From NCBI GenBank assembly GCA_958295905.1, contig OY282382.1, forward strand, positions 4,646,910 through 4,710,909: DNA of 64,000 nucleotides, written 5' to 3'. The translations under genes and the position numbers were made by a program. Of the stretch, positions 1 through 64,000 are shown piece after piece (the stretch's first letter is position 1; each line of letters begins with the position of its first letter). The stretch is from an uncultured Vicinamibacterales bacterium. GTDB taxonomy: Bacteria > Acidobacteriota > Vicinamibacteria > Vicinamibacterales > UBA8438. The notes beneath the pieces are model-generated. The model had not been told where the DNA came from. It saw nothing but the letters and a program-made list of their open reading frames with translations, and ran no database searches.

Positions 1-2787
1 GAAGCGCACGGACGTGTTGAACGCCCCGCTGCCCGGGCGCCCGACGACGCTGGCCCCCGCGTACAGACCGTCGCCGACGGGACCGCCGAGGGCCGGGCCG
101 AGCGCGCCGCCCCGCACGTACAGCACGTCGAAGGCGGTGGTCGCCGCCCGCCAGTCGATTTCGGTGAATCCGCCGACGAGCCGCGCGCCGGCGTCGACGT
201 CGTTGAGCGGCGCGTAGCCCGGCGCCGGGCTGGCTGGAAGCGGGAAGTGCCGGTTGACGCCGCCCCAGCCGTAGAGTCCCGTGAACCTGAGGTTGACGGC
301 TCCGCCGGCGCGGAGGTTGTTGCGCGTCACGCCCACCGCGTCGATGAAGTCGTTGATCAGCAGGCCTTCCTGGAAACTGACGGGCTGGCGCCCGACGGAC
401 AGGCCGATGTCGAGACCGCGGCGGTCGCCGGCGTCGAGGTTCGGAAACAGCTCGCCCAGATCGCCTTCGAAGAAGAGATGGGTCAGCGTATTCCAGTCGA
501 AGTTGAGCTGGTTGCTGAGGCCGCCGGTTCCCGGCGGGGCCGACGTATACCCCGTGAACCGCAGCGCGCCGAACGGCTGGCCGGGACCGAGCCGATGCCC
601 CCGGTGCGTCGGACGCAGTCCGAACACGACGCGCTCGGTGCCGGTGAGGGCGAGGTTCGCGAACAGATCGAGACGGTTCGCCCACTGGCTGCGCTGTCCC
701 GACCCGTCGTCGAGGACGCCGAAGCCGCTGCGGAGGGTGCCGAACATCAGGAACGACGGCGTCCACACCGCGCCGCCCGGCATCGTGAACCCGCGGCCGA
801 TCCGTCCGGTGCCGAGAAACGGCGGTCCCAGTTCGAGGAGCGGCCTCGGGCGCTGCGGAAACCCGTCCAACTGCAACGGCACGTAGTGGTCGGTGATGCG
901 GCTGTCCCCGTGTTCCCCGGTCTCGTGTCCGCCCCCGGCGGCCGCCGCCGGGCGCGGGGCCGGCGCCGCGCCGGTCTCCACGCCGCCGCCGGTCAGGTCC
1001 ACGTCGAGCTCGCGCACGACCACGTGGCCCGCGACCACCGCATCCGCCACGTCCCGCGCCGTCATGCCGTAGTCGAACCCCACGTCCTCGATCTCGTGCA
1101 CCAGATTGACCGGCACCATCCCCGCCTTGATGCGGATGTTGGCGTAGTACGGACCGGTGGCGCCGGCCAGCGCCTCCCGGGCGACCGAGTACGACGCCCA
1201 CTTGCCGCCCCGCGGCGGTATCGTCTGGCGGTGCTTGCGCGCGGCCACCGGCCGCCCCGTAAGAACCGTCGAACGGGTCGACGGACGCAGGAACGGCAGC
1301 GGATCGGGTGAATAGGGGATCGTCAGCACCTGCTCGCGCTCGCCGCCGCGCACCATCCGCACGAGAAAGCGGGACTGCAGGCTGAACAGGTGCTCGTCGG
1401 CGGGCAACGCACCGTCGTGCACGTACACCGAATGGCTGTCGCGGACGTCCCCGTTGGGGTCGAGGTCGCCCGACTCGAAGACCACGCGCCCGGTCGCGTC
1501 CGTCACCGTCACGTGCAGCCAGACCACGCGTTCGGCGTCGAAGCCGGTCGGCACGTTGTGGCCGTCGGTGCCGTTCCTGAACTCGACCCGGAACGCGATG
1601 CCCCCCTCGTCGGCGCGATCGACGACCACTTCGCCGAGCTGATATCCCGCCCGCAGGAGCTTCAGCCGCTGGTCGGCGAGCTCGTCCAGCAGATCGAGGT
1701 TGTCGCGAATGACGTCGGCGGCGTCGTAGCGGTCGTCGGGCTCGACCCAGCGCGGGGGGAAGGCGTAGTCGTCGGGCGCCGAGTCCTCGAACTCGTCGGT
1801 TCCCCATCCCGCCGTGTAGTCGAAGGTGAGCCACTCGCGCAACGTCGCGAGCTCCTGGGCCTCGGTGTTGTGCGGGAAGATGCCGGGGTGCACGATGGAA
1901 TAGTCGGGACCGGCGAACATGTGGTTCGTCCGTTTCCGGGGCCGCGTCCCGCGGCCGCCGACCCGCGCCGCCGGCCCCGTCGCATAGCCCGACGGCACCC
2001 CCGGCTCGGTCCCCATGTGACAGTCCTGGCAACTGACGCCGGCGGCGGCGGCCGGGGTGTGCTTGTACTCGCTGAACGCCTCCTCCAGCCGGAACCCGTT
2101 CACCAGATTCACGTCGTGGCACGACCCGCAGAACCCGGGCTTCGACAACTGCGAGAACTCGCGCGCCTCGGCGTGCACGCCGCGGCCGGCGCGCTCCGGG
2201 TCGGTCTGCAGATTGAACCGGCCGCTCTCGATGGCGCGCTCGAGCTCTTCGTTGCCGCCCGGCCCGAACACCGGATCGTAGAGGCTGCCCTCGACGATCG
2301 GCAGCCGGCCGCTGATCTTCCCGTAGGGCTGATCCTGTCGATGACAGACGATGCACGTGATGCCTTCGCGCGACGTGGGGTGCCGGTCGAGGTTCGACAT
2401 GAACTCGGGCTCCTCGAGGTTCATGCCGACCGGCGTATGGCACCGGATGCAGAAGTCGCCGTTCGTACCGTTCGTCTCCTTCAGAATCTTGGCGTGCATC
2501 GCGTTGAAGACGGGACTCATCTGCGCATAGGCATGCGACGAGACCGACCACTCGCGATAGATGTCCTCGTGGCAGGGCGCGCAGGTCGTCGCCGACGGGA
2601 AGCGGTCTTCGGCGAACAGCGCGGCGTGGTCGGCGGCGGCCTCCGGCTGCCGGGACGCCGCGGGCGGCTCGGCGGCCGCCGCGGCCAGCGAGGCAGCCAG
2701 GATGCCCGCGGCGCACGGAATCAGCGCCCCCGGCCCCGCCCCCCGGCTCCCCTCCCCTGCTGCTTCGCAACGCGCCCAACGTCTCAT
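1..2787 (-). CDS. Five-haem c-type cytochrome fused to an outer-membrane beta-barrel (3' end beyond window)
   Basis: An uninterrupted minus-strand frame of 929 codons runs off the left edge. The ATG at 2787 has a GGAGGG Shine-Dalgarno nine bases upstream. The first ~45 residues look like a signal peptide (hydrophobic stretch ending in an Ala run). Five CXXCH haem sites follow: TCAPCH (~69), FCIRCH (~112), TCIVCH (~144), FCGSCH (~219) and SCQDCH (~251). A beta-rich middle region lies at ~340-620. From ~residue 670 the sequence changes to alternating aromatic/glycine strands with porin-like motifs such as VGRQPVSFQEGLLINDF. Multihaem cytochromes and porins normally pair as separate proteins in extracellular electron conduits; here both appear in one chain. 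Haem count and continuity are seen directly; the barrel and the electron-transfer role are inferred. Remaining length is unknown. Confidence 0.85.
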   Translation of the reverse strand, partial: MRRWARCEAAGEGSRGAGPGALIPCAAGILAASLAAAAAEPPAASRQPEAAADHAALFAEDRFPSATTCAPCHEDIYREWSVSSHAYAQMSPVFNAMHAKILKETNGTNGDFCIRCHTPVGMNLEEPEFMSNLDRHPTSREGITCIVCHRQDQPYGKISGRLPIVEGSLYDPVFGPGGNEELERAIESGRFNLQTDPERAGRGVHAEAREFSQLSKPGFCGSCHDVNLVNGFRLEEAFSEYKHTPAAAAGVSCQDCHMGTEPGVPSGYATGPAARVGGRGTRPRKRTNHMFAGPDYSIVHPGIFPHNTEAQELATLREWLTFDYTAGWGTDEFEDSAPDDYAFPPRWVEPDDRYDAADVIRDNLDLLDELADQRLKLLRAGYQLGEVVVDRADEGGIAFRVEFRNGTDGHNVPTGFDAERVVWLHVTVTDATGRVVFESGDLDPNGDVRDSHSVYVHDGALPADEHLFSLQSRFLVRMVRGGEREQVLTIPYSPDPLPFLRPSTRSTVLTGRPVAARKHRQTIPPRGGKWASYSVAREALAGATGPYYANIRIKAGMVPVNLVHEIEDVGFDYGMTARDVADAVVAGHVVVRELDVDLTGGGVETGAAPAPRPAAAAGGGHETGEHGDSRITDHYVPLQLDGFPQRPRPLLELGPPFLGTGRIGRGFTMPGGAVWTPSFLMFGTLRSGFGVLDDGSGQRSQWANRLDLFANLALTGTERVVFGLRPTHRGHRLGPGQPFGALRFTGYTSAPPGTGGLSNQLNFDWNTLTHLFFEGDLGELFPNLDAGDRRGLDIGLSVGRQPVSFQEGLLINDFIDAVGVTRNNLRAGGAVNLRFTGLYGWGGVNRHFPLPASPAPGYAPLNDVDAGARLVGGFTEIDWRAATTAFDVLYVRGGALGPALGGPVGDGLYAGASVVGRPGSGAFNTSVRF

Positions 2788-2831
2788 CGTGCGATACCCT
2801 CCATGATCCGACCAAGCGCCGATCCACCCCG

Positions 2832-4304
2832 TCAGGGGGCGACCCGAACCACCGTCACGCGGTCGCCCAGCTTCACGGTCGCGCCGTCGCCGACCTCCGT
2901 CATCCCCGCCGATCGGGCCCCGTCGACGAACGTACCGTTCAGACTGTCGAGATCCTCGACGGTCACCCGGCCGCCGCGCACGACCAAGGCGGCGTGGCGG
3001 CGTGACAGCGTCCGGTCGTCGATGGGCACGTCGCAGCCCTTCGCGCGGCCGAAGACGTGCCGGCCGTCGCCGAGGCGCATCCGACGCGGCTCGCCGTCGA
3101 CGATCCGAACCTCGAACGACACGCCCGCGGGCGACGCCGCCTTGCCCGGCGGCGCCGCGGACGCAGCCGCCGACGACGGCGGAGCGGCGCCGCCGGGCGG
3201 TTCGGGTCGCGGCCCCCCGGACGCCCCCGTTCCCGCGTCGGCGCCGGCCTCCGCGCCCGCCGACGCAGAATCGACAGCCGCAACGAGCGGCGGGACCGAC
3301 AACGCCGACGCAGGCTCGTAGCGCGTCGACGATGCGGGCGACGCCCCCGCGGGCGACGCGGACGGCGATGCCGGCGCCGACCCCGCCGAGCGGCCAGACC
3401 CCGCGACCTTCGACGCAGAATCGACAGCCGCGCCGGCGGCAGGGCCGCTACCCGCGACGAGCGGCGGAACCGACAGCGCCGACGCAGGCTCATAGCGCGT
3501 CGACGACGCGGGCGACGCGCCGGCGGACGGCGCGGGCGGCGATGCCGGCACCGACCCCGCCGAGCGGCCAGACCCCGCGACCTTCGACGCAGAATCGACA
3601 GCCGCGCCGGCGGCAGGGCCGCTACCCGCGACGAGCGGCGGGACCGACAGCGCCGACGCAGGCTCATAGCGCGTCGACGACGCGGGCGACGCGCCGGCGG
3701 ACGGCGCGGGCGGCGATGCCGGCACCGACCCCGCCGAGCGGCCAGACCCCGCGACCTTCGACGCAGAATCGACAGCCGCGCCGGCGGCAGGGCCGCTACC
3801 CGCGATGAGCGGCGGAACCGACAACGCCGACGCAGGCTCGTGGCGCGTCGACGACGCGCCGGCGACCGGCGCCGCCGCATCCGACCCGCGGGCGACGGCC
3901 ACGGCCGCACGCTCATCCGTTTCCCCGGCCGGCGTCGGGATCGCCGCCGGCGAGTCCGCCGCCGCGCTCGGCCCCGCGTCCTCGGCCGGAACGACGAAGA
4001 TGAAGTCGTGCTGCCCGCCGAGGGTCACCACGTGCAGGTCGCGCAAACGGGCCCGACCCGAGACCGGCGCGCCGTCCAGCCGCGTCCCGTTCGTGCTGCC
4101 GAGATCCTCCAGGAACCACGAGGCGGCGGCGGCGTCGAACGCGATCCGCGCATGCGTCTTCGATACGACGCTATCGGCGACCACGATGGTGTTCGCCGAT
4201 CCGCGCCCGATCGTCGCGTGCCCGCCGATCCGGTAATCGGACCCCGCCAGCGCGCCCGTCCTGCAGAAAAATCTCGCCTCCACGCTGCTCCCCGGTCTCT
4301 TCAT
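2832..4304 (-). CDS. Double FHA-domain protein with repetitive linker
   Basis: 490 aa. An FHA domain lies at each end. The N-terminal one (about 20-95) shows GRGSANTIV, SKTHARI and LGSTNGTRLDG; the C-terminal one (about 400-488) shows FGRAKGCDVPI, LSRRHAAL and DSLNGTFVDG. These match the phosphothreonine-binding FHA core (GR, SxxH, NG). The ~280-residue linker is Ala/Ser/Pro-rich and made of 58-residue tandem repeats. It lies downstream of a Ser/Thr kinase gene in the same orientation, so it probably reads out phosphorylation by that kinase (inference). No signal peptide is visible, so it is probably cytoplasmic. The ATG lacks a clear ribosome-binding site and follows a broken second FHA segment, so the start is uncertain. 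Confidence 0.85.
   Translation of the reverse strand: MKRPGSSVEARFFCRTGALAGSDYRIGGHATIGRGSANTIVVADSVVSKTHARIAFDAAAASWFLEDLGSTNGTRLDGAPVSGRARLRDLHVVTLGGQHDFIFVVPAEDAGPSAAADSPAAIPTPAGETDERAAVAVARGSDAAAPVAGASSTRHEPASALSVPPLIAGSGPAAGAAVDSASKVAGSGRSAGSVPASPPAPSAGASPASSTRYEPASALSVPPLVAGSGPAAGAAVDSASKVAGSGRSAGSVPASPPAPSAGASPASSTRYEPASALSVPPLVAGSGPAAGAAVDSASKVAGSGRSAGSAPASPSASPAGASPASSTRYEPASALSVPPLVAAVDSASAGAEAGADAGTGASGGPRPEPPGGAAPPSSAAASAAPPGKAASPAGVSFEVRIVDGEPRRMRLGDGRHVFGRAKGCDVPIDDRTLSRRHAALVVRGGRVTVEDLDSLNGTFVDGARSAGMTEVGDGATVKLGDRVTVVRVAP
3311..3840. repeat. 174-bp tandem repeats in the FHA linker
   Basis: The block beginning CAGGCTC recurs at 3311, 3485, 3659 and 3833, exactly 174 bp (58 codons) apart. 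The central units are almost identical and the outer ones diverge. The period is a multiple of three, so copy-number change keeps the frame. Confidence 0.9.
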
Positions 4305-4315
4305 GTCCGCCAGGC

Positions 4316-4455
4316 GATGCGCGCGTGGTCTTCGACACGACTGCGGCGACGACCACGATAGTGTTGTCCGGCCCGCGGCCTGTCGTCGCTTCGTCGCCGA
4401 TCCGATGGTCGGCCCCCAGCAACTCGCCCGTTCTGCGGAAGAATCCCGCTTGCGC
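4316..4455 (-). pseudogene. Remnant of a duplicated FHA N-terminus
   Basis: The minus-strand translation (GFFRRTGELLGADHRIG, TGRGPDNTIVV, VVSKTTRAS) closely matches the start of the adjacent FHA protein (RFFCRTGALAGSDYRIG, IGRGSANTIVV, VVSKTHARI). It ends just upstream of the intact gene. It is read in frame with a residual permease tail, so it is probably debris from a partial tandem duplication. Confidence 0.7.
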
Positions 4456-4496
4456 GATGCGCACCGTTCCCCTACATGCGTTCGCCGACCGACTAT

Positions 4497-4625
4497 ATTC
4501 TTCGTACCGGACGGCGTCGAGCGGCTGGAGTCGGGCCGCCTGCGACGCTGGATAGATCCCGAAAACGAGCTCGAAGACGGCCGACACGCCGAAGGCCAGC
4601 CCGACGGCGACGGCCGACACGCTAT
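4497..4625 (-). pseudogene. C-terminal remnant of a MacB-like permease
   Basis: About 43 codons survive (SVSAVAVGLAFGVSAV, LVFGIYPASQAARLQPLDAV), matching the end of the intact permease at 10509-11726. The break joins directly to the 3' end of kinase copy A, so an internal deletion removed the rest. A five-base insertion near the old stop makes the frame read through into the FHA remnant. Confidence 0.85.
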
Positions 4626-4628
4626 GGC

Positions 4629-7223
4629 TCACGCCGGGGGACGAGGAAATCCGCTTTCCGCCAAGTCGACGTCGATCGTCGTGCGCTCGCCGACGGCAAT
4701 CTCCACCACCCGCGGGTACCGCCACGCGTCGGTTTCCAGGCGAATTCGGTGTCGTCCCGCGGGTAACCGCACCACGAGTTCGACGACGACGCCCAGCGAG
4801 CGGTCGTCGACGAACAGCTCCGCCGCCGGCGCCGTGCGAACGGCCAGCACGCCGCAGGCGGCGCCGGCGCCACAGGTCAACGCCGCGGCGTTGGCTGCGC
4901 GTTGCAGCCCTTCGGCGGCGGCGGGAGACGGGCGCAGGTCGTTCGACTGTCGAAAGAGCGCACCCGCGTCGGCGTACCGGCCGTCAGCGAACGCCGCGTT
5001 CGCCTCCTCCACCAGTCTGTCCTCATTGCGCCGGTCGATCGCCGTCCTGACACGCCGCTGGCCGTCCCGCGCGGTCCGGTTGTCGGGATCGCGCTCGATC
5101 ACACGGGCGTAGAGGGCCAGCGCCGCCGCGGCGTTTCCGGCGACCTCCGCGGCGACGGCGTCGTTGAGCAGGGGGGCAACACCCGGCCCGCGCGGCTCGG
5201 GCGCCGGCGATGACCGGACCGCCGCCCGCGGCGCCGCGGGCGGCGATGGGACCGAGCGGGCATCTTCGGCGTCGCCCCCGCGAACCTCGGGGGCGGAACC
5301 TGCTTCAGGTCTGGAATCCGGTGCCCCGGAACCGGTGAGGGCATCTTCCCGGCGCGGCGGGTCGGTCTCAAGGATCTGGGCGCCAGGATCGAAACCGCTC
5401 TTTGGGGTGTCCAGAGCGACCCCTTCGGATTCGCCGCCGAACGGCGCCAGCCACAGACCTGTCGCCACCGCGGCCACGGCAACCACGGCGGCAACCGCCG
5501 CCAGCGGGTTCGTCAGGCTCGGCCACACGTTCGCCAAGCCGCGCACGCCGCCGCCGACCGGCGGCACCTTCCGCGTGAGACCGTCGAGCGCGCGCGTGCG
5601 GCCCGCGTCCGCGGCCGAGTCCGGACCCGGCCGCGCCCACCGCGCCAGCGGGTTGGCAGATCCGTCCCGCAACGATTTGCGCGCCTGCTGAATCGCCTCC
5701 CCGACGGTGGCGCGCTCCGCCTCGACCAGATCGTGGGGCGGGGCGAATCGCGCGAGCAGGTCGTGCGCCGCCGCGAAGTCGCCGCCGGCGCACGCTTGGC
5801 GCGCCTCCTCGACGACGCCCAGCGCCCGGCTGTCGTGCTCGGCCCGCTCCGCCCGCGTCTTCGACCGCAGGGCGGCCTCGTGCCCCGGTTCGATCGCTAG
5901 AACTTCGTCCGACGTCCGCGCCGCCTCCCTGAACGCACCCTCTGTCACGAGTCGTTCGGCTCTCTCCAGCAACCGGTCGATCGACCGCCGGCGCTCGACG
6001 TCGTTTCGTATCTTCAGCGCCTCGGGAGATTCCGGCCGTGCCTGCAGCGCCAAGTCCACGCTCTCGGACGCCTGCGTCAACGCCAGGTTCTTCAGATGCA
6101 TCCTGGCGTTCGACACGTGTTCATCGAACTGCCGATCACGGCGCACGGCGGCGAGGCGCGCCATCACCTGCAGCACGCGCGCGTCGTCCGGGTCGAGCAG
6201 TGCGGCCTGATCGATCGCCTCCTGCGCGTCGTCGTAGCGCCCGCGTTCGATCGCCTCCTGCGCGTCGCCGAAGCACGCCGTCAACCGGGCGTTCCGCCGC
6301 TGGCGCAACGCCTCCCGGTCGAGCCCGCTCCCGCTGGTAGAGGTGGACGGGGCCGGCTTCGGAGCCTCACGCGGCAGCAGAATCGTCGACTCGGGCTCGC
6401 GGCCGTCCTTCTCGACGCCTGCGATGGCGGCGTCGAGTTCCGCGAGCACTTCGCTCATCTGCTGGAACCGATCACCGGCGCGCTTGACGATCGCCCGCTC
6501 GACGAGCGTGAGGAGGCTCTCGGGCAGATCCGGAACCAGCTCGCGGAGCGGAGTCGGCTCTTCGTGCACAATCCGGTACGTCACCGCGGTCGGCGTGTCG
6601 CCGTCGAACGCCCGTCGATACGACAACAGCTCGTAGCAGACCAGGCCGACCGCGAAGATGTCGCACCGGTGATCGACGCCGCCGCCGACGATCTGTTCGG
6701 GTGCCATGTAGCTGGGCGTCCCGATCATCCTGCCGTCGCCCGTCAGCGTGTCCGCCAGCCGCGCGATGCCGAAATCAAGGATCGTGAGCGCGCCGGAATC
6801 ATCGCGGACCATCAGGTTGGCGGGCTTGATGTCGCGATGCACGACCCCCTGGGCGTGCGCGTACGCCAAGCCGTTGCACAGCTCGCGCAGCATCCGCAGG
6901 CGCGGCAGAATGGGCAGCGGCGCGCGCTCGCGGACGATCTCCGCGAGTGTCCGGCCGGGCACGTACTCCATGGCGATGAACGGCTCACCGCCGTGCTCGC
7001 CGACGTCGAAGATCGTGACGATGTTCCGGTGGTCGAGGCGCCCAGTGGCGCGGGCCTCCCGCAGGAACCGCTGCCGCAGTTCGGCGTCCTGCACGTGCGC
7101 CACCTTGATCGCGACCCGCCGGTCGATGGTCGGGTCGCGGGCGAGGTACAGCACGCCCATCCCGCCGCTGCCGATCCGCTCGACGACCCGGTAGCGGCCG
7201 ATGAAGACCGGGTGATCGGACAT
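4629..7223 (-). CDS. Ser/Thr protein kinase with TPR-like region, TM helix and PEGA domain (copy A)
   Basis: 864 aa. The N-terminal Hanks-type kinase domain (about 11-270) has the glycine loop IGSGGMG (17-23), Lys40 in VAIK, HRDIKPAN (Asp131), DFG (Asp150) and APE, so it should be active. A helical, TPR-like region spans roughly 300-520, one hydrophobic helix lies near 574-594, and a PEGA domain (about 785-860) ends the protein. This implies a cytoplasmic kinase anchored in the inner membrane with a periplasmic sensor or cell-surface-binding tail. It is nearly identical to 11738-14374, differing mainly by a 14-residue insertion in that copy. The FHA protein downstream is a candidate phospho-partner (inference). 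Confidence 0.93.
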   Translation of the reverse strand: MSDHPVFIGRYRVVERIGSGGMGVLYLARDPTIDRRVAIKVAHVQDAELRQRFLREARATGRLDHRNIVTIFDVGEHGGEPFIAMEYVPGRTLAEIVRERAPLPILPRLRMLRELCNGLAYAHAQGVVHRDIKPANLMVRDDSGALTILDFGIARLADTLTGDGRMIGTPSYMAPEQIVGGGVDHRCDIFAVGLVCYELLSYRRAFDGDTPTAVTYRIVHEEPTPLRELVPDLPESLLTLVERAIVKRAGDRFQQMSEVLAELDAAIAGVEKDGREPESTILLPREAPKPAPSTSTSGSGLDREALRQRRNARLTACFGDAQEAIERGRYDDAQEAIDQAALLDPDDARVLQVMARLAAVRRDRQFDEHVSNARMHLKNLALTQASESVDLALQARPESPEALKIRNDVERRRSIDRLLERAERLVTEGAFREAARTSDEVLAIEPGHEAALRSKTRAERAEHDSRALGVVEEARQACAGGDFAAAHDLLARFAPPHDLVEAERATVGEAIQQARKSLRDGSANPLARWARPGPDSAADAGRTRALDGLTRKVPPVGGGVRGLANVWPSLTNPLAAVAAVVAVAAVATGLWLAPFGGESEGVALDTPKSGFDPGAQILETDPPRREDALTGSGAPDSRPEAGSAPEVRGGDAEDARSVPSPPAAPRAAVRSSPAPEPRGPGVAPLLNDAVAAEVAGNAAAALALYARVIERDPDNRTARDGQRRVRTAIDRRNEDRLVEEANAAFADGRYADAGALFRQSNDLRPSPAAAEGLQRAANAAALTCGAGAACGVLAVRTAPAAELFVDDRSLGVVVELVVRLPAGRHRIRLETDAWRYPRVVEIAVGERTTIDVDLAESGFPRPPA

Positions 7224-7427
7224 CTGCTTCGCTCGCCCTCAACGACGTGTCGGACGCGAAACACGTGCTCCGCCCGACACGATTCTCCCCGGCTGACGTC
7301 ACTGCAACCGGTCAGCCGTTACGGTTGCGACATCTCGCCCCCCGCGGCGACCGTGCCCGGCTGCTGCTCGCTTGGTTGGCAACACCCCGGCAGGCCGCAC
7401 GGCGTCGTGGAGCGGTCCCACTGAGGC

Positions 7428-8314
7428 CGCACCACTTGGCGAACCATCCATCGAGCGTCGTGCGCGGCGCCCGCACCAGACCGGCTTGCCCCCACGCCCG
7501 CTCGGCCCCCGAGCGCGACGGGCCGCCCTGCCGGAAGGGCGACATCCGCGTCCCGCGGGCGGAGATTATTGAAGAGATTGAAGAGAGAGATTCGCAACGC
7601 CGGTGATATGGTTGTCGGTGTAACCGCGGCGGCCGCGGCGGCGGGAAGCAGACAGGGGGGCACTGGATCGAAGCGACCAGCATGGCGCTATCGTTTGCCG
7701 AACACGCCGCGGTTGTCAACCCGACGGGAGCGCGAGAGCGCTGGGTGCACGACAGATTCCTCTGAAAATACGGGGGGCAGGAGACTCCGGAGGTAAACAA
7801 TGCTTTTTTTCGCGCGCGGCAGTGCCCTGCAGAGGCCCGGTGGCCTTACCTCGGCGACGGACGCGATGCCCGGTCTGCAGCAATGGCCGGCCCGGTACGC
7901 GCGCGGGTCGGGCCGGCGCACGCCAGATCGTCCGACAGCCGCTCTACTGCCAGCCTACCACGGACAGACTTCTTCCCACGGGCTGCTAAATGCCGTTCCG
8001 GCAGAGAGCCCCATGCCCGTAACCGGCAAACCCCGACCGGAATGCAGGTCGAGCGCCATGTCGAACGGTTCCTGGCTGAACGAATCCCGGCCGGCCGGTC
8101 ACTCGAATCCCGGCGGACCGAAGCGCTCGGTCGGTACCGCGTACCTGCTGCCGGAGATTGCGTCGCCAGCGGGCGAAAGCGTGGTCCTTGCCGTCGAGAT
8201 CAAGCGAACTCTGGCACCCACGCGACGTTTCCAGGCAGTCGAGCAAATCTCGATGATGACAGCCGGCGATGTCACGGAACCCCCGTCGACCTCGAAGAAG
8301 AAAGGACGCCTCAG
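7428..8314. other. Gene-poor interval with one doubtful ORF (7800-8318, plus)
   Basis: This lies between the divergent kinase A and SUMF1 genes. A 172-codon plus-strand frame starts at ATG 7800 behind a good GGAGG site and ends overlapping the SUMF1 ATG (ATGA at 8315). Its translation is low in complexity and matches nothing I recognise, so it may be a leader or chance. I see no RNA gene here. Confidence 0.3.
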
Positions 8315-10345
8315 ATGACTCATCACCTCTGCAACTGTCGCCTGACGGTAACCTGGAACGCCGTGGCTGGTCCGGCCATCCGTCTCGGGCTCGGGTTCGT
8401 GCTCACGGGATCGCTCTCAACCGCCGCGGCGACCCAGGATGACACGGACGCGATCGCGAGGTTCGCGACCCTGGTGGACGAACGCTGGCAGGATCTCGAC
8501 GATCATGGACGGCATGAATTCTCGACGGCGTTGATGATCGCTCTGGCTACCTCAGGCAGAACCGATGCGGCGCAGGACCGGGGCGCAGACCTCTACGCCA
8601 GCATGCCGGGACTTTTCTGGAGCCTCGGGACGCCGGAAGAGCCCGGCGCCCTGGGCGCGGCCGTCAAGGTGCTGAGCGTCAGAACCGGCCAGCATCATGG
8701 CATCGTGTACCTGCACAACGCGTCGGAACGACGGATCGTGCTCGACGAGCTCCTGTTCGATCTCGGCACCGCGAGCGTGTCCTATTCGTATGCCGGTCCG
8801 GGAAATGCACTCCCGACGCGCAACATATTGGATGTTTCCGGCTTCAGCACGCCGAGAATTGCCGGAGAACCTACCCTGGAGATGGCGGCTGGACAGGGCG
8901 TCGTTCTGCAGTCGGTCTATTTTCAACCGGCACCGGATGAAATCGCCGTACTGGCCGATCTGGCCCGCCGCCACCTGCCGGACGATGAGTGGGCGCATCA
9001 CTACGTCGGCACGTACGAGCAGCGTCTCTCCCGCCTGACCGTCACGAGCGGGACGGCGCAGTGGGGCGACCGCCGACTCACCAACGTCGCGCTCGCGGAC
9101 GTATACGCGGCGGCGGCACTGACCCCGAGACGGCCTTCCCCCCCCGTCCCGCTCCCGCCGGAGACATCGATCCGGGATCTGGAGCGCGGCGTCCGGTTGG
9201 TCGGCGAAGGAGACTACGAAAGGGCCGCAGACATCCTCGAGACGGTCACGATCACCCTGGAGGGCCAGCCCGCGCAGCTTGGAGATCTGGCGCGGGCGTA
9301 CCAGTATCTGGGGATTGCGCGGCTCTATGCCGCGGGCGACGAGGATGCAGCGATACGGACGTTCCAGGAAGCGCTGCGGCGCGACCCGCAACTGAACCCG
9401 GAGGACATGTTATCAATGCGTCTGTTGCGGCTCTGGAACACCGCCACCCAACGGCACGCCGCCGCCGTGGCGGAACGGCGGCGGCTGATCGAGGAGCTGC
9501 GGCTCTGGGAAGACAGGGCGCGCGGCCAGGCAGACGTGGCGGAGCTGCGCGAGCGCCTGCGTCCGGGACGGATATTCCGGGACTGTGCGGAGCGGTGTCC
9601 GGAAATGGTGGTGGTTGGTGGGGGGACGTTCCGGATGGGTTCGACCGACGGTAACGACGACGAGCAGCCGGTGCGCGAAGTGAGTATGGGTACGTTCGCG
9701 ATCGGCCGGTACGAAGTGACGTATCAGGAGTGGGAAGCCTGCGCGTCGAACGGCGGGTGCGGCGGCAACCCGCGACCGAACGATCAAGGCTGGGGGCGGG
9801 AACGTCGTCCGGTTATCAACCTCACGTGGGAGGATACGCAGGAGTACGTGCGGTGGTTGTCCGCAGAGACGGGCAGGTCATACCGGTTGCCGAGCGAGGC
9901 GGAGTGGGAATACGCGGCGCGGGCGCGGACGACGACGTCCCGGTATTGGGGGGACGACGAAAACCGACAGTGCCGGTACGCCAACGGCGCCGACATCACG
10001 ATGCGCCAGCGCATTCGGCAGATTCCTTCGATTGTCGATTGCGCCGACGGCCATGTCTATACGGCGCCGGTGGGGTCGTATCTTCCCAACCCGTTTGCGC
10101 TGTATGACATACTGGGCAATGTGTGGGAATGGGTCGAGGACTGCTGGCACAGTACTTACGCCGGAGCGCCGTCCGACGGCGCGACATGGACGCGCGGAGG
10201 AGATTGCGACAACCACGTCTTGCGCGGCGGTTCCTGGATCGACGATCCGTCGCAGCTCCGTTCGGCCAAACGTCTCAGACGCGGGAGTTACCTGGGGAGC
10301 TACCACGACAACTACGGGTTCCGTGTGGCGAGATCGCTCGACTAG
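8315..10345 (+). CDS. Secreted TPR-SUMF1 (formylglycine-generating-enzyme fold) protein
   Basis: 676 aa from the ATG at 8315, which follows AAAGGA. The frame is open further upstream, but a signal peptide begins only here (LGLGFVLTGSLSTAAA). A TPR-like segment lies at ~285-375 (RDLERGVRLVGEGDYERA, YLGIARLYAAGDEDAAI). The C-terminal ~240 residues are an FGE-sulfatase/SUMF1 domain: GGGTFRMGSTDG, RYEVTYQEWEAC, YRLPSEAEWEYAAR, LGNVWEWVEDCW, VLRGGSW and GFRVAR. The segment after GGSW that carries the catalytic cysteine pair in true FGEs has no cysteine, so sulfatase activation is unlikely. The TPR module resembles that of the PEGA protein at 18559-19950. Confidence 0.88.
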   Translation: MTHHLCNCRLTVTWNAVAGPAIRLGLGFVLTGSLSTAAATQDDTDAIARFATLVDERWQDLDDHGRHEFSTALMIALATSGRTDAAQDRGADLYASMPGLFWSLGTPEEPGALGAAVKVLSVRTGQHHGIVYLHNASERRIVLDELLFDLGTASVSYSYAGPGNALPTRNILDVSGFSTPRIAGEPTLEMAAGQGVVLQSVYFQPAPDEIAVLADLARRHLPDDEWAHHYVGTYEQRLSRLTVTSGTAQWGDRRLTNVALADVYAAAALTPRRPSPPVPLPPETSIRDLERGVRLVGEGDYERAADILETVTITLEGQPAQLGDLARAYQYLGIARLYAAGDEDAAIRTFQEALRRDPQLNPEDMLSMRLLRLWNTATQRHAAAVAERRRLIEELRLWEDRARGQADVAELRERLRPGRIFRDCAERCPEMVVVGGGTFRMGSTDGNDDEQPVREVSMGTFAIGRYEVTYQEWEACASNGGCGGNPRPNDQGWGRERRPVINLTWEDTQEYVRWLSAETGRSYRLPSEAEWEYAARARTTTSRYWGDDENRQCRYANGADITMRQRIRQIPSIVDCADGHVYTAPVGSYLPNPFALYDILGNVWEWVEDCWHSTYAGAPSDGATWTRGGDCDNHVLRGGSWIDDPSQLRSAKRLRRGSYLGSYHDNYGFRVARSLD

Positions 10346-10508
10346 CGAGACTCCGCCTCAGACCGCCGAACATGTGGATCGGTGTCCGGTCTCCGGTGCG
10401 GGTGACGCCGCAGGCAAGTCCGTCAAAGCGCGCGGGCAGATCCGCCGCGATTACCTTGCCACGCCGCCGACACGATGCGCACCGTTCCTACATGCGTTCG
10501 CCGACCGG

Positions 10509-11726
10509 CTATTCGTACCGGACGGCGTCGACCGGCTGGAGTCGGGCCGCCTGCGACGCTGGATAGATCCCGAACACGAGTCCGACGACGGCCGACACAC
10601 CGAAGGCCAACCCAACGGCGACGGGCGACACGCTGGTGCTCCACGCGGCGTACGCAGTGATGGCGTACGCCGTGACCACGCCGGCGACGACCCCAAGAGC
10701 GCCGCCGGCCAGCGTCACCATCAGGCTCTCGGCCAGAAACTGCGCGACGATGTCCCGCGCCGTCGCGCCCACGACGCGCCGCAGGCCGATCTCTCGAGTC
10801 CGCTCGATCACCGATGTCAACATGGTGTTCATGATCCCGATGCCGCCGACGAGCAGCGACAGCACCGCTACGCTGCCAACGACGACGTTGAAGGCCTGTT
10901 GCGTGCGGACCCGCTGGTTCAGCAGATCCCGCGGCACGACGACGTCGAGCGCCGGCGCGTCTCCGTGCGCACGGGCCAGAGTGCGCGCAATCGACCCCGC
11001 GACCGCCGGCACGTCGTCGCCGTCCGCGATCTGCAGCCAGACCTCGTCGATCCGTTGTCCGGGCGCTACGACCGGACTGGTCGGGAGGACGCTCGTGATG
11101 GCCGCAATGACGACGCCGTCGAGGTCGCGGGCCGCCGCGGTGCGGCCCGCCCGCCCCCCGGTCGATCGAGGGGCCAGGACGCCGACCACCTCGCACCAGC
11201 CCCGATCTACCTGCACCTGCGCGCCGATCGGATCGCGGTACCCGAACAGCACGCGGCGCAACCGCGCCCCCAGCACGCAGACCGGAACCGCCGTGCGCCG
11301 GTCGGGCGGGGTCAGGAACCGCCCCCGCCCGACATCGAGATCCAGCACCGTCCCGTACGCCGGCGTGACGCCGAGCAGGGACGTCCGGCGGCTGGCCAGG
11401 GGACCGGACACGACGACGAAGCGATCGACCAACGGACTGACGGCGACGACTTGCGGCAACAGCTCGCGCAGCAGGCCGGCGTCCTCCAGGCGCAGCCCCG
11501 CGCCGCCGCCGAAGTTCCGGTTCCGCACAATGACGTTGTCGAGGCCGAGCTGCTCGACCTGCCGCAGGACATCCTCGCGGGCACCCTCGCCGACCGACAG
11601 CATGGCGATCACGGCGGCGACGCCCAAGACGATGCCGAGCGTGCTCAGCGCCGTTCGCAGCCGATAGCGACGCAACGCCTCCACGCTGACGAGGAGGATC
11701 TCGGCGCGCCGGCTCCAGTTCGACAT
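10509..11726 (-). CDS. MacB/FtsX-type ABC transporter permease
   Basis: 405 aa. An N-terminal transmembrane helix (LRTALSTLGIVLGVAAVIAM) is followed by a periplasmic MacB-like core (about 50-270) and three C-terminal helices, the usual MacB permease layout without the fused ATPase. The ATG lies 11 bases beyond the kinase B stop, so the two are probably co-transcribed. Together with TolC and HlyD-type genes a few kb upstream on the same strand it could form a tripartite exporter. No ATPase subunit is visible in the window, so it must be supplied elsewhere or be absent. The last residues (LVFGIYPASQAARLQPVDAV) match the remnant at 4497-4625. Confidence 0.9.
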   Translation of the reverse strand: MSNWSRRAEILLVSVEALRRYRLRTALSTLGIVLGVAAVIAMLSVGEGAREDVLRQVEQLGLDNVIVRNRNFGGGAGLRLEDAGLLRELLPQVVAVSPLVDRFVVVSGPLASRRTSLLGVTPAYGTVLDLDVGRGRFLTPPDRRTAVPVCVLGARLRRVLFGYRDPIGAQVQVDRGWCEVVGVLAPRSTGGRAGRTAAARDLDGVVIAAITSVLPTSPVVAPGQRIDEVWLQIADGDDVPAVAGSIARTLARAHGDAPALDVVVPRDLLNQRVRTQQAFNVVVGSVAVLSLLVGGIGIMNTMLTSVIERTREIGLRRVVGATARDIVAQFLAESLMVTLAGGALGVVAGVVTAYAITAYAAWSTSVSPVAVGLAFGVSAVVGLVFGIYPASQAARLQPVDAVRYE

Positions 11727-11737
11727 TCGTCAACGGC

Positions 11738-14374
11738 TCACGCCGGGGGACGAGGAAATCCGCTTTCCGCCAAGTCGACGTCGATCGTCGTGCGCTCGCC
11801 GACGGCAATCTCCACCACCCGCGGGTGCCGCCACGCGTCGGTTTCCAGGCGAATTCGGTGTCGTCCCGCGGGTAACCGCACCACGAGTTCGACGACGACG
11901 CCCAGCGAACGGTCGTCGACGAACAGCTCCGCCGCCGGCGCCGTGCGAACGGCCAGAACGCCGCAGGCGGCGCCGGCGCCACAGGTCAACGCCGCGGCGT
12001 TGGCTGCGCGTTGCAGCCCTTCGGCGGCGGCGGGAGACGGGCGCAGGTCGTTCGACTGTCGAAAGAGCGCACCCGCGTCGGCGTACCGGCCGTCAGCGAA
12101 CGCCGCGTTCGCCTCCTCCACCAGTCTGTCCTCATTGCGCCGGTCGATCGCCGTCCTGACACGCCGCTGGCCGTCCCGCGCGGTCCGGTTGTCGGGATCG
12201 CGCTCGATCACACGGGCGTAGAGGGCCAGCGCCGCCGCGGCGTTTCCGGCGACCTCCGCGGCGACGGCGTCGTTGAGCAGGGGGGCGACACCCGGCCCGC
12301 GCGGCTCGGGCGCCGGCGATGACCGGACCGCCGCCCGCGGCGCCGCGGGCGGCGATGGGACCGAGCGGGCATCTTCGGCGTCGCCCCCGCGAACCTCGGG
12401 GGCGGAACCTGCTTCATGTCTGGAATCCGGCGCCCCGGAACCGGTGAGGGCCTCTTCCCGGCGCGGCGGGTCGGTCTCAAGGATCTGGCCGCCAGGATCG
12501 AAACCGCTCTTTGGGGTGTCCAGAGCGACCCCTTCGGATTCGCCGCCGAACGGCGCCAGCCACAGACCTGTCGCCACCGCGGCCACGGCAACCACGGCGG
12601 CAACCGCCGCCGGCGGGTTCGTCAGGCTCGGCCACACGTTCGCCAAGCCGCGCACGCCGCCGCCGACCGGCGGCACCTTCCGCGTGAGACCGTCGAGCGC
12701 GCGCGTGCGGCCCGCGTCCGCGGCCGAGTCCGGACCCGGCCGCGCCCACCGCGCCGGCGGGTTGGCGGATCCGTCCCGCAACGATTTGCGCGCCTGCTGA
12801 ATCGCCTCCCCGACGGTGGCGCGCTCCGCCTCGACCAGATCGTGGGGCGGGGCGAATCGCGCGAGCAGGTCGTGCGCCGCCGCGAAGTCGCCGCCGGCGC
12901 ACGCTTGGCGCGCCTCCTCGACGACGCCCAGCGCCCGGCCGTCGTGCTCGGCCCGCTCCGCCCGCGTCTTCGACCGCAGGGCGGCCTCGTGCCCCGGTTC
13001 GATCGCCAGAACTTCGTCCGACGTCCGCGCCGCCTCCCTGAACGCGCCCTCTGCGACAAGTCGTTCGGCTCTCTCCAGCAACCGGTCGACCGACCGCCGG
13101 CGCTCGACGTCGTTCCGTATCTTCAGCGCCTCGGGAGATTCCGGCCGTGCCTGCAGCGCCAGTTCCACGTTCTCGGACGCCTGCGTCAACGCCAGGTTCT
13201 TCAGATGCATCCTGGCGTTCGACACGTGTTCCTCGAACTGCCGATCACGGCGCACGGCGGCGAGGCGCGCCATCACCTGCAGCACGCGCGCGTTGTCCGG
13301 GTCGAGCAGTGCGGCCTGCTCGATCGCCTCCTGCGCGTCGTCGTAGCGCCCGCGTTCGAGCGCGTCGCGCGCGTCATCAAGACACGCCGTCAACCGGGCG
13401 TTCCGCCGCTGGCGCAACGCCTCCCGGTCGAGCCCGTCCCCGCTGGTAGAGGTGGACGGGGCCGGCTTCGGATCCTCACGACAGGACCGCGGAGCGGTCA
13501 ACATCTTTGGCCTGGTCGGTCGCGGCAGCAGAATCGTCGACTCGGGCTCGCGGTCGTCCGTCTCGACGCCTGCGATGGCGGCGTCGAGTTCCGCGAGCAC
13601 TTCGCTCATCTGCTGGAACCGATCACCGACGCGCTTGACGATCGCCCGCTCGACGAGCGTGAGGAGGCTCTCGGGCAGATCCGGAACCAGCTCGCGGAGC
13701 GGGGTCGGCTCTTCGTGCACAATCCGGTACGTCACCGCGGTCGGCGTGTCGCCGTCGAACGCCCGTCGATACGACAACAGCTCGTAGCAGACCAAGCCGA
13801 CCGCGAAGATGTCGCACCGGTGATCGACGCCGCCGCCGACGATCTGTTCGGGCGCCATGTAGTTGGGCGTCCCGATCATCACACCGTCGCCCGTCAGCGT
13901 GTCCGCCAGCCGCGCGATGCCGAAATCGAGGATCGTGAGCGCGCCGGAATCATCGCGGACCATCAGGTTGGCGGGCTTGACGTCGCGATGCACCACGCCC
14001 TGGGCGTGCGCGTACGCCAAGCCGTCGCACAGCTCGCGCAGCATCCGCAGGCGCGGCGGAATGGGCAGCGGCGCGCGCTTGCGGACGATCTCCGCGAGCG
14101 TCCGGCCGGGCACGTACTCCATGGCGATGAACGGCTCACCGCCGTGCTCGCCGACGTCGAAGATCGTGACGATGTTCCGGTGGTCGAGGCGCCCGGTGGC
14201 GCGGGCCTCCCGCAGGAACCGCTGCCGCAGTTCGGCGTCCTGCACGTGCGCCACCTTGATCGCGACCCGCCGGTCGATGGTCGGGTCGCGGGCGAGGTAC
14301 AGCACGCCCATCCCGCCGCTGCCGATCCGCTCGACGACCCGGTAGCGGTCGATGAAGACCGGGTGATCGGACAT
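11738..14374 (-). CDS. Ser/Thr protein kinase with TPR-like region, TM helix and PEGA domain (copy B)
   Basis: 878 aa, with the same architecture as copy A: kinase domain with IGSGGMG, VAIK Lys40, HRD and DFG; helical repeats; a membrane helix near 588-608; and a PEGA domain at about 800-875. It carries a 14-residue insertion after the kinase domain (around RPTRPKMLTAPRS) and scattered substitutions (for example RDVKPAN instead of RDIKPAN). All catalytic residues are intact. It directly precedes the MacB-like permease, suggesting phospho-control of export or cell-envelope sensing (inference). Confidence 0.93.
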   Translation of the reverse strand: MSDHPVFIDRYRVVERIGSGGMGVLYLARDPTIDRRVAIKVAHVQDAELRQRFLREARATGRLDHRNIVTIFDVGEHGGEPFIAMEYVPGRTLAEIVRKRAPLPIPPRLRMLRELCDGLAYAHAQGVVHRDVKPANLMVRDDSGALTILDFGIARLADTLTGDGVMIGTPNYMAPEQIVGGGVDHRCDIFAVGLVCYELLSYRRAFDGDTPTAVTYRIVHEEPTPLRELVPDLPESLLTLVERAIVKRVGDRFQQMSEVLAELDAAIAGVETDDREPESTILLPRPTRPKMLTAPRSCREDPKPAPSTSTSGDGLDREALRQRRNARLTACLDDARDALERGRYDDAQEAIEQAALLDPDNARVLQVMARLAAVRRDRQFEEHVSNARMHLKNLALTQASENVELALQARPESPEALKIRNDVERRRSVDRLLERAERLVAEGAFREAARTSDEVLAIEPGHEAALRSKTRAERAEHDGRALGVVEEARQACAGGDFAAAHDLLARFAPPHDLVEAERATVGEAIQQARKSLRDGSANPPARWARPGPDSAADAGRTRALDGLTRKVPPVGGGVRGLANVWPSLTNPPAAVAAVVAVAAVATGLWLAPFGGESEGVALDTPKSGFDPGGQILETDPPRREEALTGSGAPDSRHEAGSAPEVRGGDAEDARSVPSPPAAPRAAVRSSPAPEPRGPGVAPLLNDAVAAEVAGNAAAALALYARVIERDPDNRTARDGQRRVRTAIDRRNEDRLVEEANAAFADGRYADAGALFRQSNDLRPSPAAAEGLQRAANAAALTCGAGAACGVLAVRTAPAAELFVDDRSLGVVVELVVRLPAGRHRIRLETDAWRHPRVVEIAVGERTTIDVDLAESGFPRPPA

Positions 14375-14598
14375 CTGCTTCGCTCGCCCTCAACGACGTG
14401 TCGGACGCGGAGCACGTGTTCCGCCCGACACGATTCTCCCCGGCTGACGTCACTCGCCACTGCAGCCGGTCAGTCGTCACGGTTGCGACATCTCGCTCCC
14501 CGCGGCGACCGTGCCTCGGCTGCTGCTCCCCGGCTGCTCGCCGGCTGGCAACACCCCGGCAGGCCGCACGGCGGCGGGGCGCGGTCCCACTCAGGTCA

Positions 14599-15322
14599 TC
14601 AATCGCGGCCAAGACCGACTGAGACTCCCAGCCTTGCACCTCCTGGGAGCAGCGCAAACTCGACATGACGTGCTACTGGCACATCAGCCCACACCGTGGC
14701 GAGCAGGACGCCGCTCGTGGCTATTCCGAGCCCGACTCCGAGCCCGACCGGAGACGTGTCACAGCTCAAGAAACTCGACTCGGAGACGACCCTCCCATTT
14801 ATCGTGGTCCTTTCGCTGCTGCTGACACACACCGCCTGGCTAGCCGCCGCCGACACGAGGGTTCCGAAGCCGAGCAAGCCGATCCCAATCCACGTTCGGC
14901 GGGCCGATCGCGCGCGAACGCGTGGCGTCTCCGTTTGGGTTAGTCGCTCCAAGGCAGCTTCCGACGATTTGAGAATCGTGCCCCCCCCCGGCCGACGCCG
15001 TCAACGTGACATTCAGACGCTCGGCCTGATTCGGCGCCAAGGCCACCACGCGGCTGTTGTTGATGTACCCCTCCTTGACGATCGTGACGCGGTGGTCGCC
15101 AGCCGGCAGCCCGGCGACTTCCACCGGCGTTTCCCCGCGCGGCCGTCCGGCCACGTAGACCGTTGCGGCCACCGGCTCCGTGATCACGGTCAGCGTGGCC
15201 GTCGCCTCACCAAGGGTCGATGCCTCTCCCGGCTCAGGCTGCTGTTCGATGGCCGAACCACGGGCGCCGGCCAAGTTCCAGAGAACCGCGGTCGCCGCCA
15301 CCAAGGCCACAAGTCGTTGCAT
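14599..15322 (-). pseudogene. PEGA-domain envelope protein, frameshifted at a poly-G run
   Basis: The first segment starts at ATG 15322 with a good AGAAGG site, a signal peptide (MQRLVALVAATAVLWNLAG) and a PEGA domain (LTVITEPVAATVYVAGRPRG, DHRVTIVKEGYINN). It then runs out of frame at nine G residues (minus strand, 14981-14989). With eight Gs the frame continues through a linker into two hydrophobic helices (WIGIGLLGFGTLVSAAA and SPVGLGVGLGIATSGVLLA), ending at 14599. The paralogue at 18559-19950 has exactly eight Gs at this position and stays in frame. This copy also lacks the TPR segment found in the paralogue. It could be a true pseudogene, a phase-variable gene or a sequencing indel. Confidence 0.85.
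14981..14989. repeat. C9/G9 homopolymer at the frameshift
   Basis: Nine cytosines on the plus strand interrupt the PEGA gene. The homologous site in the paralogue (19298-19305) has eight. Confidence 0.95.
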
Positions 15323-15478
15323 GTCAACACCCTTCTTTTGACCTGCGTTTACTCACGCTGCTTTGCGCGTCGCCAGCGTGGGCGTTCCCACCTCCCACCG
15401 ACCCTACTACCGCCGTCCCGATGCCTCCATATCCCGTGGTATCGACCGGGCACATGAGATTTCGCTGGTAACACAATC

Positions 15479-16918
15479 TCAGCGCACGGAACCGAGCGCG
15501 ACGCCGCCGCCCGCGCCGAGCAGCTTCCCCCCGTCGAGCTCCAGCGTTTCGATTTCAGCGATCACCGGGGGGGCGTCGTCGACCATGGGCGTGTCGCCGA
15601 CGAGCATCACTCGATCTCCCTCCGCAACGCCGGCCAGCACCTCGACGAACCGCGGGTTCTGCTCGCCGAGCTCGACCTGCCGCGGCTCGATCCGCCCGCC
15701 TCGCAACACGTTAACGACGGTCATGCCGTCCCGATCGAAGATCGCGTTGACGGGGACCCGTAGTACGTCCGGGCGCTCGCCCACCGTGATGTCCACGCGG
15801 GCCGTCATCTCGGGCCGCAGCTCGGCGTCGGTCGGGTCGAGCGCGACGGTCACGTCGAACCGCTTGCCTTCGAACTGCCGATCGAACGTCGTGCGGGCGA
15901 GGGAGCCGACGGTCGCGATCCGCCCGGACAGCCGCAGGTCGGGAAAGGCCTCAATGCGGACGGTCGCCGGCTGGCCCGGCTGCACGCGATGGATGGATCG
16001 CTCGGGGACCGAGGCGTCGACCAGCATGCGGCTCACCTCCACCACGCGCACGATTCCCTGACTCGGCGTCACGCGGTCGCCAAGACGGACCTTCCGGCGC
16101 GGAGACGAGGCCAGGAACTCCTCGTAGACCACCAAGCCGGGGCCGTTCGCGTAGATAGTGCACCGCGCGATCAGGGCGGTCATCGCCGCCACTTGACGGC
16201 GGGCCATGGCGAGCCGCCGTTCGACCGCCTGCCGCTGCGCCCGTTTCTGGGCCAACTGAAGCTCGGCGCGCCGCGTTTCGACAGGGTGGGTCTGCTCGAC
16301 CAGGACGGCGGCGCGGCGGCGCGCGAGCGCGAGATCCGCCTCGGCCGTCTCCAGCTCGGTCTGCGACCGTTCGAGCTCGTCGCGGGTAATGAACCCCTGG
16401 GCGAGCAGCGGCTCCAGGTTCTCCACCTCGCGCCGCAGCCGCCCGACCCTCCGCTCCGCCAGAGCCAGGTTGGCCCGGCTCTCCTCAATGGTAAGAGATC
16501 CCTCGCCGGCGACCGTCGATTCGAGCGCGGCGGTCGCTTCGAGCAGGTCGAGCTCCGCGACCTGCAGCGCGAGCTCCGCCTCGTGGACGTCGTCCACGGC
16601 GCGTTGCCGGTCAGTGTCGAGGTCGCGTGTTTCAAGGCGCACCAGCAGGTCGCCCTCTCCGACGCGCAGTCCTTCCGGAACAAGGTGGACGATCTCCAGT
16701 TCCCGGCCGTTGACCGGCGAGCGGTACGTGATGGACCGGGCGGCACGGAGGGTGCCCGGCTCGATAAGGGCGGCGACGAGATCGCCGCGTTCCACGGTCC
16801 AGGCGAAGTCCCGCCCGCCGGCCGGCGAGCGCCACACGGCGGGCAGGCCGGCGGTGCCCACGGCACCCACCGCGACCAGACCGGCAACAGCCAACACCCT
16901 TTTCCGGAGAGTTGACAT
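15479..16918 (-). CDS. HlyD/MacA-like periplasmic adaptor of an efflux/export system
   Basis: 479 aa from ATG 16918, which has AAGGTG upstream; an in-frame ATG at 16933 is also possible. One N-terminal membrane helix (VLAVAGLVAVGAVGTAGL) is followed by a lipoyl-like half, a long coiled-coil hairpin (about 105-255, Glu/Arg/Ala/Leu-rich), then beta-barrel and membrane-proximal regions (VPVNAIFDRDGMTVV, GEQNPRFVEVLAGVAEGD). This is the layout of membrane-fusion proteins linking an inner-membrane permease to a TolC channel. The TolC-family gene lies just upstream in the same direction. The likely partner permease is the MacB-like protein at 10509-11726. Confidence 0.9.
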   Translation of the reverse strand: MSTLRKRVLAVAGLVAVGAVGTAGLPAVWRSPAGGRDFAWTVERGDLVAALIEPGTLRAARSITYRSPVNGRELEIVHLVPEGLRVGEGDLLVRLETRDLDTDRQRAVDDVHEAELALQVAELDLLEATAALESTVAGEGSLTIEESRANLALAERRVGRLRREVENLEPLLAQGFITRDELERSQTELETAEADLALARRRAAVLVEQTHPVETRRAELQLAQKRAQRQAVERRLAMARRQVAAMTALIARCTIYANGPGLVVYEEFLASSPRRKVRLGDRVTPSQGIVRVVEVSRMLVDASVPERSIHRVQPGQPATVRIEAFPDLRLSGRIATVGSLARTTFDRQFEGKRFDVTVALDPTDAELRPEMTARVDITVGERPDVLRVPVNAIFDRDGMTVVNVLRGGRIEPRQVELGEQNPRFVEVLAGVAEGDRVMLVGDTPMVDDAPPVIAEIETLELDGGKLLGAGGGVALGSVR

Positions 16919-16930
16919 GGTCGACACCTT

Positions 16931-16970
16931 CATCTATTGACCAACTACCGCATCTACTGACCAACTACCC
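16931..16970. repeat. Two 20-bp tandem repeats between tolC-like and hlyD-like genes
   Basis: CATCTATTGACCAACTACCG is followed immediately by CATCTACTGACCAACTACCC, 18 of 20 bases identical. They fill the short gap upstream of the adaptor start codon. No function is evident. Confidence 0.8.
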
Positions 16971-16972
16971 CA

Positions 16973-18376
16973 CTACCGCACGTCCCGGCGCACATCGAGC
17001 GTGCCCAACGTGGCGAGCAGGTCGAGCCGGGCCACCGCGAGATCCGCGAGCACCGCCAACCGGCGGGTGGTCGCGTTCAGCAGGTTCGCCTGCGCGTTGA
17101 CCACGTTGAGGTTGTTCGACAGGCCGCGCTGGAACCTGAGCGTCGCCAGCTCCACTTCGCGCTCCGCGAATTCCACGCTTACCGCGGCGCTCTCCAGCCG
17201 GTTCGCGAGGCGCCGTTGCATACGGACAGCGCGCCGGGCCTCCTGCGCAATACGCCGCCGCAACGTGTCCCGGGCGCGGACGCGCCGGCCATGCTCAATG
17301 ACTGCGGTCCGCAGCCCGGTCTCCTCGCGGGTCCGGTCCAGGGGGGTGGACATCGAGAAGAACGTGACTGGCTCGAATCGGTCGACGCCGAACGCGTCCC
17401 GGAGGCTGTCCGCGGTCTCGCGCCGCGTCAGCGCCAGACTGATGTCCAACTGCGGCAGCAACTGATGGCGCGCGAACCGCACGTCGCGCTCGGCGTCCTC
17501 CACGACCGCGTCCATGTCGCGCAGTTCGATCCGGTTCCGCAGCGCCAGCTCGACGGCAGCCGGCGCCGTCACCGGATCGGGCCGCGCCGTGATGGCCGCC
17601 GCGACGCGGAAGTCGTAATCGACGTCTCTGGACATCAGGAACCGTAACTGGTCTTTCAGATCCTCGACCGCCCCCTCCACATCAAAGAGCTGCCCCCCGG
17701 CCTCCGCCACGAGTTGCCGCGCCCGGAACACGTCGAGCTGGGACACGAGGTTCGCCCGCAGCTTCGCCTCGGACGCCGCCAGCAGACGCTCGGCGTTCTC
17801 CAGCGCCCTCCGGGCCGCCGCCGCGAGCTCGCGCTGCGCGATCAGCCGGTAGTAGACGCCGGCCACTTCGATCGCGAGCTGCTGCTCCGTCAACCCGTGC
17901 TGCCGCTCCGCGATCGCGATCCGATGGTCCGCCCGTTCGAGCGGGCGGCGACCGACCGCCGGCCCGAAGCCCCGGAGGAGCGGCTGGCTCACCAGCAGGG
18001 TCGTGTCGGCGGCGTAGAAGTTCCCGATCTGGTTACGGAAGGTGGCGGCCCCCATGTCCATGCGGACTTCCGTCCCGGTGGTGAACCGCCGTGACGCGCC
18101 GACGCCGTAGGTCTGGTTGCGTACGTCCGACTGGCCGAACGACCCGAGCACGTTGGGCGTGACTTGGGTGCCGAACGCGGACGCGGCCAGATTTCGGCCG
18201 AGCCGCGCCTGGGCGACGCTCTCCCGGGAGCCGATAACCCGCTCGTTGTTCGCGAGCGCGAGCCCGACCGCCTCGGCGAGGGTCAGCAGCGGCACGGATT
18301 CCTGGGCATAGGGCCCGTTCGAAGGCAGCAAGACCAGCGACGCTAGAGTAACGATGGCACCGGCATGAAATCGCAT
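16973..18376 (-). CDS. TolC-family outer-membrane efflux protein
   Basis: 467 aa with a signal peptide (VTLASLVLLPSNGPYAQ). Two long alpha-helical halves each carry the outer-membrane efflux signature, for example LTLAEAVGLALANNERV near the start and LRFQRGLSNNLNVVNAQANL near the end. Alternating coiled-coil and beta segments fit the TolC trimer subunit. It is followed 55-60 bp downstream by the adaptor gene on the same strand, so the pair is almost certainly one operon. No lipobox cysteine is present. Confidence 0.92.
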   Translation of the reverse strand: MRFHAGAIVTLASLVLLPSNGPYAQESVPLLTLAEAVGLALANNERVIGSRESVAQARLGRNLAASAFGTQVTPNVLGSFGQSDVRNQTYGVGASRRFTTGTEVRMDMGAATFRNQIGNFYAADTTLLVSQPLLRGFGPAVGRRPLERADHRIAIAERQHGLTEQQLAIEVAGVYYRLIAQRELAAAARRALENAERLLAASEAKLRANLVSQLDVFRARQLVAEAGGQLFDVEGAVEDLKDQLRFLMSRDVDYDFRVAAAITARPDPVTAPAAVELALRNRIELRDMDAVVEDAERDVRFARHQLLPQLDISLALTRRETADSLRDAFGVDRFEPVTFFSMSTPLDRTREETGLRTAVIEHGRRVRARDTLRRRIAQEARRAVRMQRRLANRLESAAVSVEFAEREVELATLRFQRGLSNNLNVVNAQANLLNATTRRLAVLADLAVARLDLLATLGTLDVRRDVR

Positions 18377-18558
18377 GCGCTAATCTTCTGACGGTTCGAG
18401 ATACGGATCAGGGCAACGAGTCGACTCTCCAGACGACGGCCCGATCTGAAACATTTGGAGGCTGCCCGCGCGTCCTGCACCGCGGAGACCGCATGACTCA
18501 CGGGCCAGCCCGAAACGGGGTCGTCGATCAGTTCAGTTGATTAGAGAGGTTCCTCCAA

Positions 18559-19950
18559 TCATTGCCGAGTAAATGTCACTCTACGCCACGTGACGCGAAA
18601 GCTCTCTTCCGTGGTTGAAAGAACGAGACTGAAATCTCCCGTAAGACTACCCGCGCCGTTGGCCACAGTTCCGCTAAAGCTGTAGCCATCGGAACCGGAC
18701 AATCTGATGTCACAGGGGCAGACAAAATCGTTTGAACTACTGTTGATGTCGCCGTTGACGCCAATTGAACCGGTCGCGTCACCTGTGAATACCGCGCTGC
18801 CACCGAGTGTCCTTCCGTTCTGGGTCAACCGTATGGTCTTCGTAAAACGAAAGGATGTACCACTGATGGTAAATGTTCCGCTGGGACGAAACGCTCCCCC
18901 GTCGAGGTCTCGAGTGACCATGACCGGACCGGTGGTGGTGGTCGCCTGCTCCTTGCCGTCGCTCACTGTCAGGGTGATGCTGTACGTGCCGGGCGAGTCG
19001 TAGACGTGCGACGTATTGACGCCGGAGCCGCTGCTCCCGTCCCCGAAGTTCCACGAATACGTCAACCCGTCGTTGTCCGGATCCGACGATCCGCCGCCGT
19101 CGAAGCGGTAGTTCGTCAACCCCGCCATGCCGGCTCCGGTCGGCCGCACGTACGCGTCGGCGACGGGAGGCTCGTTCTTCGGCAGGAGAGCCCACGTGGC
19201 GACGGCGCCGCCGCCAGCGAGCGCGGCCCACTTCCACCAGCCGCCGCCCGAGCCTGAGCTCTCCTGCAGCTCCGTCGCCGCCCTCGCCGCCGATCCGCCC
19301 CCCCCGGCCGACGCCGTCAACTCGACGTTCAGACGCTCGGCCTGATTCGGTGCCAAAGCCATCACGCGGCTGTTGTTGATGTACCCCTCCTTGACGATCG
19401 TGACGCGGTGGTCGCCAACCGGCAGCCCGGCGACTTCCACCGGCGTTTCCCCGCGCGGCCGTCCGGCCACGTAGACCGTTGCGGCCACCGGCTCCGTGAT
19501 CACGGTCAGCGTGGCCGTCGCCTCACCAAGGGCTGCCGCTTCGGCCTCCATGTCCATGGTGTGCGCCTCTTCCCACAGCCGGATCACGCGTCTCGGGAAG
19601 GCGTCCTCCGACGGACGGAACTCGGGATCGTGCTGCTGCGCTTCGTAGAATGCGAACCGGGCTTCATCGTCGCCGACGACGAACACGCGTGCGACGCCCG
19701 CGTAGAAGTAGGACCGCGCCATGTCGCCGGGCGAAGCACGGCTGGCCTCGAACTCGAGGGCGGCCGCTTCGAGCACGGCGATGGCCGCCGTGTAGTCGCC
19801 TGCCTCGACAAGTCGGATTCCCTGGCGCAGCATGGTCGACGCCTCTCCCGGCTCAGACTGCTGTTCGAGCTGTTCGATGGCCGAACCACGGGTGCCGGCC
19901 AAGTTCCAGAGAACCGCGGTCGCCGCCACCAAGGCTACAAGTCGTTGCAT
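18559..19950 (-). CDS. PEGA-PKD envelope protein with TPR-like N-terminus
   Basis: 463 aa. A signal peptide (MQRLVALVAATAVLWNLAG) precedes a TPR-like segment (about 40-135), a PEGA domain (about 145-215), a hydrophobic helix (WWKWAALAGGGAVATWALL, ~240), a PKD domain (about 265-350, SSDPDNDGLTYSWNFGDG, SPGTYSITLTVSDG) and an unassigned beta-rich C-terminal domain with CPC. PEGA and PKD domains usually mediate surface or extracellular interactions. It is a paralogue of the frameshifted gene at 14599-15322, which lacks the TPR part, and its TPR part resembles the SUMF1 protein. The start has GGAAAGGG upstream. Confidence 0.88.
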   Translation of the reverse strand: MQRLVALVAATAVLWNLAGTRGSAIEQLEQQSEPGEASTMLRQGIRLVEAGDYTAAIAVLEAAALEFEASRASPGDMARSYFYAGVARVFVVGDDEARFAFYEAQQHDPEFRPSEDAFPRRVIRLWEEAHTMDMEAEAAALGEATATLTVITEPVAATVYVAGRPRGETPVEVAGLPVGDHRVTIVKEGYINNSRVMALAPNQAERLNVELTASAGGGGSAARAATELQESSGSGGGWWKWAALAGGGAVATWALLPKNEPPVADAYVRPTGAGMAGLTNYRFDGGGSSDPDNDGLTYSWNFGDGSSGSGVNTSHVYDSPGTYSITLTVSDGKEQATTTTGPVMVTRDLDGGAFRPSGTFTISGTSFRFTKTIRLTQNGRTLGGSAVFTGDATGSIGVNGDINSSSNDFVCPCDIRLSGSDGYSFSGTVANGAGSLTGDFSLVLSTTEESFRVTWRRVTFTRQ

Positions 19951-20161
19951 GTCAGCACCCTTTCCTTGATCCGCGTTTACTCACGCTGCCCGCGCGTCGA
20001 CCCCTTCAGCGAAGCGAGCCGTCCTACTCACCGGGCAGCATCTCCGCCCTCGCGAGACCGTCCCAGGTCCGTCTGACGCGACCCAGCCGCGGTCACCGAC
20101 CCGCCCGTCGGGTTCCGCGGAAACGGCGCCGGTCGCTGGCGGGGGAAATTCTTCGCTGGAG

Positions 20162-20277
20162 AGTGCGCGCGCCGTGGCGGGTCCTGGGGCTCCGGACGTG
20201 CGGAATCGTGGGTCTCCCGCGACGCTGGCCGGTCGGCAAGACGGTGGCGACCCCTCGAATCGGGGGCGAGCCGTCAC
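20162..20277. mobile_element. Truncated copy of the ~175-bp TIR element (copy 1)
   Basis: It shares the element core (CTCCGGACGTGCGGAATCGT, CGGTCGGCAAGACGGTGGCG, TCGAATCGGGGGCGAGCCGT) with 39464-39640, 52778-52949 and 56518-56760. Both terminal inverted repeats are missing. Confidence 0.75.
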
Positions 20278-20470
20278 GAAGTTACCGCGGACCTCCGAGT
20301 AGCTGGAGGCCCCCCCCGCGGCCGGAGCCAGCGCAGACCATCACCGTCGAGTCGGCCAGCCCACTGATACGTGTCGCCGGTGGCTGGATCGTGACAGCGC
20401 TCGCCATCGCCTTCCCCTGAGCCTTGCGGATGCGCACGCGTATCTGGCAGCCCTCCCAGTCGGAACACCA

Positions 20471-20490
20471 AAATCCCAAAATGGGATATC
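20471..20490. promoter_or_regulatory. Palindromic operator upstream of the XRE gene
   Basis: ATCCCAAAATGGGAT (20473-20487) is a perfect 5-bp-arm palindrome within an AT-rich patch, extended by flanking TATC. It lies 30 bp before the helix-turn-helix gene. Autoregulatory XRE antitoxins commonly bind such GGGAT dyads; binding here is inferred. Confidence 0.5.
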
Positions 20491-20516
20491 TAAAGCCGGG
20501 AGCATACACATGATCC

Positions 20517-20757
20517 GTGCGGCGGTCAAGATTCGGGCCCAGAAGCGTGCTGTTCAGGCGTCAGATGAAGAAAAAGCGAATCGACGCCAACCTGACGCAG
20601 GCAACACTCGCTGCCCGGCTTGACCGGCCGCAGTCATTCGTCGCCAAGTACGAGAACGGCGAGAGACGGCTCGACATCATTGAATTCATTGAGAATCGCG
20701 GAGGCCATCGGGTTCGATCCAGCCGAATTCATCACGGAAATTCAGGTCATCCGCTGA
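20517..20757 (+). pseudogene. XRE-family helix-turn-helix regulator, frameshifted
   Basis: From GTG 20517 the frame encodes a typical HTH (NLTQATLAARLDRPQSFVAK, YENGERRLDIIEFI). It then shifts near 20690 into the frame giving IAEAIGFDPAEFITEIQ and a stop at 20757. Joined, the two parts give an ordinary ~80-residue XRE protein, of the sort that accompanies toxin genes or controls small operons. One indel explains the break. No partner toxin is recognisable next to it. Confidence 0.75.
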
Positions 20758-22186
20758 CGCGGAACCGCGGGAACGCGATCGAGCTGGGCTTCCACACCTT
20801 CCCCTCGCTGCCGCCCGGCACCAGCCCCGACGACGGCGACGGGCTGTTCTTCCGCCTCGGCTACACCCTCGTCGACGCCGGCTGGCGGGCGACGTCGTGA
20901 CGACCGCGACGCGGCTCGGGGCGAACCTGCCGGTCGCGGCGCAGGCCGACGGCAGCCCCATCGTGTCCCGCATCCGGATCGAGTATTCCTCGGACCTGGC
21001 GCAGCAGCCGGCGGGTGCCGCCGGCCTCTACACCGTCCCGCTCAAGGGTAACGGCCGCTTCGTGAGCTACGAGACGGCCGACACCGGCGCCGGGCGCTCG
21101 ACGCTGACCGTCCGCGACGCCATCAACGGCGAACGCCGGCCGGTCGCGGGAGACCGGTGGGCGTTCGACGCGGTGCGCATCCACATCCCCGGCTCGCACC
21201 GGCTGTTCGCCAACGTCGAGTTCGCCGACCCGAACATCTACTCGCGCCAGGACCGGACCCCCGACTTCACGTCGCAGTCGTATCCGCCCCTGACCTACGC
21301 GGTGACCACCGACCCGGTGACGAACGTCCGCGACGGCATCCTCAAGCGGCCGGCGACCGACCCCCTCGTCTTCCACGTCGACACGAGCAACGAGTTCTGG
21401 CAGATGAAGGCGTCGCTGAACGTCCACGACGGCCGCGGCGACCCGGTGCCGATTCCCGACAACGTCCGCCTCTACCTGCTCGCGAGCCATCCGCACGGCG
21501 GGGCCGCGGGGGTCGGGGCGAGGCCGACCGGCCGCGGGGCGTGCGCCTACGTGACCAACACCTACCGCAGCGCGGCGCCGGCGATGCGCGCGCTGCTCGT
21601 GGCCCTCGACGACTGGGCCGACCGCGGCATCGAGCCGCCCGCGAGCGCCTATCCGGACGTGCGGCGGGGGACGCTGGCCACGGTGGACGAGGTCGCGCGG
21701 ATGTTCCCCGCGATTCCGGGCGTCGCCTTCCCGACCCGCGCGAACGGGCTCGACGCGCTGGACTTCGGCCCCATGTTCGGGTCCGGGGGCGGCCGGCAGA
21801 CGGTGCTGCCGCCGACCCGCGGCGGATCGTACCAGGTGCTCGTGCCGACGACGGACCGCGACGGACACGACGTCGCCGGCATCCACACCGTGGACGTCGC
21901 GGCGCCGGTCGGCACCAACACCGGCTGGAACCTGCTGGCGCCCGGCCCGCGCGGACGCGACCTCTGCTCGCTGACGGGGTCGTTCTTCCCCTTCGCGCGG
22001 ACGCGCGCAGAACGGCTGGCGAGCGGCGACCCGCGCCTGTCGCTCGAGGAACGGTACGGCGACCACGCAGGCTTCGTCGCCGCCGTCCGGGACGCCGCCG
22101 ACGAGTCGGTCGCCCGCCGGCTCCTGCTGTCCGAGGACGCCGAGGTGCTCGTCGGGATGGCGGAGGAGAGCGACGTGCTGCGGTAG
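20758..22186 (+). pseudogene. Fragment of a secreted alpha/beta-hydrolase-domain protein
   Basis: The translation resembles the large bacterial 'alpha/beta hydrolase domain' proteins (PF20091-like). An N-terminal piece (GLFFRLGYTLVDAGW) breaks out of frame near 20890, then VTTATRLGANLPVAAQADG, LYLLASHPHGGAAG and NTNTGWNLLAPGPRGRDL-like segments continue to the stop. The 5' third is missing, and the sequence jumps from the beta-rich part straight to the C-terminal part around 21215 (FANVEFADPN), so an internal piece including the nucleophile region also seems lost. The family assignment is from memory of these sequences. Confidence 0.65.
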
Positions 22187-22353
22187 CCGAACCCTTGATC
22201 GTCGCACCAGTCGGGGCGACTCGCTGGGGCGGTCGGCCGGGCTGACCCCGGGCGCGCGCCGGCGGGACCGGCGGAGACGACTTGTCGGTCACGGTAAGCC
22301 GAACCGGAATCCGATCCCGGCGGCCCCGCGAGGCTCGCCGCGGGGGCGGGAAT

Positions 22354-22391
22354 CCGGGAGTCTGCGCTGCAAGAGCAATGCAGACTCCCGG
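22354..22391. terminator. Perfect 12-bp inverted repeat between convergent genes
   Basis: CCGGGAGTCTGC and GCAGACTCCCGG flank a 14-nt loop between the hydrolase remnant (plus) and the nucleotidyltransferase (minus). It could act as a two-way terminator. The arms also resemble the GAGTCTGCGCCG ends of the IS1182-like element at 27171-28750, so a miniature-element scar is an alternative. Confidence 0.5.
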
Positions 22392-22488
22392 CAGCGTTGG
22401 TTGGGCGGCAATCGGAGCCGCAGGCGACGATTTTCCGGGCCAGCCCGGAGCGGTCGCCGCCTGCACGTGGACTCGGCGGGCCGATCAA

Positions 22489-23109
22489 TCACGAACCGGA
22501 AGCGGCGTTGTTGTCGCGTCGCCCGAGTCGAGCCTGCGCGCCCGGCGTTCGACCGATGATCGTCTCGAAACCCGACACCAGATCGCTCTGACCGAGGGCT
22601 TCTTCGAGCAGCCGCAGCAATCGGCGGATTCGGCGGCGGTGCGACTCGGCGCCGTGCAGACGCCAAAGGTTGCGTGCGTCTTCGGTGTCCTTGGGACGAC
22701 CGGCGAGGATCTTGGCGATGAGGAGGTCGGCCACGTCGATCAGCGGCACGGTCGTTCCGCCGATGTCCTTCGTCGTCGCGCGGTCGAGAAACTCGTCTTC
22801 GAGTCCGGATCCGGCCAGCACGACGTCGAGCGGCATGCCCGTGACGATGTGAACGAACGGAATCACGCGCGTTCGCCGCACGAATTCCGGATCGTCGACA
22901 CGGAGCTTGAAGCCGCCGGCCTCCATGTCGCTGACGAACCGCTCCGGATCGTCCGGGTCGAGCTTGACGGTGACGTCGACGTCGGCGCTGAATCGAGGCA
23001 CGCCGTAGGCAACGACGGCCTGGGCGCCGAAGAGGTACCACCTCCCCCAGCGGTCGAGCACCACCGACAGCGCCTTGATCAGATCAAGCGCGGCGGGCTG
23101 CATCGACAC
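22489..23109 (-). CDS. Nucleotidyltransferase (AbiEii/DUF6036-like)
   Basis: 206 aa. The polymerase-beta-like nucleotidyltransferase core is visible: YLFGAQAVVAYGVPRFSADV followed by the metal-binding pair DVDV, then IPLIDVADLL-type helices (VPLIDVADLLIAKILAGRPK). Such proteins often act as toxins or antitoxins that nucleotidylate tRNA or partners. The start overlaps the small upstream gene by 26 bp, a two-gene operon typical of toxin-antitoxin modules. The C-terminal ~15 residues are low-complexity. Confidence 0.75.
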   Translation of the reverse strand: MSMQPAALDLIKALSVVLDRWGRWYLFGAQAVVAYGVPRFSADVDVTVKLDPDDPERFVSDMEAGGFKLRVDDPEFVRRTRVIPFVHIVTGMPLDVVLAGSGLEDEFLDRATTKDIGGTTVPLIDVADLLIAKILAGRPKDTEDARNLWRLHGAESHRRRIRRLLRLLEEALGQSDLVSGFETIIGRTPGAQARLGRRDNNAASGS

Positions 23110-23338
23110 GCTCGAACAGCGCCGTCATGCGCGCATGGTGGCGCAGATCGTCACGCCGGCCTGCGGCGTCGGGCCAGTCCGGATGCTGCAACAGCGCCTG
23201 CCGTCGCAGCTCGTCGGCCATCCGCATCGCTTCCAGAGGTCCGAGACGCCCGACGCGCTCGGCCCAGTAGGCGTCCTTGGCGTCGCGCGCCCTCTGCCAA
23301 TCGCGCGCCATGAACGCCGCAATGCCGTCAGTGATCAC
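23084..23338 (-). CDS. Small helical protein paired with the nucleotidyltransferase
   Basis: 84 aa from GTG 23338 (VITDGIAAFMARDWQRARDA), overlapping the nucleotidyltransferase start. It is rich in Arg, Asp and Ala and is predicted helical (LGPLEAMRMADELRRQALL). I do not recognise the family. It lacks the winged helix expected of an AbiEi antitoxin. The frame is open further upstream, but residues there are unstructured and start support is weak. Its position suggests it is the partner of a toxin-antitoxin-like pair. Confidence 0.55.
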   Translation of the reverse strand: MITDGIAAFMARDWQRARDAKDAYWAERVGRLGPLEAMRMADELRRQALLQHPDWPDAAGRRDDLRHHARMTALFERVDAARRA

Positions 23339-23579
23339 GTCGACATCGTAACCGCTCGGGACGCGGTACGGTAGGAGTCCACCGAACGGCCCCCTGCGCC
23401 GGGATCGTATCCATGACTTCGCCTCTGCCGACCGTCGGTACAGAATAGGTACAAGTCGACCGAACAGAACCCCGCGACCGACTCGTCGCGGCGGCGGCCG
23501 CAATCGATGGTCCGACTGTCGTCCGGCCTCGCCGCCGGAATTGGGATCGGACTGCACCCGAACAACCGAGGTGATGACC

Positions 23580-23899
23580 ATGCGACGGATCCATGCGCTG
23601 ACGGCAGTGGCCGCGGCGACGGTGTGCCTGGACGCGAGCCCGGCGGCGGCGCAGTACGGGGCGCCGGCCGGCGGCGAGTGGCGCAGTTACGCGGGCGACA
23701 GCGGCGGCACGAAGTAATCGCCGCTCGACCAGATAACCGCCGAGAACTTCGGCGACCTCGAGGTGCGGTGGCGCTGGAACTCGGCCGATTCGCACCTCGT
23801 CCGCTCCACCCCCGGCGGCGACTCGCTGGTGGCCGCCGACACCCTGTTCGATGTCCTGCAGGGGGACGAACCCGACCTGTGGACGGCGTGGGACGGGGT
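23580..23899 (+). pseudogene. 5' fragment of a PQQ-dependent quinoprotein with a nonsense codon
   Basis: ATG 23580 behind GAGGTGAT starts a signal peptide (ALTAVAAATVCLDASPAAAQ) and the quinoprotein opening GEWRSYAGDSGGTK, then TAA at 23715-23717 where relatives have Tyr, then SPLDQITAENFGDLEVRWRW. The homology stops exactly where the phage portal ATG begins. Over 80% of the gene is absent. It is a relative of the three intact quinoproteins in this window. Confidence 0.85.
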
Positions 23900-24940
23900 A
23901 TGATTTCGCTTGGAATCTCGCGACCCGAGGTCCGAACCGACACAACCACGTCACTAGTCCATGCCCTGACCGCCGCTGCTACTGGCGGGTCGGTCGCTAC
24001 GTGGGCTGCGGGTGCGGTCGAATGTGCGACTGGCCTATGGAGTCGAGGTCTGTCGTTGGCAGAGATTCCAGACGACGTACCAATCAGACGGTCATGGCTT
24101 GCGGAGGTCGGTCGCGACCTTGCCCGTAGAGGGGAAGTCGTCTATCTGCTTGATGCGAAGATGGGACGATTGCGTTTCTTGCGCGCATACACCAACGACG
24201 TATGGGGCGACGGACCCGATATTGAGGAATGGTGGTATCGACTCACGGTAACTGGACCACGAACGACCGAGACGATAGTTGTGCCGTCGTCTCGGGTCCT
24301 GCATGTACGCTACGCAACGGAACGATTTACGCCAGCACGCGGGTTGTCGCCGCTTCAATACGCGAGCCTGACCGGCACCCTGACCGCCTCACTGGAAACT
24401 GCCCTTGGTCATGAGGTTGGCGGCGCAGTAGCCAGATTGATAACGATGCCGGAGGGTCATACAGACGACCCCGATAACCCATTGGCTAATGTCGTTCGCG
24501 ATGCGAAGGGTAAGACCTTGCTAATGGAAACGACAGCGGGCGGGTTCGGCGACATGCAAGGTCGCCCGCAACGCGATTGGTCGCCCGTTCGTCTTGGTGC
24601 GGACCCGCCATCATCATTGATTGCGTTGCGGTCCGCAGTCGAAAATACCGTCCTATCGTGCTACGGCGTTCCGTCTTCGCTGGGCCCGTCTGGCGTGTCG
24701 GATGGAACGGCAATGAGGGAGTCGTCAAGGCGCTTTTGGGCGCTTACGATTGCGCCTCTGTTGGGGTTGGTCGCCGAGAAACTAGCGCGCGTCCTGGAGC
24801 GTCCAGTCCACCTCCATCATGGTCAGGCAGCCGGGACCGCCGACGTGGTGGCGGCAAGGGCACGCGCAGCAAAGGCGCTACATGAGGCCGGCGTTCCCAT
24901 CGAAGACGCCATGAGAAGGGTAGGATGGGAAAATGATTGA
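23900..24940 (+). CDS. Phage portal protein
   Basis: 346 aa. Portal-family features include an N-terminal segment ATGLWSRGLSLAEI, a central WWYRLTVTGP and RVLHVRYA, TPARGLSPLQYASL, and a conserved late segment VLSCYGVPSSLGPSGVSDGT followed by RESSRRFWALTIAPLL. Portals form the dodecameric DNA channel of tailed phages. The codon use is visibly less GC-rich than the flanks, a sign of transfer. No terminase, protease or capsid genes flank it, so this is a prophage fragment. Its stop overlaps the start of the next phage gene. Confidence 0.8.
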   Translation: MISLGISRPEVRTDTTTSLVHALTAAATGGSVATWAAGAVECATGLWSRGLSLAEIPDDVPIRRSWLAEVGRDLARRGEVVYLLDAKMGRLRFLRAYTNDVWGDGPDIEEWWYRLTVTGPRTTETIVVPSSRVLHVRYATERFTPARGLSPLQYASLTGTLTASLETALGHEVGGAVARLITMPEGHTDDPDNPLANVVRDAKGKTLLMETTAGGFGDMQGRPQRDWSPVRLGADPPSSLIALRSAVENTVLSCYGVPSSLGPSGVSDGTAMRESSRRFWALTIAPLLGLVAEKLARVLERPVHLHHGQAAGTADVVAARARAAKALHEAGVPIEDAMRRVGWEND

Positions 24941-24966
24941 CGACGATACAGTCTGGGAAGCGCTAG

Positions 24967-27053
24967 CCCAAGTTTACCAGCCATAAATATAAAATATTGT
25001 AAACAAGCAACTTACGCCGACAGAAATACTCGAGTGGCACTACAAACGTGCCCAAACCGGTGAGAGGGGGCGGTCAGATGAGCGTCTTGCGGACGCCCCC
25101 GGGATGCGGGTCGACGCCGAGCGCGTCGTAGATTTCACGCTGCCCGGGTTCGGCTTGCGTGGCCGTGCGCACGTGCAGCGTGCGTTCGTCGGGGCGCCGG
25201 AAGGTGGCGGTGACGCGTTGCTGCCCTTCCAGAATGCGGCGCAACGTGGTCCAACCGGCGGCGTTGCCGTGCTCACGCAGTCGGGTTCGGATGACCTGTA
25301 CGAGCTGGTAGGCGATGACGGTGATGAACAGGCGGCCGTCGGCCCGCCGCGGCTTGTGGTGGTAGATGGGGCGCAGGCCGAGCTCGGACTTGAGTGAACG
25401 GAAGACGGCCTCCACGTCGGTGAGCGTGGTGTAGGTGCGCCACAGGGCGTCTTCATCCCAGTCGGTCTCGCTGCTGCGCAGGCAGTAGACCCCGGGATGG
25501 GTGGCCATCGAGCCGTCCCGGGGACGGCGGGTCCAGGTGACGGCGACGGCCTTCCCGCCGGTCTCGTCGGCAGTGACCCCGATCTGGTAGTGGGAGGCGA
25601 CGCGGGGGTGCTTCGTCTTCAACCGCCCGATGCGCTGCCACACTTGGTCGAGCCGCTTGTGGGCGCGGGGGCGCGCGAGTCCCTCGTGGAGCCGGGTCAG
25701 GGCGGCCTCGAAGCGGGCGGCGAAACGCTCGACGATGGCCCGCTCCTTCTTGGCGCGCTCCTCGGAGTAGCAGTACAGGCGCACTTCGTCGGGGTCGGTC
25801 GAGACCACCTTGTGCAGGTGCACGGTCTGGTTGGACCGGGTCCGGAGCGATACGGCGGCCTCGGCGTCGAACTGACGGTGACGTTCGCGGCTGACGACCA
25901 GGTAGCGGTAGCCGTGGTCGCGCAGCCACTGCACGCAGGCTTCGGTGGCGACGCCGCGGTCCATGACCACGAGGGCGCCGGCCGGCGCCTCCAGCGCCCC
26001 GAGCATGCCGGCCGGCGTGCGCTGTTCCCGGACGTTGCCGGCGAAGACCCCGGAGCGGCGCACGAAGCCGCCGGCGTCGAGCATGAGGCCCAGGGTCAGC
26101 AGCGGACAGTCGCTGCGCTTCTCCTTCGAGTGCCCGCGTTGCGCCTGCGGCTGCCCGCCCGCCCCGCCTTCGAAGTAGGTGTTGGTCAGGTCGTAGAGGG
26201 TCACCGTCGGCTGCAGGTCGAACAGTCCCATCGCGCGGTCGAACAGATGCGTCTCGATCGCCCCGCGATGCTTCACCAGCGCGTCCGAGGCGCGGTAGAG
26301 CTGCATCGCGCCGACGGTCTCGAAGTCGACGCCGAGCAACTCCCCGAGTCCGCTGCGCTCTTGCAGCCAGCGGTGGGTCGCCCGCTCCGAGGCGGGGTGG
26401 GCGAAACGCCCGACGATGACGCCGGCCGCCGCCGCGCGCAGGGCGCCGTTGACGCCGAGGTCGGCGAGCAGCGCCGGCAGGCCCAACTGCTCGAGGGCCC
26501 ACAGGCCGACCTGCTCAACCCCGACGCTGCGGGGGCGGACCAGACGCAGCGAGTCGACATCGAGGGGCTGCACGTCGGCCGGTCCGGCCGCCGCGCCGCC
26601 CGCCTGCGCGCCGCGGACGACCAGCTGTCCGGCGATGCGCCGGGCTTCCTTTTCGACGGCGGGCGGGCCATCGGCGACCAGGGGCGCTTGGCCGGTCAAG
26701 AGGTCGTCGATGCGAGCGCACAACCGCGGCCATTGGGCCTGGGGGATGTCGAAGTGCCGCCCGAGATTGAGCCGGGTGCGTTGACGGACGGTGTTTCCGA
26801 CGCGCTCGGATTGCACCAGACGATGGGAGAAGTAGGGCTTTCCGTCGTGTGAGCGCCGCGTCTGGGTTCGCCGGATGAACACGATGCCCACGATAGCGGG
26901 TGGATCCACCCCAGTCAACCCATTCTGTAAAATTATGGCACTACATCGCGCGGCATCAAAACCAGATCCTTTAGAATCAACAACTTACGGACACGAAAGA
27001 CCCGAAATACAGCCAAAATCGGCAAAATGACCGGTCAACTTGGTAAACTTGGG
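24967..27053. mobile_element. IS1634/IS4-type insertion sequence
   Basis: 2087 bp bounded by perfect 13-bp terminal inverted repeats, CCCAAGTTTACCA and TGGTAAACTTGGG, and flanked on both sides by CTAG (24963-24966, 27054-27057). It carries one transposase gene on the minus strand. The ends are AT-rich. Confidence 0.9.
25074..26918 (-). CDS. IS1634-family transposase
   Basis: 614 aa (a start 12-13 codons downstream, at the GTG before FIRRTQTRRSHDGK, is also plausible). DDE motifs: TLYDLTNTYFEGG (first Asp), ALVVMDRGVATEA (second Asp) and TDVEAVFRSLKSELGLRPIY (Glu). The frame fills the element between the inverted repeats and shows no damage, so it may be active. Confidence 0.92.
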   Translation of the reverse strand: MTGVDPPAIVGIVFIRRTQTRRSHDGKPYFSHRLVQSERVGNTVRQRTRLNLGRHFDIPQAQWPRLCARIDDLLTGQAPLVADGPPAVEKEARRIAGQLVVRGAQAGGAAAGPADVQPLDVDSLRLVRPRSVGVEQVGLWALEQLGLPALLADLGVNGALRAAAAGVIVGRFAHPASERATHRWLQERSGLGELLGVDFETVGAMQLYRASDALVKHRGAIETHLFDRAMGLFDLQPTVTLYDLTNTYFEGGAGGQPQAQRGHSKEKRSDCPLLTLGLMLDAGGFVRRSGVFAGNVREQRTPAGMLGALEAPAGALVVMDRGVATEACVQWLRDHGYRYLVVSRERHRQFDAEAAVSLRTRSNQTVHLHKVVSTDPDEVRLYCYSEERAKKERAIVERFAARFEAALTRLHEGLARPRAHKRLDQVWQRIGRLKTKHPRVASHYQIGVTADETGGKAVAVTWTRRPRDGSMATHPGVYCLRSSETDWDEDALWRTYTTLTDVEAVFRSLKSELGLRPIYHHKPRRADGRLFITVIAYQLVQVIRTRLREHGNAAGWTTLRRILEGQQRVTATFRRPDERTLHVRTATQAEPGQREIYDALGVDPHPGGVRKTLI

Positions 27054-27057
27054 CTAG

Positions 27058-27166
27058 GAGTCTGCGCCGTAGGAAATTATGACCACCATATGTTGCGCAA
27101 GCGCCGGCGATTGACCGCTACATATTGTGCCAAATCGGACCCAAAACCGTTCTGCGGCGCAGACTC
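27058..27166. mobile_element. 109-bp miniature element with IS1182-like ends
   Basis: It starts GAGTCTGCGCCGTAGGAA and ends TTCTGCGGCGCAGACTC, i.e. the same ~15-bp inverted repeats as the neighbouring IS1182-like element. It is flanked by CTAG on both sides (27054-27057, 27167-27170) and has no coding capacity. Probably mobilised in trans by that IS. Confidence 0.85.
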
Positions 27167-27170
27167 CTAG

Positions 27171-28750
27171 GAGTCTGCGCCGCAGGAAGTTCGCGGAATC
27201 CCGGTGGCTTGCGTCGTGACGCACGGCGTCAAGGTGTCTTCCGCGGTCGACGAGCAGGTGATTTTCGACCAGCCGGCGGCGTGAACCGAAAACAGGCCGT
27301 ACACCCCTCCAAACGCCGCGATTCGCACCCGATTCTCGGTCGGTGGGGGCAAGATCCACCCCTTTTACGCCGCCATCAGCGCGTGCAGGCGCTTGGCGTT
27401 CACCGCCAGGCACACCAAGTCCCACTCGCCCCGCACCTGCGCCAGGCCGCGCAGGCTGAAGCGCCGGAAGCCCAGCACGTGCTTGACCCAGCCATACGGC
27501 GCCTCCGACAACCACTTCCGCTCCGCATACACCGCCCGCCCCGCCGGCGTCGACAGCTTCTCCACCATCCGCCCCGTCGCCGGATGCTTCTCCAGATCGC
27601 GGCCGGCGACCCCCTTGTCCTCCCGGCCCGCCGCCACGTAACCGTCAACACCCCGCGTTTCCAGGTCCGCCAAATCCCGCTCGTTGCAGTACCCCGCGTC
27701 GGCCAGCACCGTCTCCGGCTGCGTCTCGAACGTCTCCCGCACCTGGTCGAGCAACACCGGCAGCCCCCCCTGGTCGCTCGCGTTCGCCGTCACATCCGTC
27801 GCCACCAACAACTGGTGCTCGGCGTCCACCGCCGCCTGCGCGTTGTAGCACTGCTGGAAGCCCTCGTTGCCCGTCTTCATGATCCCGCTTTCCGGGTCCG
27901 TGAAGTTGCTCTGCGACTTCTCGTCGGGCTCCCCGTACGCCCGCTTGTACGGCCGGCCCCCCTTCGGATTCCGGGTCCGCCCCGGCTGCCGGCCGCGCGC
28001 GGCGTCCGCAGCCCGTTGCGCCGCCTCCAAACGCGCCTGCGCCGCCCGGATCGCCGCCAAACGATCCTCACGCCGCCGCAACTCCGCCGGCAACTCGTCG
28101 CCCCGTACCGCCGGACCCAACCGCACGTCCTCGGCCACGTCGGTCTCATCCGCCGACCGCAACAGCGCGTCGACCTCGCCGGCCAGACGCCGTTCCTCCT
28201 CCTGCATCCGACCGTAGCTCATCGCCTTGCGCTTGCTCGCATTCGCGCGCACCTTCGTCCCGTCGATCGACAGCTTCCCGAACCGGGCCAGCCCCAATTC
28301 CCGCGCCAGACCGACCACCTCGACGAACAGCCGCTTGAAATCGGCCGGGTGCCGGCGACGAAACTCGCAAATCGTCCGATGCTGCGGGAAGTTGCCGGCG
28401 GCCAGCACCCGGAACGCGACGTCCTCTTCCAGCTTCTTCGCGATCCTCCGCGACGAAAACACCCCCGTCGCGTAGGCGTAGAGCAGCACCTTCACCATCA
28501 TCCGAGGCGAATACGGCGCGTTGCGACGACCGTCCCCCTCGTACGGCGCGTAGAACGCCGTCAGATCCAGACCTTCAACCAGATCGCTGATGTGGTGCGC
28601 CAAGTGACCCTCGGGCAGCCACTCCCGCACATCGGGCGGCAACAACAGCGACTGCTCGGGCACGTAGGGGCGAAACGTGGTCGACATCAAGCTCCCTCTC
28701 GTCGTCGGCTCGTCTACAATTGTCGCATCGATTTTCTACGGCGCAGACTC
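27171..28750. mobile_element. IS1182-type insertion sequence
   Basis: 1580 bp between CTAG 27167-27170 and CTAG 28751-28754. The ends are GAGTCTGCGCCGCAGGAA and TTTTCTACGGCGCAGACTC. It contains one intact minus-strand transposase and ~190 bp of non-coding sequence at its left end. Confidence 0.9.
27365..28690 (-). CDS. IS1182-family transposase
   Basis: 441 aa. The N-terminal helical region has the family opening (LLLPPDVREWLPEGHLAHHI). DDE residues sit in KLSIDGTKVRANAS, TVLADAGYCNERDL and KWLSEAPYGWVKHVLGFRRF. A variable Arg/Ala-rich insertion lies between the first two motifs (about 175-250). The frame is intact. Confidence 0.93.
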   Translation of the reverse strand: MMSTTFRPYVPEQSLLLPPDVREWLPEGHLAHHISDLVEGLDLTAFYAPYEGDGRRNAPYSPRMMVKVLLYAYATGVFSSRRIAKKLEEDVAFRVLAAGNFPQHRTICEFRRRHPADFKRLFVEVVGLARELGLARFGKLSIDGTKVRANASKRKAMSYGRMQEEERRLAGEVDALLRSADETDVAEDVRLGPAVRGDELPAELRRREDRLAAIRAAQARLEAAQRAADAARGRQPGRTRNPKGGRPYKRAYGEPDEKSQSNFTDPESGIMKTGNEGFQQCYNAQAAVDAEHQLLVATDVTANASDQGGLPVLLDQVRETFETQPETVLADAGYCNERDLADLETRGVDGYVAAGREDKGVAGRDLEKHPATGRMVEKLSTPAGRAVYAERKWLSEAPYGWVKHVLGFRRFSLRGLAQVRGEWDLVCLAVNAKRLHALMAA

Positions 28751-28754
28751 CTAG

Positions 28755-28913
28755 CAGCCCGTGGCAAAACTCCGCGACGCGCCAGAACTGGCCGGCGGTG
28801 GCGCGGAAACGGCTCGGATCGGTCAGATTTCGGCGATTTTCGACCGCTGTACGACACGTTCTTGGGCCGAGTACGGCCCCGGCCGGATGCAGCACAACTT
28901 CTGCCACGGACTG
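28755..28913. mobile_element. 159-bp miniature element with ends of the 29361-30817 IS
   Basis: It begins CAGCCCGTGGCAAAACTC and ends AACTTCTGCCACGGACTG, between CTAG 28751-28754 and CTAG 28914-28917. The ends match those of the IS at 29361-30817 (CAGCCCG-GG). Non-coding. Confidence 0.85.
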
Positions 28914-29250
28914 CTAGGGTACGACCTCACCATTGACCCTCAGACGCAAGCGCTAGTTACCCCCATCCCAGCGAGTGAGGTACGAAGGTTGAATATCGCA
29001 AAGCGAATCATCACAGACTATCTGAATGGTGGGAAGCTACCGACGACCTCTTGAATGAGGCAGCGATTCGCGTCGTCGGTTATATGCAAGTTGCTTCGGC
29101 TCCAATGGGCGCGTTCAATCGATTAAAGTTCGGTAGCTCGATGCACGATGCAGACTTCGCGACTGGCGCACCAAGTAATGCCCTGCGTCGAAGCGGGGCA
29201 ATGTCGCTACTGTCGCCGTATCGTCGCCGAGGATAGTACATGGCATCGCA

Positions 29251-29359
29251 ATGTTCCAAACGCGATGGACAGCCCACCAGATAGAAATCATTCGTTTGTC
29301 GGAGATTGCGTATCTGCGCCGTTTGACCGGCGCCCGCGGCATACCTCCCAATACACCTA
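29251..29359 (+). pseudogene. Truncated small phage-type gene
   Basis: ATG 29251 opens MFQTRWTAHQIEIIRLSEIA, then YLRRLTGARGIPPNT, and is cut by the CTAG-flanked IS at 29361. It follows the connector gene by 15 bp on the same strand and has the same lower-GC character. I do not recognise the family. No continuation exists beyond the IS. Confidence 0.45.
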
Positions 29360-29360
29360 G

Positions 29361-30817
29361 CAGCCCGAGGTAGAAGTCCCCGGTGTTCAGATGGCTGGCT
29401 GAAGGGGCCGGTGGCTCGATAGCGCGGCGACCCGCGCCGAATTGGGCCGGAATCGCGTCAAGAGCCGCTCCAGACCGCTCCACAGGCCCACAAACCGCCC
29501 AATCAGCCCGCAGACGGCGGATACCACCCCGCCCCGCAGGCCGCGGGGCGTGCCGGCGCCGATCGCCTGACGCAGAAGCAGCCCGAGGTTGAGGCCCGCG
29601 ACGTGCACCAGCAGGCGCTTCAGGATGTTCGAATGCCCCCGAAGGTGCACCCGGCGCATCCCGCCGGTCTCAAACAGGTGCGCAAACGGACGCTCCACCA
29701 GCTCGCCACGACGCCGCAGCAAACGCCGGCCCCGCTTGCCCCGGATCCGGCGCCGGTTCCCATACACCGCGTCCCGAGCCTCCGGCGCGTTCTTCCAGCT
29801 CCGCCGGCCCCGGTCCGGCTCCGCAATGTAGCTCCGAACCTCCACCGCCGCCAAATCCACCATCGTCTCGTTGCTGTGGTAGCCCTTGTCCGCAACCACC
29901 TCCGAAACCCCCGCCGCCTCCGGCAACACCGTCTCCACCTGCTCCGTCGCCGTCACGAGGGTCTCGGCCATCGTCGCCGTATCCCCCTTGTCCGCCCCCT
30001 GGATCGTCACACCCACCACCGCACCCGTCTCCAGATCCACCGCATGCTCCACCTTGTGGGCCAGGTGGGTGCTGCCGTCCTTCATCTTCGCGACCTTCGC
30101 GTCCGGGTCGTGGGGGTGGGTCCAATCCTTGTTCGACGTCTTCTTCTTCCGCTTCCGGTCAAAACGCGCCAACTCCTCCGCCGTCGGCGTCTCGATGCCG
30201 GAAGCTTTCGCCAAACGGGTCAGGAACGCCGTGTAATCCTCGCCCGTGTCACGCCGAACGATGCTCCGCATCGCCGCGTTCGCCTCCAGCGTCGTCGCAT
30301 CGACGCCCAACGTCTTCCCCGCAACCAAGCCCGCCCCCGCCAACTGCTCCAGCACCCAAGTGAACACCGCCTGATGGGTCTCCACCGGGAACAGCCGACG
30401 CGTCCGCGAAATCGTCGAATGGTCCGGGGGCGCCGCCGGCGCCGCCAAACGCAGAAACGCCCGCATGCTCAGCGAATCCTCCGCGCGCCACGCGATGCCC
30501 CGCTCCGAGTCCAGCCCTTCGAAGTACCCGATGAGCAGCAATCGGAAGTACCGTCCGGGAGCCAGACTCGGCCGGCCCATCACCGCGTAGAACGGCGCGC
30601 ACAGGCCTTCGACGAACGCGTCGAACCCTGCCGCCTCCAGAATCCGGTTCAGTCGCTCGTAGAACGGATGCCCCGCACTCTGCGACAGATCCGCCGTCGC
30701 GACCCACATCGACTGCTGCGACCCGTCGTCGCGCACCGTGCCCATTGCCATGCCCGCCAGTGTAGTACATGGGGGCCGCCCTGTCGATCCCTGGACGCCG
30801 ACTTTCACCACGGGCTG
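29361..30817. mobile_element. IS5/IS1182-type insertion sequence, CTAG-flanked
   Basis: 1457 bp between CTAG 29357-29360 and CTAG 30818-30821. The ends are CAGCCCGAGGTAGAAGTC and GACTTTCACCACGGGCTG (imperfect inverted repeats). The genes on its two sides differ (phage fragment, helicase), which points to a recombination or deletion event. Confidence 0.88.
29387..30751 (-). CDS. IS5/IS1182-group transposase
   Basis: About 454 aa from ATG 30751 (or ATG 30745, MGTVRDDGSQQSMW). The frame is open back to 30811, but that would start inside the terminal repeat. DUF772-like N-terminal region: FVEGLCAPFYAVMGRPSLAP, YFRLLLIGYFEGLDSERGIA. DDE residues: LGVDATTLEANAA, SEVVADKGYHSNE and GELVERPFAHLFETGG. 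Intact. Confidence 0.92.
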   Translation of the reverse strand: MAMGTVRDDGSQQSMWVATADLSQSAGHPFYERLNRILEAAGFDAFVEGLCAPFYAVMGRPSLAPGRYFRLLLIGYFEGLDSERGIAWRAEDSLSMRAFLRLAAPAAPPDHSTISRTRRLFPVETHQAVFTWVLEQLAGAGLVAGKTLGVDATTLEANAAMRSIVRRDTGEDYTAFLTRLAKASGIETPTAEELARFDRKRKKKTSNKDWTHPHDPDAKVAKMKDGSTHLAHKVEHAVDLETGAVVGVTIQGADKGDTATMAETLVTATEQVETVLPEAAGVSEVVADKGYHSNETMVDLAAVEVRSYIAEPDRGRRSWKNAPEARDAVYGNRRRIRGKRGRRLLRRRGELVERPFAHLFETGGMRRVHLRGHSNILKRLLVHVAGLNLGLLLRQAIGAGTPRGLRGGVVSAVCGLIGRFVGLWSGLERLLTRFRPNSARVAALSSHRPLQPAI

Positions 30818-30821
30818 CTAG

Positions 30822-32753
30822 GGCCACATGTGTCTGGGAGGTGAGGAGAATGCGCGCTTCCGGATTGCGATGTAGCGTCTGTATGACGACTTCTGTGATA
30901 AACCGTGTCTTGCCGGTACCCGGCGGCCCTTCGACCACCAAGAAGGAGTTCGTGCCGAGAGCCTTCCTTAGAGCTTGGCGTTTGCTCTCGTCGAGGCGGT
31001 CGCTAGAGACCTGGATGTCGTCGAGGTCATTGGGTTCGTGCGCAGCCTCCGGATTGACAAGTAGGTCGCGAAGGTCCGATCGGGCCGATCGTCGAAAACG
31101 CACAGCATCCAGCGCTTGGCGTTGACGATGGATCGCCCGCCGGCTCGCACGGGTGTCGAACTGAAGCTTGCCGCGGTTCGGAATCGGATCTGCTATTTCA
31201 TCTTCTACCCAGAGCACGACGCAGTTGTCGTCCACGGCATCAACTTCTCCCGCCACGACTCTATTACCGTGCTCCGATACCTCGATAAGGCGTGGTTGAC
31301 CGATCACATCGTCTTCAACGGCGTAGCCGGTGAAAAAAGTGAGCCGATTTCCAGCCCTCTCGAAGCCGTCGTATGGAATCGGTGGTTCGCGTCGTTGTTC
31401 TACATCGCTCTTGGCGTGGAGGATGGACGTCCACTTCCGGAATATCTCATCACTACGGGCCGCTTCCCGCTGTTGGGCCAAAGCCGCTTCGTGTTCGCCC
31501 AAACCATTCACTAACCACTCCATAGTCGCTGGTCCGTCCTGGGGAGGACTAGACCCGATCTGGAGACCGAACTTGACTTCGGGGATCCACGCCGAGTCGC
31601 GTTGGAACTCAAGATAGGATGGCGGCCATGGCGAGACACTAAACACGACAAGGTAACCACGGGATTCTCGGTCAATAGCGCCGTGATAGAAGTACTGCGC
31701 GGTGTAGAATGCGACATGGAAACCGTCCTCTCGCAACGGCTCCTTGCTCGGACCAGAGGGTACGTAGCGCTTCAAGCCACAGATTTCGTTCATGTCGTCG
31801 AGCACGAAGCGTTTCGCGTCGATTCCAGCACGGTCGAAGGTTTTCCGTAATATATCCTCTACTTTACGAGTGATCTTGACATAACAGCGGCGTCGTGGTG
31901 ACGCTGGGTGGAAACCAGCTTCGCGCTGGGTCTGGATCTGGTCGAGTCCAGCCTTTAGTACAACGACGTTGTTCTGCCTCTCGCTGGCGTTCTTCGAGAG
32001 CGCGAGACGGAGGGTGGTGGCGACTTCCGACGGACCATCGAAATCCTCCAGCGCACCGTAGACATCCTCGTAGGACGCGAGGGGCGTGTCGCTGAGGCAC
32101 TCGAGAGCGAGCACGGCGAATCCAAATACGTCGCGGGACTCACTGTTGGTTCCATCGTCGGACTCGGGGGGAGCATACGGCTCCGAACGGAATCCGGCCA
32201 CGGTCAATCCGGGCGCAACATGGGACCTCAGCTTTGAGATACCGAAGTCCACGACTTTGATTATCCCTTCGGCAGAAAAGAGGACGTTATGTGGTTTTAG
32301 GTCGCGGTGCAGAACATCGCGACTGTAGGCGTAGACCAAGCCATCGAGAATGGGACGACCAATGTCGTCGTAGAATGTGTCCCAGCCGGGCAAAGGTTGA
32401 GCAGCGACGTGCTGGAGGAGGGAGGTTTCGAGCCATTCGAGAACCAAGAAGCGACGGCCGGACTCGGCGTCGGTCCCAACATCGAGAACCCGCACGATGT
32501 TGGGGTGGTCGAGCCGCTGTAGAGCACGGCACTCCCGGGAGTACGCTTCTAGATGGAGACGACCAGCTTCGATATCGGTCTTGAAGAACTTGATCGCGAC
32601 AGGGTGACCGTTGGTCGCGTCGAAGGCGCGGTAAACCTCGGCCATACCCCCAGTCCGCGGTTCCTCGTTCTTGACTAGGGCGTAGCGGTCCTTCAGCACT
32701 CGCATTTCTTCCGTGGTCCCTTCAGCACGATCCCGGCCGTGGGTTTTCGACAT
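30822..32753 (-). pseudogene. Protein kinase-SF1 helicase fusion, 3'-truncated by an IS
   Basis: From ATG 32753, 644 codons survive. An N-terminal Ser/Thr kinase domain (about 20-280) has VAIKFF, LHRDLKPHN (~148) and VVDFGISKL (~166). A 300-residue middle region is unassigned. A helicase/AAA domain begins near 600 with the Walker A motif EGPPGTGKT (~608) and ends abruptly after TSQTHVAL at the IS boundary; motifs II-VI are lost. The codon use is less GC-rich than the chromosome. Kinase-helicase fusions of this kind occur among mobile defence genes; that role is inferred from the adjacent methyltransferase and endonuclease-like genes. Confidence 0.8.
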
Positions 32754-32781
32754 CGCAGGCGATCGCGGCTGTGATCGACGC

Positions 32782-33276
32782 TCATTGATGGAAGTGAGTC
32801 TGTCGGATGCCGCGCACCGCCGTCCGGAGGTGATTCTGCAACGAGTAGCACGTGATCCCCGTGAAGATGTCGATCAAGCGGTTGTACCGCACTACGGCCA
32901 GAAGGGCCTGCTCATCGTTGAGCGCGTGCATTGCGACGACGCCCGGCGTGGCGTCGGGAACCTTGGTGGCTCCCATCTGCTCGTTGGGGGCCAAGCGAAT
33001 CGGCCGAGTCAGGACGAAGCTGTATCGCCCCGACCCCGCACCCCGGATGATCCATTCGCGGCCGCGCGTGGCAGTGGACTGTACGGATTCCGGAAGGTTC
33101 CCCCGATACCGCGCGCTGTAAACCACGTCGCCGACGTTGCTCGGACGCCGAACGCCTCGCCGCTTGGCGGCTGCCGTGATTTCGGCTCTCTCGAAATCGA
33201 CTTGAGTCATCCCCTTCTTGAACTTCGACTCGAAGATCTCTTCGATGATCGCGGCGTACACGTTGGACTTGGACAT
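32782..33276 (-). CDS. Endonuclease-like protein, probably C-terminally truncated
   Basis: 164 aa from ATG 33276; an in-frame ATG at 33309 overlaps the methyltransferase by 13 bp. Segments IIEEIFESKFKKGMTQVDFE, VGDVVYSARYRGNLPES, IIRGAGSGRYSFVL and YNRLIDIFTGITCYSLQNHL resemble, from memory, the N-terminal part of longer restriction-endonuclease-like proteins paired with methylases. Those continue well beyond the point where this one stops (GIRQTHFHQ), so the nuclease half seems missing. It may be inactive. Confidence 0.55.
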   Translation of the reverse strand: MSKSNVYAAIIEEIFESKFKKGMTQVDFERAEITAAAKRRGVRRPSNVGDVVYSARYRGNLPESVQSTATRGREWIIRGAGSGRYSFVLTRPIRLAPNEQMGATKVPDATPGVVAMHALNDEQALLAVVRYNRLIDIFTGITCYSLQNHLRTAVRGIRQTHFHQ

Positions 33277-33296
33277 CGTGAGCAGCCGTGTCGGAA

Positions 33297-34622
33297 TCAA
33301 CCTGCCCAACGGAGCCGGACGACCTCTTCACGCAGATGTTGTCGGCTGGCCGTCGCGATCCGCGTCCTGAACAGGTCGATGGCCGTCAGCTCATAGCCGA
33401 GAGACTGGGCCAGCTCGCCCAGGATCTGCCCGGTCCGGATCATCACCCGCAGGTACGATGCCTGGTCTCCGACGACGTACGCGAGTCTCGCGCCGGGACG
33501 CAGCCTGCTCCTGAGACCGGCCAGATGCCGCACCATGCCGCCGAAGTACAGCTTCGTGACCCGCGCGTACTGCCGTTCGAAGCCCGATGTCTTGCCCAGC
33601 TCGATCCGCCGCTCTTCGATGAGCCGGGCGATGCGCTGAATGCCCTCGTGTTCAGCAACCAGGGCGTCGTCGGCGTCCGTCTTGTACACGCTTCGCGTAT
33701 TGGATCGAACGAGTCCCTGTTTCAGGCCCCGCAGCGCCTGCTTGTCCCGGACGAAGCCGAACAGCACGCTTTCGAGCCGCGTCGTGCGCGTGTAGTCCTT
33801 CTCGTTGGGATACGGCGGGGAGGTGATGACCGCATCGATGGACGACGGCTCCAGGAACTCGTCCAACCTCCGCGCGTCCGCAAGGTGGACGGTGGCTTCA
33901 GTCCCGGCCTGTTTCCGCAACGTCGCAAGGTCACCGCCCATCGTCCTGACGCGGTCCAGCCACGGTCCGACGACCGGCGCGTCTTCCCGAATCCGTCGGA
34001 CACCGACCTCCGGGCCGAAATGCAGGTTGCCGATTCCCGAGACCAATGCCGCCGCGAGCGCGAGTCGTTCGTGAGCGTACACCGCGTCGTCGCGGCGCCC
34101 CTCCAGCGCGTCGAGCAGCAGCAGCGTCTTGTGAAGCGGCAGCGGGCTGATCGAGTTCTTCAGCAGAAGGCTCAGGCGGTCGGGAGGCAACGTCCGGAGA
34201 TCGGCGATGGGCGGGTCCTCCGCCTGAAACAGGGGCGCCGGCCCGAAGTCGTCGATGCCCTGACCATCGAGCCGGTCCAGCGCCAGCCCGGCGATCTCCC
34301 CGGCGTGGGAGACCAGCGCGTCGGGGTCGACGCTCCAGTCCAGCTTGGTGCGGCTCGCGAAGCCGGCCATCGGGTTGCGCTCGATCCCGACGCTCGGGAT
34401 GCCGAGCTTCTTGCACTCGACCAGCGTCGTTCCGGTCCCGCAGAACGGATCCAGCACCTTCTGCGTCGAATCGACCCCGAACGTGTCGAGGTAGTCGCGT
34501 ACGAGGTGCGACGGAAACGAGAGGACGAAACGGTACCAGTCGTGGACGGCGCGGTCTTCGGGCTTCAGACGATTCCGTTCCGGAGCGCTACGGGCACTGG
34601 TTCGGGCAGCAGGCGGGATCAT
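33297..34622 (-). CDS. DNA methyltransferase (N6-adenine/N4-cytosine type)
   Basis: 441 aa from ATG 34622 (MIPPAARTSARSA); no strong ribosome-binding site is seen and a GTG four codons upstream is possible. AdoMet motif I is KVLDPFCGTGTTLVECKKLG near residue 65. Catalytic motif IV is AVITSPPYPNEKDYTRTTRL near 260, giving a motif order I before IV. It would methylate DNA for self-protection. With the downstream endonuclease-like gene and kinase-helicase it forms a probable restriction or defence island, now partly broken. An orphan methylase is the alternative. Confidence 0.88.
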   Translation of the reverse strand: MIPPAARTSARSAPERNRLKPEDRAVHDWYRFVLSFPSHLVRDYLDTFGVDSTQKVLDPFCGTGTTLVECKKLGIPSVGIERNPMAGFASRTKLDWSVDPDALVSHAGEIAGLALDRLDGQGIDDFGPAPLFQAEDPPIADLRTLPPDRLSLLLKNSISPLPLHKTLLLLDALEGRRDDAVYAHERLALAAALVSGIGNLHFGPEVGVRRIREDAPVVGPWLDRVRTMGGDLATLRKQAGTEATVHLADARRLDEFLEPSSIDAVITSPPYPNEKDYTRTTRLESVLFGFVRDKQALRGLKQGLVRSNTRSVYKTDADDALVAEHEGIQRIARLIEERRIELGKTSGFERQYARVTKLYFGGMVRHLAGLRSRLRPGARLAYVVGDQASYLRVMIRTGQILGELAQSLGYELTAIDLFRTRIATASRQHLREEVVRLRWAG

Positions 34623-34768
34623 GGCGGTGCTCACGGCCGCCGCTCGGGCCTTCACGTGCGCGGTGGCGCGACTGCGCTTCTCGGGCGGGCGGCACGGGGC
34701 GGGCCGGCCGGGTCGAACACCGCAGCAGGGTACCACGCGACGCCCGTCGTCCCCCGGCGTCCCGACTC

Positions 34769-34932
34769 TCACGCGACCCGCTTGCCGGTGATGGCCTCAC
34801 GAAGACCTTCAAGCAGGCCTCCGAGGTGCACCATTCGCTCCCGGAGCACGCCCATCTGTTCACCCAAGGCGTCGATGCACTTGCCAGGATCGCGATGGCA
34901 GCCCCGACGACGGTCCAAGCGGTAGCGTCCAT
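34769..34932 (-). pseudogene. Remnant of a small TM-coiled-coil protein
   Basis: ATG 34932 encodes a membrane helix (MDATAWTVVGAAIAILA). A frame change follows, and the other frame gives a heptad-like coiled coil (LGEQMGVLRERMVHL, LLEGLREAITGKRVA) ending at 34769. Small TM-plus-coiled-coil proteins of ~70 residues have this plan; the middle is missing. The stretch 34933-35098 holds nothing recognisable. Confidence 0.5.
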
Positions 34933-35098
34933 GTCGAAATCTTGCCGCGGCGACAGCGAGGAATTCGCGGAACCCGGCCCGCCTCGTGGTCAGGCCGACA
35001 GCTCCCGGCGTGGCCGCCGTCGGCAGAACCCAAGCCAGCGCAAAATGTTCGCGCTATCGATCGCGGCGGCGCCACGCCCCGCGGGAGCGCCAAGCCGA

Positions 35099-36535
35099 CT
35101 AGCGCGGCCCCAAGGCGGCGCGGCGGCGCAGCAGCTCGACGGTGCCGTTGTCAGCGCCCCCGCGCCCCGCGGCCAGCGCCAGCGGTGTCTGCCCCCGGTC
35201 GTTCAAGGCGTGCAGGTCGGCGCCGCTGTCCACCAGCAACCGGACGACGGTGTCGAGACGTCTCGAAGCGGCGGTGTGCAGCGCCGTGTTTCCGGCCGCG
35301 TCCCCCGCGTTGACGTCGACCCCCGCGTCGATCGCCACCCTGGCCGCTTCCAGCACGAGACGCTCGTCCTCGGCCGGATTCGCAGCCAGTCCCGGTTCCC
35401 GGCGGCGGCGGGCGGCTGCCGCCGCCATCAGGGGCGTCGTGCCGTCCGCCAGGACGATTCGCGGGTCGGCGCCGTTGTCGGCCAGCGCCCGCATGACGCC
35501 GGGCTCGGCGAAGTGCGCGGCGAGCCAGAAGGCGGTGGCGCCGATCACGTCGTGCTCGAGTACATAGTCGGGGCTGTTGCGCCGGCCCGGGCTGCCGCGT
35601 CTGACCGGCGCATTCGGGTCGGCGCCGCGCGCCAGCAGCGCCGCCGCCAGCGTCTCGTCGCCGCGCAGGGTGGCGGCGTGCAGGGCGGAGTAGCCGGCCT
35701 CGGCCGCGTTCGGGTCGGCGCCCTGGTCGAGCAGGAACCGGGCGAGCGCGGTATGGCCGCTGTGCGCGGCCACGACGAGGGCGCTGGTGCCCGACGCCGC
35801 GGTGTCGTTCACGTCGGCGCCCGCGGCCACGAGATGCCCGGCCGCATCGAGACTGCCCTGTCGGGCCGCGAACAGGATGGGCGTGTTGCCGCCCTGCACG
35901 ACATCGAGCACCCCGGCCGGGTTGAACCCGGCGGTCCGCGTGTGGATGCGCCGGGGCCGCGGGGCCGAGCGGGCATGGACGTCCGCCCCAAGCGCGGCCA
36001 GCGTCTCCACGACGTCGGGATGCTGCTGGGCCACCGCCCACATCAGCGCCGTCTGCCCCCGCGTGCGCTCGCGGGCGTTCAGGTCGGCGCCGTGGGACAC
36101 GAGCAGACGCACCGCCTCCGCCGACCCGGTGCGGGACGCGGTCATCAGCACCGTCTCGCCCGAGGGCAGCGCGGCGTTCGCGTCGGCGCCGGCCGCCAGC
36201 AGGGTCGCGACCATCGTCTCGCTGGCGTTGAGGCAGGCCAGCCAGAGCGGGGTGACGCCGAAGTCGTTCGCCGCGTCGACGGCGGCGCCGGCTCGAACGA
36301 GCGCGTCGGCCATCGCCGCATCGTCCCAGTGGGCGGCCCAGTGCAGGGCGCCCGCGCCGTCCGCCTGCCGGGTATCCGCAGCGGCGCCCTGTTCGAGCAG
36401 GGCGATCACCCTCGTCGAGTCCGCCGCCCGGGCCGCGTCGATCAGCCGTGTGTCCTGGGCGGCGGCGCCGGGACCGGCCACGGCCGGCAGCCACATCGCC
36501 AAGACCATCGATCCCGCCAGCTTTCTCGCATGCAC
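35099..36535 (-). CDS. Periplasmic ankyrin-repeat protein
   Basis: 478 aa from GTG 36535, which has GGAGG nine bases upstream; longer starts would run into the tandem array. A signal peptide (LAGSMVLAMWLPAVAGPGAA) precedes at least nine ankyrin repeats from ~residue 25 to the end. They carry the consensus TPLxxA and GADxNA (GALHWAAHWDDAAMADALV, GVTPLWLACL, GQTALMWAVAQQHPDVVETL, GNTALHTAASRRLDTVVRLL). Ankyrin proteins bind other proteins. It lies downstream of a quinoprotein gene on the same strand, separated by the array. Confidence 0.9.
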   Translation of the reverse strand: MHARKLAGSMVLAMWLPAVAGPGAAAQDTRLIDAARAADSTRVIALLEQGAAADTRQADGAGALHWAAHWDDAAMADALVRAGAAVDAANDFGVTPLWLACLNASETMVATLLAAGADANAALPSGETVLMTASRTGSAEAVRLLVSHGADLNARERTRGQTALMWAVAQQHPDVVETLAALGADVHARSAPRPRRIHTRTAGFNPAGVLDVVQGGNTPILFAARQGSLDAAGHLVAAGADVNDTAASGTSALVVAAHSGHTALARFLLDQGADPNAAEAGYSALHAATLRGDETLAAALLARGADPNAPVRRGSPGRRNSPDYVLEHDVIGATAFWLAAHFAEPGVMRALADNGADPRIVLADGTTPLMAAAAARRRREPGLAANPAEDERLVLEAARVAIDAGVDVNAGDAAGNTALHTAASRRLDTVVRLLVDSGADLHALNDRGQTPLALAAGRGGADNGTVELLRRRAALGPR

Positions 36536-36540
36536 GTTCT

Positions 36541-36989
36541 TCGTCCTCCACGGGCGCGTGTCCGCCGCGCGCGAAACGCTCTCATCCCGACGACGGCGCA
36601 GGCGGAATGCGTCACGGATCGACCGTGATCTCCCCCGCCTTCGTACTGCGTTCTGCACGGGCGGGTGTCCGCCGCGCGCGAAACGCTCTCATCCCGACGA
36701 CGGCGCAGGCGGAACGCGTCGCGATCGACCGTGATCTCCCCCGCCTTCGTCCTGCGTCCTCCACGGGCGCGTGTCCGCCGCGCGCGAAACGCTCTCATCC
36801 CGACGACCCCGCACGCGGGCGGCGTCACGGATCGACCGTGATCTCCCCCGCCTTCGTCCTGCGTCCTGCACGGGCGGGTGTCCGCCGCGCGAAACGGCCG
36901 GCGCCGTCTCCGTCTGCCTGGAGACGGGCCGGGGAATCGAACCCACCGTGACGGCGGCGCACGCGAACGGCGTCACGGATCGACGGTGA
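36541..36989. repeat. Four-unit 105-107-bp tandem array between quinoprotein and ankyrin genes
   Basis: The anchor GCGAAACG recurs at 36571, 36678, 36784 and 36889. Each unit contains, on the minus strand, a copy of the last codons of the quinoprotein gene (GEITVDP-stop) and of the ankyrin gene leader. Units alternate between CTCCACGGGCGCGTG and CTGCACGGGCGGGTG variants, implying dimer duplication. There are no unique spacers, so it is not CRISPR. Confidence 0.85.
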
Positions 36990-39027
36990 TCTCCCCCACC
37001 GCCCAGGGATGGTCCTCGCAGTGATAGAGGAACGTCCCCGGTTCGTCGAACGTGACGAAGTCCCACAGCCCCGGCGCGAGGGCGCCGGTGCTCCAACTGC
37101 CGTCGCGCGCGGCCACGGTGTGGGCGATCTCGCCGTTGTTGGTGAACCGGACCCGCGTGCCGGCGGTGACCCGCGCCCGAACCGGGTTGAAGTTGTGCTC
37201 GTCGAACGCGTAGCGCCGGCCGCCGACCGAGCCCCGCGGGTTCTCGAGCAGCGTCGCGGTGTCGATTTCGTCGGTCTCGCGCGGGGCGGGGCCGCTCGGC
37301 CGGTCGTCCACCGGCGGATCCGGCGAGGGTTCGCCGCGCGCCGGCACGGCGCCGTCGAGGGTGAACGCCCAGAGCGCGGGGCCCATCGCGATGGCGATGT
37401 GCTGCGCGCCGTCGATCTCGTAGGCCGACGCCGGGCCGGGACGCAGCCGCGACCCCTCCGGGCTCGTCCGGAACGCCCAGCGGCGGACGCCGGTGCGCAC
37501 GTCGTAGGCCTCCACCTGCCCGCCCGGCGAGCCCCGGAACAGCAGGCCGCCCGCGGTGACGAGGGGACCGCTCACGCCGAGGAACGCGCTCGGCATCTCG
37601 TTCTTCCACACCACGCGGCCGGTCGCGGTGTCGACGGCGGCCAGCACCCCGACCGCGTCGGGCAGCGTGAGGTGGAACCGCGCGGTGTTCCACACGAACG
37701 GATCCGCGAAGCGGCGCGCGCGGCCGACGTGGGCGCGCCCCTGCGCGTAGATGTAGCCGGTGTCGGGCGAGAACGCCATCGGGGTGACCCGCACCAGAGG
37801 GATCGGCACCCCCGGCGCGACCACCGTCTGCTCGTCGACCGACGGCGGCGTGTAGCTGCTGCAGTTGAGCTGGAACGGCGGCGGCACCCGGTCGCGCCAG
37901 TACGAGCACTCGAAGAGGATGCTCTCGGTCCCGACCGGGAACGGCTGCGTCGGCACCGTGCGCTGGTGCGCGTCCTGCGGCACCTCGCGCTCCTCGATGG
38001 GCAGGAGCGGCTCGCCGGTCTCGCGGTTGAAGAGGAACAAGTAGCCGTCGGCGCGCATCGCCGCCACCGCCTTCACCGGCTCGCCGTCGACCGTGGTGTC
38101 GTAGAGCAGCAGCGGGGTGGCGATGTCGGCGTCCCAGATGTCGTGGCGCACGACCTGGTAGTGCCAGCGCCGCTCGCCGGTCTCCATGTCGAGGGCGAGG
38201 ACCGACGCGGTGAACAGGTTGTCCCCGTCGCGGAGCTCGCCGCCGAACATCGGCACCGGGTTGCCGGTCGAGAAGTAGACCATGCCGAGGTCCGGGTCGA
38301 CGGTGCCGACCAGCCACACCCCGCCGCCCCCGAACTCCCACGAATCGTTGTCCTGGGGCCAGGTCTCGTGGCCGAACTCGCCGGGGCGCGGCACCACGAA
38401 GAAGGTCCACGCCACCGCGCCGGTCGCCGCGTCGAGGGCGAGCACGCGGCCCTGTCCGCCGACGTCGCCGTTCGCGAGGCCGACGAACACCTTGCCGCGC
38501 GCGTACATCGGCGCGGTAGTCACCGACTCGCCCCGCGTCCGCACCTCGCTCCCGACCCGCGTCGCCCAGACCTGCTCGCCGGTCTCCCGGCTGAGCGCGA
38601 TGACCTCCCCGCTCCGCGTGCCGAAGAAGACGTGACCGCCGCCCAGCGCGACCCCCTGCCACGACGGGACCCGCCCCGCCTCGGGGTCCGGCTCCCACCG
38701 CCAGACCGGGTCGCCGGTCCGCGCGTCGAACGCGAAGACGTTGGCGCCGCCGGTCAGGTAGATGACGCCGTCCTCGACCACCGGGGTCGCGCGCGACGCG
38801 GCGCCGCCGGGGAGCGGCGTCATCCACGCGGCGCCGAGGCGATCGACGGTGTCGGTCGACACCGCGTCGAGCGCGGTGTAGCGCGAGCTGGACCAGTTCC
38901 CGCCGGTGAAGGGCCAGTCGGTCGAGGGGTAGCCGCGGCCCGGCTCGGGCGCTTGGCCGGCGGTGAGGGCGGCGAGCATGACCGTCGAAGCGGCCGTGAC
39001 GACGAGCGGGCGTTGGCGCCGGGGCAT
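36973..39027 (-). CDS. PQQ-type quinoprotein fused to a cupredoxin domain
   Basis: 684 aa; ATG 39027 has GAGGAGGG upstream, and a signal peptide follows (VVTAASTVMLAALTAGQA). The bulk (30-565) is an eight-bladed quinoprotein propeller with repeated blades (VFAFDARTGDPVWRWEP, VLALDAATGAVAWTF, VLALDMETGERRWHYQVVRH). The last ~85 residues are a plastocyanin-like domain (FDEHNFNPVRARVTAGTRV, NNGEIAHTVA, GTFLYHCEDHPWAVG) with His, Cys and His ligands visible. The usual methionine axial ligand is not obvious. It probably oxidises an alcohol or sugar in the periplasm and passes electrons to copper (inference). Confidence 0.9.
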   Translation of the reverse strand: MPRRQRPLVVTAASTVMLAALTAGQAPEPGRGYPSTDWPFTGGNWSSSRYTALDAVSTDTVDRLGAAWMTPLPGGAASRATPVVEDGVIYLTGGANVFAFDARTGDPVWRWEPDPEAGRVPSWQGVALGGGHVFFGTRSGEVIALSRETGEQVWATRVGSEVRTRGESVTTAPMYARGKVFVGLANGDVGGQGRVLALDAATGAVAWTFFVVPRPGEFGHETWPQDNDSWEFGGGGVWLVGTVDPDLGMVYFSTGNPVPMFGGELRDGDNLFTASVLALDMETGERRWHYQVVRHDIWDADIATPLLLYDTTVDGEPVKAVAAMRADGYLFLFNRETGEPLLPIEEREVPQDAHQRTVPTQPFPVGTESILFECSYWRDRVPPPFQLNCSSYTPPSVDEQTVVAPGVPIPLVRVTPMAFSPDTGYIYAQGRAHVGRARRFADPFVWNTARFHLTLPDAVGVLAAVDTATGRVVWKNEMPSAFLGVSGPLVTAGGLLFRGSPGGQVEAYDVRTGVRRWAFRTSPEGSRLRPGPASAYEIDGAQHIAIAMGPALWAFTLDGAVPARGEPSPDPPVDDRPSGPAPRETDEIDTATLLENPRGSVGGRRYAFDEHNFNPVRARVTAGTRVRFTNNGEIAHTVAARDGSWSTGALAPGLWDFVTFDEPGTFLYHCEDHPWAVGEITVDP

Positions 39028-39463
39028 GGATGCCCTCCTCTCTTCTGCGGTCTTCCGGCCGCGGCGCGGTCAGGGCGCCCCGCCGGCCACTCTCCTCAGG
39101 ATGCGTTCCCATTCAACCACAGAGTTCGGCCGCCTCCCAACTCCCCGCCGTGCGCACGGCGCAGCCGCCCGCCTCCAACGGACCTCCGCGTTGACCGCGC
39201 AGCCGCCGCATTCCCCGATGATCCGCCCACGCCCGGCCGGTCGACGCGCCGTGCGCAGTTCCATCCTGGGGATCAACTTGTTGGTCGCCTGCAACCGCCC
39301 ACGCCCGACCGGTCGACGCGCCGTGCTCAGAGGCGGCGTCGACCGCGTCCCCGCCGCCTTCCCGATGATCCAGCCGGCCCGATTCGTGCCGCGCGGAGTC
39401 TCGACGTTCCGGACCCCCGATTCAACGTCGTGCCGCAACCGGCGCACCCGCCAACCGAATGGC
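39028..39463. other. Non-coding interval with a 72-bp-spaced direct repeat
   Basis: A ~30-bp sequence (CCGCCCACGCCCG-CCGGTCG) occurs at 39223 and again at 39295. I see no gene. The right edge holds the left target duplicate of the adjacent TIR element. Confidence 0.5.
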
Positions 39464-39640
39464 AGGACCATCCCACGCTCCGCCACCGCCGTGCGCAGGC
39501 AGAATCGTGCCGGTCCTGGGCTGGGGCTCCGGACGTGCGGAATCGTGGATCCCACGCGGCGCCGGCCGGTCGGCAAGACGGTGGCGACCTCTCAAATCGG
39601 TGGCGGGCCGTCACGCGCAGTCAGCGTGGGATGCTCCTGA
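39464..39640. mobile_element. ~177-bp TIR element (copy 2) with 10-bp target duplication
   Basis: The left end is CAGGACCATCCCACGCT and the right end AGCGTGGGATGCTCCTG, inverted with 16 of 17 matches. It is flanked by a perfect direct repeat AACCGAATGG (39454-39463 and 39641-39650). It is non-coding and lies 74 bp before the flavoprotein start. Confidence 0.88.
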
Positions 39641-39713
39641 ACCGAATGGAGTTGCCCGGCGTGGATGGACGATCCAAGATGGGCGGCGGCGGAGATGTCC
39701 GCCACGGCATGTC

Positions 39714-40889
39714 ATGAACCCGGAGGCGACGGTGGACCGAAGAACGCTCTTGAGGATGGGCGGCCTGGGCCTCGTGGGCGCCGGCCTCGGCGGCTGCTCG
39801 GCGCGGTCGGTCCCCCCGGCGCGGCGGCCGCCTCTGCGGCTCGCGCCCGTGCGCGCCGAATGGGACCGGATCATCCGCACCACGGTCGGGCTGCGTCCGC
39901 ACCGCCCCTCCGGCTTCCTGTTGCGCGCCGACCGGCTCGACGACACCACGGTGATCCACAACTACGGCCACGGCGGCGCCGGCATGTCGCTCTCCTGGGG
40001 CACGGGCCGGATGGCGGCCGAGATGGCCCTCGGCCACGACAGCCGGCGGGCGGCGGTCATCGGTTGCGGAGCCGTGGGCCTCACCGCCGCGCGCCAACTG
40101 CAACGGCGCGGATTCGCGGTGACCATCTACGCCATGTCGATACCGCCGGACACGACCTCGAACATGTCGCTCGCGGGCTTCACCCCCACCTCGGGGCTGA
40201 TCGACGGCGACCTCAGAACGCCGGCCTGGGACGCCCAATTCCGCGAAGCGGCCGAGATTTCCTACCGCGAGCTGCAACAGTTGCCGGGGCGGGGGTTCGG
40301 CGTTTCCTGGATCGACCGCTACGGTCTCCGGGACACCCGCCCGGGCGCGGCGCGGGGCGACGCCGAGGAAGATGAGGCGCCGCTGCTGCCCGCCCATCTG
40401 CGCACCGGCGAGGTCACGCTGGGACCCGGGGAGCATCCTTTCGCCACCCGCTACGCGATCCGCCGCCGCCATCTGCGCATCGAGCCGTCCATCTACCTGG
40501 ATGCGTTGGTTCACGACTTCATCGACGTCGGCGGCCGTCTCGAGATCCGCAAGTTCGACGAGCCGCGCGAGCTGGCGGCGTTGAGCGAGGCGCTGGTCAT
40601 CAACTGCGCCGGGCTGGGCGCGCGCGACCTCTTCGGCGACCCCGAGCTGCTGCCGCTGAAGGGGCAGCTCACCGTGCTCCTGCCCCAGGAGGAGGTCGCC
40701 TACGGTATCTCCGCCGACCTTCCCGGGGCCCCGCCGGGCGTCCTCGGCGCCCACATGCAGCCGCGCCGAGACGGCATCGTCCTGGGGGGCACGTCGGAGC
40801 GGGGCGTGTGGTCGCTGGCGCCGAACCCGGAGGCGATGCAGCTCATCGTCAGCGCGCACACCGCGGTCTACTCGGCGATGCGCGGCTGA
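39714..40889 (+). CDS. Tat-exported D-amino-acid-oxidase-like flavoprotein, circularly permuted
   Basis: 391 aa from ATG 39714. A Tat-type lipoprotein signal (RRTLLRMGGLGLVGAGLGGC) starts the protein. The FAD Rossmann motif AAVIGCGAVGLTAARQLQRR lies near 115, and VINCAGLGARDLFGD and PLKGQLTVLLP near 295-325. The segment GLRPHRPSGFLLR followed by TVIHNYGHGGAGMSLSWG is at ~55-95, before the Rossmann fold. In canonical D-amino acid oxidases that block is near the C-terminus. The protein here ends where that block would begin, so the order is permuted. It would oxidise D-amino acids or a related amine outside the cytoplasm (inference). Confidence 0.85.
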   Translation: MNPEATVDRRTLLRMGGLGLVGAGLGGCSARSVPPARRPPLRLAPVRAEWDRIIRTTVGLRPHRPSGFLLRADRLDDTTVIHNYGHGGAGMSLSWGTGRMAAEMALGHDSRRAAVIGCGAVGLTAARQLQRRGFAVTIYAMSIPPDTTSNMSLAGFTPTSGLIDGDLRTPAWDAQFREAAEISYRELQQLPGRGFGVSWIDRYGLRDTRPGAARGDAEEDEAPLLPAHLRTGEVTLGPGEHPFATRYAIRRRHLRIEPSIYLDALVHDFIDVGGRLEIRKFDEPRELAALSEALVINCAGLGARDLFGDPELLPLKGQLTVLLPQEEVAYGISADLPGAPPGVLGAHMQPRRDGIVLGGTSERGVWSLAPNPEAMQLIVSAHTAVYSAMRG

Positions 40890-40988
40890 CCGGTCCCCGC
40901 CCCCCGCCGCGCTTCCGGCGTCCCTGCCGCCGCAGGCAAGCCGCCGATCCGGTGGGCTGATCAACGCATCGAGACGCCGGACTCCTGC

Positions 40989-43172
40989 CTACGGCAGCGC
41001 GTAGGCCACGAGCGCGCCCGGAAACCCGGTCTGGATGCTGCCGATCTGCACGACGATGTGCTGCTTCCCCTCGTGCAGGTAGGTCATCATGCCGTACTGC
41101 CCGGGCGCGGGAAGCTCGACGCTGCCGAGGATCTCTCCGGTGCGCTTGTCGCGGCCGTGCAGCAGCAGCGGCGCGTCGGGCACGATCTGGCGCGTCCCCT
41201 CGCTGAGCGAGCGGGTCTGCACCAGCAGGTCGCCGGTCACCATCTGAATCGAGAAGCCGGCGCCCCCGGCGTTGGGGATGTCGACGCCCGCGAGCCTTGG
41301 ATGCTCGCGGATGACCTGCGCGGTCTCGCCCACCGGCAGCGACCAGGCCTTCTCGCCGGTGTTCATCCGGTACGCGGTGAGCTGGTTGTCCATCGGCTTG
41401 TAGAGCCGCAGGCCGTCGATGCGCGGCAGGCCCGTCACCGAGACGAACGGCTCCTGCTCGGGGGTCGGCCGGCGGAAGCCGCCGGGCAGCCACGCCGCCA
41501 CCGTGGTGCCGGTGGTGGGGGTCGAGTTGGGGGTGGCGCCGCCGGGGCCGGGCCGCGCGTAGTCGGGGTTGTCCTCGTCGACGCCGCCGGTGGGCCGCAT
41601 GAACGACGGGGCGTTGCAGCTCCGGCGGTGCGAGTTGAACATCATCCCGGTGCTCGGGTCGGCGACCGGAGGATGGGGAATGACGTTGCCGCCGCCGAGG
41701 CAGCCGACGTTGTTGTAGAAAGCGTTCGTGTGGTTCTCCGGCAGGGCCGGCACGTACAAGCCGCCCACGCGGTAGTGCTCCAGGATCGCCAGCGCCTCCC
41801 GCCGGAGCTCCGGCGTGTAGTCGATGACGAACTCCTCGGTCAGGCCCGTCAGCAGAATGGGATCGACGGGCTCGGGCCAAGTCGGATACGGCTGCCGGGG
41901 CGACGTGTAGTTGCCCGGCACCTCGGTCTGGATGACGTCCCGCTCCTCGATGGGCCAGATCGGCTCGCCCGTCTCCCGGTTGAAGGCGAAGATCAGGCCC
42001 TGCTTGGTGTTCTGGATGAGGGCCGGGACGCGCTCCCCGTCCACCGTCAGGTCCATCAGCATCGGCGGCGTCGGCAGGTCGTAGTTCCACTGGTCGCTGC
42101 GGTGGATCTGGAAGTGCCAGCGCCGCTCGCCGGTCTCGACGTCGAGCGCGAGGACGCTGCCGCCGAACAGGTTGTCGCCCGGCCGGTGGCCCGCGTAGCT
42201 CTGCACCGTCGAGGCGTTCGTCACCAGATAGACGAGCCCCCGCTCGGGGTCGGCGGAGGCGGGGGCCCACGTCGACATGTCGCCCGACCACTGCCACGCG
42301 TCGTTGTGCCACGTCTCGTGCCCGAACTCGCCGGGGCGCGGGATGGTGTGGAACTTCCAGAGCACCTCGCCGGTGGCGGCGTCGACGCCCATGATGTCGC
42401 CGGGCACGTTCTCGATGCGGGTCTGGCCGTAGCTCGGCTGGTGGCCGACGAGCACCACGACCACCCCGTTCACCACGATGGGCGGGGCCGAGGCGGTGAC
42501 CATGCCGAGTTCGCGGGGGATGCCGTAGCCGGGGTCGTAGCTGGCTGCGCGGTCCACCCAGCGCCCCCAGTCCTCGACGAGGGGCGGGATGAGGTCGAGG
42601 CCGCCGGACGGCGGAAAGCCGTCGAGCGGGATCTGCCGGCCCCAGTTCTCGAGGGGGCGGCCGGTCTCGGCGTCGAGCGCCCACAGAAAGAAGGCGGGGC
42701 TGGTGACGAAGATCACGCCGCGGCCGTTCACCTCGGCGTAGGCGACGCCCTTGCCGTAGGCCTGCCGGGGCGAGCGCAGATGGCGGACGGTCTCGGGCTC
42801 GCGGAACGTCCAGAGGGTCTCCCCCGTGCCCGGGTCGATCGCCACCACCTGCCGCCGCGGCGACGCCACGGTGTAGAGGACGCCGTCGACGTAGATCGGC
42901 GTGGACCGGTTGAAGTAGTCGAGGTTGGGGCCGAAGTTGTCGCCGCGCCAGATCCAGGCGACCTCGAGGTCGGAGAAGTTGCCGCCGTCGATCTGGTCGA
43001 GGGCCGACGAACGGGTGTGTCCGGCGTCGCCGCCGAGATAGCGCCACTCCCCGTTCTCGGTCCCCGTCAAGCGCTGCGCCGAGGCCGCGCCCGCCAGCAG
43101 CAGCACGGCGGCGACGGTCGCGACGGGGCCCGCCGCCCGCGATGTAAAACGTTCAGGCATGATGTCATCCAT
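40989..43172 (-). CDS. PQQ-type quinoprotein dehydrogenase
   Basis: 727 aa (ATG 43172, or ATG 43160 MPERFTSRAAG). Signal peptide VATVAAVLLLAGAASAQ. Propeller blades carry the tryptophan-docking type repeats (VAIDPGTGETLWTF, VDAATGEVLWKFHTIPRPGE, ALDVETGERRWHFQ, FNRETGEPIWPIEERDV). The opening GGDAGHTRSSALDQI and the end GQYGMMTYLHEGKQHIVVQI are shared with the quinoprotein at 56899-58932, so they are paralogues. No cytochrome or copper domain is fused, so electron transfer needs a separate acceptor. Substrate unknown. Confidence 0.9.
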   Translation of the reverse strand: MDDIMPERFTSRAAGPVATVAAVLLLAGAASAQRLTGTENGEWRYLGGDAGHTRSSALDQIDGGNFSDLEVAWIWRGDNFGPNLDYFNRSTPIYVDGVLYTVASPRRQVVAIDPGTGETLWTFREPETVRHLRSPRQAYGKGVAYAEVNGRGVIFVTSPAFFLWALDAETGRPLENWGRQIPLDGFPPSGGLDLIPPLVEDWGRWVDRAASYDPGYGIPRELGMVTASAPPIVVNGVVVVLVGHQPSYGQTRIENVPGDIMGVDAATGEVLWKFHTIPRPGEFGHETWHNDAWQWSGDMSTWAPASADPERGLVYLVTNASTVQSYAGHRPGDNLFGGSVLALDVETGERRWHFQIHRSDQWNYDLPTPPMLMDLTVDGERVPALIQNTKQGLIFAFNRETGEPIWPIEERDVIQTEVPGNYTSPRQPYPTWPEPVDPILLTGLTEEFVIDYTPELRREALAILEHYRVGGLYVPALPENHTNAFYNNVGCLGGGNVIPHPPVADPSTGMMFNSHRRSCNAPSFMRPTGGVDEDNPDYARPGPGGATPNSTPTTGTTVAAWLPGGFRRPTPEQEPFVSVTGLPRIDGLRLYKPMDNQLTAYRMNTGEKAWSLPVGETAQVIREHPRLAGVDIPNAGGAGFSIQMVTGDLLVQTRSLSEGTRQIVPDAPLLLHGRDKRTGEILGSVELPAPGQYGMMTYLHEGKQHIVVQIGSIQTGFPGALVAYALP

Positions 43173-43247
43173 TTCGCTCGCCGAACTGTCCTTGCGCGTG
43201 CGGCGCCGAGCCGTGCGCGGAGCACGCGACGATTCAACACCTTATTG

Positions 43248-43263
43248 GACCATATATCTGGTC
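43248..43263. promoter_or_regulatory. Dyad in the AT-rich leader of the quinoprotein gene
   Basis: GACCATATATCTGGTC has perfect 5-bp arms and lies in a short AT-rich patch ~75 bp upstream of the quinoprotein start, within an otherwise GC-rich gap (43173-43441). It is a candidate operator or promoter; the TATATG on the minus strand could serve as a -10. Nothing else is seen in this gap. Confidence 0.35.
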
Positions 43264-43441
43264 ATGTCCACGCGCCGGCGCCCCGGCGCCCCGGCGGCGC
43301 CTTGCGCGCCGAGGCCGCCCGCAACGCCCCCCGCGGGTTGCGCCACCCGTCCCGCCCGCACAACCCGCGTCCCAGCGCAGCCCGCGACAGCTCCCCTGCT
43401 CCAACGCCCCGCGCAGGCGCGCCGGCGCCCCCCGCCCGGCC

Positions 43442-44791
43442 TCAGCGCGCGGTCATGTAGTCGAGGGTGAGGTTGGTCAGGGCGCGGACGCCCACCGGCA
43501 GCGCCTGCTCGTCGGCGAAGAACAGCGGCGAGTGATTGCTCGGCGCGGTGGCCGGATCCTGGTCCTCCGGGGTGACCCCGAGGAAGAAGAACAGCCCCGG
43601 CACCTCCTGCTGAAAATAGGAGAAGTCCTCGGCCACGGTCATGAGGTCCTGCACCACGACGGGGTCGTCGCCGGCGACCCGCTGCAGGGTCGGGACCATC
43701 CGCGCGGTCAGCTCCGGGTCGTTGACGGTCACCGGGTACCCGTGGGTGATCGACACTTCGGCCGTCGCCCCGGCGCTCGCCGCGATCTGCTCCGCCGTCC
43801 GGCGGATCCGGCGGTGGAGGTCGCGGCGCACGTCGGCGTCGAACGTCCGGATCGTCCCCACCATCTCCACCTCGTCGGGGATGATGTTGCCCCGCACGCC
43901 GCCGTGGATGCTGCCGATGGTGATGATGGACGGGGTCAGCGTCACCGGAAGCTGGCGGCTGGCGACGGTCTGCAGGCCCAGCACGATCTGGGAGGCGACC
44001 ACGATCGGGTCGATCCCGCTCCAGGGGGCCGCGCCGTGGGTCTGCCGCCCCCGCACCAGGATGCGGAGCCAGTCGGCGCTGGCCATCGTGCTGCCCGCCC
44101 GGTAGGACAGCCGCCCCACCGGCCCGGGACCGACGTGCAGCCCGAAGATGACCTCCGGCCGCGGATTCTCGAACGCGCCTTCCTCGAGCATCAGCTCGGC
44201 GCCGCCGCGCTCGCCCTCCGGCGCCCCTTCCTCGGCCGGTTGAAAGATGAACTTCACCGATCCGGGCAGATCCGCGCGCACCGAGGCGAGCACGTCGGCC
44301 ACCCCCATGAGGATGGCGACGTGGTTGTCGTGGCCGCACGCATGCATGACGCCGACCTCCCGACCGTTGTACAGCGCCCGCTCGCGGGACGCGAACGGCA
44401 GGTCGACCTGTTCGGTGACCGGCAGCGCGTCCATGTCGGCGCGCAGCGCCACCACCGGCCCGGGCCGCCCGCCCCGCAGGGTGGCGACGACGCCGGTGTG
44501 CGCCACCTCCGTCCGCACCTCCATGCCCAGCGACCGCAGATGGCCGGCCACCAGGGCGGCGGTGCGGAACTCCCGATTGCTCAACTCGGGATGCTCGTGG
44601 ATGTCCCGCCGCCAGGTCACCACCTGCGGCTCGACCGCGCGGGCGCGTTCCTCGGCCGCCTGCCGCAGCGCGTAGACGTCCGGGCCCTGGGCCAGCGCCG
44701 GCGCTCCGCCGAAGGCCAGCAGCACGACCGCCACCGGCCGGCGCCACGCCCCGGGCGCCCGCCGCGATTGCTCGATTCGGTCTCGATTCAC
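43442..44791 (-). CDS. Secreted M20-family amidohydrolase
   Basis: 449 aa from GTG 44791, which has GGAGG five bases upstream; an in-frame ATG at 44821 has no such site. Signal peptide VAVVLLAFGGAPALAQ. M20 metallo-amidohydrolase motifs: WRRDIHEHPELSNREF, ALRADMDALPVTE, VMHACGHDNHVAIL (metal His/Asp), FQPAEEGAPEGERGG (catalytic Glu), TQTHGAAPWSG-like dimer segment (RQTHGAAPWSGIDP) and NIIPDEVEMVGTIR. It would hydrolyse N-acyl or peptide-like amides in the periplasm. An alternative is an IAA-conjugate-type hydrolase. Confidence 0.92.
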   Translation of the reverse strand: MNRDRIEQSRRAPGAWRRPVAVVLLAFGGAPALAQGPDVYALRQAAEERARAVEPQVVTWRRDIHEHPELSNREFRTAALVAGHLRSLGMEVRTEVAHTGVVATLRGGRPGPVVALRADMDALPVTEQVDLPFASRERALYNGREVGVMHACGHDNHVAILMGVADVLASVRADLPGSVKFIFQPAEEGAPEGERGGAELMLEEGAFENPRPEVIFGLHVGPGPVGRLSYRAGSTMASADWLRILVRGRQTHGAAPWSGIDPIVVASQIVLGLQTVASRQLPVTLTPSIITIGSIHGGVRGNIIPDEVEMVGTIRTFDADVRRDLHRRIRRTAEQIAASAGATAEVSITHGYPVTVNDPELTARMVPTLQRVAGDDPVVVQDLMTVAEDFSYFQQEVPGLFFFLGVTPEDQDPATAPSNHSPLFFADEQALPVGVRALTNLTLDYMTAR

Positions 44792-44821
44792 AGGTTCCTC
44801 CGTTTTGCGGGTTCCCTCCAT

Positions 44822-45318
44822 TCTCTACCAGATTGCCCCGCCGGGGGGTGCCATTTGGCGGGCGCGGCGGGTGCGGCGACGCGGGCCGGGACGTTCGGCC
44901 GGAGAAGTGATAGAGTTACGGAACGAGGCAGCCGGACGGCCCGAACGAGCCGGGGCTCCCTCCGATCCGACAGGCGCTGGCGACACGACATCTCCCCCGA
45001 CGGCTCGCGGGAGCGTGCGCCGCCGGGTTGCTCGCCCATGGCCTGCCGGGTCTTGGATCGAGGCGGTGATGCGCGCCGGACCCCGCGGATTCGCACGTGG
45101 GCGGCCCGGGGCGAGCCTCACCGCACACGCAAGCGAAACGCATCGCGAACTCTGGCGTCCCAGGTGACGGGAACGCGGCTTGGTCGACCCGCCGCTGTGC
45201 GGAGTCGAGGCCACCCCCCGGACCGGACGCCCTTTTGCGCCGCGCAACCCGTCGGCACGCCGGGTTCTCACACCCCCGGCAGCCGGGCCGGCGCCCCGCA
45301 ACGGAGGGCCCGATACCA
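44822..45318. other. Intergenic region upstream of the radical SAM gene
   Basis: This is about 500 bp between divergent genes. Open frames exist on both strands but lack recognisable content. No RNA gene or obvious promoter is seen. Confidence 0.5.
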
Positions 45319-46470
45319 ATGCATGATGCGAATCACGTGAGCCGCAGTTCGGCGGCGATCGACGGCCCGAAGCGCGTGAAGTACGTCCGGAAGCTCGAGC
45401 AGATAGAGCAGCTTTCCGCGGAGGAGCGGGATCGGCTGGGGCCCGTGGCGTCACGGTACGTCTTCCGCGCCAACGACTACTACTTGGACCTGATCGACTG
45501 GGACGACCCGGACGACCCCATCCGCCAGTTGATCATCCCCCGCGAGGAAGAGCTGATCGAGTGGGGCAGGCTCGACGCCAGCAACGAGGAGTCGATCACC
45601 GTGGCCCGCGGGGTGCAGCACAAGTACACCGACACGGTGCTGCTGCTGTGCAACGAGGTCTGCGGCGCCTACTGCCGCTACTGCTTCCGCAAGCGCCTCT
45701 TCATGGACGAGAACGACGAGGCCACCAACGATGTGACGGCGGGGCTGCGGTACATCGCAGAGCATCCGGAGGTCACCAACGTGCTGCTGACCGGCGGCGA
45801 CCCGCTGCTGATGAGCACGCGGCGGCTCGTGGAGATCTTCGACGCGTTACGCGCAATTCCCCACGTGCGGATCATTCGCATCGGCTCGAAGATGCCGGCG
45901 TTCGATCCCTACCGGGTCCTCCGCGACCCCGACCTCCAGGCCGCGTTCCGCAAGTACTCGACCCCCACGCAGCGCATTTATCTGATGGCGCACTTCGACC
46001 ACCCGCGCGAGCTGACCGACCTCGCGATCGAGGGCATCGACGCCTGCATCCGCAACGGCGTCATCTGCGTCAACCAGTGCCCCCTCATCCGCGGCATCAA
46101 CGACAACCCGCGGGTGCTGGCCGAGATGTACGCGAAGCTGTCGTACATCGGCTGCCCGCCGTACTACCTCTTCCAGGGCCGCCCGACGGCCGGCAACGAG
46201 CCCTACGAGATTCCCCTCGTCGAGGGCTGGTCGATCTTCCAGCAGGCGTTGACCCGCGGGTCCGGCCTCGCGCGGCGGGCGCGCTACTGCATGTCGCACG
46301 AGACCGGCAAGGTGGAGGTCCTGGGGATTGACGCCGAGCACGTGTACCTGCGCTACCACCAGGCGAAGTTCCCGAACGACCTGGGGCGGTTCTTCGTCCG
46401 CCGCCGGAACGACGAGGCCTACTGGCTCGACCAGCTCGAGGTCGTCGACCGCGAGCCGGTGCACGCCTGA
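45319..46470 (+). CDS. KamA/EpmB-family radical SAM aminomutase
   Basis: 383 aa from ATG 45319, preceded by CGGAGGGCC; the frame is open 222 bp upstream without coding character. The radical SAM cluster motif CGAYCRYC (CX3CX2C) lies near 130 within VLLLCNEVCGAYCRYCFRKR. LLTGGDPLLMSTRRL, IRIGSKMPAFDPYR and INDNPRVLAEMY-type segments match lysine 2,3-aminomutase relatives. A Lys in the C-terminal MSHETGKVEVLGI is a candidate PLP ligand. It would interconvert alpha- and beta-amino acids, possibly lysine or EF-P-linked beta-lysine. Substrate is not fixed by sequence. Confidence 0.88.
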   Translation: MHDANHVSRSSAAIDGPKRVKYVRKLEQIEQLSAEERDRLGPVASRYVFRANDYYLDLIDWDDPDDPIRQLIIPREEELIEWGRLDASNEESITVARGVQHKYTDTVLLLCNEVCGAYCRYCFRKRLFMDENDEATNDVTAGLRYIAEHPEVTNVLLTGGDPLLMSTRRLVEIFDALRAIPHVRIIRIGSKMPAFDPYRVLRDPDLQAAFRKYSTPTQRIYLMAHFDHPRELTDLAIEGIDACIRNGVICVNQCPLIRGINDNPRVLAEMYAKLSYIGCPPYYLFQGRPTAGNEPYEIPLVEGWSIFQQALTRGSGLARRARYCMSHETGKVEVLGIDAEHVYLRYHQAKFPNDLGRFFVRRRNDEAYWLDQLEVVDREPVHA

Positions 46471-46724
46471 GCCGGCGCCGGCGGCACGGCGGCGATCGAC
46501 CCGATGCCCGCCGGAACCACGGCGGCGGGGCCGCCGACGCTGCCCGGTTCGTCGTGGTCGGCGCAGACCGCCGCGCGGGTCGCCGACGCCTGCGCGGGCC
46601 CCGACTCCCGTATGAGGCTGCCCGGTAGTCTTTTCCGGTAGATCGCCGGCGCTGGGGCGTGCCGGAACCCGGACGGCGATGCGCTCACCTGGACGGCGGT
46701 CTCATCGGCGCCCGCGGTGATGAC

Positions 46725-46757
46725 GCGCCCCGCCCCCCCGACCGGGAGGCGGGGCGC
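46725..46757. terminator. GC-rich hairpin downstream of the DUF1501 gene
   Basis: GCGCCCCGCC and GGCGGGGCGC form a perfect 10-bp stem a few bases beyond the DUF1501 stop and between convergent genes. There is no T-run. Confidence 0.45.
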
Positions 46758-46763
46758 CAACGA

Positions 46764-48023
46764 TCAGGCGAACAGGCCCATCGTCTTCAGCTTCTCGCCC
46801 AGCACCTTCTCCGAGGCGGGGTGCCCCAGGAACTCCTCGATGAGGCTGGCGTAGACGCGGCGGAAGTCGACGGTGTGCTGCAGGTTGTCGCCGTGGACGA
46901 GCTCGGTGAGGCTCGGCGGGGTGCTGTACTGGCCGCCCTGGACCCCGCCGCCGACCACGAACGACACGTTGGCGGTGCCGTGGTCGGTGCCGAGGTTGGT
47001 GTTCTCGGGCACCCGGCGCCCGAACTCGCTGTGGATGAAGACGGCCACGTCGTCCTGCTTGCCGAGGCGCTTCATCTCCTCGAAGAAGGCCCAGACCGCG
47101 TCCGAGCAGTACTGCACCTGACGGTTGTGCGGGCTCTCCTGGTTGACGTGGGTGTCGAACAGGCTGCCCTGCAGCCGGACGTAGTAGAGCCGGGCCGGGA
47201 AGTCGTTCTCGATCAGGGCCACGACCTTGTCGAGGTCGAGGAGGCGCAGGTCGGGGTTGCGGGTGCGGCTGTAGTTGTCCCAGGCCTGGCTGACGAGGGC
47301 GGAGGCGTCGCGGGCGCTCCGGTTCACGTCGAGCAGGAACTTGTGGGCGGCGGTGCGCGCCTCCTGCCCCACCCCGAGGTGGTCGACGTACGGCTGCTCG
47401 GGGTGGAAGACGGCGCGGGTGAACGCGGACGGCTGGTCGAAGACGACGGGCACGTGCTGCCGGGCCCGCACCGCGAGGCTCTGGGTCGACGAGATGTTGA
47501 CCAGGTAGTTGGGCGTCCCCGTCGGATCGAGGGCGTCGGCGGTGCGGCCGTACCAGCCGTACTCCGAGCCGCTGTTGGGGGCGCCGGTATGCCAGTACGA
47601 GGCGGACGTGAAGTGCGAGAACGAGGGCTGGTCGTAGCCCGCGCCGTGCACGACGGCCACGTTGCCGTCGTTCCACAGGCGGTGCATGCCGAGCATCGAC
47701 TTCTGGAAGCCGAAGTGCTCGTCCACCTTCAGGACGTCGGCCTCGCGCACCCCGAGGTTGGGCCGGTGCCGGTACAGCGCGTCGTTGCTGTAAGGCACGA
47801 ACGTGCTCAGCCCGTCATAGCCCCCGAACCACTCGAAGACCACGAGGATCTTGCCCTCGGTGGCGGCGACCGCCTTCGACGCCGCCCCGAACAGGGGCGG
47901 CAGGGGGCTGACCGCCCCGGCCAGCCCAAGGGCGATGCCGCGGGCGCCGATCTTCAGCGCCTCGCGGCGGGACACGCCGCTCGCCTCGCACAACCGCCGG
48001 CCTCGATTCGTCATCGTCGTCAT
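46764..48023 (-). CDS. DUF1501 Tat-exported protein
   Basis: 419 aa. Twin-arginine signal SRREALKIGARGIALGLAGA. The DUF1501 (sulfatase-like fold) sequence is continuous: VVFEWFGGYDGLSTFVPYSN, HFTSASYWHTGAPNSGSEYG, DDVAVFIHSEFGRRVPENTN, TDHGTANVSFVVGGGVQGGQ. It follows the DUF1800 gene by only ~10 bp, the standard pairing for these two families in Acidobacteria and Planctomycetes. The function of the pair is unknown; it is a secreted metalloenzyme-like protein. Confidence 0.93.
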   Translation of the reverse strand: MTTMTNRGRRLCEASGVSRREALKIGARGIALGLAGAVSPLPPLFGAASKAVAATEGKILVVFEWFGGYDGLSTFVPYSNDALYRHRPNLGVREADVLKVDEHFGFQKSMLGMHRLWNDGNVAVVHGAGYDQPSFSHFTSASYWHTGAPNSGSEYGWYGRTADALDPTGTPNYLVNISSTQSLAVRARQHVPVVFDQPSAFTRAVFHPEQPYVDHLGVGQEARTAAHKFLLDVNRSARDASALVSQAWDNYSRTRNPDLRLLDLDKVVALIENDFPARLYYVRLQGSLFDTHVNQESPHNRQVQYCSDAVWAFFEEMKRLGKQDDVAVFIHSEFGRRVPENTNLGTDHGTANVSFVVGGGVQGGQYSTPPSLTELVHGDNLQHTVDFRRVYASLIEEFLGHPASEKVLGEKLKTMGLFA

Positions 48024-48032
48024 GTCCCACCT

Positions 48033-49871
48033 CTAGTTGATCTGATACTCCGGCGTGCTCATGATGAGATGCGCCACCATGCGCAACGGGTCTTCCATGT
48101 AGGTCTCGGCGCGTCCGATGTCCGGGGTGCCGAGCTCGTCGTCCAGCAGCGCCACCAGCGCGTCGCGGGTCGAGGGGGCTGTCGGCACCCGGAGAAACCG
48201 CCCCAGCAGGTAGTCTACCGCCTCGGCGGTGGTCGCCGCGCCCGCGTCCAGAATCATGCGGGTCATGTCCACCCGCGCCCCGCCGCGCGGGGTCGGAATC
48301 AACTGGCGCACCGCCCGCTCCCACCCGCGGTAGGTCGACACGCGGGTGTTGAACAGCTCGTCCCGCTCGAGCGCGACCAAGTCGAACGCGGACATGCTGG
48401 CCGGATCGCCGAGGGTGATCGCGCTGCCGAAATCATACCCCCGACGCAGCCGATCGCCCACCTCGCCGGCGCCGCGGCGGGACAGGAAGTTCGGATCGCG
48501 GAAGTTCACGATGTCGGGGAACAGGTAGTCGAAGGCGACGTTGCCCCGCTCCTGGATGAGGGCGGGGGTGATCCAGGCCCGGCCCTGCGCCCAGCCCGCG
48601 ACCGACGGCGGATTCAACAGGTGCTGGCCGAGGGCGGTGGTGGTCCGGTTGAAGTCGGGCACGCCGGGCACGTCCTCGGCCCCGAGGTGCTTCAGCATCG
48701 TGATGACGTGCTCGACCGGCCCCTTGATGTGGGCGCCGTAGGTCGCCGCGCTGTAGAAGTCGCGCGAGCGGAACAGGGTCGAGAGCAGCGGCCGCAGCTC
48801 GTAGTCGTGGTCGCGCAGAACCGCCCCGAGCTCGCGCCGGAGGGCCGGCGACAGCTCTTCCCGCACGAAGAAGCGGTAGATCTTGGCCGCGATGAACTCG
48901 GCCGTGACCGGCTGCTCGAGGATGATGCGCAGCACGTCGACGCCGTCGAAGTTGCCGGTCCGCCCCAGGAACGTCTTGGGTCCGTCGTCGTGGAGGGCGG
49001 GGTGGACCACGAAGTCGAGGTTCTCGAAGTTCCAGCCGGTGAACGCGCGGGCGGCCTCGCGGATGTCCGGCTCGGTGTAGTTGCCCACCCCCATGGTGAA
49101 CAGCTCCATCACCTCGCGGGCGAAGTTCTCGTTGGCGGCGCCCTTCACGTTCACCCCGGCGTCGAGGTAGGAGAGCATCGCCGGGTCCCGGGCCACCGCG
49201 AGCAGCAGATCGCCGAAGTTGCCGGTCGCGTGCCGCTCGAACGTCTCGATCTGGAGCAGCATCTTGCGGTAGTCGCGGACCTTGCTCTCCGCCGTCGCGA
49301 AGTGCCCGTGCCAGAACAGGGCCATCTTCTCTTCGAGGGGCCGGTGGGTGTCGAGCATCCGCTCGGCCCACCAGTAGCCGACCCGGCGGGTCTCCAGCAG
49401 GGTCGCGCGCAGCCAGTAGAAGAAGCGGTCGGAGATCGGCTGCGCGTGGCGGTTGACGTGGTCGGGCTTGACCCGGACCCCCATGCTCTCGCCGTTCCTG
49501 AGCCCCAGCTCGGTGGCGGCGGGCCGGCTCGGCGGGAAGTGCAGCAGCCCCTCGTCCCACAGCCCCGAGTGCTCGAAAGGCGCGAGATGGCCGTTCGCGG
49601 TGTCGTCGTAATGCACCAGCGACCGCACCGCCTGCTCCGGGCCCAGGGCGGCGAGCGCGGCAATCTCCTCGGGGGCGCCGCCGAACCCGGCCCGGCCCAG
49701 CAGGTGCGCGGCCCGGTCGGCGTTCCAGTCGGCGGCGGTGATGGGCGTCAGGTCCCCGGCCCACGACGCGGGTCCGGGCGACCAAGCCGGAGACTGGGCC
49801 GACGCGGCGCTGCCGGCGAGCACGAAGGCGAGCGCGGCGCCGGCCGTCACTCGGTGGCGTCTTGTCGTCAT
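48033..49871 (-). CDS. DUF1800 secreted protein
   Basis: 612 aa from ATG 49871 (MTTRRHRVTAG), which has GGGAG upstream; a longer start at 49904 is less well supported. Signal peptide AGAALAFVLAGSAASAQ. DUF1800 features: AAHLLGRAGFGGAPEEIAAL, RRVGYWWAERMLDTHRPLEE, MALFWHGHFATAESKVRDY, ENFAREVMELFTMGVGNYTE, REAARAFTGWNF, and a late LNPPSVAGWAQGRAWITPAL. Transcribed with the DUF1501 gene. Function not established. Confidence 0.93.
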   Translation of the reverse strand: MTTRRHRVTAGAALAFVLAGSAASAQSPAWSPGPASWAGDLTPITAADWNADRAAHLLGRAGFGGAPEEIAALAALGPEQAVRSLVHYDDTANGHLAPFEHSGLWDEGLLHFPPSRPAATELGLRNGESMGVRVKPDHVNRHAQPISDRFFYWLRATLLETRRVGYWWAERMLDTHRPLEEKMALFWHGHFATAESKVRDYRKMLLQIETFERHATGNFGDLLLAVARDPAMLSYLDAGVNVKGAANENFAREVMELFTMGVGNYTEPDIREAARAFTGWNFENLDFVVHPALHDDGPKTFLGRTGNFDGVDVLRIILEQPVTAEFIAAKIYRFFVREELSPALRRELGAVLRDHDYELRPLLSTLFRSRDFYSAATYGAHIKGPVEHVITMLKHLGAEDVPGVPDFNRTTTALGQHLLNPPSVAGWAQGRAWITPALIQERGNVAFDYLFPDIVNFRDPNFLSRRGAGEVGDRLRRGYDFGSAITLGDPASMSAFDLVALERDELFNTRVSTYRGWERAVRQLIPTPRGGARVDMTRMILDAGAATTAEAVDYLLGRFLRVPTAPSTRDALVALLDDELGTPDIGRAETYMEDPLRMVAHLIMSTPEYQIN

Positions 49872-50064
49872 CAGCGAATCTCCCATCACCTTCGGTCCGG
49901 CCATGGCTCCGGATCATGCCTTTATACATCAAGGGCCGGTGATCCGAGTAGCCCGATCCGGAATCCGGGCTTCCCGGCGCCGGCCGGCTCACAGCGCGTT
50001 CCGCACGATACCCGTTGACGACCGGGCGGGATGCCTCCAAAACGGATGAAAAGAGGAGGAGACC

Positions 50065-50295
50065 CTGGCCACCCTGAACGTCAAGAACTTCCCGGATGAT
50101 CTCTATGCGGCCCTGCGGGCCCGGGCCGGCCGCGAGCATCGATCCGTCGCCCAGGAGGTCATACACCTGCCGGGCCGGACCCTGGAGGCTCCGGAACCGT
50201 TGTCCATTCTCGATCTCCAGGGCCTCGGCCGGGAGCTGTGGGAGAACGTCGACGCGGCGGACTACGTGGCCCGCGAGCGGGACTCATGGGACTGA
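50065..50295 (+). CDS. FitA/VapB-like ribbon-helix-helix antitoxin, apparently starting at CTG
   Basis: 76 aa. LATLNVKNFPDDLYAALRAR, then AGREHRSVAQEVIHL matches the RHH/Arc-like N-terminus of FitA/VapB antitoxins. The C-terminal tail (LDLQGLGRELWENVDAADYV, ERDSWD) would wrap the toxin. The position where relatives have ATG is CTG (50065), preceded by an excellent AGGAGGAG. No ATG or GTG lies nearby in frame, so either CTG initiation or a start-codon mutation. It overlaps the PIN toxin by 10 bp. Confidence 0.75.
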   Translation: MATLNVKNFPDDLYAALRARAGREHRSVAQEVIHLPGRTLEAPEPLSILDLQGLGRELWENVDAADYVARERDSWD

Positions 50296-50741
50296 TCGCC
50301 GATCTGCCCGGCGGCAGCGTCGGGGTGGACACCATGATCTTCATCTACCTGATTGAAGAGCACCCCACGTTTCTGCCCATCGTGTCGCCCCTGTTCAGGC
50401 GGGCCGACGGCGGCGGGGAACGGCTGGTCACCTCGGCGTTGACCCTCCTCGAAATGCTGGCGGCGCCGTGCCGCGCCGGAAACCGGCACTTGGCGGACCG
50501 CTACGAGGCGCTGCTGACCCGAAGTCGCGGCATCGAGCTGGTCGCCCTGACGCACCACCAGCTTCGGGCCGCCGCGCAACTTCGGTCGGCCACCGGCGTC
50601 AAGACGCCGGACGCGCTGCAGCTCGCCGCCGCGATCGGCACCGGATGCCGCGCCTTCGTAACCAACGACCGGCGCCTGCCGTCGTTCCCCGGGCTGCCCG
50701 TCATCCAGTTGTCGTCGTACGCCGGCCGAGGCGCAGAGTAG
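50286..50741 (+). CDS. PIN-domain toxin (VapC/FitB-like ribonuclease)
   Basis: 151 aa from ATG 50286 (MGLIADLPGG), overlapping the antitoxin stop. PIN-fold acidic residues: GVDTMIFIYLIEEHP (first Asp), LTLLEMLAAP (Glu), VKTPDALQLAAAI (Asp) and AFVTNDRRLPSF (Asp). Such toxins cleave RNA when free of antitoxin. The gene is intact. Confidence 0.9.
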   Translation: MGLIADLPGGSVGVDTMIFIYLIEEHPTFLPIVSPLFRRADGGGERLVTSALTLLEMLAAPCRAGNRHLADRYEALLTRSRGIELVALTHHQLRAAAQLRSATGVKTPDALQLAAAIGTGCRAFVTNDRRLPSFPGLPVIQLSSYAGRGAE

Positions 50742-50798
50742 CCCCGCCCATCGTCGCCCTGCGGCTCCGAACGGCCACGACCGACCCTCCAGGGCGTC

Positions 50799-50824
50799 GG
50801 CGCCGCCCCGCCCGCGGCGGCGCC
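50799..50824. terminator. GC hairpin downstream of the PIN toxin
   Basis: GGCGCCGCC and GGCGGCGCC form a perfect 9-bp stem with an 8-nt loop about 60 bp after the toxin stop. Confidence 0.4.
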
Positions 50825-50957
50825 GCCCCGCGACGCCGACTCCCGGCGCCCGCGTCGCCATCCGCGCGCACGCGGCGGTCGGCTACAATGCCGGCAGCAG
50901 TTGAACGTGATCGCGCGCGAACCGCGCACCGAGACCCTGAATGAAGGAGCCCACGAC

Positions 50958-51545
50958 ATGAATGGCGCATCTCACGTCCGCAACCCGTCCGCCGGCCGCG
51001 TCACCCGGATGCTGATCGCCGCGGCCCTTGGCTTGGTCCTGACCACCGCGCCCGCCCAGGCGCAGGACCTGAACGCGGAATCGGCCGCCGCCCTGAAGGC
51101 GGCGTTCATGGCCGACATCGAAGTGATGCGCGGAAAGTTCCTCGGGCTCGCCGAGGCCTTCCCGGCCGAGACGTACACGTGGCGGCCGATGGAAGGGGTC
51201 CGCTCCGTCTCGGAGGTCCTGATGCTCATCGCCGCCGAGGGCTACGGCTTCGTGCCGATGGCGCTCGGCGCGCCGACGGCCATGGGCCGCCAGGAGTCGC
51301 AGGCCCTGAGCGCGATCACCGACAAGGCGGAGGTCATCGACCACCTGAACAAGGGCTTCGACTATGCGCGGGAGCAGCTCGAGGCGCTCGACCCGGCCAC
51401 GCTCACCGGTGCCCGCAACCTGTTCGGCCAGGAGCGCACCACGCCCGCGATCGTGATGTTAGTGGGCGGCGACATGCACGAGCACCTCGGCCAACTGATC
51501 GCGTACGCCCGCACCAACCGCATCGTGCCGCCCTGGAGCCGGTGA
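50958..51545 (+). CDS. Secreted DinB-like four-helix protein
   Basis: 195 aa from ATG 50958, which has GAAGGAG upstream. Signal peptide MLIAAALGLVLTTAPAQAQ. The rest fits the DinB/YfiT fold: MADIEVMRGKFLGLAEAFPA, YTWRPMEGVRSVSEVLMLIA, a central HLNKGFDYAREQLEALD, and MLVGGDMHEHLGQLIAYART. Histidines suggest a metal site (HxxxxH in the last helix). DinB-like proteins bind divalent metal; many are thiol-dependent S-transferases. Export is unusual for the superfamily but frequent in Acidobacteria. Substrate unknown. Confidence 0.8.
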   Translation: MNGASHVRNPSAGRVTRMLIAAALGLVLTTAPAQAQDLNAESAAALKAAFMADIEVMRGKFLGLAEAFPAETYTWRPMEGVRSVSEVLMLIAAEGYGFVPMALGAPTAMGRQESQALSAITDKAEVIDHLNKGFDYAREQLEALDPATLTGARNLFGQERTTPAIVMLVGGDMHEHLGQLIAYARTNRIVPPWSR

Positions 51546-51640
51546 AATCGGCGGACCGTCCGGCCGCCGCGCGCGGCGGCGGGTGGGGTTCCCGGACGCC
51601 GACCCGTCCGCGGCGCGCGGCGCCGCCCCGCGGGCGGACG

Positions 51641-51684
51641 ACCGTGCCGGGGCGTGGGTCGCCGCCGCCGGGAGGAGAGATCAA
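51641..51684. repeat. 44-bp copy of the beta-propeller gene leader
   Basis: The sequence around CCGGGGCGTGGGTCGCCGCC ending GGAGGAGAGATCAA also occurs at 53160-53203, directly before the start of the gene at 53204. Here it leads into no gene, only a similar CGCCCGCGACGGCCGC. The rest of 51546-51869 looks non-coding. Confidence 0.65.
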
Positions 51685-51869
51685 CCCTGGCGCCGCCCGC
51701 GACGGCCGCAGGTACGGGCCGCGCCCGCGGGGGCGCCGTCCATCGAGGAGGTCACCTTCGTCCGCTTCGAGCCCCGCGCGAAGGCCGCGTTCGAGCGGGC
51801 GCCGTCATCCGATCGCGCCGGATGACGGCGGCGGTCCCCTACAACGCGTCGAACCCCAACGGGTGCATG

Positions 51870-52376
51870 TCAAATTCGTGACCTGACTGCCCCTGGTGCC
51901 GTCAGGTTGGCGATTTCCGTACCGTTCTCGGCACCGAAGCCCTCTCGAACGGGGCTTTCTTTGGGCTTTGGCGCCTGGGATCCATCGGGGACCGGTTCCA
52001 GCGGCGGCGCCTCACTTTCTTGACGCGCACCCAACCCCAACTGAATCAGCAGCGCCCGGTCCAGGGCCATCGTCTCGTCCGGGGTCAAACGCCCGAGCAA
52101 GCGCCCGGTCCGACGTCGGGATACCGTGCGAATCTGGTTGGCCACGGCCCTCGACGGGTGTGCGAGACCGCTCGATCGTGAGCTGCAACGCGACTCGTAC
52201 GGCCGCAGCTCCCGGTCGGGCAGGCTCGTGATGGGCACAACCTGCACGACCGCGTCATGACGGCACGCGACATGGTTGGAGACGACGACGGCGGGCCGCG
52301 TCTTCCTGATCTCACGCCCTTCGGTGGGATCGAAACGAACGAGCACGACAGCGCCCCGCGCCAAGGGCGGGTTCAT
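51870..52376 (-). CDS. MazF/PemK-type endoribonuclease toxin with C-terminal extension
   Basis: 168 aa from ATG 52376. The first ~115 residues match MazF: RGAVVLVRFDPTEGREIRKT, RPAVVVSNHVA, VQVVPITSLPD, NQIRTVSRRRTGRLLGRLTP. The conserved Arg/Thr-Arg pair (KTRPAVVV) is present. A ~50-residue Pro/Glu-rich tail follows, beyond the usual end, possibly from loss of the original stop. It overlaps the antitoxin by four bases (ATGA). Confidence 0.85.
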   Translation of the reverse strand: MNPPLARGAVVLVRFDPTEGREIRKTRPAVVVSNHVACRHDAVVQVVPITSLPDRELRPYESRCSSRSSGLAHPSRAVANQIRTVSRRRTGRLLGRLTPDETMALDRALLIQLGLGARQESEAPPLEPVPDGSQAPKPKESPVREGFGAENGTEIANLTAPGAVRSRI

Positions 52377-52606
52377 TCGGAAACCTCGGCGTCGACGCCC
52401 TCCCACTCCCGGTTGAGCTGCTCCGCCTCGGCGGCATCCGCCCGATAGGCCTCTTCCAGGCGGCGGTCGAGCTCGCGCGCCCGGTACACCGCAATCGCTT
52501 CGCAGACCACGGCGCTGGCATTGGACGTCGATCGGAGATACTCGGCGACGTCGGCCGGAACCGAGACCGTCATCCGGGTTCTGCCGGCAGGCTTTGCGGT
52601 GGACAT
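52373..52606 (-). CDS. MazE-like ribbon-helix-helix antitoxin
   Basis: 77 aa. MTVSVPADVAEYLRS near the start is an RHH DNA-binding strand-helix. A charged C-terminal helix (ELDRRLEEAYRADAAEAEQL) would bind the toxin. Coupled to the MazF gene by ATGA overlap, the usual antitoxin-first order. Confidence 0.82.
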   Translation of the reverse strand: MSTAKPAGRTRMTVSVPADVAEYLRSTSNASAVVCEAIAVYRARELDRRLEEAYRADAAEAEQLNREWEGVDAEVSE

Positions 52607-52777
52607 CGGACGCTCTCCCCGGATTCTCTATCGGGATCGGCAAAATGATCATACTACCGACATGAGGAAACATGCCACAATTCAGTATTCCGTCGTGACC
52701 GCCGCCGACCCGCGGCGACGAACCACCGCCCCCCTGCTACCGGCGATACGCCGGAAACCGGCGCAGCGTTCTTGCGC

Positions 52778-52949
52778 CAGGACCATCCCACGCGCCGCCA
52801 CCGCCGTGCGCAGGCGGAATCGTGGCGGATCCTGGGCTCCGGAGGTGCGGAATCGTGGGCCTCCCGCGGCGCCGGCCGGTCGGCATGACGGTGGCGACCC
52901 CTCGAATCGGGGGCGAGCCGTCACGCGCCGTCAGCGTGGGATGCCCCTG
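52778..52949. mobile_element. ~172-bp TIR element (copy 3)
   Basis: The left end is CAGGACCATCCCACGC and the right end GCGTGGGATGCCCCTG. The flanks are near-identical: CGTTCTTGCGC on the left and CGTTCTGCGC on the right, differing by one inserted base. It occupies the middle of the non-coding gap 52607-53203. Confidence 0.85.
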
Positions 52950-53203
52950 CGTTCTGCGCGGTCCAGACTTGACAGCGCACTTGTCCGGGATGGACGATTG
53001 CCGCGCAGCGTCGGCGGTCCAGTACGGCAAGCGTCTTGAGCCGGGAACGGCTGATCCGATCGCTGGTACGACGCCGCCGACGCCCGCTGCGAGCGGGTCG
53101 CGCCGGAGCGGGTTCACGTTGAGGTGGCCGGCCCGCCGCCGTCGGCGCAACCGCGGACAACCGCGCCGGGGCGTGGGTCGCCGCCGGCGGGAGGAGAGAT
53201 CAA

Positions 53204-54214
53204 ATGAGGCGACTGTTTCCCTTGTTCTTCATGGCGGCGGCCCTGCTGGCGGCGCCCGCGACGGCCGCCGCGCAGTGCGAGCCGGACGGCGACGTGCAGT
53301 TCGTCTGCGGGCCCATCAGCCCCGAGGACCTCATCCAGATACCCGACTCGCCCTGGATCATCGTCGCCAGCATGGTGGACGACGGCTACCTGTCGGCCGC
53401 CGACAGCCGCGACAGCAGCACCGTCCGGCTGTTCCCCACCACCACCACGCCGCCGCGGGCGCGCCACGACATGGCCCGCTACGGCGGGTGCCCGGGCATG
53501 ACCACCGAGCAGTTCCGGGCGCACGGCATCAGCATCCGGCCCGGTGACGGCGGCACCCACACGTTGTACGTCGTCCGGCACACCGACCGCGAGGCCATCG
53601 AGGTGTTCGAGGTCGACGCCGGCGGCGCCGTTCCGTCCCTCACCTGGGTCGGGTGCGTGGTCGCCCCCGACGGCCTCGGGCTGAACGCGGTGGTGCCGCT
53701 GCCCGAGGGCGGCTTCGCGGCGACCAGCCCCGCGACCGGCGACATCTGGGAGTGGCAGCCGGGCGGCGAGTGGACCCGCGTGCCCGGCAGCGAAGGCATC
53801 GGCCCCAACGGGCTGGAGATCGCCCCCGACGGCCAGTCGTTCCTCGTCGCCGGCTATGCCGCGGAGTCGATCATCCGGCTGCCCCGGGGCCCCGACGCCA
53901 TGCCGACAGACCGCATCGAGGTCGGCTTCTACATCGACAACGTGCACTGGGCGCCCGACGGCACCCTGCTCGCGGCCGGCCACCGCGCCCCCGAGCGGGC
54001 CCGCGTCGGCGAATGCGTCCGCGGCGTGACCTGCGAGGGCGTCACGTCGCACGTCGCCCGCGTCGACACCGAGGCCCTGACCGCGGAGGAGATCTTCTCC
54101 TACCCCAGCAACGACCATCTGCGCCTGGGCACCGCCGCCATCCAAGTCGGCGACGAGCTCTGGGTCGGCAGCGTCGGCGAGAGCATCCGCATCGCGCGGG
54201 CCCCGCTGGACTGA
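53204..54214 (+). CDS. Secreted beta-propeller (SMP-30/arylesterase-like) protein
   Basis: 336 aa; ATG 53204 has GGAGGAG upstream. Signal peptide LFPLFFMAAALLAAPATAAA. Propeller-type repeats include GLGLNAVVPLPEGGFAATSP, GIGPNGLEIAPDGQSFLVAG, YIDNVHWAPDGTLLAAGHRA and LRLGTAAIQVGDELWVGSVG. The spacing of Asn/Asp-Gly and the NGLE motif resemble calcium-dependent SMP-30/paraoxonase lactonases. Cysteine pairs (C25/C35-type, CVRGVTC) fit an exported protein. Substrate unknown. Confidence 0.75.
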   Translation: MRRLFPLFFMAAALLAAPATAAAQCEPDGDVQFVCGPISPEDLIQIPDSPWIIVASMVDDGYLSAADSRDSSTVRLFPTTTTPPRARHDMARYGGCPGMTTEQFRAHGISIRPGDGGTHTLYVVRHTDREAIEVFEVDAGGAVPSLTWVGCVVAPDGLGLNAVVPLPEGGFAATSPATGDIWEWQPGGEWTRVPGSEGIGPNGLEIAPDGQSFLVAGYAAESIIRLPRGPDAMPTDRIEVGFYIDNVHWAPDGTLLAAGHRAPERARVGECVRGVTCEGVTSHVARVDTEALTAEEIFSYPSNDHLRLGTAAIQVGDELWVGSVGESIRIARAPLD

Positions 54215-54235
54215 CGTTCGTCTTTCGACAATCTT

Positions 54236-54270
54236 CCCGGCGTCCCCGCGCCGCGGCCGGGGACGCCGGG
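54236..54270. terminator. Strong hairpin downstream of the beta-propeller gene
   Basis: CCCGGCGTCCCC and GGGGACGCCGGG form a perfect 12-bp stem with an 11-nt GC loop, starting 22 bp after the stop. No T-run, but position and perfection support a terminator. Confidence 0.65.
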
Positions 54271-54410
54271 CGTTACGCAATCCCCGCAACGAAACGTGAC
54301 CACCGTACAAAGCGGAACTATGCTCCTCTTTCGACTACGCCCGGCCGCGTCGAGCGTCCGCTTCCAACCCGCATTGACAGTCCACATCGATTCCAGAATA
54401 GCCAGCCGAA

Positions 54411-55412
54411 ATGATGAAACAAGGTCTGCAGAAGCTGCAGGAGATTGCCGCGAAGATGAAGGAGGAACGAGAGCAGGGCTTGGCCCCGAATCCACCTGCT
54501 CCAACCGTCCGTGATTTCATATCCTGGTTCGGATTCGTGCGTCGCAGCTCTTGGCTGATCGGCAGAGTGCGCGCGGAATTGGAGACGCACGGCCTTCATA
54601 CTGAACCCGATTTCGAGAATGCCTATATCGACAGCACGATTTGTTTCAAGGACTCTGCCGTGTCGACGCCGCCGTCAGACGGCACATTGCGCGTGGACAC
54701 GCTTGAGGCCGCCCACAACAAGCCCATGACGGTGGCTCCCGACGATGATCTCAAGAAGGCCACGACACTAATGTCGTGCAACGGTTTTTCGCATGTCCCC
54801 GTCCTGACGGGAACTCGGGATGTCAAGGGGATAGTTACCTGGGAGTCCATCGGAAGAGCGGCGCATCAAGCGGGCGACAAGGCCCGCCATTACATGACGT
54901 CTGCTCAGGTAATTGACGGACACCGTCCCTTGTTCAATGCAGTCAGCATGATCACCGAACACGGTCATGTGCTGGTCAGGAGCGGGGACAACACCATTAC
55001 CGGGATAATTACGGCGAGTGACCTCAACCGTCAGTTCCTGGAACTGGCCGAACCCTTCCTGCTCATCGGTGAAATCGAGCACCATGTCCGATGGATTATT
55101 CACGGCAAGTTCACCCGCGATGACCTTCTCAGCGCGAGGGGAACATCGAGCGGCGGGAGTATCGACGACACCGCGAGCCTGACTCTCGGGGAATATTGTC
55201 GTTTGATCGAGAACCAGGAACGATGGGACCGGTTGGGTCTTCACGTCGACCGTGCCGTCTTTGTGCAACAATTGCACGATGTCAGGGAGATCCGCAACAA
55301 CGTGATGCATTTCAACCCTGACGGACTTGAGCCAAAGGCCATTCGGACGTTGCGCGAGATGACACGATTCTTCCGGGACATCGCGCAACGCCGGCCGGCC
55401 GCGTCGTCTTGA
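54411..55412 (+). CDS. CBS-pair protein with C-terminal HEPN-like domain
   Basis: 333 aa. A basic/coiled N-terminus (KLQEIAAKMKEEREQG) is followed by two CBS motifs (about 95-215): TVAPDDDLKKATTLMSCNGF, HVPVLTG, IVTWESIG, then LFNAVSMITEHGHVLVR, TGIITASDLNRQFLEL. The C-terminal helical region (220-325) ends with VREIRNNVMHFNPDG, in which Arg295 and His300 form the Rx4H ribonuclease motif of HEPN domains (Swt1-like, from memory). CBS pairs sense adenine nucleotides, so this may be a ligand-gated RNase. The gene is less GC-rich than its neighbours and stands alone. Confidence 0.75.
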   Translation: MMKQGLQKLQEIAAKMKEEREQGLAPNPPAPTVRDFISWFGFVRRSSWLIGRVRAELETHGLHTEPDFENAYIDSTICFKDSAVSTPPSDGTLRVDTLEAAHNKPMTVAPDDDLKKATTLMSCNGFSHVPVLTGTRDVKGIVTWESIGRAAHQAGDKARHYMTSAQVIDGHRPLFNAVSMITEHGHVLVRSGDNTITGIITASDLNRQFLELAEPFLLIGEIEHHVRWIIHGKFTRDDLLSARGTSSGGSIDDTASLTLGEYCRLIENQERWDRLGLHVDRAVFVQQLHDVREIRNNVMHFNPDGLEPKAIRTLREMTRFFRDIAQRRPAASS

Positions 55413-55606
55413 TCTCCGGTCCCCCGCCGCCGGCGAGCCGGCGCTCGATTCGCACTGGCGTCGATCGACCTTGGCCATCGCCTCTCGCGTGGACAGGGTG
55501 AGGCCAATCCCTGGCCGCAATACCCGAGGGCGCGTAACACGACACTCGCCATGGTCCCGACACTCCACATGTGGGAGTGAGGGCACTTCAAGAGCGCCGG
55601 CGCCTC

Positions 55607-55985
55607 GAACCGCGGGACAACCGTTCGCTACCAGCCCGACGAGAATCCTCCGGCGGCGCTGGCCTTCGGATGCGGCCTGCAACTCGTGATTCTCGATGTG
55701 GCCAGCATCGTTCTGATCCCCACGATCGTGATTCGGGCCCCGGTGGGAGCGAAGCGTACTTGCCCTGGGCCGTGTTCAGCGCAGTCGCCATCAGTGGCGT
55801 CTGCACCGCGCTGCAGGCGGTGCGGCCGCATCGGAGCGGGCCACATCCTCGCCATGGACCCGGCGGGAACCTTCATCGGGCTCAGCGCGGCGGCGCTGGT
55901 CAAGGGCCGGTCGGCGCTGCCCGGCACGCTGGTCGTCGCATCGTCGTTGCTGCCGATCGTGATTTCCACGCGGCTTCAGGCCTGC
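55607..55985 (+). pseudogene. Fragment of an NCS2 nucleobase permease
   Basis: Three frames in succession give continuous permease sequence: PPAALAFGCGLQLVILDVAS and IVLIPTIVIRA; then EAYLPWAVFSAVAISGVCTA; then RIGAGHILAMDPAGTFIGLS, AALVKGRSALPGTLVVASSL. At least two frameshifts, and both termini are missing. NCS2 proteins import uracil or xanthine. The region 55413-55606 holds nothing recognisable. Confidence 0.75.
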
Positions 55986-56209
55986 GAGCCGCGGACCGGG
56001 CATCTCCGCGCCGCGTCGCGCACCGCTCGACGGCACTGAAAGCAGAGATCGCCGTGCCGTTTCCGGTTGACCCGCCGCTTCCAGGTATAGCGCGTGCACA
56101 CCGCCTTGCGCCTGCCGCACCGCCGGCACAACTTGCCGGGCCGAGCCGACCGGTCTTTCGACTCGCGGGACCGGTGTTCCACGTCCGCCGACATTTCCAG
56201 ATTGGCCAT
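55976..56209 (-). CDS. Small basic protein with two CxxC motifs
   Basis: 77 aa from ATG 56209, which has GGAGG six bases upstream. LCRRCGRRKAVCTRY and GDLCFQCRRAVRDAARR suggest a single zinc site formed by two CxxC knuckles ~27 residues apart. It is highly basic, so it may bind nucleic acid. The family is not recognised. It overlaps the 3' end of the decayed permease by ten bases on the opposite strand. Confidence 0.6.
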   Translation of the reverse strand: MANLEMSADVEHRSRESKDRSARPGKLCRRCGRRKAVCTRYTWKRRVNRKRHGDLCFQCRRAVRDAARRCPVRGSQA

Positions 56210-56517
56210 GCCTTGCCTCCGTGTGTCCGTCACGGATCGTATCGGCCGCAACCGCCGGGGACGACACAGCCCGGATCGGGATCGGCCGTGTTCATCGCTC
56301 TCGATCAATGAGACGCGATCGGACCGGCATCTGGTTCCCGGCCGGGCGGATTTCGGACCGTGGTCGAGTCCGCAGGTCAAGGCGAGCGCGCATGAGCCCG
56401 TCGTTTCCGGGACACGCGCTTCCGTTGGGCAACAGAGGAACAGGTTGCTCCTGCCCCGATCGGAACGACGACGACGGATCCCGCCTTTGCCCCTTGACAA
56501 CCCGTAGCAACCCCGCG

Positions 56518-56760
56518 CAGGACCATCCCACGCTCCGCCAACGCCGTGCGCAGGCGGAATCGTGGCGGGTCTTGGGGCTCGGACGTGCGGAATCGTGGGT
56601 CTCACGCGGCGCCGGCCGGTCGGCGAGACGGCGGCGACCCCTCGAATCGGGGGCCAGCGCCCGGCCGGATCGCTCTCGACCTCGGCCGGCGTCGGCAAGA
56701 CGGCGGCGACCCTCGAATCGGGGGCGGGCCGTCACGCGCCGTCAGCGTGGGACGCTCCTG
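56518..56760. mobile_element. 243-bp TIR element (copy 4) with internal duplication
   Basis: The left end is CAGGACCATCCCACGCT and the right end AGCGTGGGACGCTCCTG. It is flanked by a perfect direct repeat AACCCCGCG (56509-56517 and 56761-56769). It is ~66 bp longer than other copies because the segment GCGACCC-TCGAATCGGGGGC and its left neighbour occur twice. The rest of the gap 56210-56898 looks non-coding. Confidence 0.88.
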
Positions 56761-56898
56761 AACCCCGCGTCGCAACGAGAGCGGCGAGGGCGCCGGCGGG
56801 CCGAAGAGCGCCCGCGGGCAAAGAACGCCCGTGCCTGACAGAGGGCACCCTATCGCTGTGCGCTGTGAATCGGTTCCGACGTTCCGCGGCGTCGGGGA

Positions 56899-58932
56899 TC
56901 AGGGCAGGCGCAGCGCCGCGAGCGAACCCGGAAGGTCCGCGCCGGCGACCTGGACCACGATGTACTGCCGGCCCTCGTGCAGATAGCCCATCATGCCGTA
57001 CTGGCCCGAGGCGGGCAGCGCAACGGTGCCGACGCGCTCGCCCGTCCGCTTGTCGAGGGCGTGCAGGCGCGGGGCGCCGCCGGTGCCTTCCGCGGTGACG
57101 ACCAGGGTCCGGGTGACCATCGTCACCGGATGCGAATCGCGCCCGGTGTTGGGCAGGTCCACGCCCTGCAGGGCGGGGTGGTTGCGGATGCGCTCGGGGG
57201 TGTCGCCGTTCGGCGTCTCCCAGAGATGGTCGCCGGTGTTCATGTCGATGGCGACGATGCGGGCGTAGGGCGGCTTGTGGATGGGCAGGCCCTGCGGCCC
57301 CCGGAAGTCGCCGCGGTTCAGCACCGCGAACTCGGCGATGGTCCGGCCCGTGGTCTTGATGTCCTCAGGGGCGTCGATGGCCGCGCCGGGCACGATGTTC
57401 TCGGACCGGCAGCCGCGGCGGGTCGACACGTAGAGGATGCCGGTCTCGGGGTCGGCGGACGTCGGACCGAAGATGTTCGAGGCCCCGCTCGGACAGCTCA
57501 CGAACGACCGCAGCCCGGACGGATGGCCGCGCTGGATCGGCGGATTGAAGATCGGCCCGAGACGATAGTTCCGGGTAATCTCGACCGCCTCGGCGCGCAG
57601 CTCGGGGGTGAAGTCGATCAGGTCGTCCTCGGTCAGCCCCTGCATCTCGAAGGCGGCGGGCCGGGTGGGCATCGGCTGGGTGGGCGACAGGCGCTCGCCG
57701 GGCACGTCGGACTGCGGCACCGGCCGTTCCTCGATCGGCCACACGGGCTCGCCCGTCGCCCGGTCGAAGGTATAGGCCCAGCCCTGCTTGGTGGTCTGCA
57801 CGACGATGCGGCGCGGCCGCCCGTCGACGGTCACGTCGAGGGCTACCGGCGCGGTGGGGTTGTCGAAGTTCCAGATGTCGTGGTGCACCGTCTGGAAGTG
57901 CCACCGGCGCTCGCCGGTCTCGACGTCGAGGGCGATGACGCTGGTGCCGAAGAGCCCGTCCCCGGGCCGGAACCCGCCGTAGAAGTCGATGGTCGGCGGA
58001 TTGGTCGGCACGTAGACGAGGCCCAGCTCGGGGTCCGCGGACATCGGCGCCCACGACGACACGTCGCCGGTCCATTCCCAGGCGTCGTTCTCCCAGGTCT
58101 CGTGGCCGTACTCGCCGGGCCTCGGAATGACGTGGAACTTCCACTTGCGCGCGCCGGTGCGGGCGTCGTAGCCCAGGATGTCGCCCGGCACGTTCTCGAT
58201 GCGGGTCTGGTTGTAGCCCTGCTCGGCCGAGTTGCCCACCACGACCACCCCGTTGACGACGATCGGGGGCGACGAGCTGGTGACGTAGCCCAGCTCGCGG
58301 GGAATGCCGAAGTCGGCGTCGTAGGCACCGTCCCAGCTCTGCCACGGCCCCCAGTCGGCGATCAGGTCCGGCAGCAGGTCGACCACCCCGGTACCCGGGA
58401 AACCCGGCAGCGGCACCGGCGTCCCCCAGTCGTCGAGGGGCCGCCCGGTGCGGGCGTCGAGGGCGTAGAGGAAGAAGGCGGGGCTGATGGTGTAGATGAC
58501 GCCGCGGCCGTCGATCTCGGCGTAGGCGACGCCCTTGCCGTAGCCGTTCCGCATGCCCCGGTCGAACCGGGTGGTGTGCGGCTCGCGGAACGTCCAGAGC
58601 GTCTCGCCGGTCGCGGGGTCGATGGCGGCCACGGTGCGGCGCTCGCCGGCCACCGTGTACAGCGTGCCGTCGACGTAGATCGGGGTCGAGCGGGACACGC
58701 CGAGCCTTCCGGGCCCGAAGTTGTCGCCCCGCCAGATCCACGCGACCTCGAGGTCCTCGAAGTTGTCGGCGGTCACCTGATCGAGGGGAGAATAGCGGGT
58801 GTGTCCGGCGTCGCCCCCGATGTAGCGCCATTCGCCGGCGTCCTGGGCGGGCACCGCCGACGCGGCCAGGAGAATGCCCGCGGCGGCGGCGCCGGCCCAC
58901 GACCGGCCGCCGGAATGCGCAGTGACGATCAT
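56899..58932 (-). CDS. PQQ-type quinoprotein dehydrogenase
   Basis: 677 aa with signal peptide WAGAAAAGILLAASAVPAQ. Opening GEWRYIGGDAGHTRYSPLDQ. Propeller blades: AIDPATGETLWTFREPH, GYDARTGARKWKFHVIPRPG, ALDVETGERRWHFQTVHHDI, FDRATGEPVWPIEERPV, AIDMNTGDHLWETPNGD. Strong similarity to 40989-43172. It lies ~120 bp downstream of the dihaem cytochrome and SoxC genes in the same direction, so the cytochrome may accept its electrons. Substrate unknown. Confidence 0.92.
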   Translation of the reverse strand: MIVTAHSGGRSWAGAAAAGILLAASAVPAQDAGEWRYIGGDAGHTRYSPLDQVTADNFEDLEVAWIWRGDNFGPGRLGVSRSTPIYVDGTLYTVAGERRTVAAIDPATGETLWTFREPHTTRFDRGMRNGYGKGVAYAEIDGRGVIYTISPAFFLYALDARTGRPLDDWGTPVPLPGFPGTGVVDLLPDLIADWGPWQSWDGAYDADFGIPRELGYVTSSSPPIVVNGVVVVGNSAEQGYNQTRIENVPGDILGYDARTGARKWKFHVIPRPGEYGHETWENDAWEWTGDVSSWAPMSADPELGLVYVPTNPPTIDFYGGFRPGDGLFGTSVIALDVETGERRWHFQTVHHDIWNFDNPTAPVALDVTVDGRPRRIVVQTTKQGWAYTFDRATGEPVWPIEERPVPQSDVPGERLSPTQPMPTRPAAFEMQGLTEDDLIDFTPELRAEAVEITRNYRLGPIFNPPIQRGHPSGLRSFVSCPSGASNIFGPTSADPETGILYVSTRRGCRSENIVPGAAIDAPEDIKTTGRTIAEFAVLNRGDFRGPQGLPIHKPPYARIVAIDMNTGDHLWETPNGDTPERIRNHPALQGVDLPNTGRDSHPVTMVTRTLVVTAEGTGGAPRLHALDKRTGERVGTVALPASGQYGMMGYLHEGRQYIVVQVAGADLPGSLAALRLP

Positions 58933-59050
58933 CGCTCTCCCCTTCCCCCGTGGGCCGCTCCCGCCGCCGGCACCGCCCCCCCGACCGGCCCGGCCATCGC
59001 CGCGCCGCCGCCCGAACGGCCGGATACCCGCGAACCACTCGGAAACGCGC

Positions 59051-60067
59051 CTACGGCGCCGGCCGCGCCACTATCTCCAACCGTCCGAGCGCCCGACCGT
59101 TCGACGGCAGGTCCGCGTCTCCGGCGGGATAGTCGTTCAACTGCAACAGATAGGCGACGATGGCGGCGTACTCGCCGCGGCTGAGACTGCCCGGGTCGGC
59201 CTCGGGCATCAACGTCGAGATCGTCTCGAACAGCTCGCCCACCGGCCGGCCCACCCAGCCGATGCGGAACCGGCCGCCCGAGAACTCTCCGGGGTCGTGG
59301 CAGGCGGCGCACACCTCGCGGAACGTCCGCTCGCCGCGCGACGCCTGGGCCGCGGTGAAGACGCCGTCGAGCACCGAGCCGGCGGACGGCGGCGCCGCCG
59401 GGGCCCGCGGCGCGGCGGCGCCGATCGGCGCCTCGACCGCGACACGCGCCTCGACCGCGACACGCGCCTCGACCGCGACAGGCGGCCGCCGGGCGCGGCC
59501 CGACGCTTCGGCCAGGTCCGGGCGCGGATCGGGAACGAAGCCGTCGCGGTTCGGCATCTCGATCCGCGGCAACGTGCCGGCGTCGATCAGGTCGTCCCCG
59601 CCGACGATGCCGTTGAGGTAGAGCACGTACGCGACCACCGCGTAGACCTCGTCGGGCGCGAGCGAGCCGGGCTGGTTGAACGGCATGGCGCGGTTGACGT
59701 AGTCCCACAGGGTGGTGGCGGCGGGCCAGTAGCTGCCCACCGTCTTCCGCGCCCCTTCGCCGGCCAGCGACCCCTGCCCGCCGGCGAGCCGGTCGTCCGG
59801 ACCCTCCCGCCCGGTCGCCCCGTGACAGGCGGCGCACCGGCGGTCGTAGAGCGCCCGGCCCTCGGCCGCCGTCCCGCTCCCCGCCGGCAGCCCTTCGCCG
59901 CCGGGTCCGACGATCGGATCCCGGTCCGCGATCTCCTCCGGGGTCGCCGGACTCCCCAGATTCGTCAGCGCCGTCCCCCCGGCGGACGTCTGGGCGGCGA
60001 CGGCGCCGGCCCAAACCACCGGCAGCACCACGACGGCGAGAGCGGCCCGCGCACCCCGTTCAGACAT
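59051..60067 (-). CDS. Dihaem cytochrome c, partner of the SoxC-like enzyme
   Basis: 338 aa with signal peptide AALAVVVLPVVWAGAVAAQ. Two class-I cytochrome domains, each with a CAACH site (Cys78 and Cys253) and a later Met candidate (AMPFNQPGSLAPDEVYAVVA; LMPEADPGSLSRGEYAAIVA). The linker holds three VAVEAR repeats. It overlaps the SoxC gene by eight bases, matching SoxCD- or SorAB-type sulfite dehydrogenases in which a cytochrome subunit takes electrons from molybdenum. Confidence 0.9.
   Translation of the reverse strand: MSERGARAALAVVVLPVVWAGAVAAQTSAGGTALTNLGSPATPEEIADRDPIVGPGGEGLPAGSGTAAEGRALYDRRCAACHGATGREGPDDRLAGGQGSLAGEGARKTVGSYWPAATTLWDYVNRAMPFNQPGSLAPDEVYAVVAYVLYLNGIVGGDDLIDAGTLPRIEMPNRDGFVPDPRPDLAEASGRARRPPVAVEARVAVEARVAVEAPIGAAAPRAPAAPPSAGSVLDGVFTAAQASRGERTFREVCAACHDPGEFSGGRFRIGWVGRPVGELFETISTLMPEADPGSLSRGEYAAIVAYLLQLNDYPAGDADLPSNGRALGRLEIVARPAP
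59429..59482. repeat. Three 18-bp repeats in the cytochrome linker
   Basis: Three consecutive copies of CGCCTCGACCGCGACACG (last copy with one change) encode VAVEAR repeats between the two haem domains. In-frame period. Confidence 0.9.
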
Positions 60068-61292
60068 CGACGTTCTCCACCCGGCCGTCAGACCGGACCC
60101 GCCAGCCCTGCAGCGCGTTGTTGTGGTAGCTCGACCGCGTGCCCCGCACCGCGATCAACGCGTCCCGCGTCGGCTGCCGGTCGCCGGTCTCGTCGATACA
60201 CCGCGAGACGAGGGTCGCCGGCGAGCCGTCCCAGCGCCAGTCGAGGCGGAACCGGGTGTGGGCCAGCGGCAGCACCGGATCCTGGAGCCGCGCTTCGGTC
60301 CACGAGGCGCCGCCGTCGGTCGACACCTCGACGCGCCGCACCTTGCCCCTTCCCGACCACGCCAGCCCCGAGATCTGATGGAACCCCGGCCCGTCGAGCC
60401 GCTGCCCGCCGGACGGCCGCGTGATGACCGACTTGGCGTCCATCACGAACGTGAACTGCCGGGCCTCGCCGTTCGGCATCAGGTCGGTGTACTTCGAGGT
60501 CTCCTCGCGGGTCTGCCAAGCCCGGTCGACGAGCTGAATCCGCCGCAGCCACTTGATGGAGATGTTGCCCTCCCACCCCGGTATCAGCAGCCGGACCGGA
60601 TACCCCTGGGCCGGGCGCAGCGCCTCGCCGTTCTGACCGTAGGCGACGAGCACGTCGTCGAGGGCCTTGTCGAGGGGCACGCTGCGGGTCATGCGGCACG
60701 CGTCGGCCCCCTCCGCCACCAGCCAGCGGGCCTCATCCCGGACCCCCGCCTCGCGCAGCAGCGCCGACAGCGGCGCCCCCGTCCACTCGCTGCAACTGGT
60801 CATGCCGAACGCCCCCTGGGCGTCGGTGTCGGGCCGGGCGGGAGACCACTTCACGCGGCCGTTGCCCGAGCACTCGATGAAGTAGACGCGGGTGACCGCC
60901 GGCAACCGCCTCAGCTCGGCCATCGTGAACACCAGCGGCCGGTCGACGAGACCGTCGACGGCCACCCGATGCTCGGCCGGATCGATGTCCGGAATGCCGG
61001 CGTGGTGCCGCTCGAAGTGCAGGGCCGACGGCGTGATGGCGCCGTCGAGGTCCTGGAGCGGGGTCAGGCTGCCGGCCGCCTGCTCGTAGCGGACGCCGCG
61101 CACACGGCGGGTCGCCACCTCGAACCGGGACCGCCGGCCGTAGCCGCTGACCCCCGCGCCGAGCGTTCGTCCCGCGCGCTCCTGGCCAGAGACCGGCAAC
61201 GGTGGAAGCGCAACCGCGGCAGACCCCAGGGCCGCCGCCTTCAGGAATCCCCGGCGGCTGCGCCTGGCGGGGAATGTGTCACGCAGTGGCAT
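60060..61292 (-). CDS. soxC: SoxC-like sulfite dehydrogenase (molybdopterin, Tat-exported)
   Basis: 410 aa from ATG 61292, which has AAAGGAG upstream; the frame is open 97 codons further without coding character. Tat signal SRRGFLKAAALGSAAVALPP. Molybdopterin oxidoreductase core: HFERHHAGIPDIDPAEHRVA, TRVYFIECSGNGRVKW with the molybdenum-ligand Cys, LLIPGWEGNISIKWLRRI, then a dimerisation domain (IKWLRRIQLVDRAW, GLAWSGRGKVRRVEVSTDGG). Family length ~420. It oxidises sulfite or a Sox-bound sulfone in the periplasm and passes electrons to the overlapping cytochrome. Other sox genes are not in the window. Confidence 0.9.
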   Translation of the reverse strand: MPLRDTFPARRSRRGFLKAAALGSAAVALPPLPVSGQERAGRTLGAGVSGYGRRSRFEVATRRVRGVRYEQAAGSLTPLQDLDGAITPSALHFERHHAGIPDIDPAEHRVAVDGLVDRPLVFTMAELRRLPAVTRVYFIECSGNGRVKWSPARPDTDAQGAFGMTSCSEWTGAPLSALLREAGVRDEARWLVAEGADACRMTRSVPLDKALDDVLVAYGQNGEALRPAQGYPVRLLIPGWEGNISIKWLRRIQLVDRAWQTREETSKYTDLMPNGEARQFTFVMDAKSVITRPSGGQRLDGPGFHQISGLAWSGRGKVRRVEVSTDGGASWTEARLQDPVLPLAHTRFRLDWRWDGSPATLVSRCIDETGDRQPTRDALIAVRGTRSSYHNNALQGWRVRSDGRVENVDV

Positions 61293-61928
61293 CGGTGCTC
61301 CTTTCGGGCCGGACCCGGGCGGCCGCACGAGACATGCGCACGACGCGCCCGCGGCGGAAGGCCGCGCTGCGTTCGAGCGACGGTGCGGTTCTCCGCGGGC
61401 AGTCCGGGGCGCCGGCGTTCCAGGACACCGCTGACGGGACGGCTCGCCCGTCCGCCTATGCCGCAACCTCGGCCCGGAAAGCGCCGCCGCACGGCTCCCC
61501 TTCCCGCCCAACCAATCCTGCAGGACGCAATTTTCACATAGGGTACGGGGCCGGCGGGGGGCTGTCAATGCTCGTCCGGCCACCGGCCCGCCGGCCGGCG
61601 CGGGACCGCCGGGAGCCGATCCGAAGGGACGTGCCGTGGACCTTGACCCTGCGGTTCCTTCGGACGACGCCCGATTGATGGCGCCGCAACGGCGGACGGT
61701 CGCCGCACTTCACCGGCGCCGAAGAACTGAGACCGTAGCCGGTAGTTCCGCCGCCCGCCACGGATCCCGCCGGCGACGACGGCGGGACGTCCCGGCGGCG
61801 CCGTCGCCGAGCGCATCACGGCCATCGGCGTCGGGCGGTCCCGCGAATCCTGTCCGACGGGATTCGTGTGTATCCACCCCCGGGGACGGGGCCTGCCCGA
61901 GCCGATTTTCGCGACAGCGAAGACATTT
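61293..61928. other. Divergent intergenic region between soxC and the FeoA-type regulator
   Basis: About 640 bp with no recognisable gene on either strand. Promoters for both directions must lie here or at its right edge. Confidence 0.5.
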
Positions 61929-61944
61929 TTTTGTATACTCAAAA
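61929..61944 (+). promoter_or_regulatory. -10 box inside a TTTTG...CAAAA dyad, just before the regulator ATG
   Basis: TTTTGTATACTCAAAA has 5-bp inverted arms around TATACT (61934-61939), a near-consensus -10. The ATG is at 61948, so transcription would start at or next to the start codon (leaderless). The dyad could be an operator for the encoded metal-dependent regulator. No clear -35 is seen. Confidence 0.5.
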
Positions 61945-61947
61945 CCC

Positions 61948-62991
61948 ATGGTGGATCCGGTCCTCGCCCTGCTCGCGTTCGCCCTGCTCGCAGCCGCCGG
62001 CGTGGGGTTGTTCTGGCCCGTCGGCGGCCTGATCGGCCGGCTGCGCCGGCTGGCCGACCTCGACGAACGCGTGCGGCTGGAGGACGCCATCAAGCACATC
62101 TACATGTGCCAGCGCTCCCAACTGCGCTGCTCGCTCGACAGTCTCGCGGGACGGCTGGGGACATCGCGGGCGCGCGCCGCGTCGCTGATCTCCCGGCTTG
62201 CCGACCTGCGGCTGGTGCGCACCCCGAGCACCGGCCCCGCCCTGACCGCCGACGGCGAGCGCTCGGCCGTGCAGATCGTCCGCACCCATCGCATGTGGGA
62301 GCGCTACCTGGCCGACCGGACCGGAGTGCCGGCCGGCGAATGGCACGCCGAGGCGGAGCGGATGGAGCACGCGCTGTCGGCGGCGCAGGTCGACGCCCTC
62401 GACGCCCGCCTGGGGCATCCGGTCTGGGATCCGCACGGCGACCCGATTCCGGCGCCGACCGGCGAAATGCCGCCCGAGCCCGGCTTCGGCCTGCCGGCGG
62501 CGGAGCCGGGACGGACGGTGGAGGTCCTGCACCTGGAGGACGAGCCGCGCGAGATCTACGACGCCCTGCTCGAGGACGGGCTGTCGCCGGGCGCCCGCCT
62601 GGAAATCGTCGAACGCACCGACCGCGCCATCCGCCTGCGCGCCCACGGCCGCTCCTGGAACCTCGACCCGGTGACCGCGGACAACGTCACCGTTCGGTAT
62701 CTGGCCGCGGACGAGGCGGCCGACACCACCCCGGCCACCCTGCTCGACGCCGCGCCGGGGCGGACGGTGCGGGTCGCCAGCATCTCGCGGGCCTGTCAGG
62801 GGGCCCAGCGCCGGCGCCTCCTCGACCTGGGACTGGTGCCGGGGACGGCGGTGACGCCGGAGCTGACGAGCGCGGCCGGCGACCCCACCGCCTACCGCAT
62901 CCGGGGCGCGCTGATCGCGCTGCGGCGCTCCCAGGCGCAACTGATCTGGATCGACCCGCCGGACGTGCCGGCGCCGCAGGAGGCTGCCTGA
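61948..62991 (+). CDS. Membrane-anchored DtxR-like/FeoA fusion protein
   Basis: 347 aa from ATG 61948. An N-terminal membrane helix (MVDPVLALLAFALLAAAGVG) is followed by a winged helix and dimerisation region like DtxR/MntR (about 45-155: QRSQLRCSLDSLAGRLGTSR, SLISRLADLRLVRT, LTADGERSAVQIVRTHRMWE, ERMEHALS). Then come two SH3-like FeoA domains (about 185-250 and 265-340; VLDAAPGRTVRVASIS-like LLDAAPGRTVRVASISRACQ, RRLLDLGLVPGTAVTP). It overlaps feoB by TGATG. It probably regulates or assists Fe(II) uptake. A membrane-tethered metalloregulator is unusual. Confidence 0.85.
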   Translation: MVDPVLALLAFALLAAAGVGLFWPVGGLIGRLRRLADLDERVRLEDAIKHIYMCQRSQLRCSLDSLAGRLGTSRARAASLISRLADLRLVRTPSTGPALTADGERSAVQIVRTHRMWERYLADRTGVPAGEWHAEAERMEHALSAAQVDALDARLGHPVWDPHGDPIPAPTGEMPPEPGFGLPAAEPGRTVEVLHLEDEPREIYDALLEDGLSPGARLEIVERTDRAIRLRAHGRSWNLDPVTADNVTVRYLAADEAADTTPATLLDAAPGRTVRVASISRACQGAQRRRLLDLGLVPGTAVTPELTSAAGDPTAYRIRGALIALRRSQAQLIWIDPPDVPAPQEAA

Positions 62992-64000
62992 TGGCGGATA
63001 CCGCTTCACGCTCGGTCCTGCCCCGGTTCGGGGGATGCGCGGAGCACCGGGCCGAGAATCTGGTTCGGCTCGGTCTGAGCCCCGGCCGCTGGGACGTGCT
63101 GATCGCCCTCGCCGGCAATCCCAACGTCGGCAAGAGCACCGTCTTCAACGCCCTCACCGGCCTGCGGCAGCACACCGGCAACTGGCCGGGCAAGACCATC
63201 GTGCGGGCCGAGGGGGCGTTCGCCCACCGCGGCTCCCGGGTCAAGCTCGTCGATCTGCCGGGAACCTACTCGCTGCAGGCGGGCAGCGCCGACGAGGAGG
63301 TGGCGCGCGACTTCCTGCTCTTCGGGCGTCCCGACGTCACCGTGGCGGTGGTCGACGCCACCCGTCTCGAACGCAACCTCCATCTCGTCCTGCAGATCCT
63401 GAGCATCACCGACCGGGTGGTCGTGTTCCTGAATCTGATGGACGAGGCCCGCCGGCACGGCGTCGCCGTCGACGCGGCGCGGCTCGCGCGCGAGCTGGGG
63501 GTGCCGGTGGTCGGCGGCGCGGCCCGGAACCGGGTGGGCATCGACGATCTGCTCGAGACCGCCCACCGGGTCGCGACGGGCGAGACCCGCACCTCCCCGT
63601 TCCGGCTCGTCCGGCACGCGCCCGCCGTCGAGCAGGCCGTCGCCGCCCTCGCGGAGACCGTCGAGACGACGTTTCCGACGGTGGCGAACAGCCGCTGGGT
63701 GGCCGAGCGCCTGCTCAACGCGGACGACGCGGTGGCGACCGCGGTGCGCTCCGGCGAGCTGGGCCGGATCGCCGGGGACACCGGCGGCGACGCCGGGGCG
63801 CCGGTCCCGGACGCGGCCCGCCAACGGGTGCTGCAGGAGACCCGGCGGCTCCAGTGGGACCTGCCCCCCGACTTCCACGACACGGTGACGGAACGGACCT
63901 ACCACGCCGCGCAGGAGATCGCCGGGGGCGCGATGCGCCGCGGCCTCGGGCGGGCCCGCTTCGACCTCGACCGGTGGCTCGACGGGCTCCTGACGAGCCG
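62991..64000 (+). CDS. feoB: Ferrous iron transporter FeoB, N-terminal part (continues beyond window)
   Basis: At least 336 codons from ATG 62991, behind AGGAGG. The G-protein domain has G1 GNPNVGKST (near 43), G2 TGNWPGKT, G3 DLPGTYSL and G4 NLMDEARR. A helical GDI-like spacer follows (about 205-330). The membrane permease part lies past the right edge. Translationally coupled to the DtxR-FeoA gene. FeoB imports Fe(II) across the inner membrane. Confidence 0.95.
   Translation, partial: MADTASRSVLPRFGGCAEHRAENLVRLGLSPGRWDVLIALAGNPNVGKSTVFNALTGLRQHTGNWPGKTIVRAEGAFAHRGSRVKLVDLPGTYSLQAGSADEEVARDFLLFGRPDVTVAVVDATRLERNLHLVLQILSITDRVVVFLNLMDEARRHGVAVDAARLARELGVPVVGGAARNRVGIDDLLETAHRVATGETRTSPFRLVRHAPAVEQAVAALAETVETTFPTVANSRWVAERLLNADDAVATAVRSGELGRIAGDTGGDAGAPVPDAARQRVLQETRRLQWDLPPDFHDTVTERTYHAAQEIAGGAMRRGLGRARFDLDRWLDGLLTS

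Follow-up and report, generated by a model that had tools for sequence, protein, structure and literature searches.

The gene at the left edge of the window (the whole stretch of DNA analysed, 64,000 nucleotides) raises the question of what a chain carrying both a multihaem cytochrome and a porin-like part would do, and whether the two are genuinely joined. The gene lies on the minus strand, with its ATG at window position 2787 and a frame that is open from 2787 to 1 (929 amino acids) and runs off the left edge. Recovery of the rest of the gene, as proposed in the initial annotation, gave from the retrieved flank a full frame of 1124 amino acids plus stop (G000:C1:4646322-4649696); 929 of the 1124 residues are in the window, and the final 195 codons, with the stop, are found beyond its edge (G000:C1:4646322-4646909). 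The earlier observation of five CXXCH sites and a porin-like C-terminal part in one frame was borne out, with all five sites inside the first 260 residues. The features of the gene are collected in Table 1.

Table 1. Features of the fused pentahaem cytochrome–barrel gene and its upstream neighbour, in window coordinates.
Feature	Window position	Strand	Residues	Basis
5′ 929 codons of the fused pentahaem cytochrome–barrel gene	1..2787	-		Open reading frame and flank
Putative signal peptide (hydrophobic run, lipobox not seen)	2671..2787	-	about 1-39	By eye from sequence
Five CXXCH haem sites, full span	2017..2583	-		Motif; invariant in relatives; Pfam PF13435
Individual CXXCH sites	2569-2583, 2437-2451, 2341-2355, 2116-2130, 2017-2031	-	69, 113, 145, 220, 253	
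Pentahaem cytochrome c552-like region	970..2628	-	54-606	VIA-align and profile match to 5ze8
Linker, with neither stop nor signal peptide, unlike split relatives	823..969	-	607-655	Comparison, dN/dS, pLDDT
Predicted outer-membrane beta-barrel, first part (continues to residue 1124 beyond the window)	1..822	-	656-929	Predicted fold
FHA-type gene, immediately upstream (44-base gap)	2832..4304	-		Coordinates; FHA-like ends by eye

The fold of the barrel part was predicted with AlphaFold2 from an alignment of 39 relatives, using as the query the fused homologue L052, which is 82% identical to the window's gene. The resulting model (mean pLDDT 85.8, pTM 0.85) contains a run of about 20 strands. In VIA-align comparisons it matched OccK7 with a Z of 25.3 and an rmsd of 3.1 over 322 of 370 residues, and the OprD/OccK porins with a Z of ~25 and an rmsd of about 3.0 over 309-335 residues. 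OprD/OccK porins are 18-stranded barrels, and outer-membrane barrels of this kind usually end in Phe; the C-terminal residue of the fused chain is Phe. The C-terminal part from about residue 656 is firmly predicted to be an outer-membrane beta-barrel of the 18-strand type, so that the porin-like part recognised earlier is now modelled as a membrane barrel. A soluble beta-sandwich, the fold that would speak against a barrel, was looked for by structure prediction and was not obtained, because the best solved Foldseek matches were all outer-membrane barrels (Campylobacter MOMP, AlgE, and OprD/OccK, with E down to 4e-11). The likeness to AlgE, MOMP, and the OprD/OccK porins of Pseudomonas is one of barrel fold (Z 20-25), whereas these proteins share only 6-13% identity with the barrel described here, have no cytochrome, and function in transport. 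No Pfam model, including that of the OprD family, matched any of the 39 barrel sequences, the barrel profile gave chance-level matches only against PDB sequences, and no second copy of the barrel was found in the window's own genome. MtrB was absent among the fold matches listed, the best of which were 18-stranded porins, although this absence says nothing by itself on likeness to MtrB.

For the cytochrome part, the protein was shuffled 20,000 times and no shuffle contained more than one CXXCH (mean 0.005), compared with the five observed, and all five are invariant across a 42-row alignment with 37-90% identity. Pfam Cytochrome_C554 (PF13435) was found above its cut-off in the N-terminal part, and the C-terminal part of the gene product gave no Pfam hit. 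The cytochrome part of the L052 model (residues 15-554) matched PDB entry 5ze8, the penta-haem cytochrome c552 of Thermochromatium tepidum, with a Z of 16.1 and an rmsd of 4.2 (VIA-align; 346 of 385 residues aligned, 19% identity), and its sequence profile matched the same entry with an E of 3.5e-19 over the haem region. As modelled, the N-terminal part has the penta-haem cytochrome c552 fold. The likeness to the T. tepidum protein covers the fold and the haem number of this part; the latter is a stand-alone cytochrome with no barrel in its chain, unlike the fused protein. The whole cytochrome part, of ~560 residues, contains a long helix and, towards its C-terminal end, a beta-rich part. Outside the haem motifs, His 54, 85, 205, 289, 300, 410, and 452 are invariant or nearly so, which is enough to supply five distal haem ligands; His410 and His452, both invariant, are in the beta-rich part, far from the haem motifs.

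The full chain was folded with L052 as the query and a 69-row joint alignment anchored on seven same-frame loci that had been read through the stop. The model had a pLDDT of 80.8 and a pTM of 0.82 over 1082 residues, with a pLDDT below 50 in the middle of the linker. A pTM of 0.82 is hard to reach without a defined relative placement of the two halves, and it is this value that suggests that the cytochrome is packed on the barrel in a defined placement. The linker may be cleaved post-translationally.

On the same strand, the downstream genes encode an eight-haem cytochrome, a protein that combines 4Fe-4S clusters with cyclic-nucleotide-binding domains, a b561-like membrane protein, a ten-haem cytochrome that has a membrane segment at its N terminus, and a flavoprotein containing FHA and 2Fe-2S domains. 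The b561 match in the L052 cluster is weak. Other phyla have most of the cluster partners as well, with NAD-binding/FAD/2Fe-2S proteins in place of the flavoprotein. As this redox set extends from the cytoplasm to the outer membrane, a trans-envelope electron route is likely. No surface-anchored (lipoprotein) cytochrome that would complete an MtrC-like chain was obvious in the cluster. Judging by gene order, the upstream FHA-type gene is possibly co-transcribed with the fused gene; an FHA domain is also present in the downstream flavoprotein. In a planctomycete, an FHA plus adenylate-cyclase gene (L085:3831-5567) adjoins the pentahaem gene, and this neighbour, taken with the cyclic-nucleotide-binding 4Fe-4S protein, hints that a cyclic nucleotide controls electron flow.

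A fused cytochrome–porin as such is not without precedent, since Cyc2, a protein with a single haem and a barrel predicted to have 16 strands, is already fused (PMC8406198). Cyc2 and Cyt572 also have an N-terminal c-type cytochrome and an outer-membrane barrel in one chain, and the cytochrome is expected to sit at the mouth on the periplasmic side (PMC8406198). Cyc2 differs, however, in its single haem, small cytochrome domain, and 16 strands, as opposed to five haems, ~560 residues, and the 18-strand type here, and in its gene cluster; membership of the Cyc2 family was rejected because there are five CXXCH sites, not one. The MtrAB/MtoAB/PioAB and Pcc complexes likewise combine a barrel with a multihaem cytochrome at the outer membrane, and MtrB is a 26-strand barrel holding a decahaem wire (PMC8406198). 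These systems are encoded by separate genes, with a decahaem or larger cytochrome within a 26-strand barrel, and no relation to them was seen; MtrAB membership was rejected on the five haem sites, as opposed to a decahaem MtrA-type cytochrome.

The closest working analogue appears to be the ExtI/ExtKL pair of Geobacter sulfurreducens, here in one chain. The extHIJKLMNOPQS cluster encodes the porin-like ExtI and the pentahaem ExtKL (PMC5877670), and the ExtKL pentahaem family has been linked to c552 (PMC11976967). Both systems place a porin-like protein, pentahaem and b-type cytochromes, an Fe-S protein, and further multihaem cytochromes in one cluster (PMC5877670, PMC11976967), and among the relatives examined here an ExtI-ExtKL-like arrangement is present, with a pentahaem cytochrome and a barrel side by side and b-type and other multihaem cytochromes nearby. 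In Geobacter the genes are separate and the other partner genes differ, and the barrel described here is one without a Pfam match. The best hit of the cytochrome part was the NCBIfam ExtKL model NF040886, but membership of that family was rejected because the score of 34.5 bits is far under the curated cut-off of 250; a search of the window's own genome with NF040886 returned nothing at an E of 1e-5.

Taken together, the gene probably encodes a single-chain outer-membrane redox protein with a C-terminal barrel of the 18-strand type and an N-terminal pentahaem cytochrome on the periplasmic side, at the barrel mouth. The polypeptide would be exported and its C-terminal half would form the barrel in the outer membrane, with the pentahaem cytochrome packed at the mouth in the periplasm. 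The electron path would connect two cytoplasmic proteins (flavin/2Fe-2S and cNMP-binding 4Fe-4S) with the b561-like protein and the ten- and eight-haem cytochromes, the pentahaem domain coming last. An electron-transfer role is likely, in either direction, and electrons would be routed through one polypeptide. In the favoured reading, the barrel would admit a soluble compound that accepts or donates electrons, as has been modelled for Cyc2 and ExtI; alternatively, it would let the haems approach the outer face. MtrB, with 26 strands, is wider than a barrel of the 18-strand type, so that the pore here may not hold a wire and may instead let a soluble substrate through to haems at its mouth in the periplasm.

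Two other readings of the function were weighed. In one, a substrate-specific porin carries a tethered enzyme in the periplasm, a reductase or oxidase acting on a soluble oxyanion or a comparable small molecule, and would not be a step in extracellular electron exchange. Channels with the OprD/OccK fold are substrate-specific, His410 and His452 are invariant at a distance from the haem motifs, and loss of ExtI impairs selenite and tellurite reduction in Geobacter, whose ext cluster also has a pentahaem cytochrome (PMC5877670); no unusual haem motif was found, however, as all five are CXXCH, and this reading is considered somewhat unlikely. It is improbable that the pentahaem domain lies partly inside the barrel as a haem wire, like MtrA in MtrB, and exchanges electrons directly with an extracellular solid or partner. 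The union of cytochrome and barrel in one chain, the envelope-wide redox chain offered by the cluster, and the compact full-chain prediction would all suit such a wire, but the best fold matches are 18-stranded and narrower than the 26-strand MtrB (PMC8406198), the cytochrome has ~560 residues with a beta-rich part, and a surface lipoprotein cytochrome was not seen in the cluster.

The single-chain form is not peculiar to one assembly, as the fusion is genuine in three genomes of one family: that of the window (G000), L052 (G499, which has the same protein), and G511. All three share a linker of about 50 residues that is stop-free and has no internal signal peptide, and purifying selection is indicated by dN/dS values of 0.17-0.27 (linker) and 0.07-0.23 (domains). 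The three fused forms make up one clade (support 100/100), with the nearest split form, L054, found in another Acidobacteriota genome. Across many phyla of the GTDB genome collection, 54 other loci with both parts complete (a count that leaves out L052 and the faulty L092) all consist of adjacent separate genes, and the initial annotation's view that separate cytochrome and porin subunits are the norm holds also for the protein's own relatives. A strongly hydrophobic leader precedes the barrel in 50 of the 54 split pairs, with weaker ones in most of the others, and in none of the three fused forms. That an assembly or sequencing error removed the stop between two ordinary genes, as the 54 split pairs and the apparent fusion in L092, which looks exactly like such an error, might lead one to think, is exceedingly improbable given that one and the same linker, free of stops and lacking the signal peptide, is shared by three genomes, that the linker dN/dS is below 0.3, and that the G000 assembly consists of three contigs.

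Among 162 genomes of the order, the gene is present in only three and is fused in all three, whereas another class of Acidobacteriota gave matches in 29 of 149 genomes, none of them fused; the fusion therefore probably arose once, in one family, and was then kept. Two genes that lie side by side in relatives would have been joined when the stop codon, the intergenic bases, and the signal peptide separating them were lost. L092 (Nitrospirales) was considered as an independent fusion and rejected; the barrel signal peptide is kept and there is another frameshift inside the cytochrome, which makes an error the likeliest cause. G521 and G577, distant relatives in which long open frames occur, turned out to be ordinary split pairs. 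Plasmids yielded distant cytochromes only. A distant pentahaem-barrel clade (L127:2201-4158, 38% identity) is followed by an apparent xanthine-dehydrogenase-type 2Fe-2S protein and not by the usual cluster, which suggests that this clade may use another electron partner.

Gene fusion is strong evidence of joint action and so ties the pentahaem family to an unnamed barrel family that has no Pfam model, within a cluster found in many phyla. The fused protein fills a gap between the one-haem Cyc2 and the multi-subunit MtrAB, and a one-chain version could be easier to express and solve than a multi-subunit complex. A search of the open-licence literature brought up no description of a porin joined to a multihaem cytochrome. 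It may tentatively be proposed that this is the first multihaem cytochrome–barrel fusion and holds the key to a widespread electron route, as yet uncharacterised and under cyclic-nucleotide control, that runs between cytoplasmic flavoproteins and the outside and extends from the Acidobacteriota to the Nitrospirota, Planctomycetota, and Pseudomonadota.

Some further features of the window were noted. The upstream FHA-type gene contains a 174-base tandem repeat (window 3278-3858; 3.3 copies, 95% match) that encodes a Pro/Ala-rich spacer. Two Ser/Thr kinase genes, at window 4629-7223 and 11738-14374 (both minus strand), encode proteins that are 95% identical, with ~98% DNA identity over 2.6 kb, and the pair is, by this degree of identity, apparently a recent duplication near the electron-transfer cluster. 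Beside the second kinase is a MacB-like ABC permease-type frame (window 10509-11726, minus strand), a fragment of which is seemingly present at 4171-4725.
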